Source: Rhodanobacter sp. DHG33 (GTDB lineage: Bacteria > Pseudomonadota > Gammaproteobacteria > Xanthomonadales > Rhodanobacteraceae). From it: a stretch of DNA of 64,000 nucleotides. The DNA lies in the NCBI RefSeq assembly GCF_014843005.1, contig NZ_JACYXM010000002.1, positions 186,001 through 250,000 on the forward strand. Reading direction: 5' to 3'. Under the pieces are notes generated by a model that worked only from the letters and a program-made list of their open reading frames with translations, made no database searches and was not told the DNA's origin. Numbering within the stretch: the first letter of the stretch is position 1; every line of letters begins with the position of its first letter. The translations under genes were made by a program, and so were the position numbers. Shown here in pieces: positions 1 to 64,000 of this stretch.

Positions 1-118
1 CGGTTTCGCCCATCCGCCAGCGCCCGGAACCGCTTCGTACCTTGCGAACAGAAGGGGCGACGATCAAAACATCGTGCCCGTGAAAGCGGGCGTCACTAAG
101 CGCCGAGGAAAAGCCCGA

Positions 119-1033
119 TCAGGGCTTGCCGTCCGGCATGAACCGCACGATCACCCGCTGCCCGATCCGCAGTTGCTGCTCCGCCTGGTCGAAAGCCAGC
201 ACACATTCCACCGTGCGCGCGTTGGCGCGGGTCTGCGGATCGTTTTCCAGCGTGGCCGGGCCGTAGACCTGGCCGATGCGCAGCACGTGGGCGTTCCATT
301 TGCCGTTCTCGGCGTCGTCGTTGGCGACCACCTCGGCACGCATGCCGGGATGCACGGTGCCCACGAAGCTCTCGTTGAGCTCGGCGCGCACGATGCGCGG
401 CTTGTCCGGCAGCAGGGTGAACAGCGCATCGGCGGAGGACACGCTGGCACCGGGCTGGGCGGTCACGTGCACCACGGTGGCATCGAAGGGGGCATGCAGG
501 CTGCGTTGCGCCAGTTCGTATTTCGCTTCGGCCAGCTTCTGCGCAGCCATGTCGCTGGCGGCTTGGTCGGCGGCCTGTTCGGCGTCGAGTTGCGCACTGG
601 CTTCGTGGGCGTCATCGGCGCTCTGGCCGTCGCCGGCACCGGCGGCGGCGGCGGCGGCGAGGCGTTGCGCGCGCAGCTTGGCGGCGGCCTGCTTGACGGC
701 CAGCAGCTTGAGTTGTGCCTGTGCCTGTTCGAGTTGCGCTTGCGCGGAATCCACGGCGAGCTGGGCAGGGCGGGTATCCAGTGCGGCCAGCAACTGCCCT
801 TGCTTGACGGTATCGCCTTCGTGCACCGCCACGTTGGCGAGCACGCCTTCGCGCGGCATGTTGAGCGTGAGCAGGCCGCCTTCGATGTCGACGCGGCCAC
901 GCGCCACTGCGGCATACGGACTGGCGGCGGCGGTTGCAGCCGGCTCCGCGCTCTTCGAGCAGGCGGCGAGCGATAGCGTGGCGGCCAGCGCGCACGCGGC
1001 GAAACACGGCAAGCGAAGGGCGGTCGGCGTCAT
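119..1033 (-). CDS. HlyD/DevB-type periplasmic adaptor lipoprotein of an ABC efflux system
   Basis: This 304-residue protein is the membrane fusion subunit that would link the inner membrane ABC transporter encoded just upstream to an outer membrane channel. The N-terminus is a lipoprotein signal with a lipobox ending LAAC near residue 22. A biotinyl-lipoyl half (GVLANVAVHEGD), a long Ala/Gln-rich coiled-coil hairpin and a second lipoyl half with a beta-barrel region (LHAPFDATVV onward) follow. The ATG at 1033 overlaps the TGA of the ATPase gene (ATGA), which suggests translational coupling. It is the last gene of a -strand operon. The substrate cannot be read from sequence. Membership of the DevB/MacA superfamily is confident; which branch is less certain. 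Confidence 0.85.
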   Translation of the reverse strand: MTPTALRLPCFAACALAATLSLAACSKSAEPAATAAASPYAAVARGRVDIEGGLLTLNMPREGVLANVAVHEGDTVKQGQLLAALDTRPAQLAVDSAQAQLEQAQAQLKLLAVKQAAAKLRAQRLAAAAAAGAGDGQSADDAHEASAQLDAEQAADQAASDMAAQKLAEAKYELAQRSLHAPFDATVVHVTAQPGASVSSADALFTLLPDKPRIVRAELNESFVGTVHPGMRAEVVANDDAENGKWNAHVLRIGQVYGPATLENDPQTRANARTVECVLAFDQAEQQLRIGQRVIVRFMPDGKP

Positions 1034-1782
1034 GGCGGGGTTTCCTTGGAAGCGCTGGCGTCGGGACGCCTGTCGCTGAGAATGCGGCCATCCTCCATCG
1101 CCAGCACGCGGTCGGCGTGGGCGACCAGGCGCGGGTCGTGGCTCACGCACAGCACGGTGGTGCCGTGCGTGCGGGCGATGGTGTGCAGGATGTCGATGAT
1201 GGTTTGGCCGTTGGCGGCGTCCAGCGCGCTGGTGGGTTCGTCGGCGAACAACAGCTCCGGTTCCTTGGCCAAGGCGCGCGCGATCGCCACGCGCTGCTTC
1301 TCGCCGCCGGAGAGTTCGGAGGGCCGCAGCTTGATGCGGTGGGCCAGGCCCACTTCTTCCAGCGAGCGGCGGGCGCGGGCGCGGGCTTCCTGCTTCGACA
1401 GGCCCATGTGGTTGAGCGGCAGCTCCACTTGTTCCAGCGCGGTGAGCGCGGGGAACAGGTTGAAGCCCTGGAACACGAAGCCGGTGTGCTGCAGCCGGAA
1501 GTGCTCCAGCGCGCGCAGGTCGAGCTGGCCCAGTTCGCTGCCGAGGGCGTGCACGTGGCCGCTGTCCACCTTCTGCAGGCCGCTGAGCACGGCCAGCAGG
1601 GTGCTCTTGCCGCAGCCGGAAGGGCCGGAGATCAGGGTGAGTTCGCCCGGGTCGATGCTCAGCGACAGGCCGTTCAGCACCTGCGTGTGCAGCTTGCCGG
1701 AGGCGAAGGCCTTGCACACATGGTCGGCCCGCAGGATGGGGGCGCGCGGCGTCGCGGCAGCGGTGGGCATCGTGGCGTTCAT
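1030..1782 (-). CDS. ABC transporter ATP-binding protein (LolD/MacB/DevA type)
   Basis: This 250-residue nucleotide-binding subunit hydrolyses ATP to power the efflux complex. It shows a Walker A GPSGCGKSTLL, the signature LSGGEKQRVAIARAL, a Walker B LLFADEP followed by TSALD, and a switch histidine in VSHDPR. These are hallmarks of the MacB/LolD/DevA group, which works by mechanotransmission with FtsX-type permeases. The start chosen is the ATG at 1782, whose ATGA overlaps the permease stop; a second in-frame ATG lies four codons in. Its 3' end overlaps the adaptor gene in the same way, so permease, ATPase and adaptor are likely translated as a coupled set. Confidence 0.92.
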   Translation of the reverse strand: MNATMPTAAATPRAPILRADHVCKAFASGKLHTQVLNGLSLSIDPGELTLISGPSGCGKSTLLAVLSGLQKVDSGHVHALGSELGQLDLRALEHFRLQHTGFVFQGFNLFPALTALEQVELPLNHMGLSKQEARARARRSLEEVGLAHRIKLRPSELSGGEKQRVAIARALAKEPELLFADEPTSALDAANGQTIIDILHTIARTHGTTVLCVSHDPRLVAHADRVLAMEDGRILSDRRPDASASKETPP

Positions 1783-2909
1783 CGCAGCAGGGTCGCCGGA
1801 TCGATGCGGCGCATGCTGCGCATCGCGGCCATGCCGGACACTGCAGCCTGGCCCATCACCAGCGCGATGCACGCCAGCGCGGCGATCGGGCCGAGCGTGA
1901 CCGGCACGTCTTCGGCGCGAGCCGCGAGCAGCAGCAGCACGCCCAACACAGTGGCGCCGACAAGGCCCAGCGCACCCACCCAGAACGCTTGTTCCAGTAC
2001 CACTTTGCGCAGCGCGCCCACGCCCACGCCCAGCGCGTTGAGCGTGGCGTATTCGCGCACGGAGCCCTGCACCGCGCCCACCAGGGTCTGGCTGGTGATG
2101 ACCGCGCCGACCAGGAACACGATGCCGGCCAGGAACAGCACGCCGGCACCGGCGCCGGTATCGAACAGCCAATAGCGCACCGAGATGCGGGCGAAATCGG
2201 CGGCGCTCCACGTGGTGTAGGGGCCGAAGGCCGCACTGCCGCGCAGGCGTCGCGCTACCGCATTGGCTTGCGTCGGATCGCTCAGTTTGGCGACGAGATA
2301 GGTGGGGCCCGCGTCGTCGTCGTCGGTGTCGAGCCTGCGCGCGGTGTCCAGCGAGGCGAGCACGTTGATGCCGCCCAGCCCGCGCAGGCCGCTGCTCACG
2401 CCGACCACGCGCACGCGCCGGCCGTTGATGGTGGCGGTGCCGTCCAGCGTCACGCCCAGCTTGCCGAGATCGGCGCGATCCACGATCACCGCGTCGGGCT
2501 CGGCCAACCGCGTACGCAAGGCGGCCGGCAATACCTTAGAGAACATCAGGCCGTCGGCGGAAGTGTCGATGCCGGAGACGAACACCGACACGCCGCCGGT
2601 GTCGCCCGTGCCGCGCCAGTCGCCGTCGATCCATTCGTAGGGTTCCACGCGCGTCACCGCGGGATCCATCAGGATGCGCGACTGCACGTTGGCGTCGATG
2701 GAGCGGCCCGACCCCACGCTCTGCGTGCCGGGGTAGCCGATCCACACATCGGCGGAGGAGCCGGTGATGTAGACGCTGGTGGCGCCGAAGATGCCCAGCA
2801 CCAGCGCCAGCTGCAGCAACTGCAGCAGTCCGGCGAAGCCCACGGCGAGGATGGCGGGCAGGAAGCGCCGCCATTCGTACACCAGGGTCTTGCGCGCCAG
2901 GGCCACCAT
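1779..2909 (-). CDS. ABC transporter permease, FtsX/DevC family
   Basis: This 376-residue inner membrane protein has one N-terminal membrane segment (about residues 15-42), a large periplasmic domain of roughly 200 residues, and three C-terminal segments (about 245-275, 300-325 and 335-360). This is the four-helix topology of FtsX/MacB-type permeases. Unlike MacB, the ATPase is not fused to it. With its neighbours it matches the DevBCA arrangement of separate adaptor, permease and ATPase. The ATG at 2909 overlaps the stop of the outer membrane factor gene by one base (TGATG). Transported substrate is unknown; such systems export lipids, peptides or drugs. Confidence 0.85.
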   Translation of the reverse strand: MVALARKTLVYEWRRFLPAILAVGFAGLLQLLQLALVLGIFGATSVYITGSSADVWIGYPGTQSVGSGRSIDANVQSRILMDPAVTRVEPYEWIDGDWRGTGDTGGVSVFVSGIDTSADGLMFSKVLPAALRTRLAEPDAVIVDRADLGKLGVTLDGTATINGRRVRVVGVSSGLRGLGGINVLASLDTARRLDTDDDDAGPTYLVAKLSDPTQANAVARRLRGSAAFGPYTTWSAADFARISVRYWLFDTGAGAGVLFLAGIVFLVGAVITSQTLVGAVQGSVREYATLNALGVGVGALRKVVLEQAFWVGALGLVGATVLGVLLLLAARAEDVPVTLGPIAALACIALVMGQAAVSGMAAMRSMRRIDPATLLR

Positions 2910-4348
2910 CAGTGCGTCGCCTCAGCGGACTTGCCGGACTTTGCGCCGGGGGCTTCGTCTGCCGGCAGCGGCGCGCCGCCGAGGGCCTTGAACAAGGCCA
3001 CGTAGGCGAGGCTGTGGCTGGCACGTGCATCGGCGAGCGCGATCGCGGCCTGGGTGGTGGCCAGTTGGCCGTCGGCCAGCGCCAGCGGGCTGTCCAGTCG
3101 CAGCTTCACGCGAGTCTGCATCGAATCGTCAACGCGCTGCAGTGCCTGCCATGCCTCCAGGCTGTGCTGCTCGCGCTGCTCCTGCTGCTGCAGCGTGCCG
3201 AGCGCGGTTTCCACTTCGGCCACGCCTTGCAGCACGGCCTGCCGGTAGGCCAACACGGCGGCCTTCAGTTCGTGCGACTTGGCATGTTCGACGGCGGCGC
3301 GCATGCCCCAGTCGAACAGCGGCATGTTGAACATCGGGCCTATCGACACCAGGCCGTTGTCCACGGTGTGCTTGCGGTTGTTGTTGAGGTCGTTGGCCCA
3401 GACCATCGAAGCGTCGAGGCCAAGGCTGGGGAAGCGGTCGGCGTGGGCCAGGCCCATCTCGCCGGCAGCGCGCAGCACATCGGCTTCGGCGCGGGCGATC
3501 TCGGGGCGGGTGCGCAGCAGGTCGGCCGGCGTGCCGGGCAATTGCCAGGTTCCCAGCTGAGGCTGCGGACCGGCCTGCAGCCAGTCGGCGTCGGGGTGGT
3601 TCTGGCCGACTAGCACGGCCAGCTGCTGCGCCGCTTCGTTGATGGCTTGCCGTGGCGCGGCAAGCGCGGCCTGCGCCTCCGCGGCAGCGGCGACGGCCTG
3701 ATCCACCGTGCCGGCCGGAGCCAACTGGAGCTGCTGGCGGATCTTCAGCAGGTCGAGCTGATGGTTGCGTACATCGCCGATCTGCTGCAGCAGCACTTCC
3801 TGCTGCTGGGCGGCGCGCATCTCGATCCAATTGCGCACGACTTCGGCGACCAGCGTCACGCGTGCCGACTGCAGGTCGGCCGCGCTGGCATCCAGGTCGC
3901 CCTGTGCCTCGCGACGAGCGCCTTGGGCGCGGCCGAACAGGCCGAATTCCCAGCTGGCATCGAAACCGGCCACCAGATAGGACGCGCTGGCGTCGGGATC
4001 GATCACCTGGTCGGTGCTGGCCTTGAGGAAGGGCAGGTAGGGATCGCTGGCGTGTTGCCGCAGGGTGCGTGCTGCGCGCAGCCGTTCCGCCGCCTGTGCC
4101 ACGTCGAGGTTGTTCGCGAGCGCGCGGTCGACCAGTGCGTTCAACGCCGGATCGTCGAAGGCGCGCCACCAGCTGTGCAGGTCGGTGGGTGCGGCTGCCT
4201 GCGAAGCCATCGCATGCTGCCACTGCGCCGGGATCGGCGGCTTCAGTTTGGGCATCGACACCGAGCAGCCGGCGAGCGCGATGGCCGCCGCCAGCAGGGT
4301 GATGCGCCAATGACGGCGCGCTGCGATGTCAATCGAAATCAAGTCCAC
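2909..4348 (-). CDS. Outer membrane efflux lipoprotein, NodT/TolC family
   Basis: This 479-residue protein is the outer membrane channel of the efflux set. A lipoprotein signal ends in ALAGC (Cys about residue 28). The body holds the two repeated helical-hairpin units of the outer membrane efflux family, with typical phrases such as WWRAFDDPALNALVDRAL, the RPEIARAEADVLRAAGEMGLA region and repeated long Ala/Gln-rich helices. Length is normal for the NodT subfamily. It is the first transport gene of the operon and lies 109 bp downstream of the sensor kinase gene, so the two-component system and the pump may share a transcript. Substrate is not predictable. Confidence 0.9.
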   Translation of the reverse strand: MDLISIDIAARRHWRITLLAAAIALAGCSVSMPKLKPPIPAQWQHAMASQAAAPTDLHSWWRAFDDPALNALVDRALANNLDVAQAAERLRAARTLRQHASDPYLPFLKASTDQVIDPDASASYLVAGFDASWEFGLFGRAQGARREAQGDLDASAADLQSARVTLVAEVVRNWIEMRAAQQQEVLLQQIGDVRNHQLDLLKIRQQLQLAPAGTVDQAVAAAAEAQAALAAPRQAINEAAQQLAVLVGQNHPDADWLQAGPQPQLGTWQLPGTPADLLRTRPEIARAEADVLRAAGEMGLAHADRFPSLGLDASMVWANDLNNNRKHTVDNGLVSIGPMFNMPLFDWGMRAAVEHAKSHELKAAVLAYRQAVLQGVAEVETALGTLQQQEQREQHSLEAWQALQRVDDSMQTRVKLRLDSPLALADGQLATTQAAIALADARASHSLAYVALFKALGGAPLPADEAPGAKSGKSAEATH

Positions 4349-4457
4349 GGTCAGTCACATAACAGTGGTGGATGGAGCAACGGATAACGACCGTGCGAAT
4401 CCGCACAAGGATACAGGCCGGGTACCGGGACTGTCAGTGCGTCGTCGGCAACTCGGA

Positions 4458-5867
4458 TCACGTCGCGGTATTGCCGTGCGCCCGCGGCGCCGGGAACTGC
4501 ACCTCCACGCACAGGCCGCGTTCCTCGCCCAGCTGGTAGATCACCTCGGCATGGTGGCGCTCGGCGATGCGCTGCACGATGGCCAGCCCCAGGCCGCTGC
4601 CTTCCTCGCTGCTGCCCGGTGCCCGGAAGAAGCGTTCGCTGAGGCGCGGCAGGAACTCGGGCGGCACGCCCGGGCCGTTGTCCTCGACCGCCAGGTTGGC
4701 GCCGCCGTCGGGGCGAGCCTGCAGGCTTACCGTGACGGTGCTGCCGCGGCCGGCGTAGCGGATGCAGTTGTCGATGAGGTTGTCCAGAAGGTCATGCAGG
4801 CTCGCAGCATGACCGTGGATGCTTAGCGGTTGCTCAGGCCCCTGATAGCCGAGGTCCACGCCGGCGACCAGCGCATCGTGCACGCGCTGCATCACCGCCT
4901 CGGGCACCCAGCGTGCGAGGTCCATCGGCATGTGCTCGATGGCGTCGGTGGACGGCGCCTGCGCGCGGGTGAGCGCCAGCAGTTGCGCGGTGGTGCGTGC
5001 GGCGCGCTCGTTGAGGCGACGGATGTGGGTGAGTGCCTCGTGCACGGTAGCCGGGTCGGGGTTGGCCAGCGCGTGCTCCACATGCAGGCCGAGGCCCGTC
5101 AGCGGCGTGCGCAGCTGGTGCGCGGCGTCGGCGATGAAGCGGTCGTGCAGCGCCAGCATGCCGCGCTGCCGTGCGAACAGCGCGTCGATGGTGCGGGTGA
5201 GCGGCAGGATTTCCTGGGGCACGTCCGGGCCGCCGATAGGGGTGAGCTCATGGTTGCGCCGCGCCAGCCGCCGCGTGAGCGGATCGAGCACGCGCAGGCC
5301 GTGGTTCACGCCGAACCACACCAGCGACAGCACGCACACGATCAGCAGCGACTGGGTGAGGATGGCCAGGTAAAGAATGCTGCGCGCCTGTGCGTGGCGG
5401 TCGCTCAGGGTTTCGGCCACGGTGATGACCAGGGTGTCGCCCGGATGGCCGCTGGCCGTGGTGCTCAGCGTGACCGCGCGAAGCTGATGGCCGTCCAGGC
5501 GGATGTCGAACAATTCGGATGGCGCGCCCACGGCGGGAATCCGCGTCGCCGGCAGCAGCCGGTCGTTGCCGGCGAGGAAGCCGCGCTGGCGGCTGACGAT
5601 GCTGAAGTAGCCGTTGCCGTTGGGGTCGTACTGCAACAGGAACCGCGCCTGCGAAGTCAGCTCGCCGCCCGTTTGTTCGTTGCTCATCATTTTGGCGAGC
5701 GTCAGCGCGTCGTTGCCGAGGTCGCGGTCGTGCACGTGGTTGGAATAGCTCAGCGCCACGCCGTAGGTGAGCAGGATGTCCAGCACCAGCAGGATCGCCA
5801 CCGGAATCAGCAGGAAGCCCAGCAGGCGGCGTCGCAAGCTGGGACGGCGGGCCGGGGACGGGTTCAT
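4458..5867 (-). CDS. Two-component sensor histidine kinase (QseC/TctE type)
   Basis: This 469-residue inner membrane kinase has two membrane segments (about residues 16-37 and 164-187) bracketing a periplasmic sensor domain of about 125 residues. A HAMP-like linker follows, then the dimerisation/phosphoacceptor box with H250 (ADAAHQLRTPL), an N-box (LIDNCIRYA), a G1 box (VEDNGPGVP) and a G2 box (GSGLGLAIVQRI). It should autophosphorylate on H250 and pass the phosphate to the regulator encoded immediately upstream. The ATG at 5867 overlaps the regulator stop (ATGA), confirming pairing. Signal unknown; proximity to the efflux genes suggests that it senses an envelope-active compound. Confidence 0.9.
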   Translation of the reverse strand: MNPSPARRPSLRRRLLGFLLIPVAILLVLDILLTYGVALSYSNHVHDRDLGNDALTLAKMMSNEQTGGELTSQARFLLQYDPNGNGYFSIVSRQRGFLAGNDRLLPATRIPAVGAPSELFDIRLDGHQLRAVTLSTTASGHPGDTLVITVAETLSDRHAQARSILYLAILTQSLLIVCVLSLVWFGVNHGLRVLDPLTRRLARRNHELTPIGGPDVPQEILPLTRTIDALFARQRGMLALHDRFIADAAHQLRTPLTGLGLHVEHALANPDPATVHEALTHIRRLNERAARTTAQLLALTRAQAPSTDAIEHMPMDLARWVPEAVMQRVHDALVAGVDLGYQGPEQPLSIHGHAASLHDLLDNLIDNCIRYAGRGSTVTVSLQARPDGGANLAVEDNGPGVPPEFLPRLSERFFRAPGSSEEGSGLGLAIVQRIAERHHAEVIYQLGEERGLCVEVQFPAPRAHGNTAT

Positions 5868-6550
5868 GCGTGGCCGCCGTCGTCGGTGGTTTCTTCGAGC
5901 AGGTAGCCGAGGCCGCGGATGGTGCGCACGCCGGTGCCGCTGCCTTCGAGCTTGCGGCGCAGGCGGTGGATGGCGATGTCCAGGCCGTTGTCGGTGAGCT
6001 CCTCGTCCCAACTGCACAGCGCCTCGATCAGCTGCGCGCGGCTGGTGACGCGATCGGCGCGCGTGGCCAGCGCCTCCAGCAGGCCGAACTCGCGCGCAGT
6101 GAGTTCCAGCGGGTCGTCGTCCAGCCAGGCGCGATGGCCCGGCAGGTCCAGTCGCAGCCGGCCGATCTTCAGTTCGGGCACGCCCTGGCTGCTGCTGCGG
6201 CGGAGCAGGGCGCGCACGCGGGCCTCGAACTCGGTGAGCGCGAAGGGTTTGACGAGGTAGTCGTCGGCGCCGAGGTCGAGCACGCGGATGCGCTCGTCCA
6301 GGCCGTCGCGCGCGGTCACCACCAGCACCGGCGCGCTGCCGCCGCGGCCGCGCAGCCGGCGCAGCACTTCGCTGCCGTCCAGCTGCGGCAGGCCCAGGTC
6401 CAGCACCAGCAGGTCGTAATCGTGCTCGCGCAGCGCGGCATCGGCCAGTTGGCCGCTGGCCACGTGGTCCACGGCGTGGTTGCTGTGGCGCAACGACACG
6501 CAGATGCCTTCGGCGATGGAGGGGTCGTCTTCGGCCAGCAGGATGCGCAT
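5864..6550 (-). CDS. Two-component response regulator, OmpR/PhoB family
   Basis: This 228-residue regulator has a receiver domain with the acidic pair D8/D9, phosphoacceptor D51 (LVLDLGLP) and conserved K101 (LVKPF). A winged-helix DNA-binding domain follows (ELTAREFGLLEAL, then DIAIHRLRRKL and TIRGLGYLL). It is expected to bind promoters when phosphorylated by the kinase encoded next to it. The start is ATG at 6550, giving the standard MRILLAEDD beginning. It is the first gene of the -strand cluster, and the 151-bp gap to the divergent M1 peptidase gene must carry its promoter. The downstream efflux operon is its most likely target. Confidence 0.92.
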   Translation of the reverse strand: MRILLAEDDPSIAEGICVSLRHSNHAVDHVASGQLADAALREHDYDLLVLDLGLPQLDGSEVLRRLRGRGGSAPVLVVTARDGLDERIRVLDLGADDYLVKPFALTEFEARVRALLRRSSSQGVPELKIGRLRLDLPGHRAWLDDDPLELTAREFGLLEALATRADRVTSRAQLIEALCSWDEELTDNGLDIAIHRLRRKLEGSGTGVRTIRGLGYLLEETTDDGGHA

Positions 6551-6701
6551 GCGGTTCGGGTGTCTGCTACGGGGTGCACAGCTTGCCATGCACTGCCCGT
6601 CCCGCAGCTTAGCAGGTGGGGCGGCCAGGCATGACCTTTGGCCTATGACGACGGGGCCGCCAAGGCGCAGTCTGGCGCGATTGCCAGTGGGGAGCATGCG
6701 A

Positions 6702-8912
6702 ATGGGGTCGATCAAGAGGAGGGGCGGGCTGTGGCTCGCCGCAGCGGTCGTCGGTTGGTGTGCATCGAGCGCGACTTCTGCGCAGGTGACGGTGACGCCC
6801 CTGGCGGCGGACAACATCATGGCCCCGATCCCGTTTGCGCCGGCGCACCAGACCATCATCACCACGCCCAGTGCGGCGAACGCCTGGGGCGGCCAGCGCA
6901 CGGGCCAGGAAGCCACGCTATCGGACCGCGTGGTGAGCTACGCCATCGACGCCAGCCTCGATGCCGGCAAGCATCAGGTCGCCGGCAAGGAACACATGAC
7001 CTGGCGCAACCGCAGCGACCGCCCGGTCAGTCATGTCTATTTCCATCTTTACCTCAACGCCTTCGAGGGCGACGGCAGCACCTGGTTCACCGAGCGCCAG
7101 GTGCTCACCGCCCACGGCCGCTCGCGCGGCAACGCGGTGCTGAAAGACGGGCAGTGGGGCTGGATTCGTCTGCAGGACGTGGCGCAGGACGGCACGGCGC
7201 TGAAGTGGAGCTTCGTGCACCCGGATGGCGGCCCCTCGACCGACCACACCGTGGTGCGCATCGATCTCGCCCAGCCGGTGCCGGCGGGCGGCACGCTGGC
7301 GCTGGACATAGGCTTCCTCAGCCAGTTGCCGCGCGTGGTGGAACGCACGGGCTGGTGGGGCGACTTCAACCTGGTCGGCCAGTGGTTTCCCAAGATCGGC
7401 GTGCTGGAACTGGCCGGCGAGCGCGGCGCTACCGCGCCGCGCTGGAACGTGCACGAATTCCACTTCAACAGCGAGTTCTACGCCGATTTCGGCAGCTACG
7501 ACGTCCATCTGAACGTGCCCAGCGACTACACCGTGGGCGCGGTGGGCCAGTTGCAGGGCGAGCCGCAGTCGGCGAACGGGCGCACCAGCTACCACTACAT
7601 GCAGGGCGACGTGCACGACTTCGCGTGGGTGGCCGCCAAGGGCTACAAGACGATGGATGGCACCTACACCGGCGAGGGGAGTCCCACGGTGGCCGTGCGC
7701 GTGATCTATCCGGCCGAATACGTGGCCAGTGCCGCGCCCACGCTGAAATCCACCATCGATTCGCTGGCTTACTTCTCGCAGACCATCGCGCCGTATCCGT
7801 ACCACACGGTCACCGCGGTGATTCCGCCGTACAACGCGCAGGAAGCGGGTGGCATGGAGTACCCCACCTTCTTCACCTCCGAAGGTTACAAGGAGGTCAC
7901 GCCGGGCACCCTCAGCCAGTACGGCAGCGATTTTGTGAACATCCACGAATTCGGCCATGGCTATTTCTACGGCATCCTCGCTTCCAACGAATTCGAGGAA
8001 CCCATGCTCGACGAAGGCATGAACGAGTTCTGGGACGACCGCATGATGCGCGACCGCAAGGAAGACGTCGTGCTCGCCACGCCTTTCATGAAATGGCTGG
8101 GCATTGCGCCTGCCATGAGCGGCTTCCAGACGGAGCGCCTGGGTGCCCAGTTGGATCGCCCGGAAGACCCGCTGGCGCAGAACAGCTGGGACAGGCTTTC
8201 CAGTTCCAGCTATGGCTCGGTGTACACGCGCACCTCTACCGCCATGCATGACCTGGAGCAGCGTGTCGGCGAGCCGGTGATGGACAAGGCCATTCGCCTG
8301 TACTACCAGCGTTGGAGCTTCCGTCACCCGTCGGTGGCTGACCTTCAGCAGGCCCTGGTCGACGGTACCGGCGATGCGAAGGACGTGAACGCCATCTTCG
8401 ACGAAGTCGTCTACGGCACGGCGCACATCGATGACCGCGTGACCGATATCGACACGCACGAAGTGCTGCCGCAGGCCGGCGTGACGTGGCAGGACGGCAA
8501 GCCGGTGGCCGACGAGTCCGCACTGGACAAACAGATCGACAAGCAGCGCGCGGACTGGAAGAAGGCCCATCCCGACGGCAAGCCGGACAGCGCCGGTCCG
8601 TTCCCTTGGCACAGCACGGTGACCGTGCTGCGTGACGGTGCGCGCGTACCTGAGACGCTGCGCGTCACTTTTGCCGACGGCCACCACGAAGACGTGCGCT
8701 GGGACGACGACCGCCGCTGGGCGCGCTTCGAGTTCGAGCAGGCCAGCAAGGTGGTATCCGCCGAGCTCGATCCTGCGCAGCAGGTGTACCTCGACGCCAA
8801 CAAACTCAACGACAGCCTGGCGACCAAGCCGAACGGCGCCGCTTCCAAGCGCTGGACGGCGGACGCGGCCGCGCTGCTGCAGACCTTCTACTCGATGCTG
8901 GTGACGCTGTGA
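6702..8912 (+). CDS. M1 family zinc metallopeptidase, exported
   Basis: This 736-residue protein carries the M1 (gluzincin) active site: HEFGH at residues 415-419 followed by exactly 18 residues and E438 (LDEGMNEF). The upstream GGMEYP corresponds to the substrate-binding GxMEN-type motif. A signal peptide is present (GGLWLAAAVVGWCASSA, cleavage near residue 25), so it acts in the periplasm or outside the cell. I chose ATG 6702 because a GGAG lies seven bases upstream; ATG 6696 would sit only one base from it, and ATG 6645 lacks a site and would spoil the signal peptide. The stop overlaps the next start (TGATG). Likely an aminopeptidase or gluzincin-type peptidase; natural substrate unknown. 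Confidence 0.88.
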   Translation: MGSIKRRGGLWLAAAVVGWCASSATSAQVTVTPLAADNIMAPIPFAPAHQTIITTPSAANAWGGQRTGQEATLSDRVVSYAIDASLDAGKHQVAGKEHMTWRNRSDRPVSHVYFHLYLNAFEGDGSTWFTERQVLTAHGRSRGNAVLKDGQWGWIRLQDVAQDGTALKWSFVHPDGGPSTDHTVVRIDLAQPVPAGGTLALDIGFLSQLPRVVERTGWWGDFNLVGQWFPKIGVLELAGERGATAPRWNVHEFHFNSEFYADFGSYDVHLNVPSDYTVGAVGQLQGEPQSANGRTSYHYMQGDVHDFAWVAAKGYKTMDGTYTGEGSPTVAVRVIYPAEYVASAAPTLKSTIDSLAYFSQTIAPYPYHTVTAVIPPYNAQEAGGMEYPTFFTSEGYKEVTPGTLSQYGSDFVNIHEFGHGYFYGILASNEFEEPMLDEGMNEFWDDRMMRDRKEDVVLATPFMKWLGIAPAMSGFQTERLGAQLDRPEDPLAQNSWDRLSSSSYGSVYTRTSTAMHDLEQRVGEPVMDKAIRLYYQRWSFRHPSVADLQQALVDGTGDAKDVNAIFDEVVYGTAHIDDRVTDIDTHEVLPQAGVTWQDGKPVADESALDKQIDKQRADWKKAHPDGKPDSAGPFPWHSTVTVLRDGARVPETLRVTFADGHHEDVRWDDDRRWARFEFEQASKVVSAELDPAQQVYLDANKLNDSLATKPNGAASKRWTADAAALLQTFYSMLVTL

Positions 8913-9790
8913 TGATGGCCAGGACGACTGCCCCGCGCGCCGGCTTCGGCGCCCTGTTCTCCGCGATGGCCGCGGCCATGCAATGGCGTTTGCTGCTGCT
9001 TTGGCTGCTGCTGATGCTGCTGCCGGCCACGGTGGTGGCATTGCCGCTGTGGCGTTCGCTGGCCGACCTGCTCGACCACTCCGTGCACGCCGACGCCTGG
9101 GCGCATCAGTTCGACCCGCTGATGTTCGGCGATACGGCGTTCGCGATGGGCAGCCATGCTGCCTGGCTGAGCGGGGCGGCGCTGCTGGGGCTGATACTCA
9201 CCTTGCTACTGTCGCCCTTCCTCGACGGCATGGCGGTGGGCAGCGGGCGCGCCGGCCGCAGCCTGGGCTTCGGCCCGCTGCTGCAGAACGGCTGGATCGA
9301 ATACGGCCGCATGTTCCGTGTGATGCTGTGGTCGCTGTTGCCGTATGCGGTGGTGGCCTTGGTTGCAGGTGCCGCTTCGCACATGGCCGACAAGCACGCC
9401 GACCAGGCCGTGTTGGAATCGCAGGCGGATGCCGCTGCGCACGGTGCACGCTGGGTGCTGCTGGCGGTGTTCGTGCTGATGCAGGCAATCGTGGAATCTT
9501 CCCGTGCCGCCTTCATTGCCGATACCGGCCTGCGTTCGGCCACGCGTGCCTTCGGCCGTGGCATCAAGCAGCTTCTGCGTCGACCGCTGAAGACCCTGCT
9601 GTTCTATCTGGTGGTGAGCCTGATCGGGCTGGCGATCGCCGGCGCGCTGGGCATCGCGCGCATCCACACCACAGCGGTGGATGGCGGCTTCTGGCTGGCG
9701 CTTTTGTTCAGCCAGTTGATCGTGGCGGTGTTGGGGTGGATGCGTGTTGCGCGGTTGTTCGCGTTGGCACGGCTGGCGCCGATACGTTGA
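8912..9790 (+). CDS. Integral membrane protein of unknown function
   Basis: This 292-residue protein is not one I recognise with certainty. It contains about five or six hydrophobic segments: about residues 20-42, 80-105, 135-160, 180-200, 225-250 and 260-285. The loops are rich in Ala, Leu and His. Its ATG overlaps the stop of the M1 peptidase gene (TGATG), so it is translationally coupled to it and probably functions with it, for example as a membrane partner or in handling the peptidase's products. A GTG three bases earlier is an alternative start. No catalytic motif is visible. Confidence 0.75.
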   Translation: MMARTTAPRAGFGALFSAMAAAMQWRLLLLWLLLMLLPATVVALPLWRSLADLLDHSVHADAWAHQFDPLMFGDTAFAMGSHAAWLSGAALLGLILTLLLSPFLDGMAVGSGRAGRSLGFGPLLQNGWIEYGRMFRVMLWSLLPYAVVALVAGAASHMADKHADQAVLESQADAAAHGARWVLLAVFVLMQAIVESSRAAFIADTGLRSATRAFGRGIKQLLRRPLKTLLFYLVVSLIGLAIAGALGIARIHTTAVDGGFWLALLFSQLIVAVLGWMRVARLFALARLAPIR

Positions 9791-9871
9791 CGCAACCTGT
9801 TTTCTCGTTTTTCACTCGTGAGTGAGAGAGAGCTTCGGTTTTTGCGTCGTCGACCATTGGCAGGGCAATTT

Positions 9872-9903
9872 CTTCGGGCCGCTCAGCGGCCCGAAGTGTT
9901 TCT
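9872..9903 (+). terminator. Rho-independent-like terminator after the M1 peptidase operon
   Basis: An 11-bp perfect stem (CTTCGGGCCGC with GCGGCCCGAAG) and a three-base loop is followed by TGTTTCTC. It lies 80 bp after the membrane protein gene in a non-coding gap. The U-tract is interrupted, so termination strength is uncertain. Confidence 0.6.
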
Positions 9904-9987
9904 CTCCTGTGTGAGCTAACCGCGCGACACACGCGCAAGCCCATTGCTGGCACTTCCTGTCGATAGCGGTTTAGGTTTGCACGTAGT

Positions 9988-10018
9988 GTCCGTTTTTGAT
10001 CCAAAGCGGACGTTTTTT
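9988..10018 (+). terminator. U-tailed hairpin (terminator-like)
   Basis: GTCCG and CGGAC form a 5-bp stem around a 14-base loop that can pair further (TTT with AAA). A run of six T follows at 10013-10018. It resembles a rho-independent terminator read rightward, although no gene is recognised directly upstream; it may be left from a lost gene. Confidence 0.45.
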
Positions 10019-10196
10019 CGTACTCCGATACTGGAGTGGCGCATCGAAATATTCCCCAGTGCCGTGTCATGACATTAAGCACATGGCCGCAGCGAAAAGC
10101 GCCACTAGATTGAGTGACAGTTGTGGATGCGAGCGCTCTTTCTGCAGTGTTTCAATACGCCACAAAATCGGCCAATCATGAGGAGGCTTCCCAAGT

Positions 10197-11240
10197 ATGC
10201 GCTGCCGCAAAACCTCGTTGTCGTTTTCCTTGATGGCCTTGGCCTTTTCGACATTGCATGCGCAAGCTGCAAAGCAGCCGGTGATCGACGACGGCCATTA
10301 TGCGAAGGCGCAACGAATGGTCGAGGTCGCGCATGGCCGGCGCCTCAATCTGTTCTGCGTGGGGTCGGGCTCGCCGACGGTCGTTTTCGACTCCGGGCTA
10401 GGCGACGAGAGCAGCGTCTGGGGCTTTGTGCAGCCGGTGATCGCGAAACGGACGCGCACCTGTTCCTATGACCGCGCGGGGATAGGGTTCAGCGATCCTG
10501 CGACACGTCCGGGGACCAGCGCCAACATCGTGGACGATTTGCACAAGCTGCTGGTCAACGCGGGAATCCGTGGGCCGTATGTCCTGGTCGGGCACTCATA
10601 CGGCGGGCTGAACATGTTGCTGTTCGCCAGCCTGTACCGGTCGGAGGTCGTCGGCATGGTGGCGGTGGACCCGGCCAACGAAAAACAGGTCGAGGCAATG
10701 CGCCAGGCGTTTCCCGATTACGACAGCAAGCTGCTGGCCTCCTGGCTGCGGCAGCACGATGCGTGCATCAAGCAATCCGAAACAGGCTTCGAGAAAGGCA
10801 CGCCGCTGTATAAGCAATGCATAACCAAACCTGACGACACCATGTCCGATGCCATTAATTCGGCCCATGAAGCCTTGTACGTCAAGCCGGCTTATCAAAA
10901 GGCGTTGGCGTCCGAGCTGAAAAGCGTCCGTGGCGGCGTGAGCGAAGACGAGGTCCGCGCCGCGCATCGCGATTTCGGCGACATGCCGCTGATCGTGCTG
11001 ACGCGCGATCTCGATCGCGACAGAAAAATGCCGCTTGGTCCCGGCGAGACGAAGGAGTCGAGGAAAATCCTGCAGGGCAATTGGATACAGATGCATGACG
11101 AACTCGCCTCTCGCTCGACAAGAGGGCAGAGCCAAATGGTCGCCAATACCGGTCACTACATCCAACTCGATCAGCCGAATGCCGTGATCTCGGCGATTGA
11201 AACTGTTTTGGATGAGGTTTCCTCGAAGAGCGCTCAATGA
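10197..11240 (+). CDS. Secreted alpha/beta hydrolase
   Basis: This 347-residue protein has a signal peptide (about residues 1-24, ending HAQAAK) and an alpha/beta hydrolase core. The nucleophile elbow is GHSYGG with S134, the oxyanion region is FDSGLGDESSVW, and a C-terminal TGHYIQLDQP supplies the likely catalytic His. The motif SYDRAGIGFSD is typical of esterase/haloperoxidase-like members. Start ATG 10197 has AGGAGG ten bases upstream. Codon use is less GC-biased than in flanking genes, and it stands alone between two gaps, which hints at horizontal acquisition. Its substrate cannot be predicted; an ester or lactone is most likely. Confidence 0.82.
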   Translation: MRCRKTSLSFSLMALAFSTLHAQAAKQPVIDDGHYAKAQRMVEVAHGRRLNLFCVGSGSPTVVFDSGLGDESSVWGFVQPVIAKRTRTCSYDRAGIGFSDPATRPGTSANIVDDLHKLLVNAGIRGPYVLVGHSYGGLNMLLFASLYRSEVVGMVAVDPANEKQVEAMRQAFPDYDSKLLASWLRQHDACIKQSETGFEKGTPLYKQCITKPDDTMSDAINSAHEALYVKPAYQKALASELKSVRGGVSEDEVRAAHRDFGDMPLIVLTRDLDRDRKMPLGPGETKESRKILQGNWIQMHDELASRSTRGQSQMVANTGHYIQLDQPNAVISAIETVLDEVSSKSAQ

Positions 11241-11593
11241 GCTCTGCGCGACGCAATCGCTGCTGCGAAGCGCTTGCGTTCCGCCACGCCGAAATGACGA
11301 GCGTGGATGCCTTCATTTTCCAGATGTAGTGCGGAATGCGGCACCGTCTATCGCATAGGCGGGAGTGACTCCCAAACCCGCGACACAGGCTGCTTGTAGC
11401 CCCGGCGTATCAAACGGGGCCACTTCTCTTGGTTCCTGCTCTTTAGGCCAGTAAAGAGAAGGGACTTGGGCGCCAGTAGGCGCACGGAACTGGTTTGTTA
11501 CTCGCGTCGGCCATCAAGAAAGCCAGCCGCATGCAAACCAAAGTTATGGAATAAGCGGTTGTCGCGAACGTTCGCTAGCAGAAGAGAGCAACC
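11241..11593. other. 353-bp intergenic gap with a nested hairpin repeat
   Basis: No gene recognised. Just after the hydrolase stop, ACGCAA (11252-11257) can pair with TTGCGT (11275-11280). A nested inverted repeat at 11423-11461 is listed separately. The remainder shows nothing I can interpret. Confidence 0.55.
11423..11461. repeat. Nested inverted repeat, intergenic hairpin element
   Basis: CTTCTCTT (11423-11430) pairs with AAGAGAAG (11454-11461). Inside the loop, CTCTTTA (11439-11445) can alternatively pair with TAAAGAG (11452-11458) around a GGCCAG loop. This resembles the 'TTTTGGTTCC...GGCCAA' hairpin elements that recur between genes in xanthomonads; that family assignment is from memory. 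Confidence 0.5.
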
Positions 11594-12136
11594 TCAACCG
11601 CAGGCGACGCGCCGAAGCTCGCGATGCGGCGGGTAATACGCGAACACATGCGTATCGCACCCGTAGAAATCCCTGTCCTCGATGTGCTCGCCGCCCAGGC
11701 GCTCGGCCACGCGGTCGGAGGCTTCGTTGCCCACGCGGACCAGACTGATCACGCGCGGCGCATGCAGGCGGTTCCAGGCGAAGTCCAGCACCGCGTCGCC
11801 CGCCTCGGTGGCGTAGCCGTGGTGGCGGTGCTCGGGCTTGAGCATCCAGCCCAGTTCCAGGTCGGGCCAACCCTCGGGCTGGAATAGGCCGGCGCGGCCG
11901 ATGAACTCGCCGGTGGCCTTCAGTTCCAGCGCCCACATGCCGTAGCCGCGCAACTGCCAGTGGCCCAGCAACATCGCCAGCGAACGCCAGGCGTTGGTGC
12001 GGTCCAGCGGCTGGCCGTCGCCGATGTAGCGGGTGCTGGCGGGGTCGGCCAGCATCGCGGCGTAGTCGTCGAAGTGGCGTTCGGTGAGCGCAGTCAGGCG
12101 CAGGCGCGCCGTTTCGATGGTAGGTATGTCAATCAT
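11594..12136 (-). CDS. GNAT family N-acetyltransferase (RimJ/RimL-like)
   Basis: This 180-residue protein begins with IETARLRLTALTERHFDDY, the usual N-terminus of RimJ/RimL-type acetyltransferases. The acetyl-CoA-binding region is EHRHHGYATEAGDAVLDFAW, a variant of R/QxxGxA/G, and VGNEASDRVAERLGG is the usual C-terminal strand-helix. It would transfer acetyl groups from acetyl-CoA to an amine of a protein N-terminus or small molecule; the substrate is not predictable. It lies on the - strand downstream of the SET-domain gene with a 74-bp gap, so co-transcription is possible. Confidence 0.85.
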   Translation of the reverse strand: MIDIPTIETARLRLTALTERHFDDYAAMLADPASTRYIGDGQPLDRTNAWRSLAMLLGHWQLRGYGMWALELKATGEFIGRAGLFQPEGWPDLELGWMLKPEHRHHGYATEAGDAVLDFAWNRLHAPRVISLVRVGNEASDRVAERLGGEHIEDRDFYGCDTHVFAYYPPHRELRRVACG

Positions 12137-12210
12137 GCCGAATCAGAAGCAAGTCACGTGCCTAGGAGCCTGTCTGTGCTCCCCCAAGCGCTCCGCGCCC
12201 AAGCCTCGCG

Positions 12211-12675
12211 TCATGCATTCTTGAGCAGCGCCGCAAGGGTGCGGGTGCTCGAAGCGAGGCTTTCCGTCCAGGACAAGCCGACGATTGTCTCACCAGTTGC
12301 TGCATCCGCAAAATCCTCGGTTTCGCCGGGGGGGAGCAGGTGGCGGTAGTCCACGGTGATTTCGCTGCCGGCGGGCAGGTCGGCCAGGGCGAACACGAAG
12401 CCGAGGTGCCACAGGCCGTTGGGCTGGAAACTGTGGTTGATGTAGCACTCGTCCGGCCAGTCCGGCGACACGGTGTAGCGGTCCTCGAACCAGCGGGCAC
12501 TGGCGTATTTCAGCTTGGCCAGCTCCGGCGAGTCGAATTCGGCATGGCGGTAGGTCTGGTTGATGGCGTCGGGCGCGGTGACGATGCTGCCGGCGCGCAC
12601 GGCCTCGTCGAGGAACAGGCCCTTGCCCGCGCCGGGGATGCGCGAGGCGTCGATGTGGTAGCGCGGCAGGATCAT
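12211..12675 (-). CDS. SET domain-containing protein (putative lysine methyltransferase)
   Basis: This 154-residue protein consists almost wholly of a SET domain. SRIPGAGKGLFLDEAVRAG is the N-terminal SET signature, INHSFQPN (residues 79-86) is the pseudoknot motif normally NHSCxPN, and AGSEITVDY (102-110) ends with the catalytic Tyr. SET enzymes transfer methyl from S-adenosylmethionine to lysine. The Cys of NHSC is replaced by Phe, and no Cys-rich post-SET zinc motif follows. Bacterial stand-alone SET proteins exist in xanthomonads and chlamydiae, but their targets are mostly unknown. It is transcribed divergently from the M20 peptidase gene across a 92-bp gap. Confidence 0.82.
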   Translation of the reverse strand: MILPRYHIDASRIPGAGKGLFLDEAVRAGSIVTAPDAINQTYRHAEFDSPELAKLKYASARWFEDRYTVSPDWPDECYINHSFQPNGLWHLGFVFALADLPAGSEITVDYRHLLPPGETEDFADAATGETIVGLSWTESLASSTRTLAALLKNA

Positions 12676-12767
12676 GGCGTGGCCGGTTGGAGCGGGACGC
12701 CAGTGTAGCCGGGGCCGTGGTGCCGGCTTGCTAGAATGTCGGTCTTTCCCACGCTTCCGGAGTGCCC

Positions 12768-14198
<1,431 letters not shown>

Positions 14199-14203
14199 TG
14201 CGG

Positions 14204-14375
14204 TTTTCTCCCTCTCCCTGTCGGGAAGAGGGCCGGGGTGAGGGGCCAGGTTCGCGAGTGCATTTGTGCGGAGCCAAAGGCGCTTCGACAGTATGTTTCC
14301 GCGAGCGCCCACCCCTCACCTCAATCCTCTCCCCCAAATGAAATCAGAGCCGGGGGAGAGGAGGCGAACGCAAAG
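14204..14375. repeat. Composite inverted repeat (BIME-like), copy 1
   Basis: Two hairpin halves face each other across a spacer of about 60 bp. The left half has CCCTCTCCC...GGGAAGAGGG then CCGGGGTGAGGGG, and the right half has CCCCTCACCTCAATCCTCTC then a hairpin with GGGGGAGAGG. The right half shares CCTCACCTCAATCCTCTCCC with a second copy at 60610-60766. It fills the gap between the M20 peptidase and YggS genes. Confidence 0.75.
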
Positions 14376-14385
14376 AGCCGTACTC

Positions 14386-15090
14386 ATGGATCATTCCCAC
14401 CTCGCCGCCAACTGGGCCGATGTCCGCCATCGCGTGGACGAAGCCTGCCGCGCCGCCGGACGCGACCCTTCCGAAGTCTCCATCCTGCCGGTCAGCAAAA
14501 CCTTCGACGCCGCCGTGGTGCGTGCTGCGGTGGCGTTGGGCTTGCACCGTTTCGGCGAGAACAAGGTGCAGGAGATCCGCGACAAGTCCGGCCCGTTGGC
14601 CGACTGCGGCATCAGCTGGGTGGTGATCGGCCACCTGCAGACCAACAAAGCCAAGGACGTCGCGCGGCTGGCCAGCGAGGTGCAGTCGCTGGACCGCATG
14701 GACCTGGCCGAGGCGCTGCACCGCCGGCTGCAGCTCGAGGGCCGTGGCCTGGACGTGCTGGTACAGGTGAAGACCGCGTCGGAAGAAAGCAAGCACGGCC
14801 TGGCGCCTGTCGAGCTGCCCAGTTTCCTCGACGAACTTGCCCGTTACGACACCCTGCACGTGCGCGGCCTGATGACCCTCGCCACCCAGAGTGAGGATCC
14901 GGCGGAGGTGCGCGCCTGCTTCCGCCAGTTGCGTGACCTGCGCGACGCGGCGCAGGCACGGGGCCACGTGCTGCCGCGGCTGTCGATGGGCATGAGCGGG
15001 GATTTCCCCCTGGCCATCGCCGAGGGCGCCACCGAGGTGCGCATCGGCAGTGCGATTTTCGGGCGCCGCGCCGCTGCGGGCGCCGTGTAG
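14386..15090 (+). CDS. YggS family pyridoxal phosphate homeostasis protein
   Basis: This 234-residue protein belongs to the PLP-binding YggS/PROSC family, single-domain TIM barrels that carry PLP and balance the vitamin B6 pool. The PLP lysine lies in PVSKTFD (residue about 36). FGENKVQEI, HFIG-like VIGHLQTNKAK and SMGMSGDF (phosphate-binding region) are diagnostic. EVRIGSAIFG closes the barrel. Start ATG 14386 follows GGAGAGGAGG at a loose spacing. In many proteobacteria this gene sits with pilT or proC; here it follows a repeat element and precedes an NlpC/P60 gene. Confidence 0.93.
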   Translation: MDHSHLAANWADVRHRVDEACRAAGRDPSEVSILPVSKTFDAAVVRAAVALGLHRFGENKVQEIRDKSGPLADCGISWVVIGHLQTNKAKDVARLASEVQSLDRMDLAEALHRRLQLEGRGLDVLVQVKTASEESKHGLAPVELPSFLDELARYDTLHVRGLMTLATQSEDPAEVRACFRQLRDLRDAAQARGHVLPRLSMGMSGDFPLAIAEGATEVRIGSAIFGRRAAAGAV

Positions 15091-15235
15091 AGCCGGTTCC
15101 GGCCCGCGTCCAGGGAATTTCAGACGTTTCCTATAGCTTCCCTGCCGGGGGCGGCGTACCGGAGTTTGCGAACGACAGGGTTCAGTTAACCCCGATCCAA
15201 CAACATGACAGGGTGGTCTTGGTAAGTTCACCCCT

Positions 15236-15266
15236 CCGTCACGTCACCTGCACGTACAGGTGACGG
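15236..15266 (+). promoter_or_regulatory. Inverted repeat with alternative pairing in the leader of the NlpC/P60 gene
   Basis: CGTCACCTG (15242-15250) and CAGGTGACG (15257-15265) form a perfect 9-bp stem over CACGTA. The first arm is part of the overlapping direct repeat CCGTCACGTCAC (15236-15247), so GTGACGG (15260-15266) could instead pair with CCGTCAC (15236-15242). It ends 30 bases before the ATG. It may be an operator dyad or a switchable RNA hairpin; the sequence does not decide which. Confidence 0.5.
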
Positions 15267-15295
15267 CTTTGAGTACCGTAGGGGGTTACCGCCTC

Positions 15296-16153
15296 ATGCC
15301 AATCCAGCGATTGACCGGTGTTGCCGCGCTCGTTTCGATGCTGCTGCTGGCCACTCCCTCGCATGCCGTGACCCGTCAGGTCCAGAAAAAGCACGTTCAG
15401 CACCGCCACGCGCCGACCCACCATGCTCAGTCGCGTCGCACCAAGTCCACCCACTCGTCATCCGCTGCCGTCACAAGTCCTTCTTCTGACAGCAATTATT
15501 CGCTGGTCACCGGTGGCATCCTCGCTTCTCCGCTGTCGCTGAATCCCTTGCCTGCCCTCAGCCCGATGCCGACGCTGGCTTCGTCCGGCGTGGTGGGTTT
15601 CGGCGGCGAAACCGCCCCGGCCTTCGGCGTCAAGCACAGCCTGCTTGCACCGGTCGTCGCCGCCCCGGTCGTGGCCGAGGCCGAGACTGCCAAGCCCGAT
15701 GCCAGCCAGGTCGACAGCGATGTCGATACGGTCACCGACCTGCGCAAGGCCCTGGTCGCGCTGGCGATGAACCTGCGCAACGTGCGCTACGTGCGCGGCG
15801 GCCACAGCCCGACCACCGGTTTCGACTGCAGCGGCTTCGTGCATTACGTGTTCGCCCATGCGATCGGCGTGCAGCTGCCGTCCAATTCGGCCTCGCAGTT
15901 CCTCGCCGGCCTCAAGGTGAACCGTGCGGACATGAAGCCGGGCGATCTGGTGTTCTTCCACACCGGCGGTCGCCGCCACGGCGGCATCAGCCACGTGGGC
16001 ATCTACATCGCCAACGGCCAGTTCATCCACGCGCCGACCTATGGCAAGCGGGTGCAGATCTCCAGCCTCGACGAAGCCTACTGGGCCAAGCATTTCGTCG
16101 GCGCCAAGCGTCCCGAGGGCATGCTGGCCCTGTCCGGCGGCGGCAACGGCTGA
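15296..16153 (+). CDS. NlpC/P60 family (C40) peptidoglycan hydrolase, exported
   Basis: This 285-residue protein has a signal peptide (about residues 1-24, ending TPSHA), a low-complexity linker of about 125 residues rich in His, Ser and Pro, and a C-terminal NlpC/P60 domain. The catalytic triad is visible as C178 (TGFDCSGFV), H233 (GGISHVGIY) and H245 (FIHAP). Such enzymes cleave D-gamma-glutamyl-diaminopimelate bonds in peptidoglycan peptides. I chose ATG 15296, which gives a clean signal peptide; a GTG at 15260 lies inside the leader hairpin. A perfect hairpin terminator follows the gene. Confidence 0.9.
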   Translation: MPIQRLTGVAALVSMLLLATPSHAVTRQVQKKHVQHRHAPTHHAQSRRTKSTHSSSAAVTSPSSDSNYSLVTGGILASPLSLNPLPALSPMPTLASSGVVGFGGETAPAFGVKHSLLAPVVAAPVVAEAETAKPDASQVDSDVDTVTDLRKALVALAMNLRNVRYVRGGHSPTTGFDCSGFVHYVFAHAIGVQLPSNSASQFLAGLKVNRADMKPGDLVFFHTGGRRHGGISHVGIYIANGQFIHAPTYGKRVQISSLDEAYWAKHFVGAKRPEGMLALSGGGNG

Positions 16154-16176
16154 TCCTGGCCTTCCCCGTATTCGAG

Positions 16177-16203
16177 AAAAGCCGCCTCGCGAGGCGGCTT
16201 TTT
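16177..16203 (+). terminator. Rho-independent terminator after the NlpC/P60 gene
   Basis: GCCGCCTC and GAGGCGGC (16181-16198, central GC) form a perfect dyad, preceded by AAAA and followed by TTTTT. It is 24 bp after the stop codon, so the NlpC/P60 gene is probably a single-gene unit on its 3' side. The A-tract upstream means it could also act leftward. Confidence 0.88.
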
Positions 16204-16309
16204 CATGGATGAGCATCTGCGTGCACGACGCCCGGCACATGGCCAGTGCCTGCGGCAATCGCTACGCTACCGCATTGCCCTTGCCGCGAAGGCATCGACG
16301 GAATCCTTC

Positions 16310-16972
16310 ATGCCCAATCTCCCGCCGGTCACCCGCTATCTGCTGATCGCCAATGTGCTGGTGTTCGCGCTGCAATGGCTCCTGCACGACGTGGATACCT
16401 TCGCGCTGAGCCGGTATTTCGCGCTGTGGCCGCTGGGGCCGGATGTGACGGGAACGGTGGCTGGCGGCCAGGTCATTACCACGGGTTTCCGGCTGTGGCA
16501 GCTGGTCACCTATGCGTTCCTGCATGGCGGTTTCGAACACATCCTGTTCAACATGTTCGGCCTGTACATGTTCGGCGGGGTGATCGAGCGCACCTTCGGC
16601 GCGCGCAACTACACGGTCTACTACTTCGTCTGCGCCATCGTGGCGGCGGTGGCGCAGCTGCTCGTGGTGAAGTACTTCACCCACGGCTTCTATCCCACCA
16701 TCGGTGCCTCGGGTGCGCTGTTCGGCCTGCTGCTGGCCTTCGGCATGCTGTATCCGAAGGAGAAGGTGTTCCTGCTCTTCCTGCCGATACCGATGCCGGC
16801 GTGGCTGTTCGTGATCGGTTACGCGCTGGTGGAACTGGTGCTGGGCGTCACCGGCACGCAGGAAGGCGTGGCGCACTTCGCGCATCTTGGCGGCATGGTC
16901 GGCGGCTATGTGATGATCCAGTACTGGCGCGGCAAGTTGCCGTTCAAACCGAAACGCGTGCTGTTGCGCTGA
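16310..16972 (+). CDS. Rhomboid family intramembrane serine protease
   Basis: This 220-residue polytopic protein has about six membrane helices. The rhomboid catalytic dyad is present: S134 in GASGALFG (GxSG) and H192 in AHLGGMVGG. The HGGFEHILFNMFGLYMFG stretch carries the conserved His and Asn of helix 2 that stabilise the oxyanion. It would cut transmembrane substrates within the inner membrane. The start chosen is ATG 16310 (MPNLPPVTRYLL), which places the first helix directly after a short cytoplasmic tail; longer upstream in-frame sequence reads like non-coding DNA just after the terminator. Substrate unknown. Confidence 0.9.
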   Translation: MPNLPPVTRYLLIANVLVFALQWLLHDVDTFALSRYFALWPLGPDVTGTVAGGQVITTGFRLWQLVTYAFLHGGFEHILFNMFGLYMFGGVIERTFGARNYTVYYFVCAIVAAVAQLLVVKYFTHGFYPTIGASGALFGLLLAFGMLYPKEKVFLLFLPIPMPAWLFVIGYALVELVLGVTGTQEGVAHFAHLGGMVGGYVMIQYWRGKLPFKPKRVLLR

Positions 16973-16988
16973 AACCACAGGGAAATCC

Positions 16989-18347
16989 ATGAGCCACGAC
17001 CTGCAGCGCCGCCTCACGCCGCGCCACATCACTTTCATGGCGCTGGGCATGTGCATCGGTGCCGGACTGTTCCTCGGCTCCGCCAGCACGATACGGCTGG
17101 CCGGCCCCTCGGTGCTGTTCGCCTACATGTTCGGTGGCGCGATGATCTTCATCATCATGCGCGCGCTGGGCGAGATGGCCGCGCACGAACCCATCGCCGG
17201 TTCCTTCGGCGCCTATGCGCACAAATATCTGGGACCGTTCGCCGGTTACCTCACCGGCTGGAACTACTGGATCCTGATGATGGGTGTGGGCATCGCCGAG
17301 AGCACGGCGGTGGGCATCTACATGAAGACGTGGTTCCCCGGTACGCCGCAATGGATCTGGGCCTTCGCCAGCGTGGCGATGATCGGCGGTCTCAACCTGC
17401 TGGCGGTGAAGGTGTACGGCGAGCTGGAGTTCTGGTTCTCGCTGATCAAGGTGCTCACCGTGGTGCTGATGATCCTCGGCGGCTGCGCGATGATCTGGCT
17501 GGGCTGGGGCAACCATGGCACGCCGGTGGGACTGTCCAATCTGTGGGCCCACGGCGGCTGGTTCCCGCACGGCGTCACCGGCATGGTGCTGGCGTTGCCC
17601 GTGCTGGTGTTCTCCTTCGGCGGCATCGAGACCATCGGCATGGCGGCGGCGGAAGCCGCGCAGCCTGAGCGCACCATTCCGCGCGCCGTGAACTCGGTGA
17701 TCTGGCGCATCCTGATCTTCTACATCGGCTCGCTGTTCGTGATCATGGCGATCTACCCGTGGAACGAGCTGGATGCGAACAGCAGCCCATTCGTCACCAC
17801 CTTCGCGCGGCTGGGCATCCCAGGTGCGGCCGGGCTGATCAACTTCGTGGTGATCACCGCGGCGCTGTCCAGCTTCAACTCCACGACCTTCAGCGGCAGC
17901 CGCATGCTGCACAGCCTCGCCAGCAAGGGTCAGGCGCCGTCGTCGATGGGCCGCACCAGCGAGCACGGCGTGCCGGTGCGCGGCGTGCTGGTGACGATGG
18001 GCTTCCTGCTGTTCGGCGTGGTGATGAACTACCTGGTGCCGGGACGCATCTTCGGCATGATGATGTCCATCCTCGCCTTCAACACGGTGTGGACGTGGGG
18101 CATGGTACTGGTGGCGCACTGGAGTTTCCGCCGCCGGCAGGCGCAGCCGCTGGCGTTCCGCCTGCGCGTGTGGCCGCTGTCCAGTGTGCTGTGCCTCGCC
18201 TTCCTCGGTTTCGTGTGGGTGATGCTGGGATGGAACCCCGACACCCGCGTGGCGATCTACGTCGGCGTGGCATGGCTGGCGCTGCTCACCGTGGCTTATT
18301 ACGGTTTCGGCATCGAGCGCCGCATGCGCGAGGTTGCCGCGGGCTAG
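16989..18347 (+). CDS. Amino acid permease, APC superfamily (AAT/CycA-ProY type)
   Basis: This 452-residue protein has twelve predicted membrane helices and the hallmark first-helix motif FMALGMCIGAGLFLGSAS, followed by GPSVLFAYMFGGAMIF and the conserved ALGEMAAHEP. FSFGGIETIGMAAAEAAQPE is the helix 6 signature of amino acid transporters that recognise the alpha-carboxyl and amino groups. It likely imports a neutral or aromatic amino acid by proton symport; the specific substrate is not readable. The gene follows the rhomboid gene by 16 bp with AGGGAA upstream of its ATG, so the two may be co-transcribed. Confidence 0.9.
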   Translation: MSHDLQRRLTPRHITFMALGMCIGAGLFLGSASTIRLAGPSVLFAYMFGGAMIFIIMRALGEMAAHEPIAGSFGAYAHKYLGPFAGYLTGWNYWILMMGVGIAESTAVGIYMKTWFPGTPQWIWAFASVAMIGGLNLLAVKVYGELEFWFSLIKVLTVVLMILGGCAMIWLGWGNHGTPVGLSNLWAHGGWFPHGVTGMVLALPVLVFSFGGIETIGMAAAEAAQPERTIPRAVNSVIWRILIFYIGSLFVIMAIYPWNELDANSSPFVTTFARLGIPGAAGLINFVVITAALSSFNSTTFSGSRMLHSLASKGQAPSSMGRTSEHGVPVRGVLVTMGFLLFGVVMNYLVPGRIFGMMMSILAFNTVWTWGMVLVAHWSFRRRQAQPLAFRLRVWPLSSVLCLAFLGFVWVMLGWNPDTRVAIYVGVAWLALLTVAYYGFGIERRMREVAAG

Positions 18348-19523
<1,176 letters not shown>

Positions 19524-19531
19524 GGCGCGCG

Positions 19532-20362
19532 ATGGAGCGCCTCGAACACCGCGCCTGTTTCGGCGGCTGGCAGGACGTCTACCGGCACGAATCGTCCGCG
19601 CTCGGCTGTGCGATGAATTTCGCCGTCTACCTGCCGCCGCAGGCGGAGCAGGAACGGCTGCCGGTGCTGTACTGGCTGTCGGGCCTCACCTGCACCGAGC
19701 AGAACTTCATCACCAAGGCCGGGGCGCAACGCTATGCGGCCGAGCACGGCGTGATCGTGGTGGCGCCGGACACCAGCCCGCGCGGCGAAAGCGTGGCGGA
19801 CGATCCGGCCTATGACCTGGGACAGGGTGCGAGCTTCTACCTCAATGCCACCGAACAGCCGTGGGCGGCGCATTACCGCATGCGCGACTACGTGGTGGAC
19901 GAGTTGCCCGCGCTGGTCGAGGCGCATTTCCCCGCCAACGATGCGCGTGGCATCAGCGGGCATTCCATGGGCGGGCACGGCGCGTTGACGATCGCGCTTG
20001 GCAACCCGGGACGCTACCGCAGCGTGTCGGCCTTTTCGCCCATCGTCGCGCCCGCCCAGGTGCCCTGGGGCGAGAAGGCCTTCACGGCCTATCTCGGGCC
20101 GGATCGCGCGCAATGGATGCGCCACGACACCACCGAATTGCTGAAGACGGCCAGCGAGCGGCTACCGCTGCTGGTGGACCAGGGCGAGGGCGATGAATTC
20201 CTGTCCAGCCAGTTGCGTCCGGATCTGCTGCGCGCCGCCTGTGCCGCAGTGGGCCATCCGCTGACCCTGCGCTTGCACGCTGGTTACGACCACAGCTATT
20301 ACTTCGTGGTTAGCTTCATCGGCGAACACATCGCCTGGCACGCGCGGGCGATGAAGGGCTGA
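19532..20362 (+). CDS. fghA: S-formylglutathione hydrolase
   Basis: This 276-residue serine hydrolase of the esterase D family releases formate and glutathione from S-formylglutathione, finishing glutathione-dependent formaldehyde detoxification. The nucleophile elbow is ISGHSMGGHGAL (Ser about residue 147), and YWLSGLTCTEQNFI with the VVAPDTSPRG strand is diagnostic for the family. The catalytic His is in AGYDHSYYFV. It lies eight bases after frmA and is surely in the same operon. The start ATG 19532 gives the normal N-terminus (LEHRACFGGWQDVYRH). Confidence 0.95.
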   Translation: MERLEHRACFGGWQDVYRHESSALGCAMNFAVYLPPQAEQERLPVLYWLSGLTCTEQNFITKAGAQRYAAEHGVIVVAPDTSPRGESVADDPAYDLGQGASFYLNATEQPWAAHYRMRDYVVDELPALVEAHFPANDARGISGHSMGGHGALTIALGNPGRYRSVSAFSPIVAPAQVPWGEKAFTAYLGPDRAQWMRHDTTELLKTASERLPLLVDQGEGDEFLSSQLRPDLLRAACAAVGHPLTLRLHAGYDHSYYFVVSFIGEHIAWHARAMKG

Positions 20363-20367
20363 AGTTG

Positions 20368-20386
20368 AAGGGTTGAGCAAACCCTT
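20368..20386 (+). terminator. Short hairpin after fghA
   Basis: AAGGGTT and AACCCTT pair over GAGCA immediately after the fghA stop. There is no U-run, so it may only assist the larger hairpin 8 bp downstream. Confidence 0.4.
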
Positions 20387-20393
20387 GTCCGGC

Positions 20394-20423
20394 CCGTCAT
20401 CCCGGCATGCGCCGGGATGACGG
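20394..20423. repeat. Perfect 13-bp inverted repeat between convergent genes
   Basis: CCGTCATCCCGGC and GCCGGGATGACGG flank an ATGC loop, midway between the convergent fghA and rapA genes. The CGTCATCCCGGC arm is a sequence I recall as a common intergenic repeat in many proteobacteria. Here it probably ends transcription from both sides or protects 3' ends. Confidence 0.7.
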
Positions 20424-20449
20424 CTCAAGGAGTCGATGGTGTTCCGTGG

Positions 20450-23302
20450 TCAGCGCAGCGCGAGGAAATCCGCACTGACCACGAAGCGCACCGCATCCAG
20501 CCGCAGCCGCGATTGCGGCAACGCGGCGAGCAGGGCTTCACGCTCCGCCGCGACCGTGGCGATTTCGCCGGCGCTGATCGAGGGATTCACCGAGCGCAAC
20601 GCGTGCAGGCGCGCCAGCTCCGCGTCCAGCGCTCCGGTGGCTTCGGCCGTGGCCTCGTCTATCGTGGCCTGCGCGCGGGCACGTGCCGCAGCTTCGGCCT
20701 TCTCCAGCATCGGCGGCACCAGCTTGGCGAGGAACTTGCGGTAGCGCGGCACCTCGATGTTGCGGTCGGCGGCCTTGCGCAGCGCGATGTCGCTGGGCTG
20801 GAAATCCGCGCGTTCGGCGAGTCGCGTGTCGATGGTCACCGTGATCGGCAACGCAGGGATGAAGCGCTCCGCGTCGAGGCGCCGGTCGGCCACGCATTCC
20901 AGCACGAACACCGTCTGCAACAAGGCGCTGCGCGGCGGCAGCGCGTCGTCGACCATGAAGGCGGCATTGCCCTGTTCGCCGGAGAGTGCGAGGTCGAGCG
21001 CGCCGGCGACCATCGGGTGGTCGAGCCGCAGCAGCGGCAGTTCCTCGCGCGCCAGCGCCACGGCGCGGCTGAAGGTGGCCGACTGCGGGCCTTCGGCGAA
21101 GCCGGGCAGGGCATCGGTGGAGAGGTATTGCGGATCGAGCAGCAGCACCTTGCCGCCCAGCTCCTCGGCGTGGATGCCGTAGCCTTCCAGCAGGCGCTGT
21201 ACGAAGGCATCGCGTGCGGGATCGTCGTCCTCGCGGCGGAAGGCGCGCTCCAGCTCGTCCGCGTGCGGATCGCGGCTGGCCGCCAGTTCCAGCAGGTGGT
21301 CGCGGCCGGCGCGGATCAGTTCGGCCATCTGCTCGTGTGCGGCGAGGGTCTCGGCGAGCAGCACGTCCAGTTCCTGGTCGCGGCCATCGTCGCCGCGCGC
21401 GTGCTGGTCGGCGAGTTGCGCCAGCGTGTCGCCGTAGCGGCGCAGCAGTTCGCGGCCGTCGGCGGGGCTGTGGCGGAAGGCGTCCACGCCTTCGTCGTAC
21501 CAGCGCGTCAGCACGTGTTGCGCGCTGTCCGCCACGGCGAGGATGTGGATGCTGATGTCGTGGCTCTGGCCGATGCGGTCGAGGCGGCCGATGCGCTGTT
21601 CCAGCAGATCGGGATCCAGCGGCAAATCCCACAGCACCAGGCGGTGCGCGAACTGGAAGTTGCGGCCTTCCGAGCCGATCTCCGAGCACAGCAGCAGGCG
21701 CGCGCCGTCGGGCTGGGCGAAGTAGGCCGCGTTGCGATCGCGCTGCACGATGCCGAGGCCCTCGTGGAAGCGCGCGATGCCCGCGCCGGTGCGCGTGCGC
21801 AGGGCTTCTTCCAGCGCCAGCACTTTGGCCTGGCTGCGGCAGATCAGCAGGAACTTGTCCTGCGGGTGGGCATCGAGCAATTCGACCAGCGCGTCCAGGC
21901 GCGGGTCGTTGGCGTAATCGTGCTCCAGCACCGGCGACGGCTGTTGGATGTCGGCGTGGAATTCGGCGAGCAGCGACTGGCGGGTGGCTTCGTCGAGATT
22001 GCCGGCGTCGAGTACGTGCCATTGCGGCATGCGCTGGGGGAAGCCGCCGATGCCGGCGCGACGGTTGCGGAACATCGCGCGGCCGGTGCCGTGGCGGTCG
22101 ATCAGCGCGGCGAGGATTTCGCGCGCGTGCTCGGACCGGGTGGTATCGGCGAGGCGTGCCTCCAGCGCGGTGTCGCCGGCGAAGGCAGTGCGCAGCATGG
22201 AGAGTTCGACTTCGTCCAGCGCTTCGCCGTCGAGCAGCTTGTCAGCTACCTGCGACAACGGCTGGAAGCGTTCGGCTTCGGCGAGATAGGTATCGAGGTC
22301 GTGGTAGCGCTGCGGATCGAGCAGGCGCAGGCGCGCGAAGTGGCCGCTGCGGCCCAACTGCTCGGGCGTGGCGGTGAGCAGGATCACGCCGGGCGTTTTC
22401 GCCGCGAGCTGTTCCACGAGCGTGTAGCGCGGGCTGGCGGCTTCGGGTGTCCATGCGAGGTGGTGGGCTTCGTCGACCACCAGCAAGTCCCATGGCGCGT
22501 CCAGCAATTGCTGCGCGCGCTTCGGGTTCGCTTCGAGGAAGGCGAAATCGGCGATGACCAGCTGTTCGTCTTCGAACGGATTGCCGCCGGTCGGCTTGCC
22601 TTCGTCGCTCAGCGTCAGGGCCTCGCAACGTTCCTCGTCGTAGATCGCGAAGCTGAGGTTGAAGCGGCGCAGCAACTCGACGAACCACTGGTAGACCAGG
22701 GTGTCAGGGAGCAGCAGCAGTGCACGTGCGGCACGACCGGTGGCGAGCTGGCGCGCCACGATCATGCCGGCCTCGATGGTCTTGCCCAGGCCCACTTCGT
22801 CGGCCAGCAGCACGCGCGGCGGGCGACGCGCGGCGGCGATGCCGGCCACGCGCAGCTGGTGCGGCACCAGGCCGATGCGTGCGGCGCCCAGGCCCCAGGC
22901 CGGCGAGCGGCGTGCCTCGGCGCGGCGGCGCAGGCCTTCCACGCGCAGTTCGAACTGGGCCACGGTATCGGTGCGGCCGCCGATCAGGCGGTCGTCCGCC
23001 TGGCTCACGCTCTGTTCGTCGTCGAGCTGGCCTTCGTGCAGTTCGCGACCTTCGCCGCGGTAAATCAGCAGGTCCTCGCGGATCTCCACCTGTTCCACCA
23101 GGAACGCGATGCCCTTGCCGGCCACACGCTGGCCGGCGCGGAATTCCGCACGCACCAAGGGAGCGGAATCCACCGCATAGGGCCGCAGGACTCCGGCCTT
23201 GGCAAAAAGCACCTGTACGCCGCGCCCTTCCACGCGCAGCACGGTACCGAGGCCGAGTTCCGGCTCGGCGGTGGAGATCCAGCGTTGACCAGGTACGAAC
23301 AT
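20450..23302 (-). CDS. rapA: RNA polymerase-associated ATP-dependent translocase RapA
   Basis: This 950-residue Swi2/Snf2 protein recycles RNA polymerase after transcription. An N-terminal tandem Tudor-like region (about 1-110) is followed by the helicase core: motif I GLGKT at 171-175, motif II DEAHH at 277-281, motif III LTATPEQLG, and motif VI EQRIGRLDRIGQ. A long C-terminal RapA-specific domain finishes with basic and helical segments. Length is close to E. coli RapA (968). The start at 23302 (MFVPGQRW) is the standard N-terminus of the family. It stands alone on the - strand, downstream of the pilus cluster. Confidence 0.95.
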   Translation of the reverse strand: MFVPGQRWISTAEPELGLGTVLRVEGRGVQVLFAKAGVLRPYAVDSAPLVRAEFRAGQRVAGKGIAFLVEQVEIREDLLIYRGEGRELHEGQLDDEQSVSQADDRLIGGRTDTVAQFELRVEGLRRRAEARRSPAWGLGAARIGLVPHQLRVAGIAAARRPPRVLLADEVGLGKTIEAGMIVARQLATGRAARALLLLPDTLVYQWFVELLRRFNLSFAIYDEERCEALTLSDEGKPTGGNPFEDEQLVIADFAFLEANPKRAQQLLDAPWDLLVVDEAHHLAWTPEAASPRYTLVEQLAAKTPGVILLTATPEQLGRSGHFARLRLLDPQRYHDLDTYLAEAERFQPLSQVADKLLDGEALDEVELSMLRTAFAGDTALEARLADTTRSEHAREILAALIDRHGTGRAMFRNRRAGIGGFPQRMPQWHVLDAGNLDEATRQSLLAEFHADIQQPSPVLEHDYANDPRLDALVELLDAHPQDKFLLICRSQAKVLALEEALRTRTGAGIARFHEGLGIVQRDRNAAYFAQPDGARLLLCSEIGSEGRNFQFAHRLVLWDLPLDPDLLEQRIGRLDRIGQSHDISIHILAVADSAQHVLTRWYDEGVDAFRHSPADGRELLRRYGDTLAQLADQHARGDDGRDQELDVLLAETLAAHEQMAELIRAGRDHLLELAASRDPHADELERAFRREDDDPARDAFVQRLLEGYGIHAEELGGKVLLLDPQYLSTDALPGFAEGPQSATFSRAVALAREELPLLRLDHPMVAGALDLALSGEQGNAAFMVDDALPPRSALLQTVFVLECVADRRLDAERFIPALPITVTIDTRLAERADFQPSDIALRKAADRNIEVPRYRKFLAKLVPPMLEKAEAAARARAQATIDEATAEATGALDAELARLHALRSVNPSISAGEIATVAAEREALLAALPQSRLRLDAVRFVVSADFLALR

Positions 23303-23390
23303 TGCGCAGCTTGTTTGACTCTAGGGCTGGCAATTATCCGCGTTGCGGGCGTGGATGGACAGCGAAGGAGGCGAAACGGTCCTGGAAGGT

Positions 23391-23975
23391 TTAGCTTGAG
23401 CAGGATGCGCCGGTAGCTAGCGGCTTGCTGGTGACGGTGCCCGAACCATTCACATCCAGCTCGACGCCCGGGACAGTCGCAGTGTTGACCGTGTTGCCGC
23501 TGCTATCGGTGTAGCAGGTTACGAAGCGCAGGGTGGAACTGCTCGGTAGGAGTTGACCTTGCTGGCCGAAGCTGGGGTAGGTGGTCTGTGCAGCCCAGAT
23601 CGACATGTTGTTCTGCTGGGTGGTGACGCGCAACTGGAGATTACCCGTCGTGTATGCCGCATTGGTCGAAGCCGCCCCGGCAGGATAGCTATACACCATC
23701 CAACCCGTCCCCCAAGTCGTGCCACTGGTGGTGCAGGCGCTGCCGGTCGTGCTGGGACACATCGTCACCACCTGCCCGCGGTCGATGGCTTCGGAGCGGG
23801 CGTAGGAAATGTCGGCCAGCAGTGCGTTGCTGCTTGCACTGACCTGGCTGCGGCGGATGGTGTCGCGAAAGCTGGGCAGGGCGATCATCGTCAGGACGGC
23901 CAGTATCACCAATGTCACCATCAGTTCGATCAGGGTGAAGCCTTGGTTTTTTTTCCAGACGTGGGTCATGACCAT
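23391..23975 (-). CDS. fimT: Type IV minor pilin, GspH/FimT family
   Basis: This 194-residue pseudopilin-like protein has a short basic leader (KKNQG) cut before FTLIEL, then a hydrophobic helix of about 20 residues (MVTLVILAVLTMIALPSF) typical of prepilin peptidase substrates. The C-terminal domain matches the GspH/FimT layout with RSEAIDRGQVVTMCPS. FimT proteins bind DNA in natural transformation in related bacteria, while FimU types prime the pilus. The ATG at 23975 overlaps the pilE stop (TGATG); ATG 23969 is an alternative. It is last in the operon, whereas in Pseudomonas the corresponding gene comes first. Confidence 0.88.
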   Translation of the reverse strand: MVMTHVWKKNQGFTLIELMVTLVILAVLTMIALPSFRDTIRRSQVSASSNALLADISYARSEAIDRGQVVTMCPSTTGSACTTSGTTWGTGWMVYSYPAGAASTNAAYTTGNLQLRVTTQQNNMSIWAAQTTYPSFGQQGQLLPSSSTLRFVTCYTDSSGNTVNTATVPGVELDVNGSGTVTSKPLATGASCSS

Positions 23976-24397
23976 CACCAGCAGTTGCCGTTGGCGTTGG
24001 AGGATGCGCTGGCTGGTGTGGGTGTCTTCAGCCCGGCACTGTTTACAGCCAGGTTGCCGCAGAGATCCGTGCTCTGCACGCCTACTGGAGACGCCGTGGC
24101 AGTGAAGGACTGCGAACTGCCGCTGGCAGGGATGGTTACCGTGGCATTGTAGAACTGGTTCGCCGACGGAGCAGGACTGGTGCTGTAACCAATGTCGGTA
24201 AGTGCACCGTATTTGTTGTAGGTGGCGTAGTAGCGCTCTTCGGCATTGGCGATGGTCAGCAGCAGTTGCTGACCATCCGCACGTCGCGAACGCAAGGTAT
24301 AGCGGCTATAGGCCGGAATCGCGATGGCCGCGAGTATGGCGATGATAACCACCACGATCAGCAGTTCGATCAATGAGAAGCCACGTGCGCGTGTCAT
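23975..24397 (-). CDS. pilE: Type IV pilin PilE
   Basis: This 140-residue minor pilin begins MTRARG with cleavage before FSLIELLIVVVIIAILAAIAIPAY, the classic N-methylated pilin helix with Glu at +5. The C-terminal domain has the PilE-type RRADGQQLLLTIANAEERYY start and two cysteines (residues in LCGN and the terminal NCW) that may form the D-region disulphide. I chose ATG 24397 because AGGAA lies six bases upstream; the earlier ATG at 24421 would overlap the pilY1 end. It lies 13 bp after pilY1. Confidence 0.9.
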   Translation of the reverse strand: MTRARGFSLIELLIVVVIIAILAAIAIPAYSRYTLRSRRADGQQLLLTIANAEERYYATYNKYGALTDIGYSTSPAPSANQFYNATVTIPASGSSQSFTATASPVGVQSTDLCGNLAVNSAGLKTPTPASASSNANGNCW

Positions 24398-24410
24398 GAG
24401 TGGTTCCTGC

Positions 24411-27400
24411 TTATTGCTCATTGTCCAACGCCCCCCAAGAGCGACGACGCCATACTGCATCCGGGATCGTCAATGTGCCACCTCCTCCAGAGAGGCTGAG
24501 GCCCGGTAGCAGCAGGCTGCCGCCGCCGACCACGGTAGCCACAGGTACCGTGCCCCCGGTGGGTGGGTTGTTGACCAAGGCACCTACCGTGCTGGTTCCG
24601 ATGCTCCACCCTGTGTAAGCGGGCGAGCCGATGCCGCCCCCGGAGCCGCCAGTGGCCGCGTTCAGCACCATCACCGCACCCGTGATAGTGGCTGTGCAAG
24701 GATCGTTGGTGGCAGGAATCAGCGTAGTGAAGATCACACGGTTGGTGTCGAATAATGCACCGGGCGTCACCACCACGCGTTCGCCTGGGTCGCTACTGAT
24801 GTTGAGGTTGACATACCAGCCATCCTGGCTGGCGCTCACCGCATTGTTCGTCATGCCGCGTACGGTGTTGTAGGCCGAGGTGGTGGCCTGGGACATCACC
24901 TGCTGTTCCAGATTGCTGGTGCCGCTCACGGTCACCGGATTGCCGTTGCTGTCCAGTAGGTCGCGGATGCCGTACAGCGCCTGCGTAGGCACACCGGTAC
25001 TGGTGTTGTCGTTGGGGCCTAGATATTTGCCGGTGCCGTACACCACGATGAAACGGCCGGTGGCGGGATCGGGGAACAGCCGTGGCATCACCGTGATCGG
25101 TTGCGCTCCCTGGGTGGTGGGTTTGTAAGCCAACGTTATCTTCCAGCCCGAGGGGCTGGCGGAAGTCAGGTCGTAGCGCCACAGGTTGCCGGCAAGGTCG
25201 CCGGCGAAGGCGATGTCGTCGATCTGGTCGTTGTTGTAATCGCCCAATACGGGTGAGCTCAGGCCGTAGCTGGTGACGCCACTGATGTTGGTGGGCGTCT
25301 TCAGCTCGGCGATCATCGCCCCGGTTTGCGCATTCAGCACGAACAGCGAGCTGAAGGCCACCGCCGGGCTGCCCGCGGTGGGAGCGCCGGATGGCGTGGG
25401 GCAATTGGTGGCGTTATAGGGTGCCTTGCTGCAGTTGGGGAAATAGCCGCCCGGCACGAGCACCACCCATTTGCCATCGGCAAGGCGGCCTATGTTCGGC
25501 TGGCCGTACGTGAAGCCGAGGTCGGCAGGATTGCAACTGCCGTAGTTCGAGTAGCAGCCGGTACTGGGCGCTGGCGTATCCGAGTTGAATTCCCACAACA
25601 CCTTGCTGCCCGCATTCGCCTCGGTCACCTTGGTGGGGTCGGTGATGTCCAGTGCGTAAATGCCGCGCCCGCCATTACGCAGGTTGCCCACCAGAATGGT
25701 GTGCCAACCGGCGCTGGTGGTGGCGGGAGTGGTGGTTGCAGCGTCGAAGAACACGTCGCTGGTTACCGGGGTGCCATCCACCGTGGGTTTGAACGTGAAG
25801 CTGGCGCTGGTGAGATTGCCGAGGTTGGTATAGGCCGAGCGCGGCACGTACGCGAATACTTCTTCGCCTGCCGTGGACGTGGGCACGATTTTCGGGGGGG
25901 TATCGGTGTTCTGCGCTTCTGAAGCGTCGAAGGCATGCAGCATGCCGTCGTTGGCGCCCACATACACCACCGGTTTGCGCGTGAGGTGGTTTTGCACGAA
26001 TTGCTCGTAGCTGCCGTCGTCGCCGGTATCGCTGGCGGCGGCGGCGGTGGTGATCGCGGTGGCTTCCGGTGAGCCTGCCGGCCAATTGTCTGAATAGCCG
26101 CTGGCTGGATAACCTACGTAAATCGCTTGCGAATCGATGATTGCTCCCAGCAATGTGCTTCGCGTGCGCATGACGCTGCCGGTTTCTTCTGTGCGTACAC
26201 CTCGCAGATAGTTGATGCGGTTGGCCAGCGTATCGTTGGTGGTGTCGGTGGGAGCCGGCAACATCAGCAGTGCTTGCGCGCTCGAGTCGAACGTGGTGGT
26301 CGATTCGAACGAGATGCCTCCACCGAAACTGCCATCGGTGTTTTCCTTGGCGGTAAGGATGTTGCGCGAAGCAGGGGGAGTGACGGAGGCATCGGTCAAC
26401 AGGGCGCCTGCATCCCAGAGCGGGGTGGTGCCCACCGTGCCGTCGGTATTGGCCTGCACCGCCTGCATCGTGCCGCTCCAGTCGGCCGAGCTGTAGCCGG
26501 TGACGAAAGCCAGTGCACCAGGTACCAGCACGCTGGTGTTCAGCGTATTGGTGGCCGGAGGTACGCTGCGGGCAGTGATGCTGGTAAGGATGTTGCTCAA
26601 CTGATTGATCAGGTCCTGCGGGTTGCCTGCGCTGAAGAACTGGCCACGGCCGTTCAACGCCGCGTGCCAGGTATCGTCGACGTTGGCGGCGATGCCTTGG
26701 CCGTTTCCGTTCGGCGTTGGCCAGCCGATGCTCCCGCTGGAATTGGTTTGTCCTTTGCGCAGCATGCAGGCATCGGACGTATCCGGGCTGGTTCCGGTGC
26801 AATCGGTATCGGCCGAAAAGTTCAATTGGCCACTGACACCCAGGCCCACCAGGTATTGGGACATGTGCGGCCACGTGGCCGGGTCGTTGCTCGGGTTGAA
26901 GTAGATTTCCTGGTTGATGCCAGTCGTAGCCAGCACCCCGGTCGTACCGGTCAGCGTAGTGGTGCTGACGACACCAACCTTCTGATCCGGCATATAGGGC
27001 ACTACGTAGCCGCCGGTCGACTTTGCCGTGGTGTAAAGATCGGGGCGAAGGTTGGTTGCCCAGTAGTTGAAGGCAATGTCCGATAGCGAGGCGTAGCTGG
27101 TGCTCGCATCATGCACGGGTGCATAGATGGAAGTTACACCTGCCGAAGCGGGGTTGGGCAGCGTAACGCCATCCGGCAACGTCAGGCCGGAAGTCGCCAG
27201 CGTCAAAGTGGAATATTTAGGGCCGTCGTAGGTGCTGGAGCTTACCGTGTCACCGTTCCATAGGCCGTCCGTAACCAGCATGTGATAGTTCTGACGGCAA
27301 GTGAGTTCGTTGCCGTTGCCGCTGCCAGACGCAGGCGGCTGCCAATAAGGGTCTTCAAGATTCCCTTGAGCATTGGCTGTCGTATTGCCGTTGCCGCGCG

Positions 27401-29147
27401 TGAAGAATTTGCCGGCGCGGGCGACCACGCTGCGAGTTGGCGTTCCGCCGCTGGCAGGTACCTGGAAGATCCAGTTGAAGAAGGCGCTGCGATAGCAATT
27501 GGGAGGCGTGGTTATTGCGCCTGACTGCTGGATGCCAGATGGACTGGCAGTCGTGGAAGTTGCTGTGCAACTGCTGGTATCGATCAGGCTGCTGATGATG
27601 GATGTGCTGGGCAGGTTGTACGTCGATACATCGAGGTTTTGCCAGGCCAAGCGGATCGAGCTGCCGAAGCCGCCATCGTCCCAGTTGCCAGGGTCGGTGA
27701 TTTTGGTAGCCAGCGCGCCGGTACCGAATACCCGCGAAATGGACGTGCGAGCCATCTGGTTGCGAGTGCGGTAATAAGCGTACCAGTTGGCGAAGTTCTG
27801 CCACTGGTTGACCTGTACGTTATTGATGGTGACGGTGGTGTTGGTGACGGGCACGGCTTCCCAATTGCTGGCCGTATAAAGCGTTGTCGCGCCGTCGTTG
27901 CCGTTGCCGGTGTAGGTTGGGTTGCCTGCCGAGTCCTGGGCGATGGTCACCCCCTGTTTCAGCCGGTAGTAGTACGGGCCGCCGTTCGGGTAGGTGATGG
28001 TGGTGCCATCGCTCAGAGTGTGCGATTGACCGTCCATGGGGCTGGCGGCATTCCACAGGTCGCCGCCGCCGCCACTGGTGGCAGGGCCGCTACCGCATTG
28101 CCAGCGGTTGTCCGCACCCAAGATGGGGGTGGCCGAAGTGTTCGTTACGGTTACGGACCAAGTGGAGAAGTTCTTGGTAGGGCTGTTTGTGACGCTGGTT
28201 TTATCCCCGGAGACCATCGTGTAGCCGGATTTGGAACTGTTGCGGGCTTTCAGGCCAGTGCCGAAGTAGACCGTGGACGTACCGCTTCCAGTCGAGGTAA
28301 TGACGTTGACGTAATAAACGTAGATTTTCGAGCTGCCTGAGCCGCTGGTACCGGAAGCTGTCGTAACGCACGTTCCCGCATCAGCGTTAGCAGCGCAGGT
28401 GGATCCGAAAGTGGCGTAATAGGTGGTGATTGTCGGATAGGTGTATTGCGCCGTTCCGGTCAGGTCGGTCAGTGCACCTGCAGAGGGTTTATCCAGATCC
28501 GGGTTGTTGTTGTAATTGGCAGTGGTGCTTGGGGTGACTGGGCTCAACGGGCGGTTTACCGCAATGCCATCCACCCAGACCTTGGTCAGGGTGGAGTCCG
28601 CCTTCGAGAAAATCGTGCCGTCGGCCTTGGCCGGCGGGTTGTAGATGATGTTGGGGTTGTAGTACACGCCGTTCATCACGTGCATGCCGATGCCGGAAGT
28701 GGCTGCCGGACTGATGACGCCGGCGCAGCGCCATGGGCCGCCGCCGCCGTCGGTCGTGCTCGTATCGTTTGTGCCGTTGCCCCAGTCTGGAAGACCTGAC
28801 AGCAGACTGCCGCTGGTGTTGGTGGTCCACGGAGGCTGGTCGTTCACTCGGCTGGATTGCATTGAGCCCGAATCATCGAATGTCATCACGATGTTCGGCG
28901 GCACCGATTGCGTCTGGTTCGGCGGCGTATAGCTGAGCTGCACCTCGCCAGCGAGTGCAGCGGTACTGGCCGTCGCCGGGGCTGTACTGCTGGCGGCAGG
29001 AGCTGCCGCCAGTGCGGCAACGTTCGGCAGCGTGGAGGTAGGTACGGCCTGTACGGGAATCGCCGCGCCAAGGCCACCGGCCAGTGTCAGCAGCAGCGTA
29101 GGGGTGAAGGCGCGGGCACGTTCGCGCAGGAAGCGATGGTGGGTCAT
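24411..29147 (-). CDS. pilY1: Type IV pilus tip adhesin/assembly protein PilY1
   Basis: This 1578-residue exported protein is larger than the roughly 1150-1200 residues usual for PilY1. A signal peptide (about 1-34) and an Ala/Ser/Thr linker lead into a von Willebrand A-like region with a MIDAS sequence DDSGSM at 91-96. The long Thr/Ser/Asn-rich middle holds the extra length. The C-terminal PilC-type beta-propeller contains YVGANDGMLHAFDAS and an EF-hand-like calcium loop with D1303, N1305, D1307 and D1311. PilY1 sits at the pilus tip with the minor pilins, controls retraction by calcium, and acts in adhesion and surface sensing. It is 16 bp after pilX. Confidence 0.93.
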   Translation of the reverse strand: MTHHRFLRERARAFTPTLLLTLAGGLGAAIPVQAVPTSTLPNVAALAAAPAASSTAPATASTAALAGEVQLSYTPPNQTQSVPPNIVMTFDDSGSMQSSRVNDQPPWTTNTSGSLLSGLPDWGNGTNDTSTTDGGGGPWRCAGVISPAATSGIGMHVMNGVYYNPNIIYNPPAKADGTIFSKADSTLTKVWVDGIAVNRPLSPVTPSTTANYNNNPDLDKPSAGALTDLTGTAQYTYPTITTYYATFGSTCAANADAGTCVTTASGTSGSGSSKIYVYYVNVITSTGSGTSTVYFGTGLKARNSSKSGYTMVSGDKTSVTNSPTKNFSTWSVTVTNTSATPILGADNRWQCGSGPATSGGGGDLWNAASPMDGQSHTLSDGTTITYPNGGPYYYRLKQGVTIAQDSAGNPTYTGNGNDGATTLYTASNWEAVPVTNTTVTINNVQVNQWQNFANWYAYYRTRNQMARTSISRVFGTGALATKITDPGNWDDGGFGSSIRLAWQNLDVSTYNLPSTSIISSLIDTSSCTATSTTASPSGIQQSGAITTPPNCYRSAFFNWIFQVPASGGTPTRSVVARAGKFFTRGNGNTTANAQGNLEDPYWQPPASGSGNGNELTCRQNYHMLVTDGLWNGDTVSSSTYDGPKYSTLTLATSGLTLPDGVTLPNPASAGVTSIYAPVHDASTSYASLSDIAFNYWATNLRPDLYTTAKSTGGYVVPYMPDQKVGVVSTTTLTGTTGVLATTGINQEIYFNPSNDPATWPHMSQYLVGLGVSGQLNFSADTDCTGTSPDTSDACMLRKGQTNSSGSIGWPTPNGNGQGIAANVDDTWHAALNGRGQFFSAGNPQDLINQLSNILTSITARSVPPATNTLNTSVLVPGALAFVTGYSSADWSGTMQAVQANTDGTVGTTPLWDAGALLTDASVTPPASRNILTAKENTDGSFGGGISFESTTTFDSSAQALLMLPAPTDTTNDTLANRINYLRGVRTEETGSVMRTRSTLLGAIIDSQAIYVGYPASGYSDNWPAGSPEATAITTAAAASDTGDDGSYEQFVQNHLTRKPVVYVGANDGMLHAFDASEAQNTDTPPKIVPTSTAGEEVFAYVPRSAYTNLGNLTSASFTFKPTVDGTPVTSDVFFDAATTTPATTSAGWHTILVGNLRNGGRGIYALDITDPTKVTEANAGSKVLWEFNSDTPAPSTGCYSNYGSCNPADLGFTYGQPNIGRLADGKWVVLVPGGYFPNCSKAPYNATNCPTPSGAPTAGSPAVAFSSLFVLNAQTGAMIAELKTPTNISGVTSYGLSSPVLGDYNNDQIDDIAFAGDLAGNLWRYDLTSASPSGWKITLAYKPTTQGAQPITVMPRLFPDPATGRFIVVYGTGKYLGPNDNTSTGVPTQALYGIRDLLDSNGNPVTVSGTSNLEQQVMSQATTSAYNTVRGMTNNAVSASQDGWYVNLNISSDPGERVVVTPGALFDTNRVIFTTLIPATNDPCTATITGAVMVLNAATGGSGGGIGSPAYTGWSIGTSTVGALVNNPPTGGTVPVATVVGGGSLLLPGLSLSGGGGTLTIPDAVWRRRSWGALDNEQ

Positions 29148-29163
29148 GGCCTGTGGCTCCGAC

Positions 29164-29826
29164 TCAGTTGCCTTTGGCGGCGAACGTGCTTTGCAGCACG
29201 CGCACGGTGTTGGGGTTGCCGCCCGTAGCGCGGGCGGTGATGCGGTAGATGTGCCGGGTCGTGCTGCTGTAGCCGCTGCCGGTGGGGCCGGTGGCGCCGG
29301 CTTCGTGCAGGCCGCTGCTTACGCCTGCGGGCAGCTCCACGCCGAGATCCTCGATGATGTACACCGGGTTGTTCGCCAGCTGGGCGGTGCCGCTCGACGT
29401 GGCGTAGTTCACGCTGCCGGAGGGACCGGTATAGGTGGCGGCACCGCTGGTGATCCAGCCCTGGCCGTGGCGGAACTGGGTCACGGTGCCGGTATTGCCG
29501 TAGAGGGTCGTATTGGTCGGGTCGTACTTGTAGCAGCTGCCCGCGAATATCCCGGTGCCGCACAGCAACGGCGTGCCGGTGAGGTTGGTGGTGTTCATCC
29601 ACAGCGTCCACTCGGCACCACGCACCGCGTTTTCTGCACTCATTTGCGCTTGCTGTGCGTTGCGCAGGCCACCGGCCATGCGCTCCTGAAGCAGCGAGCG
29701 CCCGGAGGCACTGATGGCAAGCATGGTGAGCAGCAGCAGGAAGATCAGAGCCACAAGAAGCACAGCGCCACGTTGGTTTTGTGGCGGGTGCTGGACGGAC
29801 GCGAGGTGACGGAACGGAGCAGTCAT
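29164..29826 (-). CDS. pilX: Type IV pilus minor pilin/assembly protein PilX
   Basis: This 220-residue protein has a PilX N-terminus: basic PQNQRG, then AVLLVALIFLLLLTMLAISA and the conserved LLQERMAGGLRNAQQAQMSAENAVRGAEW. As in other PilX proteins the segment after the cleavage glycine is AVLL rather than FTLIE. It is part of the minor pilin complex that primes assembly and presents PilY1. It is flanked closely by pilW (17 bp upstream) and pilY1 (16 bp downstream), so one operon is likely. Confidence 0.9.
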   Translation of the reverse strand: MTAPFRHLASVQHPPQNQRGAVLLVALIFLLLLTMLAISASGRSLLQERMAGGLRNAQQAQMSAENAVRGAEWTLWMNTTNLTGTPLLCGTGIFAGSCYKYDPTNTTLYGNTGTVTQFRHGQGWITSGAATYTGPSGSVNYATSSGTAQLANNPVYIIEDLGVELPAGVSSGLHEAGATGPTGSGYSSTTRHIYRITARATGGNPNTVRVLQSTFAAKGN

Positions 29827-29843
29827 GATGTTTTCTTCGCGCC

Positions 29844-31217
29844 TCAGGGGTTGAAGTTGCGCAATGAAATCAGCGTGGTGAATTGGCGGCGCAGCAACTG
29901 ATTGACGAAACCCTGGTCGGTGGGATGGATGGCATGGGAAGCGTCGGTTGGCGCGGCAGGCTTAGTGCTGCTGGGGTCCACGGTGTAGACGTAGCTCATG
30001 TCGTTGCTGGTCAGGGTATAGAGCGGCTGCTGGCCATCCACCAGGATGTTGATCTCGATGCTTTTTACCGCGCGCCACAAACAGCCCGGGTCGCTGCCCA
30101 GCGGGTTAGGGGCGGATGGCGGGCAGGCAACTGCGCCCGAGTCCACTTGCTTTGCGGTGAGGAAGCTGGTCATGCCATTGCCGTCTTCGACGCCGTATTT
30201 GAAATCCAGCCGTTCGACGCCTTGCGCGATCTCGTCCTCGGAGCCGCCGGGGTTGCTGGCGCCACCATTGACCCGACGCATCAGCGCGCCGGTATAGGGA
30301 GCGGCGCCATTGTTGTTGAGGCTAACGAGCTTCACGTAATACGTGACGGTCTGGTAGTCGCGGGTGAAGTCGAACAGCTTTGGAGCCGATGAGGGCTGCT
30401 GCAGTACGGGCGTGCCGTTGTTTTTCGAGGTGTTGACGCTGATGACGCCACCCGTGTCGTCGGCGGTGAAGATCTGTGCGTTGGAGCAGTCGGCCAGCAT
30501 GGCCAGGTCCCCTGACCTGAAATCGCTGGCCGGCGGCTCACCGACACTGCTGTCCGGCGCGATCGTGATGCTGCTTACCGAGGAGGTGCTGCCAGCGGTG
30601 GCAGGGGTGATGTATGTGTAGCCTGGGCGACCGATGGCCCAGCCGCGCGAGGGGTTGATGTAGCGCACGGTAAGTACTGCGGTGCCCGGTACGCGGTCGT
30701 TCAGCGTGGGGGCCATGGCAGGGATGGCGGTGAGTGAACTGCTCGGGTTGACAGGCGTGCAGGACGAAGTGGTGCAATCGTAGCCTCGCATCGAGAGAAA
30801 CGAGGGGAAGGTATAGGAACTGGACGAGGGGGCGCTGGGGTAGGTGTTGCCGCCGCTGTTGCCGCCCATCGGCGTGGTCACGTCGTACATGCCCGCAGTG
30901 AGGTTCTTGGCGTAGACCGTGGGGGCGCGCAGGCCATCCAGATAGGTGCCTCCGCTGGTGGCAATCGGCGTGGCGATGCCGCCGCTGTTGGTGCAGTACT
31001 GGCCGTTGGCCATGAGCAGGTCGCTGCTCATGCGGTTGATCGCGAAGCGCCCGGTTTCCTGCAGTGCAGCGAGCTGGGTCTGCACGCGGTTGCTGCTGGA
31101 TGTGGAGATGAACACGCTGATGATGCCGGCTGCCACCAGCAGGCCCAGCACCATGGCGATCATCAACTCGATCAGGGAGAGGCCGGATTGAGTGAAGCGA
31201 TGGAGGGATTGGCGCAT
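29844..31217 (-). CDS. pilW: Type IV pilus minor pilin PilW
   Basis: This 457-residue protein has a prepilin leader ending QSG before LSLIELMIAMVLGLLVAAGI and the PilW hallmark FISTSSSNRVQTQLAALQETGRFAI. The C-terminal domain is rich in Ser, Thr and Gly, with segments such as VERLDFKYGVEDG typical of PilW. It is longer than the Pseudomonas homologue (about 275 residues), which is common in xanthomonads. The start ATG 31217 overlaps the pilV stop by one base (TGATG). Confidence 0.9.
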   Translation of the reverse strand: MRQSLHRFTQSGLSLIELMIAMVLGLLVAAGIISVFISTSSSNRVQTQLAALQETGRFAINRMSSDLLMANGQYCTNSGGIATPIATSGGTYLDGLRAPTVYAKNLTAGMYDVTTPMGGNSGGNTYPSAPSSSSYTFPSFLSMRGYDCTTSSCTPVNPSSSLTAIPAMAPTLNDRVPGTAVLTVRYINPSRGWAIGRPGYTYITPATAGSTSSVSSITIAPDSSVGEPPASDFRSGDLAMLADCSNAQIFTADDTGGVISVNTSKNNGTPVLQQPSSAPKLFDFTRDYQTVTYYVKLVSLNNNGAAPYTGALMRRVNGGASNPGGSEDEIAQGVERLDFKYGVEDGNGMTSFLTAKQVDSGAVACPPSAPNPLGSDPGCLWRAVKSIEINILVDGQQPLYTLTSNDMSYVYTVDPSSTKPAAPTDASHAIHPTDQGFVNQLLRRQFTTLISLRNFNP

Positions 31218-31747
31218 CACGGCTGGAACTCCCAGGTAAAGACTTGCGACAGCGCCGCGCTGTGGGTCGAATCGCCGACGCCGCGTTCCGTCCAGGTGAT
31301 GGTCATCGTGCAGTTGCCGCCGTAAGGTGGGCGCATGCCGTACTGGGCGGAGGTCGGCGTATAACCGGCACTGCTCGCGTCGCAGTTGATCGTCGCCTTG
31401 GCACTGGGCAGGAACGTGGTGAGCTGAGTGCTCCACGTCTGCATGTCATACGTGGCCAAGTCATCCGGCGTGCAGGGCGAGGTCGCAACGCATGAGGCCC
31501 CCGTGCTGGCTATCGGGTAGCTGCTGCTGTTGTAGGTGCCATCCCATACCGCCATCGGGTTCGCGCTCATGCGATCGGCCATGTTCTGCGCGAGGAAGGC
31601 GACCTGGGTGCGCAGATAGGCCGCCTGGTTGGAGCGCGTGGACATGATGAGCAGGCCCGCCAGCCCGATCAGGCCGATGCTGAAGATCATTACGGCGACC
31701 AGCACCTCGATCAGCGAGACGCCGCGCTGGCGTATTGGGCTTCGCAT
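31217..31747 (-). CDS. pilV: Type IV pilus minor pilin PilV
   Basis: This 176-residue pilin starts MRSPIRQRG and is cleaved before VSLIEVLVAVMIFSIGLIGLAGL, the PilV signature, followed by QAAYLRTQVAFLAQNMADRM. It forms part of the minor pilin tip complex. The ATG at 31747 has GGGGGA four bases upstream; an ATG 24 bp earlier is less likely. It is the first gene of the operon pilV-pilW-pilX-pilY1-pilE-fimT on the - strand, so the promoter must lie in the 345-bp gap upstream, where a CRP/Clp-like site is found. Confidence 0.9.
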   Translation of the reverse strand: MRSPIRQRGVSLIEVLVAVMIFSIGLIGLAGLLIMSTRSNQAAYLRTQVAFLAQNMADRMSANPMAVWDGTYNSSSYPIASTGASCVATSPCTPDDLATYDMQTWSTQLTTFLPSAKATINCDASSAGYTPTSAQYGMRPPYGGNCTMTITWTERGVGDSTHSAALSQVFTWEFQP

Positions 31748-32092
31748 GTTTTCCCCCTGGGTACGCGGCAATGCGCCGACGCGGCATAGGCAATGGAGAT
31801 TATCCGCGGCCGGCGTTCGTGTTTGTGTGCCGCTCGTCAGCGATTTGCAGCCGCTGGTCGGGGCCTAAAGGAGGGCGCCATGGTGCCGATCGGCCGGATG
31901 TGCGATGTGTCACACCATCAGCGTTGGCGATGAGTTGGGTGCGGGTGCCGATTGCAGATGTGGCCATGCTCCCCCGGCGAAGTCCCAGCTGTTGGCAGAA
32001 CCATGCTGCCCAGGTTCAAGGCCGGGTTGGCCGTTGCCGTCTTCCATCCTGCAGAGACGGGTATTGTGGCGTAGGCGAAGGCGGCCTTGCGG
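31748..32092. other. 345-bp gap: promoter region of the pil operon
   Basis: No gene recognised. Read on the - strand it is the upstream region of pilV. It contains the CRP/Clp-like dyad at 31899-31914, and a - strand hexamer GATAAT (about 31797-31802) that could serve as a -10 element. CCGCTCGTC on the + strand (31830-31838) resembles AlgR sites, but this is weak. Downstream of piuC (32060-32092) I see no terminator hairpin. Confidence 0.5.
31899..31914. promoter_or_regulatory. CRP/Clp/Vfr-like binding site upstream of pilV
   Basis: TGTGC-GATGTG-TCACA matches the consensus TGTGA-N6-TCACA at nine of ten defined positions. It lies about 150 bp upstream of the pilV start. In xanthomonads Clp, and in Pseudomonas Vfr, are CRP-family regulators of type IV pili and virulence, so the location is plausible. 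Binding is inferred. Confidence 0.55.
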
Positions 32093-32770
32093 TCAACTCT
32101 CGGCCCACTGCCGCAGCAGGTTGTGGTACGTACCGGTCAACTGCAGCACGGCGTCGCGGTCTGCGCCGGTGGCGACCAGGCGCTGAATCGAGGCATCCAG
32201 TTCGTACAGCAGGCGGCGGCGGCCGTCGTCGCGCACCAGGCTTTGCACCCAGAAGAATGCAGCCATGCGCGCGCCACGTGTCACCGGCTGCACGCGGTGC
32301 AGGCTGCTCGAGGGGTAGATGATGGCGTCGCCGGCGGGCAGCTTCACTTCGTGCTCGCCGTAGGTGTCGCTGACGATCAGCTCGCCGCCGTCGTAATCGT
32401 CCGGCTCGCTCAGAAACAGCGTGCAGGAGATGTCGCTGCGTAGCTGTTCGCCGTTGGGCATCGCCATCACCGAGCCGTCGACGTGCATGCCGTATTCGCC
32501 GCCGCCTTCGTAACGATTGAAGCGTGGCGGCAGTGTGCGCAGAGGCAAGGTGGCGGCATGGTAGAGCGGATTCTTCGCCAGCGCGGCGAGCACCGTTTCG
32601 CCAAGCTGCTTGCGCAGCGGCGAGGCATCGGGCAGCTGTACGTTGCGTTTCACCTGCGCGCCTTGAGCGCCTACGGTTTCGCGGCCATCGGTCCAGTCGG
32701 CGGCATCGAGGGCGGAGCGCAGCTGCCGAATCTGTTCGCGGTCCAGGATGTCGGGGATGTGCAACAGCAT
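32093..32770 (-). CDS. piuC: PiuC/YbiX family Fe(II)/2-oxoglutarate-dependent PKHD-type hydroxylase
   Basis: This 225-residue cytoplasmic protein belongs to the PKHD-type dioxygenases linked to siderophore receptors. The double-stranded beta-helix core supplies the iron triad HVD (in YGMHVDGSV) and a distal His in [13 protein letters not shown], whose Arg binds 2-oxoglutarate. [17 protein letters not shown] is the standard N-terminus. I chose ATG 32770, which has GAGGA eight bases upstream; an in-frame TTG 15 bp earlier is rejected. It lies 80 bp after the TonB-dependent receptor gene, the usual PiuA-PiuC or Fiu-YbiX pairing, and may act on the imported siderophore. The Fur box upstream of the receptor probably covers both genes. 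Confidence 0.92.
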
Positions 32771-32789
32771 GGTGTGATTCCTCAACGCG

Positions 32790-32815
32790 GAAGGCCTTCC
32801 CGCGGGAAGGCCTTC
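32790..32815. repeat. 26-bp perfect palindrome between the receptor gene and piuC
   Basis: GAAGGCCTTCCC is followed directly by its mirrored arm around a central GC, giving a perfect dyad. It sits in the 80-bp gap between the receptor stop and the piuC start on the - strand. There is no U-run on the transcribed side, so it looks more like an intra-operon attenuator or RNA-stabilising hairpin than a full terminator. Confidence 0.65.
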
Positions 32816-32850
32816 GAGTGTGCCTCAAACCGCGACGGCCCTGGTACGCC

Positions 32851-35193
32851 TCAGAAGTGGAAGTTCGCCGTCAGCATGCCGGAGCGCGGCGTGCCCGGGA
32901 TATAGCGGTAGCCACTCTTGTTGATCGCCGCGACATAGGTCTTGTCGAACAGGTTGTAGAGGTTGAGCTGCAGATCGAAGTGTTGGTTGATGGTGTAGGT
33001 AGCCATCGCGTCGAACACCCAGTAGGACTTGGCGTACTGCGGCGTGCCGATGGCGCCGTCGACGCCGCGCTGCATTTCGCCGGAGTAGCGCGCGCCACCG
33101 CCGATGGTGAGGCCGAACGGCAGGCGGTAGGTGGTCCAGCTGGTGAAGGCGCTCTTGGGCGTATAGGCCAGCACGTTGCTGCCGTCGGCGGCGGGGGCTG
33201 AGGAGGAGGTGGCGCTACTCACACCGCCGCTACTGAGGCTGGTGTGCATGCTGGTGAAGCCGGCATTGACTGCCCAGTTCGGGGTGATCTGGCCGACGGC
33301 GGTGATTTCCACGCCCTGCACGCGCTTCTGGCCGATCTGGTAGTACAGCAGGGTGGTGGGATCCTGCTCCAGGTCGTTGCTGACCGTGGTGCGGTAGAGC
33401 GCGGCACTCAGCAGCAAGCGCTCGTCGAACAGGTTCCATTTGGTGCCCACTTCCGCCGTGCGCGCGCGCTCCGGTTCCAGCAGCGGATTGTCCGCGCTAT
33501 TGGTGGAGCTGCTCAGCGACAGACTGTTGCCGCCGGGCGGCTGCGCGGAAGTGGAAAGGGCCGCGTAGACACTGCCGTTCGCCGCCGGTTTGTAGATCAG
33601 GGCCAGCTGCCAGCTGGTGAGGTTGCCGGAGGTGTCGGCATCCAGGCCGGGCACGATGGTGCCGGTGGCCAGGCTGCCGCAGGCGGGGCCGCTCTTGGCG
33701 CCGCAGGCGACGGCGCTGTCGAAGTCGGTGTCGTAATGGTCGAGGCGCGCGCCGGCGTTGACCTGCCACTGCTCGCCGAACTTCATCGTGTCGAACAGAT
33801 AGGCGGCTGCCGTGTTGGTTCTGCCGTTGGTCCAGCCGCCGTTGGGGCCATAGAGCAACGCGTTGCCGACGTCGGGATTCGGGTCGTAGAGGTTGGCCAC
33901 GGGCCAGGTGCTGCCGTTGAGCGCGGCGAGCGTGGTGGTGTTGAGCTTTTCCTGGCTGAGCTCGATGCCGGTACTGAGGCTGTGGGTGACGGCGCCCGTT
34001 TCGAAATCGGCAGTGAGGTTGAGCTGGTTGGCGACGATGCGGTTGATCTGGTCCTCGAAATTCGGATTGCTGCGCGCCAGGGTCCAGGTGGATGGATCGG
34101 TCGGATCGGGCGTCTTCAGGTTGGCGGCGGTGGCCGTGAACGAGGTCAGCAGGTAGTTCTCCTGCGTGCGGCCCCAGCGCAGCGTGTCGTGCAGCGTCAC
34201 GTTGTCCGAGAAGTCGTGCTGCAGGATCGCGGTGAACATGTTCTCGACGACATGGTCGTGATCCTGGTCGGTGCCGTAGAAGTTGGCCGGATTGACCGCA
34301 GGCGCATTGCCGATGAACGGGCGCGTAGGATCGGGCGAGGAGTAGCCGGGCAGGCCGACGGTGGGCACACCGCCATCGGGCACGTTGTCCTGCTTCACGT
34401 GCAGGAAGTCGAGGTAGACGCGCGTCGACGAGTTCAGACCCAGCGCCAGCGAGGGCGCCACGCCCCAGCGATCGTTCTTCACGTCATGGCGGCCGGGCAC
34501 GCCGCTGTTCTGGTCGAGCACGTTGAGGCGGAAGGCGGCGCCGTTGCCGATCCGCTGGTTCCAGTCGGCGGTGGCGCGCTTCTGATCGTAGCTGCCGTAG
34601 GACACCGAACCGGATACCGCATCTTTCAGCGTAGGCTGTTTGGTCACCATGTTGATGGCGCCGGAGGGCGCGGTGCGGCCGTATTCCGTGCTGTCCGGAC
34701 CCTTGGTCACCTCGATCTGCTCGATGTTGAACACGTCGCGAGAGATGGTGTTCAGGTCGCGCACGCCGTCCACGAAGATGCTGCTGGTGGTGTTGAAGCC
34801 GCGCATGTAGACGGCGTCGCCGGTGTTGGTGGAGCCGTTCTCGCCCAGGAAGAACGTGCCCACGCCGGGCGTGTTGCGCAGCGCTTCGGTGAGCGTGGTG
34901 GCGCCTTGCTGCTGGATCAGGTCCTTGCTGATGACCTGGATGGTCTGCGGCGTATCCACCAGCGGCTGGGTGAACTTGGGCGAGGAGAGCTGCGCCGTGG
35001 CGGCGGCGCCTTCCACGGTGACGCCTTGCAGGTGCTTGGCCTGGGAGGTCTGTGCATCCGTGGTGGGTGATGCGGCATCGGTCGCCATGGCGGGCAGGGC
35101 CAGTGCGAGGCCGGTAGCCAGGGTGGCGGCGGTGAGCGCGGGTGTGGCGCTGCGGCGCGCTACGGGATGCTTGCGGCTCTTGACGAAGCCCAT
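32851..35193 (-). CDS. TonB-dependent catecholate siderophore receptor (Fiu/PiuA type)
   Basis: This 780-residue outer membrane receptor has a long signal peptide ending LPAMA (about residue 37). The plug domain shows QVISKDLIQQQGATTLTEAL, NTPGV, YMRGFNTTSSIFVDGVRD and EVTKGPDSTEYGR, and a 22-strand barrel ends in NFHF, the terminal Phe used by the Bam machinery. The plug phrases place it with catecholate (Fiu/PiuA) receptors. The ATG 35193 has GAGGAG eight bases upstream; in-frame sequence further upstream crosses the Fur box and is non-coding. It is paired with piuC and is almost certainly iron-regulated. Confidence 0.93.
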   Translation of the reverse strand: MGFVKSRKHPVARRSATPALTAATLATGLALALPAMATDAASPTTDAQTSQAKHLQGVTVEGAAATAQLSSPKFTQPLVDTPQTIQVISKDLIQQQGATTLTEALRNTPGVGTFFLGENGSTNTGDAVYMRGFNTTSSIFVDGVRDLNTISRDVFNIEQIEVTKGPDSTEYGRTAPSGAINMVTKQPTLKDAVSGSVSYGSYDQKRATADWNQRIGNGAAFRLNVLDQNSGVPGRHDVKNDRWGVAPSLALGLNSSTRVYLDFLHVKQDNVPDGGVPTVGLPGYSSPDPTRPFIGNAPAVNPANFYGTDQDHDHVVENMFTAILQHDFSDNVTLHDTLRWGRTQENYLLTSFTATAANLKTPDPTDPSTWTLARSNPNFEDQINRIVANQLNLTADFETGAVTHSLSTGIELSQEKLNTTTLAALNGSTWPVANLYDPNPDVGNALLYGPNGGWTNGRTNTAAAYLFDTMKFGEQWQVNAGARLDHYDTDFDSAVACGAKSGPACGSLATGTIVPGLDADTSGNLTSWQLALIYKPAANGSVYAALSTSAQPPGGNSLSLSSSTNSADNPLLEPERARTAEVGTKWNLFDERLLLSAALYRTTVSNDLEQDPTTLLYYQIGQKRVQGVEITAVGQITPNWAVNAGFTSMHTSLSSGGVSSATSSSAPAADGSNVLAYTPKSAFTSWTTYRLPFGLTIGGGARYSGEMQRGVDGAIGTPQYAKSYWVFDAMATYTINQHFDLQLNLYNLFDKTYVAAINKSGYRYIPGTPRSGMLTANFHF

Positions 35194-35281
35194 CGGTAAA
35201 ACTCCTCGCTGATGCTGATGACGGCGGCAGGCGTGCCGGATGCGGCAACTCTCTGCGGATCGGCGGCGAGGATAAATTGTA

Positions 35282-35296
35282 TGAGAATGATTCGCA
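35282..35296 (-). promoter_or_regulatory. Fur box upstream of the siderophore receptor
   Basis: TGAGAATGATTCGCA matches the 7-1-7 Fur consensus TGATAATNATTATCA at 11 of 14 defined positions. It lies 89 bp upstream of the receptor start, next to an A/T-rich - strand segment containing TACAAT, a possible -10 element. Repression by Fe(II)-Fur of the receptor and piuC is the expected outcome. Confidence 0.8.
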
Positions 35297-35469
35297 ATAA
35301 CTGATTTCAGGAAATGATACGGACAAGGTGCCGAAGAGGTGGCATCGCACGGTCGATTTCCGCCACAGCATCGGTTGTGCCGCGGGGGCCAAGACTCGTG
35401 GTGATGGTCCACGGCGCATCGGCGGCTGTGCCGCACCATGGATACCCGAAGGGTGGCGATCGGCGACGC

Positions 35470-35496
35470 AAAAAAACGCCGCGCAGATGCGCGGCG
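35470..35496 (-). terminator. Rho-independent terminator of the M13 peptidase gene
   Basis: Read leftward, CGCCGCGCA pairs with TGCGCGGCG and is followed by seven U (A-run 35470-35476 on the + strand). It is the best-formed terminator of the window and lies 51 bp after the peptidase stop. Confidence 0.9.
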
Positions 35497-35509
35497 ACGA
35501 GAAGAAGCA

Positions 35510-35539
35510 CGAGCCGCGGCGACGGGGCGCCGCGGCTCG
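35510..35539 (-). terminator. Strong hairpin directly after the M13 peptidase stop
   Basis: CGAGCCGCGGCG and CGCCGCGGCTCG form a 12-bp perfect stem with a six-base loop, eight bases past the stop codon and just before the true terminator. It lacks a U-run and probably protects the 3' end of the mRNA. Confidence 0.6.
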
Positions 35540-35546
35540 CAGGGGG

Positions 35547-37688
35547 TTACCAGATCTTCACCTGCTTGTCGCCGGAGCGCACCATCGCGTCGCCCGGCTT
35601 GCACTGGAAGGCGGTGGCGAAGGCACTCATGTCCGACGGCGAGGCGATGGCACGAACCGCGATCGGCGAGTGCGGGTCGACGTTGAGGTACAGCTCGGCC
35701 TGCTTGTCGCGCACGCTGCCGCGCCACACGCGCGCCCAGTTGAGGAAGAAGCGCTGATCTTCGGTGTAGCCGTCGATCTTCTTGTCGGCTTCGGACGGAT
35801 CCTTCTTCATCGCGGTCTGCAGCGCGTCGTAGGCGATGTTGAGGCCGCCCAGGTCGGCGATGTTCTCGCCCAGGGTCAGCTTGCCGTTGACGTGCAGGTC
35901 GGGCTTGCCGGCGATCGGGGCGTAGCCGTTGTACTGATCGACCAGCGCCTTGGTGCGTGCATCGAACTGTGTCTTGTCCTGCGGCGACCACCAGTTGGCG
36001 CGGTTGCCGTCGCCGTCGAACTGGCTGCCCTGGTCGTCGAAGCCGTGGCTGGATTCGTGGCCGATCACCGCGCCGATGCCGCCGTAGTTGATCGCGTCGT
36101 CGCCCTTCGCATAGAAGAACGGCGGCTGCAGGATCGCGGCCGGGAAGTTGATGGTGTTGGTGCTGGGGTCGTAGTAGGCGTTGACCGTCTGCGGGGTCAT
36201 GCCCCATTCCTTGCGGTCGGTGGCCTTGCCGATGTGCGACAGGTCGTACTGGTAGTTGTACTTCTGCGCGGCCTGCAGGTTGGCGTACCAGTTGTCCTGG
36301 CTGATGGTCAGGCCCGACCAGTCGCGCCACTCACCCTCGTCGGGGTAGCCGATCTTGGGCAGGAACTTGTTCCACTTGTCGATGGCCTTGGCCTTGGTGG
36401 CGTCGCTCATCCAGTCCAGGTGCTCGATGCGGTTCTTCAGCGCGTCGCGCACGTTGGTGACCAGCTCCTCGGCGCGCTGCTTGGTTTCCGGCGTGAACAC
36501 CTTGGCCACGTACAGCTGGCCAAGGCCCATGCCCATCGCACCGTTGACGCCGCCCAGCACCTGCTTCCAGCGTGCCTTCTGCTCGGGCTGGCCGGCCAGG
36601 GTCTTGCCGTAGAAGTCGAACTTGTTGTCGCGGAACGCCTTGGACAGCGAGCTGGAGGCATCGTCGATGGCGTGGAAGCGCAGGTAGGCCTGCCACTCGG
36701 AGGCCGGCGCGGTCGCCAGCAGCTTGTCGAACTCGGCGAAGAACTTGGGCTGCGACAGCGAGAAGCCGTTGTCGATGGTCACGCCCTGGGTCTTGAAGAA
36801 CTGTTCCCAGCTGAAATGCGGGGTGACCTTGTCGGCGTCCTTGACGCTGACGAAGTGGTACTGGTTGTCGAGGTCGCGCATCTCGGTGGGGGCGAGCGAG
36901 GCGCCGGCCAGCGAGGTCTCGAACTTCATCACTGCGTCGGCCTGCTTCTTGGCGTCGGCTTCGGATACGCCGGTCAGCTCAAGCGTCTTGGCGATATAGG
37001 CCAGGTAGGCGGTGCGCAGGTCCTTGTACTCCGGCTTGGAGTAGTAGTCCTTGGTGGGCAGGCCCAGGCCGCCCTGCATGGCGAAGCCGATCTGCTTGGT
37101 GGCGTCCTTGAAGTCGGCGCCGGAGCCGAAGCCGAACACCTGGCCATCGCCGTCGGCGGCGCTCTGGTCAAGGTAGTTCACGATATCGGTGGTGTTCTTC
37201 AGGCCGTCGATGGCGGCGAGCTTCGGCTTGATCGGATCGAAGCCGGCCTTCTCGATGGCGGCGTCGTCCATGCCGGACTTGTACAGCCAGCCGATCTTCT
37301 GCTCGACCGAGCCGGCCTTGGCGCTGTCGGCGTTCTTGGCGGCGTCTTCGACGATCTCGTGCTGGGTTTCCAGGCTCTTCTCGGCCAGCTGGTTGAAGGC
37401 GCCCCAGCTGGTGCGATCCGACGGGATCGGGTTGGCGGCGACCCACTTCGCGTTGACGAAGCTGTTGAAGTCCGTGCAGGCCTCGGTGCCCGGACCCAGC
37501 TCGCTGATGTCGAACACGCTCGTCGGCGCGGCAGCGGCGGCCGTGGTGGCGGCCGGGGCCGGCGCGGCGGCGGTGGCCGACTTGGCCGGCGCAGGAGCGG
37601 CGGACTGGTCGCTGCTGTTGCCGCAACCGGTCAGCGCCAGCGCGACAGCGGCGGCCAGCGCCATGGGCTTCAGGAATTGCTGGGTCAT
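35547..37688 (-). CDS. M13 family zinc metallopeptidase (PepO/neprilysin type), lipoprotein
   Basis: This 713-residue endopeptidase has a lipoprotein signal with ALTGC (Cys22) and an Ala/Pro-rich linker, then the neprilysin fold. The zinc site is HESSH at 544-548 with the third ligand E608 in GENIADLGG; NAYYDP is the M13 substrate-binding NAxY-type motif and NWWSPQDK is conserved. It would cut short peptides in the periplasm while anchored to a membrane. Start ATG 37688 has AGAGGG seven bases upstream. Next to it is an M14 carboxypeptidase in the same orientation, so the pair may work on exogenous peptides. Confidence 0.93.
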   Translation of the reverse strand: MTQQFLKPMALAAAVALALTGCGNSSDQSAAPAPAKSATAAAPAPAATTAAAAAPTSVFDISELGPGTEACTDFNSFVNAKWVAANPIPSDRTSWGAFNQLAEKSLETQHEIVEDAAKNADSAKAGSVEQKIGWLYKSGMDDAAIEKAGFDPIKPKLAAIDGLKNTTDIVNYLDQSAADGDGQVFGFGSGADFKDATKQIGFAMQGGLGLPTKDYYSKPEYKDLRTAYLAYIAKTLELTGVSEADAKKQADAVMKFETSLAGASLAPTEMRDLDNQYHFVSVKDADKVTPHFSWEQFFKTQGVTIDNGFSLSQPKFFAEFDKLLATAPASEWQAYLRFHAIDDASSSLSKAFRDNKFDFYGKTLAGQPEQKARWKQVLGGVNGAMGMGLGQLYVAKVFTPETKQRAEELVTNVRDALKNRIEHLDWMSDATKAKAIDKWNKFLPKIGYPDEGEWRDWSGLTISQDNWYANLQAAQKYNYQYDLSHIGKATDRKEWGMTPQTVNAYYDPSTNTINFPAAILQPPFFYAKGDDAINYGGIGAVIGHESSHGFDDQGSQFDGDGNRANWWSPQDKTQFDARTKALVDQYNGYAPIAGKPDLHVNGKLTLGENIADLGGLNIAYDALQTAMKKDPSEADKKIDGYTEDQRFFLNWARVWRGSVRDKQAELYLNVDPHSPIAVRAIASPSDMSAFATAFQCKPGDAMVRSGDKQVKIW

Positions 37689-37818
37689 GGATTTCCCTCT
37701 CTTTAGCGGTGTGTGGTGCCGCCGTGGCGGCGTTCTGCGTGAGCTGGCCGGGCCTCGGTGTTAGCCCCCTCCGACCATGACCGCCCACGCTAGGTCGTTC
37801 GTCATGGCCGGCCCAGTG

Positions 37819-39612
37819 TCAAAGGTCAGGGGTGCCGCCGGCAAGCTGCCGCAGCCCGGCCGCGTCCAGCCGCAGCACAGGGTAGGCGCCCACGCCCTGC
37901 ACGGCGTACCAGGGCGAGCGCTGGAAGAAGAACGCCAGGCGCGCATAGCCGTTGGCGGCGAAGGCGGGGTCGTCGTGCAGCTTTTTGTCGAATTCGGCCT
38001 GCAGCGACGGGTCTTTCGCCAGCATGTCGCGCGCCAGCTTTTCCAGCACGCGCGGTTCGCCGTATTCCTTGGCTTCGAAGATCGCGTCGAGGTAGCCCCA
38101 CTGCAGCAGGGAGTCGGGCGCCTGCGGTTCCAGCAGCTCGATGGCCACGTTGGCGGCCCGCTGGTCCATGGGCACGATCACCGAGCCGGGCGGCAGGGTG
38201 GCGGTGCGCTGCACGCTGGCGAGCTTGAAGTCGCGCAGCATCAGGTGGCCCTCGAACGGCTTCGTCGCCCACTTCGGGTCGTCCAGCTGGTAGCCCTGCG
38301 CGGTGATCGTCACGGCATGGTCCAGGCGCCGGTAGCGGATGCCGTGCGCATCCAGCCGGTCGATGATCGTCGTCCACTGCGCGGGCACCACGTAGGCGGC
38401 GGGCGGCATGATCGAGAGGTCGGGCAGCAGGCCGTTCCAGTTCGGGATGTCGTAGGTCTTCGGCGTATGCGGGTCGTACTGGATCCAGTTGGCGCCGGAG
38501 ATGTCGCTGTGGGTCAGCGTGTATGCGTAGCCCTTCAGCGCGTAGGGCGTCGAAACAGGATCGGGCTTGAAGGTGAGCGGCACGCTGGCCTGCGCATCGT
38601 GTGCGCGGGCGATAGTGTCGGCGTCGGCCTTGGCGGTGGCGGCGAGCAGCGCGGCCGGATGCGCGTCGATGTCGGCCAGCATCAGTTCGATCAGGTCGTA
38701 TGCCGCCTGTACGCGCACCGCATACGGCTTGAGCATGTGCGTTTCGATCAGCAAGGCGGGACGGTTCTGCAGCGCTGCGTAGCCGGTGGAAAAGCGCGGG
38801 CCGGAGCCGAAATTCTCTATGCCCTTGGTGGGATCGGCGCCGTTCTTGAACTCCAGGTAGATCGAGGCGAGGTGGCCGCGCTTGTCGTACGCGGGCATCA
38901 CTGTGTCGGTGAGCCGTTTCTGCCAGTCGGCAAGCACGGGATCGAGCTTGTGCGGATCCTCGGTGTACCAGGTGAGGTCGTACTGGTAGTCAGCGCCGTC
39001 GGTGGTATGCACGTCCACGAGGAAGTCCGGCAGCCACGCCTGCCACAGTTTCAGCCATGCGCGCATTTCCGGCGCATCGGCCTTCACGTAGTCGCGGTTG
39101 AGGTTGAGGTATTGCGACTGGCCGCGGAAGCCCATGCTCTCCGGGCCGTTCTGGTTGATGCGGTTATACGGCGAGCTGTGCTCGTGGCCGTCCACGCTGA
39201 ACACCGGGATGTAGACCAGTACGGCATGGTCGAGCAGATGCGGGTATTTGCCGGCGATGGCGAAGTCGCGCAGCAGCATCAGGCCTGCGTCCTTGCCCTC
39301 GATCTCGCCGGGGTGGATGCCGGCCTGTACCAGCACGACGGGCTTGTGCGTGGCACGCGCGGCTTCGGGGGTGAACGTGCCGTCTCCGCTGGCGATCACC
39401 ACCGTCATCGGCCGGCCTTCCGGCGTCGTGCCGAAGGTTTCCAGCCTGATCTTGCCGGGTGCCGCGTGTTGCAGGCGCTCGAGATAGGCCAGCGTGTCGG
39501 CATAGCTCGGCGTGGTGCGGAAATGCGCGGCCTCGGCGGGCGTGGTCCAGTCGGTGGCGTGCGCGCCCGTGGCGGCGAACGCGAGCAGGGCGAGTAGCGG
39601 CCATTTCGGCAT
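37819..39612 (-). CDS. M14 family zinc carboxypeptidase, exported
   Basis: This 597-residue protein has a signal peptide (about 1-19, ending TGAHA) and an N-terminal M14 domain with zinc ligands H100 and E103 (AGIHPGEIEG) and H202 (LVDVHTTDG). N172 and R173 (LNLNRDY) correspond to substrate carboxylate binding. The C-terminal half of about 300 residues is not a recognised domain; this large form is typical of xanthomonad M14 proteins. It would release C-terminal residues from peptides in the periplasm. It lies 130 bp upstream of the M13 peptidase gene. A GGGGGAA precedes the ATG. Confidence 0.88.
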   Translation of the reverse strand: MPKWPLLALLAFAATGAHATDWTTPAEAAHFRTTPSYADTLAYLERLQHAAPGKIRLETFGTTPEGRPMTVVIASGDGTFTPEAARATHKPVVLVQAGIHPGEIEGKDAGLMLLRDFAIAGKYPHLLDHAVLVYIPVFSVDGHEHSSPYNRINQNGPESMGFRGQSQYLNLNRDYVKADAPEMRAWLKLWQAWLPDFLVDVHTTDGADYQYDLTWYTEDPHKLDPVLADWQKRLTDTVMPAYDKRGHLASIYLEFKNGADPTKGIENFGSGPRFSTGYAALQNRPALLIETHMLKPYAVRVQAAYDLIELMLADIDAHPAALLAATAKADADTIARAHDAQASVPLTFKPDPVSTPYALKGYAYTLTHSDISGANWIQYDPHTPKTYDIPNWNGLLPDLSIMPPAAYVVPAQWTTIIDRLDAHGIRYRRLDHAVTITAQGYQLDDPKWATKPFEGHLMLRDFKLASVQRTATLPPGSVIVPMDQRAANVAIELLEPQAPDSLLQWGYLDAIFEAKEYGEPRVLEKLARDMLAKDPSLQAEFDKKLHDDPAFAANGYARLAFFFQRSPWYAVQGVGAYPVLRLDAAGLRQLAGGTPDL

Positions 39613-39685
39613 GGGAATTCCCCCGGTATGTCAGAACCTGTTCGTGATCTCCGGGCGCCGTGCGCCCGGAGCTGCTTGCACGCAC

Positions 39686-40348
39686 TTATGGCGTGTCGGT
39701 GGGCAGGCGTTGCGCGGCGGGCAGGCTGTCCGGCGCCACCGCGCCGCCGGAGATGATGAAGGCCATCGCCTGGTCCATCGTCCAGTCGGTGGGCGTGAGC
39801 TCGCTCATCGGCACCAGTTCCAGATAGCCGCCGGTGGGGTTGGGCGTGGTGGGGATGTACACCGCCGCCATCTCGCGGCCGGTGCCTTCCTCGATCAGCG
39901 TGCGGGTGACGAAGCCCACCACCTTCATGCCCGGCCGCGGGAAATCCACCAGCACCACGCGCTGCGTGCCGCCGGGCTTGTTCTGCAATACCGCGGTCAG
40001 CTTCTTGGTGCCGCCGTAGATCGTCTGCACCAGCGGTATCCGCTGCAGCAGGGCGTCGAAGGCATCGAGCAGGCGCTTGCCGATCACGCGGTTCGCCAGC
40101 CAGCCCACGGCATACAACCCGCCCAGCGTCAGCAGCAGGGCCAGCACGAACACCAGTCCGCTCTTGTTGAGCGTGTCCGCGACGTGCGGCGCCACCAGCC
40201 CCAGCGCTTCCGTCAGCGCCGCCACCACCGGCGCACCGATGCCGGCCAGCAGGCCCAGCACGAACTTGAACACCAGCACCGTGACCCACAGCGGCAGGAA
40301 GGTGAGCAGGCCGGTGATCAGATAGCGTTTGATTCGCAAGGGAGGCAT
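39686..40348 (-). CDS. DUF502 family membrane protein
   Basis: This 220-residue protein matches the DUF502 family. Two long membrane segments (about 10-35 and 65-90) come first, with RIKRYLITGLLTFLPLWVTV as the typical start. A conserved soluble part follows with IPLVQTIYGGTKKL, VVLVDFPRPGMKVVGFVT and VYIPTTPNPTGGYLELVP. No biochemical function is established; plant members (LCV-like) are plasma membrane proteins. It sits 74 bp upstream of the M14 gene on the same strand. Confidence 0.9.
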   Translation of the reverse strand: MPPLRIKRYLITGLLTFLPLWVTVLVFKFVLGLLAGIGAPVVAALTEALGLVAPHVADTLNKSGLVFVLALLLTLGGLYAVGWLANRVIGKRLLDAFDALLQRIPLVQTIYGGTKKLTAVLQNKPGGTQRVVLVDFPRPGMKVVGFVTRTLIEEGTGREMAAVYIPTTPNPTGGYLELVPMSELTPTDWTMDQAMAFIISGGAVAPDSLPAAQRLPTDTP

Positions 40349-40390
40349 GGCGATACGCAGGGAAGGGGACGCCCCATTGTAGGGAACGTC

Positions 40391-41446
40391 TCAGCGTTGC
40401 GCGTGCGCGCCATGCCGAAGCCCCTTGCGGTACAGCCGGCGCAGGCCGATCAGCGCCACCAGCAGCCATACCAGTAGGCTCACGTACACGCCGACGGCGG
40501 GGATCGCCAACAGGAAATCGGCATGCAGCGCCTGCGCCAGTTCGAACGTGCCCACGGTGTACATGCCGATCGGGAACACGATGTCCCAGTCGTCCGTCTC
40601 GTAGCGCAACGGCACGTGGCGCCAGACGTGCCGCCAAATCTCCAGGATGACCAGCAGCGGAATCCACCAGGTGGCAGTGGCCCAGAAGAACAGGGTGAAA
40701 CCTTTCACGAACGGCAGCAGTTCGGCCAGCGCGCCGCCGGTGGGCGCGTGGATCACGATCAGGCTGCCGGCGAGCGTGGTCACCGCCAGCGCCCCCATGT
40801 CGATCCAGTATGGCGGAGTGAACTCTCTCGCGCGCAACGGGAAGAACACCATGCGGTACACCACCAGGGTGATGATCAGCAGATAGAGTGCCGCGCCCAG
40901 CATGTACAGGCTGAGCGCGACGAACTGCAGGCGGTCGGGATCGGCGCGGCTTGCCGCGACCAGGGTCAGCAGGGTCGACAACGCCTGGGTGGATACCACC
41001 GCCACCAGCCAGCCGCCGTTGATGCTGCGCGTAAAGCCGGGCTTGAAGCGTGCGGTGATGGTGGCGGCGAAAAACAGGTAGATCAGTGCGAGCCACAACA
41101 CCGCACCTGTCACCGCCAACGTTGCCGCCAGCGCGGGTAGCGGCAGCACCAGGACGCACTGGCTGCCCAGCACGCAGGTAGCTGCCGCCAGGGTGAGGAA
41201 ACCGGCGCCGCGCGAGGGATCGGTGAAGTCAGCCACCATCTCGTGGCGGAAGCGCGCCAGCCGCAGCAGGCTCAATGCCAGCAGCCACGCGTAGGCCAGC
41301 AGATTGAGCGCGAACAATGCCAGGGCAAGCCTTGGCAGGCCGTGCTGGCCAGCATCCACCGATACGATGCCGGTGGCCATCACCAGCGCGAAGCAGCCCG
41401 GATCGAGGCGGCGCACGCGGATCAACAGGTTGTCGGCCAGTGCCAT
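40391..41446 (-). CDS. TDT/SLAC1 family transporter (TehA-like)
   Basis: This 351-residue protein has ten predicted membrane helices and the family start LDPGCFALVMATGIVSVD, with FxxVMxTG as the hallmark of TehA/SLAC1 anion channels and tellurite resistance/dicarboxylate transporters. FWATATWWIPLLVILEIWRHV matches the late helices. It may pass small anions; a role in tellurite resistance or dicarboxylate/malate or sulfite export is possible but not readable. The ATG 41446 has GGAGG five bases upstream. It is 42 bp upstream of the DUF502 gene and divergent from the sigma factor gene. Confidence 0.87.
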   Translation of the reverse strand: MALADNLLIRVRRLDPGCFALVMATGIVSVDAGQHGLPRLALALFALNLLAYAWLLALSLLRLARFRHEMVADFTDPSRGAGFLTLAAATCVLGSQCVLVLPLPALAATLAVTGAVLWLALIYLFFAATITARFKPGFTRSINGGWLVAVVSTQALSTLLTLVAASRADPDRLQFVALSLYMLGAALYLLIITLVVYRMVFFPLRAREFTPPYWIDMGALAVTTLAGSLIVIHAPTGGALAELLPFVKGFTLFFWATATWWIPLLVILEIWRHVWRHVPLRYETDDWDIVFPIGMYTVGTFELAQALHADFLLAIPAVGVYVSLLVWLLVALIGLRRLYRKGLRHGAHAQR

Positions 41447-41530
41447 GCTTGCCTCCGGCGGATTCCGTGGCTCCCTGTGGCGATTATGCGAGCCGCCGAT
41501 GTCGCCGCACGGTGACGCCCTGTGATTTTT

Positions 41531-41546
41531 TTCGCGTCCGTGCGAA
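41531..41546 (+). promoter_or_regulatory. Small dyad in the promoter region of the ECF sigma gene
   Basis: TTCGC and GCGAA flank GTCCGT, preceded by a T-run (TGATTTTTTTCG). It is 35 bp upstream of the sigma gene start. ECF genes are often autoregulated, so this may include its own promoter elements; I cannot assign the -35 and -10 securely. Confidence 0.35.
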
Positions 41547-41580
41547 TCATGCTGGCAACAACGGGGATACGTGGACGGAC

Positions 41581-42102
41581 ATGGGCGGCACGGCAGACCA
41601 GCAACGCTTCGAGGCGCTATGGCGCGAGCACCGCGGCATCGTGCTCAAGGTGGCCGGCGTTTATGCGCGCGGTGCCGAAGAGCGGCTCGACCTGGTGCAG
41701 GAAATCGGGGCGCAGCTGTGGCGCGCCTTTGCCGGCTACGACGAGCGGCGCGCGAAGTTCAGCACATGGCTTTACCGCATCGCGTTGAACGTGGCGATTT
41801 CGCATCTGCGCCGTGCGGGCGGCGAATCCCGCCGCTTCGAGCCGCTGGAGGAAAGCCACCTGGACACCATCGCCGGCGAACCCGCCGCGGAGCCGGACGA
41901 GCGCGTCGAGGCGCTCTACACCTTCATCGGCGAACTCGACGCGCTCAATCGCGCGCTGATCCTGCTTTACCTGGAAGACCGGAACTACACCGAGATAGCA
42001 GAAGTGCTCGGCATCAGCGCCACCAACGTGGCTACCAAGATCAACCGCATCAAGCAGAAGCTGCGCGGCCAGATGACCGCTGCGACCACGACGGGAGCAT
42101 GA
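41581..42102 (+). CDS. ECF-type RNA polymerase sigma factor
   Basis: This 173-residue sigma factor has region 2 (FEALWREHRGIVLKVAGVY, then LDLVQEIGAQLWRAF and FSTWLYRIALNVAISHLRR) and region 4 (ALILLYLEDRNYTEIAEVLG followed by TNVATKINRIKQKLR). There is no region 3, as in ECF members. The next gene, encoding a membrane protein, starts within a few bases and is the probable anti-sigma partner. The ATG 41581 gives MGGTADQQRFEALW; an upstream GTG at 41572 is an alternative. Regulated genes are unknown. Confidence 0.9.
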   Translation: MGGTADQQRFEALWREHRGIVLKVAGVYARGAEERLDLVQEIGAQLWRAFAGYDERRAKFSTWLYRIALNVAISHLRRAGGESRRFEPLEESHLDTIAGEPAAEPDERVEALYTFIGELDALNRALILLYLEDRNYTEIAEVLGISATNVATKINRIKQKLRGQMTAATTTGA

Positions 42103-42104
42103 CC

Positions 42105-42770
42105 ATGGAACTCGACGAAATGAAGCTGGCGTGGCAGACGCTGGGGCGGCAGTTGGAGCGACAGAATGCGTTGAGCGAGCAGCTGTTCCGCCAGGGGCAG
42201 GCCGATCGCCTGCGCCGCCATCTGCGCCCGCTGGTGTGGGGACAATCGCTGCAGATCGCCTTGGGCATCGTGCTGATGCTGTGGGGCATCAGCTTCTGGT
42301 CCACGCACGTGGGCCTGTGGCAGGCGATGGCCTGCGGCATCGCCATGCAGGCTTTCGGCACGCTGGCGCTGATCTTTCCGGCGCGCCTGCTGTCGATGCA
42401 GCAAGGCCTCGACTACGCCGCACCGGTGCTGGCCATCCAGCGCCGGCTGGCGCAGATGCGCGCATGGCGCGTGAAGGTGGAAGCGCCGGTGTTCGCCGTG
42501 CTGGGCAGCGTGATCTGGATTCCCGCGATGCTGATGCTGATCCAGTACAGCTGCGACCGTGCGGGTGTGCCCCGGTGGTGGGACAAGGCGCCGGGGCTGA
42601 CGCTGTGGATGCTGCTCAGCGGCGCCGTTTCGCTGGGACTGGTCGCGCTGGCCTACGTGGTGCTGCGCAGGTTCGGCCGTCGCCGCTGGTTGGAGAACAA
42701 TTTTGCGGGCAGCTCGATCATGAAGGTAGAGGCGGCGCTGGCGGAGATCGCCCGCTTCGAGCACGAATAG
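42105..42770 (+). CDS. Membrane protein, putative non-classical anti-sigma partner
   Basis: This 221-residue protein is coupled to the ECF sigma gene: ATG 42099 overlaps its stop, and ATG 42105, chosen here, has GGGAG seven bases upstream. The first 45 residues are an amphipathic, charged helix (ELDEMKLAWQTLGRQLERQ). Four membrane segments follow, about 48-68, 73-95, 128-150 and 163-185, then a basic cytoplasmic tail. There is no HxxxCxxC zinc anti-sigma motif. I do not recognise a named family; position and topology suggest that it sequesters the sigma factor through the N-terminal helix. Confidence 0.75.
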   Translation: MELDEMKLAWQTLGRQLERQNALSEQLFRQGQADRLRRHLRPLVWGQSLQIALGIVLMLWGISFWSTHVGLWQAMACGIAMQAFGTLALIFPARLLSMQQGLDYAAPVLAIQRRLAQMRAWRVKVEAPVFAVLGSVIWIPAMLMLIQYSCDRAGVPRWWDKAPGLTLWMLLSGAVSLGLVALAYVVLRRFGRRRWLENNFAGSSIMKVEAALAEIARFEHE

Positions 42771-42801
42771 CGGCACATCGAAAAGACGGAAGGCGGGTGC
42801 T

Positions 42802-43254
42802 TCAACGCGCGCGTGGCTTCAACCGCACATAGAGCTGCTTGCGCACGCGTGCGACTACTTCGCCGGAGGCGGTGGTGATGTCGTTCTCGAACCAGCGCAG
42901 CACTTTCTCGCCACTGGCCGCGGCTTCGCGCAACTCGGCGAGCGTGGCGTCGTCCATGTGGAAATGCGCGTAGACATCCTCGCGCCCCGGCGCCACGAAA
43001 TCGATGCTGCCGGCCTTGTCCCACACGTAATAGTCGGGACCGAGCCGGTGCATCGCCAGCAGCATCCAGAACGGATCCACCATCGCGAACAGGTTGCCGC
43101 CGAATTGGCTCTTGACGTAATTGCGGTTCCACGGCCGCAGCCGCAGCACGATCTTCGCCCGCGCGTAGTCTTCGCTGAGCGTCTGCACGCGGATGCTGTT
43201 GAACAGGAACGGCGGCCAGAGGTTCAGCAGCCGGCGGAAGGTGGATGCACGCAT
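42802..43254 (-). CDS. DUF4442 family hotdog-fold protein (putative thioesterase)
   Basis: This 150-residue protein matches DUF4442: the start FRRLLNLWPPFLFNSIRVQ, the central RNYVKSQFGGNLFAMVDPFWMLLAM helix of a hotdog fold, and a final strand VRKQLYVRLKP. Hotdog proteins of this kind often cleave or bind acyl-CoA, but for DUF4442 the reaction is not established. It lies 73 bp upstream of the ybbN gene on the same strand and faces the sigma/partner pair on its other side. Confidence 0.88.
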   Translation of the reverse strand: MRASTFRRLLNLWPPFLFNSIRVQTLSEDYARAKIVLRLRPWNRNYVKSQFGGNLFAMVDPFWMLLAMHRLGPDYYVWDKAGSIDFVAPGREDVYAHFHMDDATLAELREAAASGEKVLRWFENDITTASGEVVARVRKQLYVRLKPRAR

Positions 43255-43327
43255 GGAGGCACGGAGCGTCGGAGGTGTTCCGTACTTTAGCGTATGGAAT
43301 GAAAGGCGGCCAGCGGGGCCGCGGATT

Positions 43328-44194
43328 TCAGAACAGCAGCGAGGCCATGCGGCGGCGGTAGCGGCCCACCAGTTCGGCGTCGTCCAGTGTGGCGAAGGCC
43401 GCGATCAGGCGCTTCTTCGCCGCGCCGTCGTTCCAGTCGCGGGCCTTCTCGAGGACGGCGAGGAATTGTTCGAGACCGGCGGCCGGGTCGTTGCCCAGCA
43501 GCAGGCGCACGCCCAGCAGGTCGCGCGAGGTCCAGTCCGCGGGATCGGCCTGTACGCGCTGTTCCAGTTCGGCTTGTGCGGGAGCGTCTTTCAGCGCGCG
43601 GGCGAGTTCGAGCTGGTGACGCAGGCGCACGGCGCGCGCGTCGGTGGCGAGGTTGGCGGGCAGCGCGTCCAGTTCGGTGGCGGCAGCGTCGCTATGGCCG
43701 GCCTGGGCGAGCGCGGCGGCAAGTTCGAGCTTGAGCTCGGCGCGTTCGGGCTCGGCGGCGATGGCCTGCTGCAGGCGGTTGATCGCCGCTTCCGGCGTTT
43801 CGGCGGGGGCGGCGACTTCCTCGACCTCGTCCGCGTCGCCTTCGTGCGGTTGCACGTGGCGGCCCAGGAATTCGCGCAACTCGCCCAGCGGCAGTGCGCC
43901 GGCGAAGCCGTCGGCGATCTGGCCGTCCTTCACCAGCACCACCGTCGGCACGCTGCGGATGCCGAACATCGCGGCGAGCTGCTGGTTCTTGTCCACGTCC
44001 ACCTTGCCCAGGCGGAACGCGCCCTTGTATTCGGCGGCGAGCTGTTCCAGCAACGGGCCCAGCGTCTTGCACGGACCGCACCAGGTGGCCCAGAAATCCA
44101 CCAGCACCGGAGTGTCCAGCGAGGCGTTGAGCACATCGGCCTCGAAGTTCTGTTCGGTGACGTCGAAGACGTGGGCGAGGTTGGCGTCGGTCAC
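43328..44194 (-). CDS. ybbN: Thioredoxin-domain co-chaperone YbbN (CnoX)
   Basis: This 288-residue protein has an N-terminal thioredoxin domain (about 8-115) and C-terminal TPR repeats (about 140-288), the CnoX/YbbN layout. The active site is WCGPC with C39 and C42, the full thioredoxin pair; E. coli YbbN has an atypical site. It should hold clients under oxidative stress and pass them to GroEL or DnaK. The start is taken as GTG 44194, which gives the family N-terminus HVFDVTEQNFE; an in-frame ATG at 44260 would add 22 residues unlike the family. It is divergent from the pqi operon. Confidence 0.9.
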   Translation of the reverse strand: MTDANLAHVFDVTEQNFEADVLNASLDTPVLVDFWATWCGPCKTLGPLLEQLAAEYKGAFRLGKVDVDKNQQLAAMFGIRSVPTVVLVKDGQIADGFAGALPLGELREFLGRHVQPHEGDADEVEEVAAPAETPEAAINRLQQAIAAEPERAELKLELAAALAQAGHSDAAATELDALPANLATDARAVRLRHQLELARALKDAPAQAELEQRVQADPADWTSRDLLGVRLLLGNDPAAGLEQFLAVLEKARDWNDGAAKKRLIAAFATLDDAELVGRYRRRMASLLF

Positions 44195-44303
44195 GGCGGG
44201 TTCCGGAGGAAGGGTGAAGCTAGTTGAAATGGAGTGCGCGCCCCAGCATATCAAGCCCATGCCGCATCGCCCGTGACACGATCGGATTTGCGAGAATCAC
44301 CGG

Positions 44304-44960
44304 ATGGCTCTGTCCCCGCCAGATACCTTTGACGCCGTCTCGACAGTGCATCCGCTGCTGATCTGCGAGCACTGCGACACCGTGCACCACCGTTGTCCGC
44401 TCGCCATGGGCGAGGTGGCCAGGTGCGCGCGTTGCGGTGCGGTGCTGGAGCGTTGCCGCGGCATGCGCGCGGGCACCATGCTGGCGATGCTCCTGACCGC
44501 ATTGGTGGTGTTCGTGCAGGCCACGCTGTGGCCCATCGTGACGCTGGGCCTCAATGGCCAGCACGTGCACGCCACGCTGTGGAACGTCGTCCAGATCATG
44601 TGGAACGACCACTCGCAGGTGGTGGCGGTGCTGGTGGCTGCCACGCTGTTCGTGTTTCCGCTGATCAAGATCCTGACCCTCGGCTGGCTGCTGCTGTATG
44701 CGCGCAACGGGCGCCGCGCGCCAGGTTTCAGGCCGCTGATGGTAGGGCTGCACCATCTCGGGCCGTGGACGATGAGCGAGGTGTTCGTGCTGGGCGCGCT
44801 GGTGTCCATCGTCAAGGCGCACCTGTATTTCGACGTGATCCCCGATCCGGGCATCTATGCCTACGGCGTACTGATGCTGCTGATCACCCTGTTCGCGAGC
44901 ATCGACCTCGATCGGCTGTGGGACGAGACGAGCGACGAGGACGCGGGAGCGGCGCCATGA
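44304..44960 (+). CDS. pqiA: PqiA-domain membrane protein, first half of a split PqiA
   Basis: This 218-residue protein is one PqiA domain: a zinc ribbon (CEHCDTVHHRC...CARCGAVL, residues about 20-50), then four membrane helices. E. coli PqiA has two such domains in one chain of about 417 residues; here the second is a separate gene whose start overlaps (ATGA at 44957). PqiA is the inner membrane component of the PqiABC intermembrane lipid transport machine. The ATG 44304 gives the first zinc ribbon at a normal position. Confidence 0.9.
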   Translation: MALSPPDTFDAVSTVHPLLICEHCDTVHHRCPLAMGEVARCARCGAVLERCRGMRAGTMLAMLLTALVVFVQATLWPIVTLGLNGQHVHATLWNVVQIMWNDHSQVVAVLVAATLFVFPLIKILTLGWLLLYARNGRRAPGFRPLMVGLHHLGPWTMSEVFVLGALVSIVKAHLYFDVIPDPGIYAYGVLMLLITLFASIDLDRLWDETSDEDAGAAP

Positions 44961-45589
44961 GTGCGTTGCCGCGCGCCGACGAACTGGGCCTGATCGGTTG
45001 CCACGTCTGCGGCCAGGTCTGCAGCCTGGGAAGCGAGGATGCGGAGGCGCTGGCCTGTCCGCGCTGCGGTTCGGCGATGCACCGGCGCAAGCCGGCGGTC
45101 TATGCGCGCTGCTGGGCGCTGCTGATAGCCGCATTCCTGATGTATATCCCCGCCAACGTGTTGCCGATCATGCGCACGGCCAGCCTGGGCGACATCGACG
45201 ACAACACCATCCTCAGCGGCGTGGTGGAGCTGTGGGTGAAGGGTTCGCCGGGGCTGGCGGTGATCGTGTTCTGCGCCAGCATCATGGTGCCGATGCTGAA
45301 ATTCCTCGCACTCGGCACCTTGCTCATCAGCTGCCAGCGCGGCAGCAACTGGGCGCGGCGGCAGCGTGCGCAGCTGTACCGGCTGGTGGAGCTGATCGGC
45401 TACTGGTCCATGCTCGACGTGTTCGTGGTGGCCCTGCTCACCGCGCTGGTACGCTTCGGCTATTTCAGCCTGGTGGAGCCATTGCCGGGCGTGGTGTTTT
45501 TCGGCCTCACCGTGGTGCTGACCATGTTCGCCTCGATGTGTTTCGACCCCCGGCTGATCTGGGACGGCAAGGAAGATTCCGATGACTGA
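44957..45589 (+). CDS. PqiA-domain membrane protein, second half of a split PqiA
   Basis: This 210-residue protein repeats the PqiA architecture: zinc ribbon CHVCGQVC...CPRCGSAMHRRK, followed by about four helices with the family signature MYIPANVLPIM and GSPGLAVIVFCASIMVPMLKF. The signature FDPRLIWD closes it. With the preceding gene it equals the two halves of E. coli PqiA. The start overlaps the first half by four bases, and its end overlaps pqiB by eight bases, so all three are tightly coupled. It probably pairs with the first half in the membrane. Confidence 0.9.
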   Translation: MSALPRADELGLIGCHVCGQVCSLGSEDAEALACPRCGSAMHRRKPAVYARCWALLIAAFLMYIPANVLPIMRTASLGDIDDNTILSGVVELWVKGSPGLAVIVFCASIMVPMLKFLALGTLLISCQRGSNWARRQRAQLYRLVELIGYWSMLDVFVVALLTALVRFGYFSLVEPLPGVVFFGLTVVLTMFASMCFDPRLIWDGKEDSDD

Positions 45590-47246
45590 CAAGCAAGCCG
45601 ACAACCTGCCGCGCCCGGTGCTGCGCAAGCGGCGCAACAGCGCCTGGCTGATCTGGCTGGTGCCGGTGCTGGCGGCGATCGTGGGCATCTCGCTGGTGGT
45701 GAACGCGTGGCTGCAGGCCGGGCCAGGCATCACCATCAGCTTCCAGACCGCGCAGGGGCTGGCCGAAGGCAAGACGCCGGTGAAGTACAAGGACGTGGTG
45801 ATCGGCATGGTGAGCAAGATCCGCCTCAGCGCCGATCGCAGCCACGTGCTGGTGAAGGTGAATTTGGAGAAGAGCGCCAGTTCGTTCGCCACCAGCGACA
45901 CGCGCTACTGGGTGGTTCGCCCGCGCATCGGCCTGGGTGGCGTGTCCGGCGTGGACACGTTGTTCTCCGGCGCCTATATCGGCGCGGACACCGGCGATTC
46001 GCAGACCGAACAATACGACTTCAAGGGTCTGGAAACGCCGCCGGCCGTGACCCATGGCGAGCCCGGCAAGAGCTTCACCCTGCATGCCGACGACCTCGGC
46101 TCGCTGGATATCGGTTCGTCCGTCTATTTCCGCCGCATCCAGGTGGGGCGCGTGGTGTCCTATCAGTTGGACAAGGACGGCAAGGGCGTGACCTTCGCGG
46201 TATTCATCGACAGCCCCAACGACCGCTATGTGAACAGTTCCACCCGCTTCTGGAACGCCAGCGGCGTGGACGTCTCGCTAGGTGCGGACGGCCTCAAGCT
46301 CAACACGCAATCGCTGGCTACCGTGCTGGCCGGCGGCGTGGCCTTCCAGGACCCCACGGGGCCGCACGACACCACGCCCGTGGCCGACGGCACCAGCTTC
46401 CAGCTGTTCGCCGACCAGACCACCGCGATGGCGCCGCCGGATGGCCCGCCGAGCTACATCCGGATGCGCTTCGACCAGTCCCTGCGCGGACTGGCGGTGG
46501 GCGCGCCGGTGGAGTTCCTCGGCATGAACTTCGGCAAGGTGGTGTCGATCCGCATGGACTACGACGAGAAGGCCCACCGCTTCCCGTTCATCGTCGGCGC
46601 CGTGGTCTATCCCGAGCGGCTGGGCCAGGCGCACGACAAGCTCGTAGCGCTGGCGAAGCAGCGCGGCGACAACGCCGACCTGTCGCACATGGTCGGTACG
46701 CTGGTCGACCACGGCCTGCGCGCGCAGGCACGCACCGGCAACCTGCTCACCGGCCAGCTGTATATCGCGATGGACTTCCTGCCGAACGCGCCCAAGACGA
46801 ACTACAACCCCGATGCGCGCCCGCTGGAAATCCCCACCGCCCCAGGCAGCTTCGACAAGCTGCAGGAGCAGATGGCCGACATCGTGGGCAAGCTGGACAA
46901 GATTCCGTTCGACCAGATCGGCAACCACCTCAACGATTCGCTGGCCAACCTCGACGCCACGCTCAAGCAGGTGAACGGCCAGACCCTGCCGTCGCTCAAC
47001 GACACCCTGCACGACGCACGCAAGACGCTGGGCGCGGCCAACGACACGTTCTCCGCCGACTCGCCGCTGCAGAAGAATCTGGGCAACTCGATGCAGGAAC
47101 TGCAGCGCACGATGCGTTCCTTGCGCGTGCTCACCGATTACCTCGGCGTGCATCCCGAGGCGTTGCTGCGCGGGCGACAGGCCGATCCCGCGCCGGCCGC
47201 ACCGAAACAGCCGCCTGCCGCCCAACCGAACAGGAGCCAGCCATGA
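45582..47246 (+). CDS. pqiB: Intermembrane transport protein PqiB (triple MCE domain)
   Basis: This 554-residue protein has one N-terminal membrane helix (AWLIWLVPVLAAIVGISLVV, about 20-40), three MCE/MlaD domains (about 45-140, 160-260 and 285-400; for example ITISFQTAQGLAEGKTPVKYKDV and SYIRMRFDQSLRGLAVGAPVEF) and a long C-terminal helical region. MCE rings stack into a periplasmic syringe that spans toward the outer membrane for lipid transfer. Length matches E. coli PqiB (546). It overlaps the second pqiA gene and is followed by pqiC with a four-base overlap. Confidence 0.94.
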   Translation: MTDKQADNLPRPVLRKRRNSAWLIWLVPVLAAIVGISLVVNAWLQAGPGITISFQTAQGLAEGKTPVKYKDVVIGMVSKIRLSADRSHVLVKVNLEKSASSFATSDTRYWVVRPRIGLGGVSGVDTLFSGAYIGADTGDSQTEQYDFKGLETPPAVTHGEPGKSFTLHADDLGSLDIGSSVYFRRIQVGRVVSYQLDKDGKGVTFAVFIDSPNDRYVNSSTRFWNASGVDVSLGADGLKLNTQSLATVLAGGVAFQDPTGPHDTTPVADGTSFQLFADQTTAMAPPDGPPSYIRMRFDQSLRGLAVGAPVEFLGMNFGKVVSIRMDYDEKAHRFPFIVGAVVYPERLGQAHDKLVALAKQRGDNADLSHMVGTLVDHGLRAQARTGNLLTGQLYIAMDFLPNAPKTNYNPDARPLEIPTAPGSFDKLQEQMADIVGKLDKIPFDQIGNHLNDSLANLDATLKQVNGQTLPSLNDTLHDARKTLGAANDTFSADSPLQKNLGNSMQELQRTMRSLRVLTDYLGVHPEALLRGRQADPAPAAPKQPPAAQPNRSQP

Positions 47247-47851
47247 GTCGCCTGCGTGCATGGATATCGGGAGCCCTTGCGCTGGGCCTTGCGGGCTGCG
47301 CTTCCGCGCCGATGCATTACTACACGCTGACGGCGCAGGGTGCTCCTGCCGAACGCATCGCGCCCGTGCCGTATCCCTTCGAACTGTCGCCGGTGAACGT
47401 GCCGGCCCAGGTGGACGTGCCGCAGCTGGTGGTGCGCACGGGCGGCCAGGGCATGCAGCCGCTGGACGGCGAGCGCTGGATCGCGCCCTTGGGCGACGAG
47501 ATCCGCGGCGCGCTCTCCGCCGACCTGGCCAAGGCGCTGGGTGTGGCGGACATGAGCGGGCTGCCCGGGAACGGCCAGCCGCGCCTGCGCATCACGCTCG
47601 ATGTGCGCCGTTTTGAATCGGTGCCCGGCGACCATGCGTTGATCGAGGCGGCGTGGAGCCTGCACATGACCGGCACGTCCGGCGGGCAGGACGCGCTCTC
47701 CTGCGTCAGCGTGGCCCGCGAAACGGTGGGCGCGGGCTACGACGCGCTGGTGGCGGGCCATCAGCAGGCAGTGGCTTCGCTGGCCAACCGCATCGCCGGC
47801 GCCGCGCGTGCCTACGAAGCCGGCAACCGGCCGGCTTGCCCGGCCGATTGA
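47243..47851 (+). CDS. pqiC: Outer membrane lipoprotein PqiC
   Basis: This 202-residue lipoprotein has the lipobox GLAGC (Cys about residue 19), followed by MHYYTLTAQG and the ABC-type transport auxiliary fold (VDVPQLVVRTGGQGMQPLDGERWIAPL). PqiC is the outer membrane partner that receives the PqiB tube. GGAG six bases before ATG 47243 and overlap with pqiB support the start. It ends the pqi operon; leuS follows after 72 bp. Confidence 0.9.
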   Translation: MSRLRAWISGALALGLAGCASAPMHYYTLTAQGAPAERIAPVPYPFELSPVNVPAQVDVPQLVVRTGGQGMQPLDGERWIAPLGDEIRGALSADLAKALGVADMSGLPGNGQPRLRITLDVRRFESVPGDHALIEAAWSLHMTGTSGGQDALSCVSVARETVGAGYDALVAGHQQAVASLANRIAGAARAYEAGNRPACPAD

Positions 47852-47860
47852 GGCTGCTGA

Positions 47861-51098
<3,238 letters not shown>

Positions 51099-51099
<1 letters not shown>

Positions 51100-52115
51100 T
51101 GCCGCTCGCCCCCGCGCAATGGCAGAAGGCGCTGGCCGCCGATCAGCTGGCGCCGGTGTATCTGCTGGCGGGTGAGGAATTGCTGGTGCTGGAAGCCGCC
51201 GACGCGCTGCGCGCGCAGGCGAAAAGGCTCGGCTACACCGAGCGCGAAGTACTCGAGGTCACCCAGCATTTCGACTGGGATGATCTCGCGCGTGCCGCTG
51301 CAGGGATGTCGCTGTTCGCCACGCGCCGCCTGCTCGACCTGCGTCTGCCCACCGGTCGCCCGGGCGTGGATGGCGCCAAGGCGATCAACGAGTTCTGCGC
51401 CAATCCGCCGCCCGACGTCACCTTGCTGATCACCGCGATGGAGTGGAGCAGCAAGCACGACGGCGCATGGAGCAAGAAGCTGGACGCCAGCGGCACCATG
51501 GTGGTGTTCAACGCCCCCAGGCCCAACGAATGGCCGGCATGGATCGGTGCGCGGCTCGCCTCGCGCGGCCTCGGCGCCACGCCGGATGCCGCGGCGTTGC
51601 TGGCCGAGCGCATGGAGGGCAACCTGCTCGCCGCCGCGCAGGAAGTGGACAAGCTTGCCGTGCTCCGTGCCGGCGACAGCAGCCGCATCGATGCGGACGC
51701 GATGGAAAGCCTGGTGGCCGACAGCGCACGCTACGACGTGTTCAAGCTCGTCGACGCCGCGCTGGCGGGCGAGGGCGCGCGTGCGCTGCGCATTCTCGCC
51801 GGCCTGCGCGCGGAGGGCGACGAATTGATCGCCATGATGGGCTGGCTGGTGAACCAGTTGCAGCTTGCGCTGCGCCTGGCCAACGCGCCGGACCTCGCCG
51901 CGCAGGCGCGCGCCGAACGCCTGTGGCCGGCGCGGGAGCAGCTGTTCCGCAAGGCGCTGCGCCGCGCGCCGCGCGAACATTGGCTGGCCTGCCTGGCGCG
52001 GGCTTCGCGCATCGATCGCATCGCCAAGGGGCGAGAGCAGGGCGAAGCTTGGCGCGAGGCCGAGCGCCTGATCGCGGCGATGGCCGAGCCGCGGGTGGCG
52101 CGGGCGCTCGCATGA
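51099..52115 (+). CDS. holA: DNA polymerase III delta subunit HolA
   Basis: This 338-residue protein is the clamp-loader delta subunit that opens the beta clamp. The N-terminal AAA+-like fold begins LAPVYLLAGEELLVLEAADALR; a mid-domain and the C-terminal collar helices (SVYDVFKLVDAAL-like segment YDVFKLVDAALAGEGARAL and KALRRAPREHWL) follow. Length is typical (E. coli 343). ATG 51099 overlaps lptE by one base. A 112-bp gap with a short GC-rich hairpin separates it from nadD. Confidence 0.94.
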
Positions 52116-52227
52116 TGGCCGCGCCGTCTGCCTTGCTCCCTCTCCACGCTGGGGTGAGCGGTGCGTGCTCGCGACAATCCTTCATGATCGCACTTCGGCT
52201 CGCACCAGTTGCAGCGGAGGTTGTGCG

Positions 52228-52866
52228 ATGAGCATCCGCCCGCTTGCGATCTTCGGCGGCACCTTCGACCCCGTGCACATCGGCCATCTCACCGTCGCGT
52301 GGGAGGCCGCCGAGCTGCTGGATGCGGAGGTAAGGTTGATGCCGGCCAACGTGCCGCCGCACCGGTCGGCACCGTTGGCTTCCGCCGCGGAGCGGGTGGC
52401 GATGCTGCGCGCGGCGCTGGCCGGGCAGTCGCGGCTGGTGCTGGATGCGCGCGAGCTGGAGCGCGACGGACCTTCGTACACCATCGATACGTTGATCGAG
52501 CTACGCGCGGAGCAAGATGACCGCCCACTGGTGCTGTTGCTTGGCGCCGATGCGTTTGCGGGATTGCCGACGTGGCACTGTTGGCGCGAATTGTTCGACG
52601 TCGCACACATCGGCGTGCTGAGCCGGCCGGGTGTTCCGGCGGTGCTTTCCGACGAGTTGCTGCATGAGGTGCTGCCGCGCCGTAGCGATGATGTCGATGC
52701 TCTACGCCGTCAGCCGGCCGGCATGGTGATCGAGCTGACGGCCACGCCGCTGGAAATCTCCGCGACGCGCATCCGTGAGTTGCTTGCCGCTGGGCGCGAT
52801 CCCCGTTACCTGCTGCCGACAGGTCTGTTCGACACCCCCGCATTGCTGGCGCCTTATCGCGACTAA
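52228..52866 (+). CDS. nadD: Nicotinate-nucleotide adenylyltransferase NadD
   Basis: This 212-residue enzyme forms deamido-NAD from nicotinate mononucleotide and ATP. The nucleotidyltransferase motif GGTFDPVHIGH is at about 10-20, MPANVPPHR is typical for substrate binding, and SATRIRELLAAG is the ISSTxxR signature near the end. ATG 52228 has GGAGG seven bases upstream. In related genomes nadD is followed directly by rsfS; here about 7.3 kb of other genes intervene. Confidence 0.96.
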   Translation: MSIRPLAIFGGTFDPVHIGHLTVAWEAAELLDAEVRLMPANVPPHRSAPLASAAERVAMLRAALAGQSRLVLDARELERDGPSYTIDTLIELRAEQDDRPLVLLLGADAFAGLPTWHCWRELFDVAHIGVLSRPGVPAVLSDELLHEVLPRRSDDVDALRRQPAGMVIELTATPLEISATRIRELLAAGRDPRYLLPTGLFDTPALLAPYRD

Positions 52867-52881
52867 TCGTCCGTGGCTCGC

Positions 52882-54441
52882 TCATTGTTTTTGCATGCCG
52901 TGTGCATGCAAATAGTCGTGCAATCGCCGTGGATCTTGGTCTGGAGCGGCAAGCGCGACGTAGCCATCGGGGCGAATCAGGTAGAACCCATCGCGTTTGA
53001 AGCCAGCACGTTTCATGTCGGCGTTCCACGCGAATACATGGATCGAAAGCTGGTGCTCGGCACATGTCGCACCCAGGTCCGCGTGCAATGCACCGTAGAC
53101 ATGCACCTGCCACGCCAACGATTCGAGCGGGCCGAAATTGTCGTGCTGCACATTGTCCCGTGCCGCTGGGATGCGGACCCATGGCAAGCGATCGCCGCCG
53201 TGCACGGCACCGGCTTTGCCTGAACTCAGCATGCTGTGCCGATACTCGATGCCGATTTGCGACATCGTGCGGAACAGAAATCGCCGCATTGACGACCATC
53301 GGAACAACAGGGGTGCAATCACTGGAATCAGTTGCGTGCGGACAAGCCGTGCGAGCCGGCCTTCGCTGGTGGCCAGGGTAAAGCCACGATCCGTCGTGGC
53401 AACCAGTCGACGGGCAAACCTGATTCGTTCAACCTCGTAGGTGCCGAGTAGGCTCTCGGTGGCGTGATGGTTCAACACGGCGGCAAGTTTCCATGCCAGG
53501 TTCACCGCATCGCCGATGCCGGTATTCATGCCCTGGCCGCCGGCCGGACTGTGGATATGCGCGGCGTCGCCCAGCAGAAACACGCGCCCCTGCCGGAAGG
53601 ACGGTGCCACCCGGTGATGCACGCGGTAGGTCGAGAACCAGTTCACCTTCACGACCTCGAGTCCGAGATGTGCGATTGCTCGTGGACTGATGTCGTCGAA
53701 CGTCAGTTCGCCGTTTTCATCGGCGGGTTCGCGCACGGTGCCGACCAGGCGTACGCAGCCCTGTTCCTTGAGCGGGAAGACCGCGAGAAAGTCGGCGTCG
53801 TCGAGATCGATATGCAGCTCATGGTCGGTGGTCGGGCCATGGGCTTGTATGTCAGCGACGTAAAACCGCTGTGTGTAAGTTCCCCCGGGAAAGCTGAGCC
53901 CCAACCCATTCCTGACCGCCGAGCGCGCGCCGTCGCAGCCGGCAAGATAGGCCGCATGGCAGGTTGCCTCCGCGCCATCGGGCAGCCTGAGCGTGGCGCG
54001 TACGCCGTCATGCGACTGATCGAATGCGAGCAGCTCGGTCTGACGCTCCACCGTCACTCCCAGCGCCTCCAGCCGTTCGATCAGCAGTCGTTCGTGGGCG
54101 TCCTGCGGAAAGACCAGTCCGAACGGAAACGGGCTCAGGCCGTTGCCGATCTGTCCGAAAGGCACCCGTGCGGCCTTGCTGCTTCTGACCCACAGATTGA
54201 CGCCGGCAATCTGGACGCCGCGGCTGACAACCGCATCGGCCAGGTCGATCTGCCGGTAAAACTCCAGCGTGCGCGATTGCACCGCCAAGGCGCGCGAGGT
54301 GCTTCCTGCTTCGGCGGTCCTGTCGATGATCCGTACGGCAATGCCGAGCCGGGTCAGCCACAGCGCCAGCACGAGGCCGGTGGGGCCGGCGCCGGCGATC
54401 AGCACCGGGGTGTCATGGGCATCGGATCGTGCAGCTTGCAT
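52882..54441 (-). CDS. FAD-dependent aromatic-ring monooxygenase (PheA/TfdB family)
   Basis: This 519-residue flavoprotein has the dinucleotide motif LIAGAGPTGLVLALWL at about 13-28, the AGCDGARSAVR DG motif and GDAAHIHSPAGGQGMNTG, the second FAD motif. LIRPDGYVALAAPDQD near the end is typical of class A polyketide or phenol hydroxylases with a degenerate thioredoxin C-terminal domain. It would use NAD(P)H and O2 to hydroxylate an aromatic compound. The start is set at ATG 54441; a start at 54510 would place 23 atypical residues before the FAD fold. Base composition looks less GC-rich than its neighbours. It opens the block that interrupts nadD-rsfS. Confidence 0.88.
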   Translation of the reverse strand: MQAARSDAHDTPVLIAGAGPTGLVLALWLTRLGIAVRIIDRTAEAGSTSRALAVQSRTLEFYRQIDLADAVVSRGVQIAGVNLWVRSSKAARVPFGQIGNGLSPFPFGLVFPQDAHERLLIERLEALGVTVERQTELLAFDQSHDGVRATLRLPDGAEATCHAAYLAGCDGARSAVRNGLGLSFPGGTYTQRFYVADIQAHGPTTDHELHIDLDDADFLAVFPLKEQGCVRLVGTVREPADENGELTFDDISPRAIAHLGLEVVKVNWFSTYRVHHRVAPSFRQGRVFLLGDAAHIHSPAGGQGMNTGIGDAVNLAWKLAAVLNHHATESLLGTYEVERIRFARRLVATTDRGFTLATSEGRLARLVRTQLIPVIAPLLFRWSSMRRFLFRTMSQIGIEYRHSMLSSGKAGAVHGGDRLPWVRIPAARDNVQHDNFGPLESLAWQVHVYGALHADLGATCAEHQLSIHVFAWNADMKRAGFKRDGFYLIRPDGYVALAAPDQDPRRLHDYLHAHGMQKQ

Positions 54442-54551
54442 GGCGCAGGCCTGGTCGATGATCGCGAGATATCGAGCATGCCATAGCGAACCGCAGCGAG
54501 CGACCGGCACCGGGCACGCGTCTATCCGCCCAGCCGACGGCGTGCGTCAGC

Positions 54552-55169
54552 TCATGCCGCCCTCGGGATAAACCGCAGCGCCACCGAATTCATGCAATAG
54601 CGCAAACCGGTCGGCGGTGGGCCGTCATCGAATACGTGGCCCAGGTGGCTGTTGCAGCCGGCGCAGCTGACGGCAGTGCGCTCCATGCCCAGGCTGTCGT
54701 CGCGGATTTCGATCACGTTGCGCTTCGCGATGGGGCGCCAGAAGCTGGGCCAACCGGTGCCGGAGTCGAATTCGGTGGCGGCGTCGTAGAGCGCGGTGGC
54801 GCAGGCGACGCAGCGGAAGAGGCCGTGCGGTGCGGGGCGTTCGTGTTGGCCGCTGAAGGCGCGCTCGGTGCCGTCGCGACGCATGACCTCGAAGGCCAGC
54901 GGCGACAGGCGCGATTGCCACTGCGCATCGGTGAGCACCAGCCGCTGCACGTGGCAGGTGCCGAGGTCGCGGCCGTTGTCGGCGAAGCACTCCAGCAGTA
55001 CGTCGCCCGCCTCGGTATGGGCCGGCGCCGACCGATCTCCGGCGACACCGGCGGCGAACAGGCTAGGCAGGGCGAAGCTGCCGCCGACGGCGAGCAGGGT
55101 GCCGCCGCCCAGCGCGGCACGCAGGAAACGGCGGCGATCCATCGCGGTGGTTTCGTCGGTGCGGGACAT
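54552..55169 (-). CDS. msrB: Tat-exported methionine-R-sulfoxide reductase MsrB
   Basis: This 205-residue protein reduces the R epimer of methionine sulfoxide. Its N-terminus is a twin-arginine signal (MDRRRFLRAAL, hydrophobic run to about 40), so the enzyme works folded in the periplasm. The MsrB domain has zinc pairs C120/C123 and C169/C172, FDSGTGWPSFW and the catalytic C192 in RYCMNSVALRF. Start ATG 55169 has GGAGG five bases upstream; ATG 55142 starts exactly at the Tat motif. It is downstream of the dipZ gene, separated by a 123-bp repeat-bearing gap. No MsrA gene is in the window. Confidence 0.93.
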   Translation of the reverse strand: MSRTDETTAMDRRRFLRAALGGGTLLAVGGSFALPSLFAAGVAGDRSAPAHTEAGDVLLECFADNGRDLGTCHVQRLVLTDAQWQSRLSPLAFEVMRRDGTERAFSGQHERPAPHGLFRCVACATALYDAATEFDSGTGWPSFWRPIAKRNVIEIRDDSLGMERTAVSCAGCNSHLGHVFDDGPPPTGLRYCMNSVALRFIPRAA

Positions 55170-55204
55170 GACGGCCTCCGATGACGCGAATGCGGATGGA
55201 AGAT

Positions 55205-55286
55205 CCCGATAGGAGTGCACTTCGTGTGCGAATGCTCTCAGCCACGACGAGCGAAGCCATCGCGCGCGGGGTGCGCTCCTATCGGG
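55205..55286. repeat. Intergenic inverted repeat between dipZ and msrB
   Basis: CCCGATAGGAG (55205-55215) pairs with CTCCTATCGGG (55276-55286). The arms extend inward imperfectly (TGCAC with GTGCG). The centre, about 60 bp, contains CGACGAGCGAAGCC. I recall similar 'GATAGGAGTGCAC' elements as dispersed repeats in xanthomonads. Confidence 0.7.
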
Positions 55287-55292
55287 GGTGGC

Positions 55293-57017
55293 TCAGCCGA
55301 AGGTGAACGCGTAAGCGCGCACGCCGGGATCGAGGAAGGTGATGGTGAACGTGCGCTCGCCGTTGCCGTGGGCCTGCCGCACCAGCTGATACAGGCGCTG
55401 CGCGGTGACGGTGCCGTTGCCCTGCGCATCGGTGTCCATGCCGTGGTCGGCGCCGGGCGACTGGCCGTCCAGCGTGATGCGGAAACGCACCGGCCTGCCG
55501 TCCTTGCCCGGGCCGAGCACGAGGTGCAGGTCGCGGCCGCGGAAGCGGTAGGTGATGGAACCGCCCGCCGTGTCCAGCGCAGCGTCCTGCGGCTGCACGA
55601 TCCAGCGGCCGGCGAGCGCCCACTGGTTGCTGGCGAGTTGTGCAGGTGCGTGGTAGTCGAAGGCTTCGTCGTGGGCGACCTGGCCGCTGGCGAAACCTTC
55701 GGCGCGCGCATAACCCACGTAGGTTTCCGACGAGCGGTCGTCGTCGTTCGAGATCGCCGCCTCCGCGCCTTTCGCGCCGGGCTGCACGTAGCCGCCGGGC
55801 AGGTTGGCGTTGCCGGCCTCGGCCAGCAGCTGGCGGATCACGTCCTCGTCTTCGGCGTAGCCGCCTTCGCCGAAGCTGTGGTGGCGGATGCGTCCCTGCG
55901 TGTCGATGAAGTATTCCGCCGGCCAGTACTGGTTGTTGAAACCCTGCCAGATCGCGTAATCGGAATCGAGCGCCACCGGGTAGCGCACGCCCAGCCGCTG
56001 CACGGCGGCCTGCACATTGGCCTGGTCCTTCTCGAAGGCGAACTCGGGCGAATGCACGCCGATCACCACCAGGCCGTGGTCCTTGTACTTGTCGTACCAG
56101 GCTTCCACGTAGGGCAGCGAGCGCAGGCAGTTGATGCAGGAGTAGGTCCAGAAATCCACCAACACCACCTTGCCGTGCAGCGCGGCAGACGTGAGCGGCT
56201 TGCTGTTGATCCAGCCGGTGGCGCCGGAGAGCGAGGGCAGGGTGCCTTCCACCGGCAACGCCTCGCCCGGTTTCGGCGCGGGCGAAGCCTCGGCGGTGGG
56301 CATCGGCTGCACGGCATTGATCAATTTCTGTTCGAGGCCGTTGGTGCTGGCCAGCGAGACACGCGTGAGCAGGCCCGTGTCCACGCCCATCGCGATGGCG
56401 GCCACGCCGGCCAGCACCAGCGCGCCCAGCGCGCAGCGCAGCCACTGGCCCGCGCCCAGCGAACGCTTCATCAGCGCGAACACCCGGCCGCCCACGGCCA
56501 AGGCCAGCGCCAGCGAGGTGGCGGCGCCCAGCGCGTAGGTGAGCAGCAGCAGGGTGGTGGTGACGCTGGCGCCCTTGAGCGCCGCGCCGGTCAGCAGCAG
56601 GCCGAGGATGGGCCCCGCGCACGGTGCCCACAGCAAGCCGGTGGCGATGCCCAGGCCCACGGCGCCCCAGATCGACCCGTCGCCGTCGGAACGTTGCGAG
56701 AGCCGGTTGCCCAGTGCCACGAACGGCCGTGTCAGCCACTCCGCAACGTGCGCGGAAAGCAGGGTGAGCCCGAGCAGGGCCAGCACCACCAGCGCCACGG
56801 CGCGGCCGTACTGGTTCGCGTGCACCGCCCAGCCGCCGCCCACCGCGGCCAGCGTGGCGACCAGCGCGAAGGTGAGCGCCATGCCGACCAGCATCGGCAG
56901 GCCGCTTTTCAGGAACGGTCGGTCGGCGCGCGCGAACACGAACGGCAGCACCGGCAGGATGCAGGGGCTGAGGATGGTCAGCGCACCGCCGAGGTAGGCA
57001 AGGATCAGCAGGAGCAT
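55293..57017 (-). CDS. dipZ: DipZ-type thiol:disulfide reductase (CcdA + thioredoxin + C-terminal domain)
   Basis: This 574-residue membrane protein joins an N-terminal CcdA-like domain of six or more helices with redox Cys C19 (LSPCILP) and C133 (WAPCAGP), a periplasmic thioredoxin/TlpA-like domain with CINC (C294, C297), and a C-terminal domain of about 150 residues typical of DipZ. It would pass electrons from cytoplasmic thioredoxin across the membrane to periplasmic proteins. A GTAACC-N16-CGAA promoter lies 31-56 bp upstream of the ATG. Next gene downstream is exported MsrB, an obvious candidate electron acceptor. Confidence 0.92.
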   Translation of the reverse strand: MLLLILAYLGGALTILSPCILPVLPFVFARADRPFLKSGLPMLVGMALTFALVATLAAVGGGWAVHANQYGRAVALVVLALLGLTLLSAHVAEWLTRPFVALGNRLSQRSDGDGSIWGAVGLGIATGLLWAPCAGPILGLLLTGAALKGASVTTTLLLLTYALGAATSLALALAVGGRVFALMKRSLGAGQWLRCALGALVLAGVAAIAMGVDTGLLTRVSLASTNGLEQKLINAVQPMPTAEASPAPKPGEALPVEGTLPSLSGATGWINSKPLTSAALHGKVVLVDFWTYSCINCLRSLPYVEAWYDKYKDHGLVVIGVHSPEFAFEKDQANVQAAVQRLGVRYPVALDSDYAIWQGFNNQYWPAEYFIDTQGRIRHHSFGEGGYAEDEDVIRQLLAEAGNANLPGGYVQPGAKGAEAAISNDDDRSSETYVGYARAEGFASGQVAHDEAFDYHAPAQLASNQWALAGRWIVQPQDAALDTAGGSITYRFRGRDLHLVLGPGKDGRPVRFRITLDGQSPGADHGMDTDAQGNGTVTAQRLYQLVRQAHGNGERTFTITFLDPGVRAYAFTFG

Positions 57018-57047
57018 GGCGATCGTCCGGTGGGTGTGTGCTGGTGA

Positions 57048-57073
57048 TTCGCTGCCACGCCGCGGATGGTTAC
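57048..57073 (-). promoter_or_regulatory. Sigma-F-type promoter of dipZ: GTAACC-N16-CGAA
   Basis: On the - strand GTAACC (57068-57073) is followed by exactly 16 bases and CGAA (57048-57051), then about 30 bases to the dipZ ATG. The motif agrees with what I recall as the promoter recognised by sigma-F of the SigF/NrsF type in Caulobacter. The sigma gene is on the other side of the same intergenic region. Confidence 0.78.
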
Positions 57074-57087
57074 ATCACCCGCGCAAG

Positions 57088-57113
57088 GTAACCGTGATGC
57101 CGGCGGCGGCGAA
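57088..57113 (+). promoter_or_regulatory. Sigma-F-type promoter of the sigma gene: GTAACC-N16-CGAA
   Basis: GTAACC (57088-57093), 16 bases, CGAA (57110-57113) on the + strand, a divergent twin of the dipZ promoter 14 bp away. It implies autoregulation of the sigma factor. It also argues against the ATG at 57066 as start, because that codon lies upstream of the promoter. Confidence 0.78.
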
Positions 57114-57149
57114 TCGCTCCATGCAACCGCGAGGCACGGAGATCCGCAC

Positions 57150-57797
57150 TTGACCGCAGACGGCAGCTTGGTATGGGATGGCGGCCTTGTCCTGCTACCG
57201 GATGACCGCGCCCCCGTGTCTGCCGAACCCGCCAACGCCAGCGAGCCGGCCGAGCGCAAGCGCGCCGCATGGATGGCGGCCGCGCAGGCGGGCGATCGCC
57301 GGGCCTACGAGCGCGTGCTGGCCGATTCGGTGGCGCTGATCCGCGCAGTGGCGCGCCGGCAGGGCGTGGGTACGGACGCGCTGGACGACGTGGTGCAGGA
57401 GACCCTGCTCACCGTGCATCGCGTGCGCCACACCTACGATCCGGCGCGCTCCTACGATGCCTGGCTCAGCGCCATTGCCGGACGCCGCGCCATCGACGCG
57501 CTGCGCAGCCACGGCCGGCGCGACCGGCGCGAGCTGCACGACGACATCGCGCTGGACCAGCACCCCGACCGCGACGACGCGAGCATGGATGCCGAACGCC
57601 GCCAGCAGGCGCGGCGCTTGCGCGAAGCCATCGCGCAACTGCCGCCCGGCCAGCGCGAAGCGGTGGAGCAGCTCGGCCTGCGCGAGCAGTCGCTGGCCGA
57701 GGCCGCCGCGCGCACCGGCCGCAACGCCGGCGCGCTGAAAGTGAACCTGCACCGCGCCTTGAAGGCCCTGCGCGGCCGCATGCATGGAGATTCCTGA
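57150..57797 (+). CDS. ECF sigma factor of the SigF (NrsF-associated) type
   Basis: This protein has region 2 (AAWMAAAQAGDRRAYERVL, LDDVVQETLLTVHRVRHTYD, SYDAWLSAIAGRRAIDAL) and region 4 (LPPGQREAVEQLGLREQSLAEAA, GALKVNLHRALKALR). The gene for its NrsF anti-sigma follows five bases after its stop. The start is uncertain: TTG 57150 has GGAG eight bases upstream and fits the promoter at 57088-57113; GTG 57216 would give a more typical length of 193 residues; ATG 57066 lies before the promoter. It should direct polymerase to GTAACC-N16-CGAA promoters here, at dipZ and at the methionine-rich gene. Confidence 0.85.
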   Translation: MTADGSLVWDGGLVLLPDDRAPVSAEPANASEPAERKRAAWMAAAQAGDRRAYERVLADSVALIRAVARRQGVGTDALDDVVQETLLTVHRVRHTYDPARSYDAWLSAIAGRRAIDALRSHGRRDRRELHDDIALDQHPDRDDASMDAERRQQARRLREAIAQLPPGQREAVEQLGLREQSLAEAAARTGRNAGALKVNLHRALKALRGRMHGDS

Positions 57798-57802
57798 GCA
57801 TC

Positions 57803-58450
57803 ATGCCCAAGCCACGCCACCACGCTCTGATCGACGTACTCGGTGCCGAACTGGTGCCGGTGCGGCGCCTGCTGCCGCCGTGGTTGCGCACGCTGGGCTG
57901 GCTGGCGCTGGTGGCGGTCTTCGCCGCGCTGCTGTTCGTGCATTACGGCGACCGGCCCATGCTGCGCCGCTGGGCCGGTGCGCCGGATCTGGCCTGGGCT
58001 GCGCTGGGCGCGGTGCTCACCGCGATCACGGCCGCATGGGCCGCGTTCGCGCTGGCCGTGCCTGGGCGCGCCAGCCTGTGGGCGTGGCTGCCGTTGCCGC
58101 CCGCGCTGCTGTGGATTGGCGCCAGCGGACTCGGTTGCCTGCGCACTTGGCTGGCGCCGGATACCAGCATCGCCACGCTGCACCAGTCGGCCGATTGCCT
58201 GGTCTTCATCATCAGTTTCTCGATCCCGCTGTCGGTGTTGCTGGTTTGGCTGCTGCGCCGCGCCTGCCCGCTGCGCCCGGTGCTCACCGCATTGCTGGTC
58301 GGCCTGGCCAGCGCCGCCGCCTCGGCCTGCCTGCTGGAGATCTGCCACTCCTACGACGCAGCCGCCACCGACCTGCTCACGCATGCGCTGGCAGTGCTCA
58401 TCGTGGTGGTGGCGAATGCGGCGATGGGCGGGCGGCTGCTGTCGAGGTAA
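57803..58450 (+). CDS. nrsF: NrsF (DUF1109) family membrane anti-sigma factor
   Basis: This 215-residue protein has six predicted membrane helices and the NrsF/DUF1109 layout: a cytoplasmic start (IDVLGAELVPVRRLLPPW), helices from about 31, and a final helix ending GGRLLSR. It holds the sigma factor inactive until stress. Five Cys are present (C112, C132, C155, C176, C181); C132 and C181 fall close to the two Cys reported as needed for sensing in the Caulobacter protein (C131 and C181, from memory). Stop TAA overlaps the GTAACC element of the next promoter. Confidence 0.9.
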   Translation: MPKPRHHALIDVLGAELVPVRRLLPPWLRTLGWLALVAVFAALLFVHYGDRPMLRRWAGAPDLAWAALGAVLTAITAAWAAFALAVPGRASLWAWLPLPPALLWIGASGLGCLRTWLAPDTSIATLHQSADCLVFIISFSIPLSVLLVWLLRRACPLRPVLTALLVGLASAAASACLLEICHSYDAAATDLLTHALAVLIVVVANAAMGGRLLSR

Positions 58451-58472
58451 CCGCCCGCATCTGTGCGGCGAA
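58447..58472 (+). promoter_or_regulatory. Sigma-F-type promoter of the methionine-rich gene: GTAACC-N16-CGAA
   Basis: GTAACC (58447-58452), 16 bases, CGAA (58469-58472). The first element includes the nrsF stop codon. It lies 59 bp upstream of the methionine-rich protein start. It is the third exact copy of the pattern within 1.5 kb. Confidence 0.78.
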
Positions 58473-58530
58473 GGAAAGGGTGGAGGCGGTACGGCCGCTT
58501 CCTTCCCTTTGCCCACCCAAGGACACACCC

Positions 58531-58818
58531 ATGAACGCACGCACGCTTGCCGTTCTCGCGCTTTCCGCTTCCATCGGCGCTTTCGCCTTCGCTCCCGTCC
58601 ACGCGCAGGATGCGATGGCCGCTTCGTCCAGCAGCGCCATGCCGCACAAGGCCATGCAGCCCATGGATTCCATGCACAAGGACGGCGCGGCGATGAAGCC
58701 GGGCGCGATGAAAATGAAGAAAGGCGACGCGATGAAGATGAAGAAAGACGATGCGATGAAGATGAAGAAAGACGATGCGATGAAGAGCGATGCGGGCGGC
58801 GCGATGAGTGGCGGCTGA
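58531..58818 (+). CDS. Exported methionine-rich MXKDX repeat protein
   Basis: This 95-residue protein has a signal peptide (about 1-25, ending APVHA) and a 70-residue mature part that contains 14 Met, many Lys and Asp, one or two His, and no Cys, Trp or Tyr. The core repeats AMKMKKDD three times, encoded by 24-bp tandem repeats at 58705-58776. It belongs to the small MXKDX repeat family; the comparable MrpX peptide of Azospira scavenges hypochlorite by methionine oxidation. AAGGA precedes ATG 58531 by seven bases, and a SigF-type promoter lies upstream. Metal binding (Cu(I), Ag(I)) is an alternative role. Confidence 0.88.
   Translation: MNARTLAVLALSASIGAFAFAPVHAQDAMAASSSSAMPHKAMQPMDSMHKDGAAMKPGAMKMKKGDAMKMKKDDAMKMKKDDAMKSDAGGAMSGG
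58705..58776 (+). repeat. Three 24-bp in-frame tandem repeats
   Basis: Three units begin GCGATGAA at 58705, 58729 and 58753. Units 2 and 3 are identical; unit 1 differs in two codons (AAA for AAG, and GGC-GAC for GAC-GAT). Each codes AMKMKK plus two acidic or Gly residues. Such repeats can change copy number by slippage. Confidence 0.9.
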
Positions 58819-59019
58819 TCTGAAGGCGGCATGGCGGGCTGCATTGCCTGCCATGTCGCGCTCGCCGCGTACTTGCGCGGCCCGTCCTGCAAAGAGCACA
58901 TCGGTTGCGTGCCTGCATGCGGCGCCCCGCATGCGCGGCGTCCAGCGGTCGCGTGCTGTCACACCGCGTTGCTGCGCGACGGCGGATAATGGACGGATCA
59001 TCCGTCACCGGCGACGCGC

Positions 59020-60105
59020 ATGGCCTCCTTCGTACAGCAGATCGGCATCGAGCATCCCCTGATCCAGGCGCCGATGGCCGGCGCCAGCACGCCGGAGCTG
59101 GCCGCTGCGGTGTCGATCGCCGGCGGCCTGGGATCGCTGGGCGTGGGCTATGCCGAACCGCAGGCCATCCTCGATCAGGCTGCGCGCGTCCGGGCGCTGA
59201 CGGATCGCCCGTTCGCGCTCAACCTGTTCGTGTTGCCCGACGATGTCGAACCGGACATGGCGGCCGTGGAGCGCGCCCGCCAACGGCTCGATGCGCTGAT
59301 GGAGCGCGAGGGGCTGGACGTGCGCACCACCTTGCCGGTGCGCTGGGCGCCGCGCTTCTCCGACCAGTTCGCCGCACTGTGCGAAGCCCGGCCGGCGGTG
59401 GCCAGCTTCGCCTTCGACCTGCCGACGCAGGCACAGATGCAGGAACTGAAGCGCCGCGAGATCTACGTGATCGGCACCGCCACCACGGCAGCGGAGGCGC
59501 GCGCCTGGGCCGAGCGCGGCGCCGACGCGGTATGCGTGCAGGGTGCCGAGGCGGGCGGTCATCGCGGCGGGTTTTTACATGCGGGCGAGACACCGCTGAT
59601 CGGCCTGTTCGCGCTGATACCGCTGGCGGTGCATGCCGTCGCGGACTGCGGCAGGGACGTGCCGGTGATTGCCGCCGGCGGCATCATGGATGGCGCCGGC
59701 ATGCTTGCCGCCGAAGCGCTCGGCGCGGCGGCCAGCCAGCTCGGCACGGCCTTTCTCGCCTGTCCGGAATCCGCCGCGGCGGAAGCGTGGAAGCGCGACC
59801 TGGCAACCGCGGAAGACCACCGCGTCGCCACCATCCGCAGCTTCTCCGGCCGCGACGCGCGCGGGCTGCGCAACCGCTACGTGGAGGCGATGGAGGGCAT
59901 GGCAGGCGAGCTGCCGGCCTATCCCGTGCTCAACGCGCTCACCGCGCCTCTGCGCCGCGCGGCGGCGGCAGCCGGTCGCGCCGACCTGGTTTCCGAGTGG
60001 TGCGGCCAGGCCGCCGCGCGGGTGCGCCCGCAGCCTGCCACCGAACTGATGGCGCGGCTGATGCACGAATACCGACTGGCGCGGCGGGCGTTGGCGCCGC
60101 ATTGA
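59020..60105 (+). CDS. Nitronate monooxygenase (2-nitropropane dioxygenase family)
   Basis: This 361-residue FMN-dependent TIM-barrel enzyme oxidises alkyl nitronates, toxic forms of nitroalkanes such as propionate-3-nitronate. PLIQAPMAGASTPELAAAVS is the family start, GAEAGGHRGGF the catalytic/FMN loop with the class I type His, and PVIAAGGIMDGAGMLAAEALGA the phosphate-binding strand-helix. There is no signal peptide. It stands between the methionine-rich gene (201 bp upstream, no gene in the gap) and rsfS, and no SigF-type promoter precedes it, so it may not be in that regulon. Confidence 0.92.
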   Translation: MASFVQQIGIEHPLIQAPMAGASTPELAAAVSIAGGLGSLGVGYAEPQAILDQAARVRALTDRPFALNLFVLPDDVEPDMAAVERARQRLDALMEREGLDVRTTLPVRWAPRFSDQFAALCEARPAVASFAFDLPTQAQMQELKRREIYVIGTATTAAEARAWAERGADAVCVQGAEAGGHRGGFLHAGETPLIGLFALIPLAVHAVADCGRDVPVIAAGGIMDGAGMLAAEALGAAASQLGTAFLACPESAAAEAWKRDLATAEDHRVATIRSFSGRDARGLRNRYVEAMEGMAGELPAYPVLNALTAPLRRAAAAAGRADLVSEWCGQAAARVRPQPATELMARLMHEYRLARRALAPH

Positions 60106-60180
60106 CGTCGGTGCAGGCAGCGGGCGTTATACTGCTGCTGCGCCGCACCGGCGCGCGATTCCGCACCGAGGCACCCCCTC

Positions 60181-60567
60181 TTGAGCACTAGCCGCAAGAC
60201 CAAGGCCGATTCCACGGCCGAACTGCGCAAGACCGTCATCGCCGCACTGGAAGAACTGAAGGCCAAGGATGTCCGCGAAATCGACGTACGCGGCAAGACC
60301 TCCATCGCCGACCTGCTGGTGATCGCCTCCGGCACCTCCGCGCGCCACGTCAAATCCATCGCCGACGAAGTGGTGAAGTTCGCCAAGAAAGCGGGCGTGA
60401 TGCCGCTTGGCGTGGAAGGCGAGCAGGAAGCCGAATGGGTGCTGGTGGACCTGGGCGACGTGATCGTCCACGTGATGCTGCCGCGCATCCGCGAGTTCTA
60501 CGGTCTGGAGCGGCTGTGGACGGTGGGCGACCGCGAGCCGGAAAACGACGCCGCGAGCGTCGGGTGA
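60181..60567 (+). CDS. rsfS: Ribosome silencing factor RsfS
   Basis: This 128-residue protein binds ribosomal protein uL14 and blocks subunit joining in starvation. LKKTVIAALEE-like start (LRKTVIAALEELKAKDVREIDV), IADLLVIASGTSARHVKSIADEV and EAEWVLVDLGDVIVHVMLPRIREFYGLERLW are diagnostic. The start is TTG 60181, which gives a normal N-terminus; no ATG is available in frame near it. In related genomes it follows nadD directly; here it follows the accessory block. Confidence 0.95.
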   Translation: MSTSRKTKADSTAELRKTVIAALEELKAKDVREIDVRGKTSIADLLVIASGTSARHVKSIADEVVKFAKKAGVMPLGVEGEQEAEWVLVDLGDVIVHVMLPRIREFYGLERLWTVGDREPENDAASVG

Positions 60568-60609
60568 GCAAGCCGCTTTCTTCCGCTCCTTTGCGGGGAA
60601 GGCACCTGT

Positions 60610-60766
60610 TTTCGCTCTCTGCCCGCCAGGGAGAGAGCCGGAGTGAGAGGGCAAGCCCGCGGCCGCCCGGCAATGAAGCGGAAAGACGCGTCGTTGCGCG
60701 CCTCCGCAAGCCTAGACTCCTCACCTCAATCCTCTCCCCGGCGGGGAGAGGAGGTGAACGCAGGCG
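60610..60766. repeat. Composite inverted repeat (BIME-like), copy 2
   Basis: Left half: CTCTCTGCCCGCCAGGGAGAGAG with GGAGTGAGAGGG. Right half: CCTCACCTCAATCCTCTCCC then a hairpin CTCTCCCCGGCGGGGAGAG and GAGGTGAACGCAGG. The right half is nearly the same as that of the copy at 14204-14375, while the spacer between halves differs. It fills the gap between rsfS and rlmH. Confidence 0.75.
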
Positions 60767-60799
60767 CGGTGCGCCGGCTTTTATTCTTGGACGGCAGTG

Positions 60800-61270
60800 A
60801 TGCGCGTGCGCATCATCGCCGTCGGCGAGCGCATGCCCGCCTGGGTGGCGGAAGGCTTCGCCGAATACCGCAAGCGCCTCTCGCACGAATTGCCGCTTGA
60901 ACTGATCGAACTGAAACCCGGCACGCGCGGCAAGGGCCGCGACGATGCGAAGGCGATGCTGGACGAAGGCGCCGCGATCCTCGCCGCGCTGACGCGCGAC
61001 ACTCACGTCGTGGCGCTGGATGGCCGCGGCAAGCCATGGTCCAGCGAGGAGCTGGCCGGGCAGCTCGCGACCTGGCGCATGGCCGGACGCGACCTGGCCT
61101 TCCTGATCGGCGGCCCCGACGGCCACGCGCCCGCGGTGCTGGAACGCGCCGATCAGCGCTGGTCGCTGGGGCCGCTTACTTTGCCGCACATGCTGGTGCG
61201 GCTTGTACTGGCCGAGCAGCTGTATCGCGCCACGACCATCGTGGCCGGTCACCCCTATCACCGGGCCTAG
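60800..61270 (+). CDS. rlmH: 23S rRNA pseudouridine-1915 N3-methyltransferase RlmH
   Basis: This 156-residue SPOUT methyltransferase modifies pseudouridine 1915 of helix 69. MRVRIIAVGERMPAWV is the usual start, FLIGGPDG the SAM-binding knot, and LTLPHMLVRLVLAEQLYRA with the final GHPYHR is invariant in the family. ATG 60800 gives the standard N-terminus; a GTG lies one codon before. Confidence 0.96.
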   Translation: MRVRIIAVGERMPAWVAEGFAEYRKRLSHELPLELIELKPGTRGKGRDDAKAMLDEGAAILAALTRDTHVVALDGRGKPWSSEELAGQLATWRMAGRDLAFLIGGPDGHAPAVLERADQRWSLGPLTLPHMLVRLVLAEQLYRATTIVAGHPYHRA

Positions 61271-61277
61271 CCCACCC

Positions 61278-61415
61278 ATGTCGTTGCCGCTGCTTGGCTG
61301 GCTGTTCGCGTTCGGGGCGGTGCTGCACAACGCGAAAGAAGCGTGGCTGCTTTGGTCGGGCAACCGGTGCCCGGCCGCATGGCGCAGGCGCCCCATCCGG
61401 GACGGCATCGGTTAG
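61278..61415 (+). pseudogene. Short remnant resembling the start of an HXXEE-domain membrane protein
   Basis: An open frame of 45 codons begins MSLPLLGWLFAFGAVLHNAKEAW, which resembles the first helix and the H-x-x-E-E box of HXXEE-domain proteins (here HNAKE). Full members are about 150 residues; this one ends soon after. It lies seven bases after rlmH and before an acetyltransferase gene. It may be a truncated leftover or a small membrane protein. Recognition is tentative. Confidence 0.35.
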
Positions 61416-61446
61416 GCTGGATCGTCGTTATCGCTGCGAAGCTGCC

Positions 61447-61896
61447 ATGACCCTCCTTGTCCGCCCGGCCACCCTTCACGACCTCGATGCACTGGTGCCG
61501 CTGTTCGACGGCTACCGGCAGTTCTACGGCAAGAGCGCCGATGAAGACGGCGCGCGCGAATTTCTGATCGCGCGCCTGCGCCTCAACGAATCGCTGATCC
61601 TGCTGGCGCGCGATGAACACGGCGCGGCGCTAGGCTTCACCCAGCTCTACCCGCTCTTTTCCTCGGTGCGCATGGTGCGCACGTGGCTGCTCAATGACCT
61701 GTTTGTGGCGGCGCATGCGCGCCGGCAAGGCGTGGCGAAGGCGCTGCTCGAAGCGGCGGTGGCGCATGCGAAGAAGCTGGGCGCAGCCAGCCTGACGCTC
61801 TCCACCGCGCACGACAACCTGCCGGCGCAGGCGCTGTACGAGTCGCTGGGCTGGCAGCGCGACCTGCAGTTCCGCGAATACAGCCTCACGCTTTGA
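61447..61896 (+). CDS. GNAT family N-acetyltransferase
   Basis: This 149-residue protein is a compact [28 protein letters not shown] at the start, [22 protein letters not shown] with the acetyl-CoA R-R-x-G-x-A loop, and [20 protein letters not shown] at the end. The target amine is unknown. Its stop is 11 bp before the maf start, so they may be co-transcribed. Confidence 0.9.
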
Positions 61897-61907
61897 AGGA
61901 TCGCCGC

Positions 61908-62480
61908 ATGCTCCATCTCGCCTCGCAGTCGCCGCGCCGACGCGAATTGCTGGCGCAGCTCGGCGTCGATTTCCACGTGGTCGACGTGGACGTGCCCGAA
62001 CTGCGCGCGGCGCAGGAGTCGCCGCGCGAATACGTGAACCGAGTGGCCCGCGACAAGGCGCGCGCCGGGCTTGCCGCGCTCGCCGGTAGCGCCGGTGCCA
62101 CGGTGCTGGGCGCGGATACCGAGGTGGTGCTGGACGACGAAGTGTTCGGCAAGCCGCGCGATGCGCACGATGCCGCGGCGATGCTGCGCCGCCTCTCGGG
62201 CTGCACGCATGCGGTGATCTCGGCGGTATGGCTGGTCGACGCGCGGGGCGAGCGCAGCGCCTGCAGCGTGTCGCGCGTGCGTTTCGCGGAGCTCGACGAG
62301 GCCGCGATCGAAGCCTATGTCGCCACGGGCGAGTCCTTCGGCAAGGCGGGTGCGTATGCCATCCAGGGGCGCGGCGCGACGCTGGTGGAGCACCTGGAAG
62401 GCAGCTATTCGGGCGTGATGGGCCTGCCGCTGTTCGAGACGGCGCAACTGCTGCGCGAGGCGGCGCTCTACACCGGGTGA
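61908..62480 (+). CDS. maf: Maf family nucleotide pyrophosphatase
   Basis: This 190-residue protein hydrolyses non-canonical or dTTP/UTP-type nucleoside triphosphates. [18 protein letters not shown] is the Maf start, [21 protein letters not shown] carries the catalytic Asp and metal ligands, and [34 protein letters not shown] is the YhdE-type signature. ATG 61908 has GAAGGA seven bases upstream. The stop overlaps the end of the convergent CPBP gene by 13 bp. The usual downstream neighbour, rng, is absent here. Confidence 0.94.
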
Positions 62481-63286
62481 TGCAGCGACGCGAACAGCGC
62501 CGCCATCGCCAGCAGGTTGTTGCAGCCGTGCGCGATGACCGCGGGCCACAGCGAGCCTGAGCGCAGCCGCAGCCACGCCAGCGCCGCGCCCAGCAGGGCG
62601 AGGTTGGGCAGGGCGTACCACAGCCAGTGCAGGTCGGGCAGGTGCACCAGCGCGAACAGCGCGGCACTGGCCCATATGGCCCAGCCAACGCGCAGCCGAC
62701 GCAGCAGGGCGGAGAGCAGCGCTCCGCGGAACAGCAGTTCTTCCACCGCCGGACCGATGCTGATCACGGCCAGCGTGAGCGCGCCGCGGAAGAGGAACCC
62801 GGCGTCGCCGCCCAGCTCCTTCACGTCCTGCGGCACGGCGTGGCCGTGCGCAAGCAGTTCGGTGAGCTTGCCGCCGACCAGCGGCATCATCAGCCCCACC
62901 GCCACGGCGATGGCGCACCAGGCTGCGGACGAGGGAACGGCGAAACCGAAGCCCGGCGGCTGCGCCTGCGGCCACAGCCGCGGCCAGAGCCGGTGCGCCA
63001 GCCACAGCGTGACGGCGGCCGCGCCGACCAGCACGAGCACCACCAGCACGCATTTGGCGTTTGCGTCCACCATGGCCAGCTGGACGTCGTTCGTCGCGGC
63101 GCCGGGATGCGCGATGCCGTAGACGAAGCCCAGCAGCAGGCTCACGAGGATGCCGAAAGCCACCTGCAGCGCGAAATACAGCACGATCATGCCGAGCGCC
63201 TGGGCAATGCCCGGCGCATGGGGTGAGGGTGAAGCAGCGTAGGTCGGCGGTAATCCGGGCGGCAGGCTGTGGCGTGGTGCATCCAT
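62468..63286 (-). CDS. CPBP family intramembrane glutamic endopeptidase
   Basis: This 272-residue membrane protein has about seven helices and the CPBP (Abi/Rce1-like) motifs: EELLFRG (EExxxR), FALVHLPDL (FxxxH) and IAHGCNN (HxxxN). These supply the catalytic Glu and His in the membrane. Roles in related proteins include prenyl-protein processing and bacteriocin immunity; here the role is unknown. Start ATG 63286 ([11 protein letters not shown]). It is convergent with maf and divergent from the TerC gene. Confidence 0.9.
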
Positions 63287-63454
63287 TGAGCGAAGAACCC
63301 TAGCGCCTGGCTGGCAAAACGCCGGTGCGCGCGGCGCCGCGCTCCGAAGCCGCATCTTCGCGGCTGCATGCGGGTGTTGGCAATGCGCCGTACGGCATGG
63401 CTCAGCTTGATATAGTCGCAGGCACCGACCGCACGATATTGCTGCCGCGCCCCC

Positions 63455-64000
63455 ATGTTCGCATTCGACTGGCTGACCGATCCCGCCGCCTGGGCCGGCC
63501 TCCTCACCCTGGTGGTGCTGGAGATCGTGCTGGGCATCGACAACCTGGTGTTTGTCGCGATCCTTTCCGACAAGCTGCCGCCGCCGCGGCGCGACCGCGC
63601 CCGGCTGCTGGGCCTGGGCGTCGCGCTGGTGATGCGGCTGCTGCTGCTGGCCGCGATGTCGTGGCTGGTGCAGCTCACTACGCCCATCGTCGTGTGGCAC
63701 GGCATATCGTTGTCGTGGCGCGACATCATCCTGCTCGCGGGCGGCGCCTTCCTGTTGTTCAAGGCCACGCTGGAGCTGCACGAGCGGCTGGAGGGCGGCG
63801 ACGAACACGGCCCGGGGAACCGCGCGCAGGCGCGCTTCTGGCTGGTGGTGGCGCAGATCGTGGTGCTGGACCTGGTGTTTTCGCTGGACTCGGTGATCAC
63901 CGCGGTGGGCATGGCGAACCACCTCTCGGTGATGATGATCGCCGTGGTGATCGCCGTGCTGCTGATGATAGGCGCCAGCAAGCCGCTGACCGCGTTCATC
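63455..64000 (+). CDS. TerC family membrane protein (partial, cut by window edge)
   Basis: An open frame runs from ATG 63455 to the end of the window (182 codons, no stop). It starts [20 protein letters not shown] followed by [21 protein letters not shown], the TerC motif with acidic residues in a helix, and later [16 protein letters not shown], its internal repeat. TerC proteins export or handle metal ions, notably manganese, and are linked to tellurite resistance. The missing C-terminus could carry further helices or CBS/CorC domains. Confidence 0.9.

Follow-up and report, generated by a model that had tools for sequence, protein, structure and literature searches.

A SigF/NrsF-type locus of Rhodanobacter with MsrB, DipZ and a methionine-rich peptide as a probable thiol-based version of envelope methionine repair

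Which enzymes could restore oxidised methionine in the envelope of a bacterium that carries a SigF/NrsF system and a methionine-rich exported peptide, but no MsrP? We addressed this question in a 64,000-nucleotide stretch of the genome of Rhodanobacter sp. DHG33 (called the window for simplicity), in which a sequence-only reading had placed five genes in one group and had proposed that DipZ passes electrons to MsrB, which in turn restores the peptide. The gene positions were borne out (Table 1) and the genes have promoters in common; these three promoters, as well as a distant msrA, had been overlooked. Read from the sequence, i.e. from genes, promoters, conservation, absence of MsrP and cysteine patterns, the locus is a real, coherent and new version of the known SigF/NrsF methionine-repair regulon, and it probably represents a SigF/NrsF (ECF16) regulon for oxidised envelope methionine with a thiol route replacing MsrP/MsrQ.

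Table 1. Features of the locus, in window coordinates.
Feature	Position	Strand	Basis
msrB	54552-55169	-	SelR 4.9e-44; TIGR00357 3.4e-48; alignment of 17
Inverted repeat CCCGATAGGAG...CTCCTATCGGG between dipZ and msrB	55205-55286		Predicted strong hairpin
dipZ	55293-57017	-	Pfam: DsbD_TM 8.9e-6, Redoxin 9.2e-12, Thioredoxin_10 3.7e-48
SigF-type promoter GTAACC-N16-CGAA of dipZ-msrB	57048-57073	-	30 nt upstream of dipZ ATG
SigF-type promoter GTAACC-N16-CGAA of sigma-nrsF	57088-57113	+	Exact motif match
sigma (ECF, SigF/ECF16 type)	57150-57797	+	Sigma70_r2, Sigma70_r4_2; 215 aa, TTG start inferred
nrsF, membrane anti-sigma	57803-58450	+	PF06532 1e-21; 215 aa
SigF-type promoter GTAACC-N16-CGAA of peptide gene	58447-58472	+	Overlaps nrsF stop codon
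Met-rich (MXKDX-like) peptide with leader	58531-58818	+	95 aa; composition and context

The assignment of the regulatory pair to the SigF/NrsF kind holds: the sigma factor has sigma-70 regions 2 and 4, the product of the adjoining nrsF gene, a single copy in the genome, matches PF06532 (DUF1109) with 78.2 bits (cut-off 26.8), and the promoters follow the Caulobacter/Brucella motif. GTAACC-N16-CGAA is the published SigF motif of Caulobacter (PMC3511200), is stated for the Bradyrhizobium ECF16 system (PMC3420878, excerpt) and is matched by the bcrX/bcrS promoters of Brucella (PMC8315932, excerpt). NrsF keeps C112, C132 and C181 in all 17 aligned sequences; the Caulobacter protein itself, with sensor cysteines C131/C181, stands outside this alignment. 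Exact sites number three in the window versus 0.07 expected (spacers 15-17) and five in the whole genome, the two outside the window lying upstream of an msrA with an export leader (PMSR 1.2e-55) and of a catalase-family gene (PF00199 1.8e-30). Motif count alone was rejected as proof, since the reversed pattern gave six sites in the same genome, which counts against our reading. The 17 locus-bearing genomes together gave 114 sites versus 72 for the reversed control, and genomes outside the family 50 versus 117. Given these control counts, many single sites must be due to chance, and support for the two distant sites comes from the comparison with relatives. This comparison covered 16 orthologous loci, 29 single sites and locus L161, picked by eye among the sites listed. 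The site lies 30-35 nt from the dipZ start in 15 of 15 loci with an assigned site, 35-45 nt upstream of the homologous start of sigma-nrsF in 14 of 15 loci, and 20-43 nt from the msrA start in 12 of 13; a site 39 nt from the trxB start was found in two of two. The inverted repeat in Table 1 is possibly a REP-like element or an attenuator, with a predicted fold of positions 55170-55292 of -54.6 kcal/mol, a value computed without a shuffle control.

The lack of MsrP observed in the window extends to the entire genome (3.76 Mb, 99.99% complete), in which PF00174 (MsrP family) has no match at E<=0.001. Of 233 genomes from this family, 111 encode full-length DipZ, 43 encode MsrP and none encodes both, in statistics that ignore kinship. 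Full-length DipZ denotes an open frame of at least 493 aa with a strong PF17991 match (a 540-aa match in G484 is unlisted, its genome being counted anyway). The MsrP class was set by profile range, a G538 protein of that range with a 241-aa frame being left out, and 43 of 43 MsrP proteins match model NF003767 at E<=1e-60. Among the 148 genomes with any PF17991 match no MsrP genome was seen in lists read by eye. In 100 of 117 genomes of the family, DipZ and NrsF are at most 6 kb apart. Against this picture, a YedY-like/b561 pair is also found under SigF sites and does not exclude DipZ, the two occurring together in 21 of 55 cases (P 0.12). A strict swap between dipZ and this pair, suggested by the relative G017, was rejected family-wide, as the 100 genomes in which DipZ neighbours NrsF include 18 that also carry a short YedY-like protein. 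A weaker association remains: this protein occurs in 12 of the 17 genomes that have NrsF but no DipZ at this distance, several of which are fragmentary assemblies (P 2.9e-5 against the 18 of 100, uncorrected for phylogeny).

DipZ (574 aa) consists of a CcdA-like membrane domain (C19, C133), a periplasmic thioredoxin domain (C294/C297) and a C-terminal domain; its DsbD_TM match of 25.6 bits is slightly below the Pfam cut-off of 27.1. The electron path was rightly described as complete: all four cysteines are present in 32 of 32 aligned sequences (our own and 31 from 80 DipZ loci, picked by eye), among which C195 shows no conservation. PDB relatives are 2hyx/5cyy (DipZ), 5vkv (CcdA) and 2h30/2fy6/2jzr, the thioredoxin domain of an msrA/msrB fusion that we take to be PilB, and the DipZ thioredoxin domain resembles that of the fusion. 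Relatives of the DsbD/CcdA type act in disulfide reduction or cytochrome c maturation, and DipZ might be such a general periplasmic thiol reductase and a chance neighbour of msrB. This is improbable in our view: although among the 80 best DipZ loci out of 583 confirmed 19 have no adjoining msrA or msrB, the other 61, which include alpha-, beta- and gammaproteobacteria, do, one SigF promoter is common to dipZ and msrB, and those Msrs next to DipZ that were counted belong to the 1-Cys type. In MsrB (205 aa) the catalytic C192 and the zinc-type pairs C120/C123 and C169/C172, named after their roles in the family, are kept in 17 of 17 aligned sequences, all of which, our own with MDRRRFLRAA included, have the twin-arginine leader that upholds the claim of export. 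Thr takes the place of the usual resolving Cys (SGTGWP) in the same 17, setting them apart from the 2-Cys type, and in 58 of 58 DipZ-adjacent MsrBs from the best 80 of 583 loci, whose genomes partly overlap the 17. Likewise, in 30 of 30 DipZ-adjacent MsrA sequences from these best 80 the catalytic Cys is followed by no other. The missing resolving Cys in both enzymes suggests direct reduction by DipZ; against it, another MsrB of the same genome (contig 39) has Ser at this position. The enzymes could instead recycle themselves, MsrB through a C61/C72 resolving pair, or use another periplasmic thioredoxin, with DipZ as one of several donors. C61 is found in 14 and C72 in 13 of the 17 aligned MsrBs, one or two N-terminal Cys are present in 11 of 21 MsrBs from the named Rhodanobacteraceae loci, and human MsrB3 requires extra resolving cysteines (PMC6488974, excerpt). 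Moreover, G017 has msrB and msrA under SigF sites and zero PF17991 (DipZ) proteins, indicating that Msrs are able to use another donor. As a universal resolving pair, however, C61/C72 was rejected: the two are missing in three and four of the 17, and 47 of the 58 MsrBs have no N-terminal Cys, the stretch between leader and first zinc pair being free of Cys in 10 of 21 Rhodanobacteraceae MsrBs and in 37 of 37 DipZ-adjacent ones outside this family. With the MsrA pattern also speaking against it, we consider this alternative rather unlikely.

The mature peptide (70 aa, from the predicted cleavage site) contains 14 Met and is devoid of Cys, of aromatic residues and of I, L and V (20% Met, 19% Lys, 13% Asp, 3% His). 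Its description as a Met-rich MXKDX peptide stands as to methionine content, leader and SigF promoter of its own, but not as to a curated family model: it has zero Pfam or NCBIfam matches at E<=0.01, and the MXKDX likeness is one of composition and context. If it were the main substrate, it would be a dedicated oxidant sink restored by MsrB and DipZ, as in Azospira. Consistent with such a sink, the peptide promoter lies 51-61 nt upstream of the start in eight of eight loci assigned by search, peptide and exact SigF site occur together in 14 of 34 loci with the core, the order peptide-msrB-dipZ-msrA is found in a row opposite sigma-nrsF in a distant family (L148), and none of 13 peptides analysed (five further or weaker ones were left out) contains Cys and 12 lack aromatic residues. 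The sink is nevertheless doubtful, because in 17 of the 34 core loci the 1.6 kb after nrsF, to which the search was confined, hold no ORF rich in Met (8 or more Met and >9% Met), and in three more only a weak one; furthermore, Burkholderia, Pseudomonas and others often have msrB or msrA next to dipZ with no NrsF close by. The peptide, as far as gene content tells, is an optional component, and its absence beside nrsF in 17 loci indicates that repair probably concerns envelope proteins generally. Nor would MsrB alone restore the peptide, as had been proposed: it acts on R-sulfoxides only, and its partner MsrA is encoded at a distance under the same promoter. A different reading takes the locus for a metal-stress regulon, with Cr, Cd, Cu or Ag as the signal for SigF/NrsF, the peptide as a ligand of soft metals and DipZ/MsrB mending secondary damage. 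SigF-type sites in G024 precede small Cys-containing ORFs and a presumably DUF692-like protein, beside a higher-scoring NrsF, and in Caulobacter dichromate and cadmium elicit a SigF/NrsF response that involves two NrsF cysteines (PMC3511200). Yet the peptide is free of Cys and poor in His, none of the five exact sites of the own genome precedes a DUF692- or DoxX-like ORF (judged by eye), the Brucella match is induced by HOCl (PMC8315932, excerpt) and the Bradyrhizobium one by H2O2 (PMC3420878, excerpt), and we give this reading little credence.

Shared promoters, exported MsrB, complete DipZ, absence of MsrP and the mutual exclusion of DipZ and MsrP favor an alternative repair arm, the details of which differ from those originally written. 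We propose that NrsF would keep the sigma factor membrane-bound until an oxidant, probably reactive chlorine species or peroxide, hits its conserved cysteines and releases it. Freed SigF would transcribe sigma-nrsF, dipZ-msrB and the peptide gene as well as the distant genes for the exported MsrA and for a catalase-family protein with an apparent membrane anchor. The peptide may serve as a cheap sacrificial methionine pool that is oxidised and recycled, while MsrB (R-sulfoxide) and MsrA (S-sulfoxide) would repair it together with other envelope proteins. C294/C297 of DipZ would probably reduce the catalytic sulfenic acid of each Msr directly, with electrons flowing from NADPH via TrxB and thioredoxin to C19/C133, and this thiol route would do the job of the quinone-driven MsrP/MsrQ of related bacteria. 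A more ambitious version, which we put forward tentatively and at somewhat less than even confidence for the whole, is a self-contained NADPH-driven envelope methionine cycle replacing quinone/molybdenum MsrPQ: DipZ would be the dedicated donor to 1-Cys Tat-exported MsrB and 1-Cys lipoprotein-like MsrA, the Msrs would recharge the peptide under one sigma factor, lineages would pick DipZ or MsrP, and in some relatives the sigma factor would also raise thioredoxin reductase. A single stress regulon would then be coupled to repair by either of two chemistries, quinol/molybdenum or NADPH/thiol, and the distribution of full-length DipZ and MsrP over the family offers a directly testable evolutionary contrast. 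The reading also predicts that DipZ-linked MsrA and MsrB need no resolving Cys, because DipZ would take that role. If so, a concrete job would be assigned to DipZ proteins outside mycobacteria, which to our knowledge have been little studied.

A precedent, reportedly described by Melnyk in 2015, is the SigF/NrsF/MrpX/YedY1Z1 system of Azospira suillum, characterised by induction by hypochlorite and its scavenging. There, the YedY reductase receives quinone-pool electrons via YedZ (PMC4623255 and PMC5748585, excerpts), whereas thiol-dependent MsrB/MsrA and DipZ are encoded here in a genome without PF00174 protein; a Met-rich peptide, predicted to be exported and under the same sigma factor, is shared. 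In Brucella BcrS/AbcS/BcrXQP (PMC8315932, excerpt) the promoter, the MXKDX-type peptide and its promoter opposite the sigma promoter correspond, as would the HOCl response, but MsrQP is the repair arm. Bradyrhizobium japonicum EcfF/OsrA, an ECF16 sigma factor and its anti-sigma factor, governs three Met-sulfoxide reductases together with a thioredoxin and its DsbD-core partner, for which the same electron relay was proposed (PMC3420878, excerpt). Joint control of such reductases and a trans-membrane thiol carrier is what the promoters suggest here. In that system thioredoxin and membrane part are separate (Bll1026/Bll1027) and the genes scattered, in contrast to the fused DipZ in line with msrB and adjoining sigma-nrsF and the peptide gene; the term 'methionine-rich' is absent from the main text of the excerpted PMC3420878. 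In the Haemophilus MsrAB-Trxe-CcdA operon (PMC9404787, excerpt) and pneumococcal CcdA-Etrx-SpMsrAB2 (PMC3914529, excerpt), CcdA and a thioredoxin-fold protein likewise relay cytosolic electrons to an exported Msr, but this is a fused MsrAB, the pneumococcal one forming an intramolecular disulfide, and neither SigF/NrsF nor a Met-rich peptide is named in the two excerpts. In P. militaris MP and D. hydrogenophilus LT-1, the islands for perchlorate reduction hold predicted-exported msrA and msrB and have a stress group with sigF/nrsF and mrpX (PMC4623255, excerpt); the words 'DipZ' and 'thiol' are absent from the main text of that paper. The combination had been thought undescribed: as far as these excerpts go, its concept is partly present in EcfF/OsrA (PMC3420878) and the islands (PMC4623255), while the variant with a fused DipZ is new.

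The five-gene locus is real, ordered and conserved. It sits on contig 22 (genome size 3.76 Mb, completeness 99.99%), between a FAD-dependent hydroxylase-like gene (52882-54510, minus strand) and a nitronate-monooxygenase-like gene (59020-60105, plus strand); a motif search of the whole window found no SigF site upstream of either. A strong inverted repeat occupies 55205-55286 in the dipZ-msrB gap, within the presumed operon; it could dampen the expression of msrB or represent an inserted REP-like element.

Genes of the locus and regulon. Site distances (nt upstream of the homologous start) refer to scored SigF sites in DHG33 and relatives.
Feature	Position	Strand	Basis	Site distance	Sites
msrB	54552-55169	-	gene reading, profile matches	35	n=1
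dipZ	55293-57017	-	gene reading, profile matches	30-35	15/15
ECF sigma factor gene	57150-57797	+	gene reading, profile matches	35-45	14/15; one at 18
nrsF	57803-58450	+	gene reading, profile matches		
Met-rich peptide gene	58531-58818	+	gene reading	51-61	8/8
msrA				20-43	12/13; one at 114
trxB				39	2/2
catalase-like				25-150	n=6

Inspection of intergenic DNA by eye yielded GTAACC-N16-CGAA three times: upstream of dipZ on the minus strand, upstream of the sigma factor gene, and spanning the nrsF stop ahead of the peptide gene. These are the only exact sites in the window, where shuffles predict 0.07 (spacers 15-17). The motif was picked before it was compared with published SigF sites; the site reported for Caulobacter is identical (PMC3511200), and the promoters of bcrX and bcrS in Brucella also fit it (PMC8315932). 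Two further exact sites were found elsewhere in the genome, one (L007) 32 nt upstream of an MsrA gene (PMSR 1.2e-55) whose product has a lipobox-like leader by eye, the other (L008) preceding a catalase-family gene (PF00199 1.8e-30) whose product has, by eye, a hydrophobic N-terminus. Since these five sites do not exceed the six genome-wide matches to the reversed-pattern control, promoter conservation was tested in relatives.

At least one exact site was present in 40 of 41 genomes (DHG33 and 40 relatives). Summed over the 17 genomes that carry the locus, there were 114 sites versus 72 control matches; the totals were 138 versus 103 for the 25 Rhodanobacteraceae genomes and 50 versus 117 outside the family. 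By themselves, such counts say little. Twenty candidate sigma loci were taken (L039-L054 orthologous, L055-L058 not), to which 29 single sites and one further locus, L161, were added by eye; the 74 sites scored are those of the window, L007, L008, the 16 orthologous loci and the 29 single sites. Each distance ends at the residue that corresponds by homology to residue 1 of the DHG33 protein (for trxB, of the L074 protein). A homologue of a regulon gene lay downstream of 60 sites; of the remainder, 4 preceded Met-rich peptides and 10 had no assigned target. The thioredoxin reductase genes downstream of sites in two relatives (L065 and L074, the latter a TIGR01292 match) accord with a demand for thioredoxin electrons. 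SigF-type sites also lie upstream of genes judged by eye to encode an AhpD-like protein (L064, genome G005) and a glutathione-S-transferase-like protein (L060, G001), possibly additional regulon members or chance.

The DipZ cysteines named in the sequence-only reading (C19, C133, C294 and C297) were correct and are conserved in all 32 aligned DipZ proteins (DHG33 and 31 of 80 loci). Among the best 80 of 583 DipZ loci, msrB or msrA adjoins dipZ in 61 and both do in 27, while NrsF, detected with a profile built here, neighbours DipZ in 20, all Rhodanobacteraceae. In a structure database, the DipZ thioredoxin domain matched solved DipZ proteins as well as the corresponding thioredoxin domain in MsrA/MsrB fusions. 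All 58 DipZ-adjacent MsrBs carry Thr at the usual resolving position, and all 30 DipZ-adjacent MsrAs lack a Cys after the catalytic one; from this lack of a resolving Cys we infer that DipZ probably reduces its presumed substrates MsrB and MsrA directly. Elsewhere in the DHG33 genome, the MsrB and MsrA of contig 42 do have such cysteines, and the MsrB of contig 39 has Ser at the resolving position of MsrB. The segment from the leader to the first zinc pair is free of Cys in 37/37 DipZ-adjacent MsrBs outside Rhodanobacteraceae and in 10/21 within it. In part of the family, an alternative to direct reduction is that C61/C72 of MsrB act instead. Direct reduction by DipZ remains the electron flow that we propose.

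The absence of MsrP, previously noted for the window, extends to the entire DHG33 genome (no PF00174 match), which by its gene content appears to carry the thiol arm only. Among the 17 family genomes with the locus, PF00174 was absent from 14, weak in two (8.7e-12; 1.2e-5 with a stop) and strong only in G017, the sole one without a PF17991 (DipZ) protein; there, at L161, a SigF site precedes a b561-like and a YedY-like gene. Wider sampling tempers this contrast. Across 233 family genomes, NrsF of the lower-scoring clade, the type at the DipZ locus, occurs in 117 and full-length DipZ in 111. MsrP, found in 43 (all matching NF003767 at E<=1e-60), overlaps with neither (Fisher 1.6e-14, shared ancestry uncorrected). 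Another 55 counts belong to a shorter YedY-like type, which shares 21 of its genomes with DipZ (P 0.12). A b561-like gene adjoined the shorter YedY-like gene in 13/13 cases examined; of these, 11 have an exact SigF site upstream, one has a near match and one has neither. This co-occurrence, together with these sites, suggests that the family's SigF regulon can include either the thiol arm or a YedY-like/b561 arm, and can also combine the two.

The mature peptides (13 analysed) contain 13-22% Met, no Cys, at most one aromatic residue and no more than two I/L/V residues. In 14/34 loci, nrsF is followed by a peptide gene that has an exact SigF site (12/17 for DHG33 and L039-L054, 2/17 for named loci), and in 3 more by weaker Met-rich ORFs; in 17/34, the 1.6 kb after nrsF hold none, although such a gene may be located elsewhere in these genomes. 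The peptide thus appears to be a recurrent yet optional partner, presumably recycled by the regulon. Of the five-gene neighbourhood, for which a search had been suggested, the pairing of dipZ with nrsF recurs: 6 kb or less separates the two in 100 of the 117 genomes with this NrsF. In another family of the class (L148, G401, 333-4997), peptide, msrB, dipZ and msrA form a compact row opposite sigma-nrsF, a good experimental model.

The NrsF loci L128 (G392) and L167 (G102) have msrA/msrB and no DipZ match in the stretch fetched, with leader-like starts in L128, and may represent a further variant. At L055 (G024, 2590-5884), SigF-type sites precede two small Cys-containing ORFs with leaders beside a higher-scoring NrsF, one ORF being followed by a DUF692-like protein; this is a putative bufferin-like metal regulon within Rhodanobacteraceae. 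G505 (C15) and G510 (C1) each carry three high-scoring NrsF copies in ~7 kb of a single contig, plus a DipZ-type NrsF.

ECF16 regulons with Met-sulfoxide reductases are already known. EcfF/OsrA of B. japonicum is reported to control three such enzymes together with Bll1026 (thioredoxin) and Bll1027 (DsbD core), for which the study's authors put forward an electron relay with Msr (PMC3420878), and msrA/msrB with predicted export are described in perchlorate islands (PMC4623255). The combination had been regarded as undescribed, which fails for the ECF16-Msr regulon and relay. Among the papers listed by a search that reached few subscription papers, none linked DipZ to MsrB, or to SigF/NrsF together with the peptide; for DipZ and methionine sulfoxide reductase, the match was a study on Salmonella CpxR. 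What is new here is a DipZ-based variation on a known SigF/NrsF Met-sulfoxide repair regulon, whose signal we infer. The proposed DipZ-Msr route resembles the CcdA-thioredoxin-Msr relays described in Haemophilus (PMC9404787) and pneumococcus (PMC3914529).
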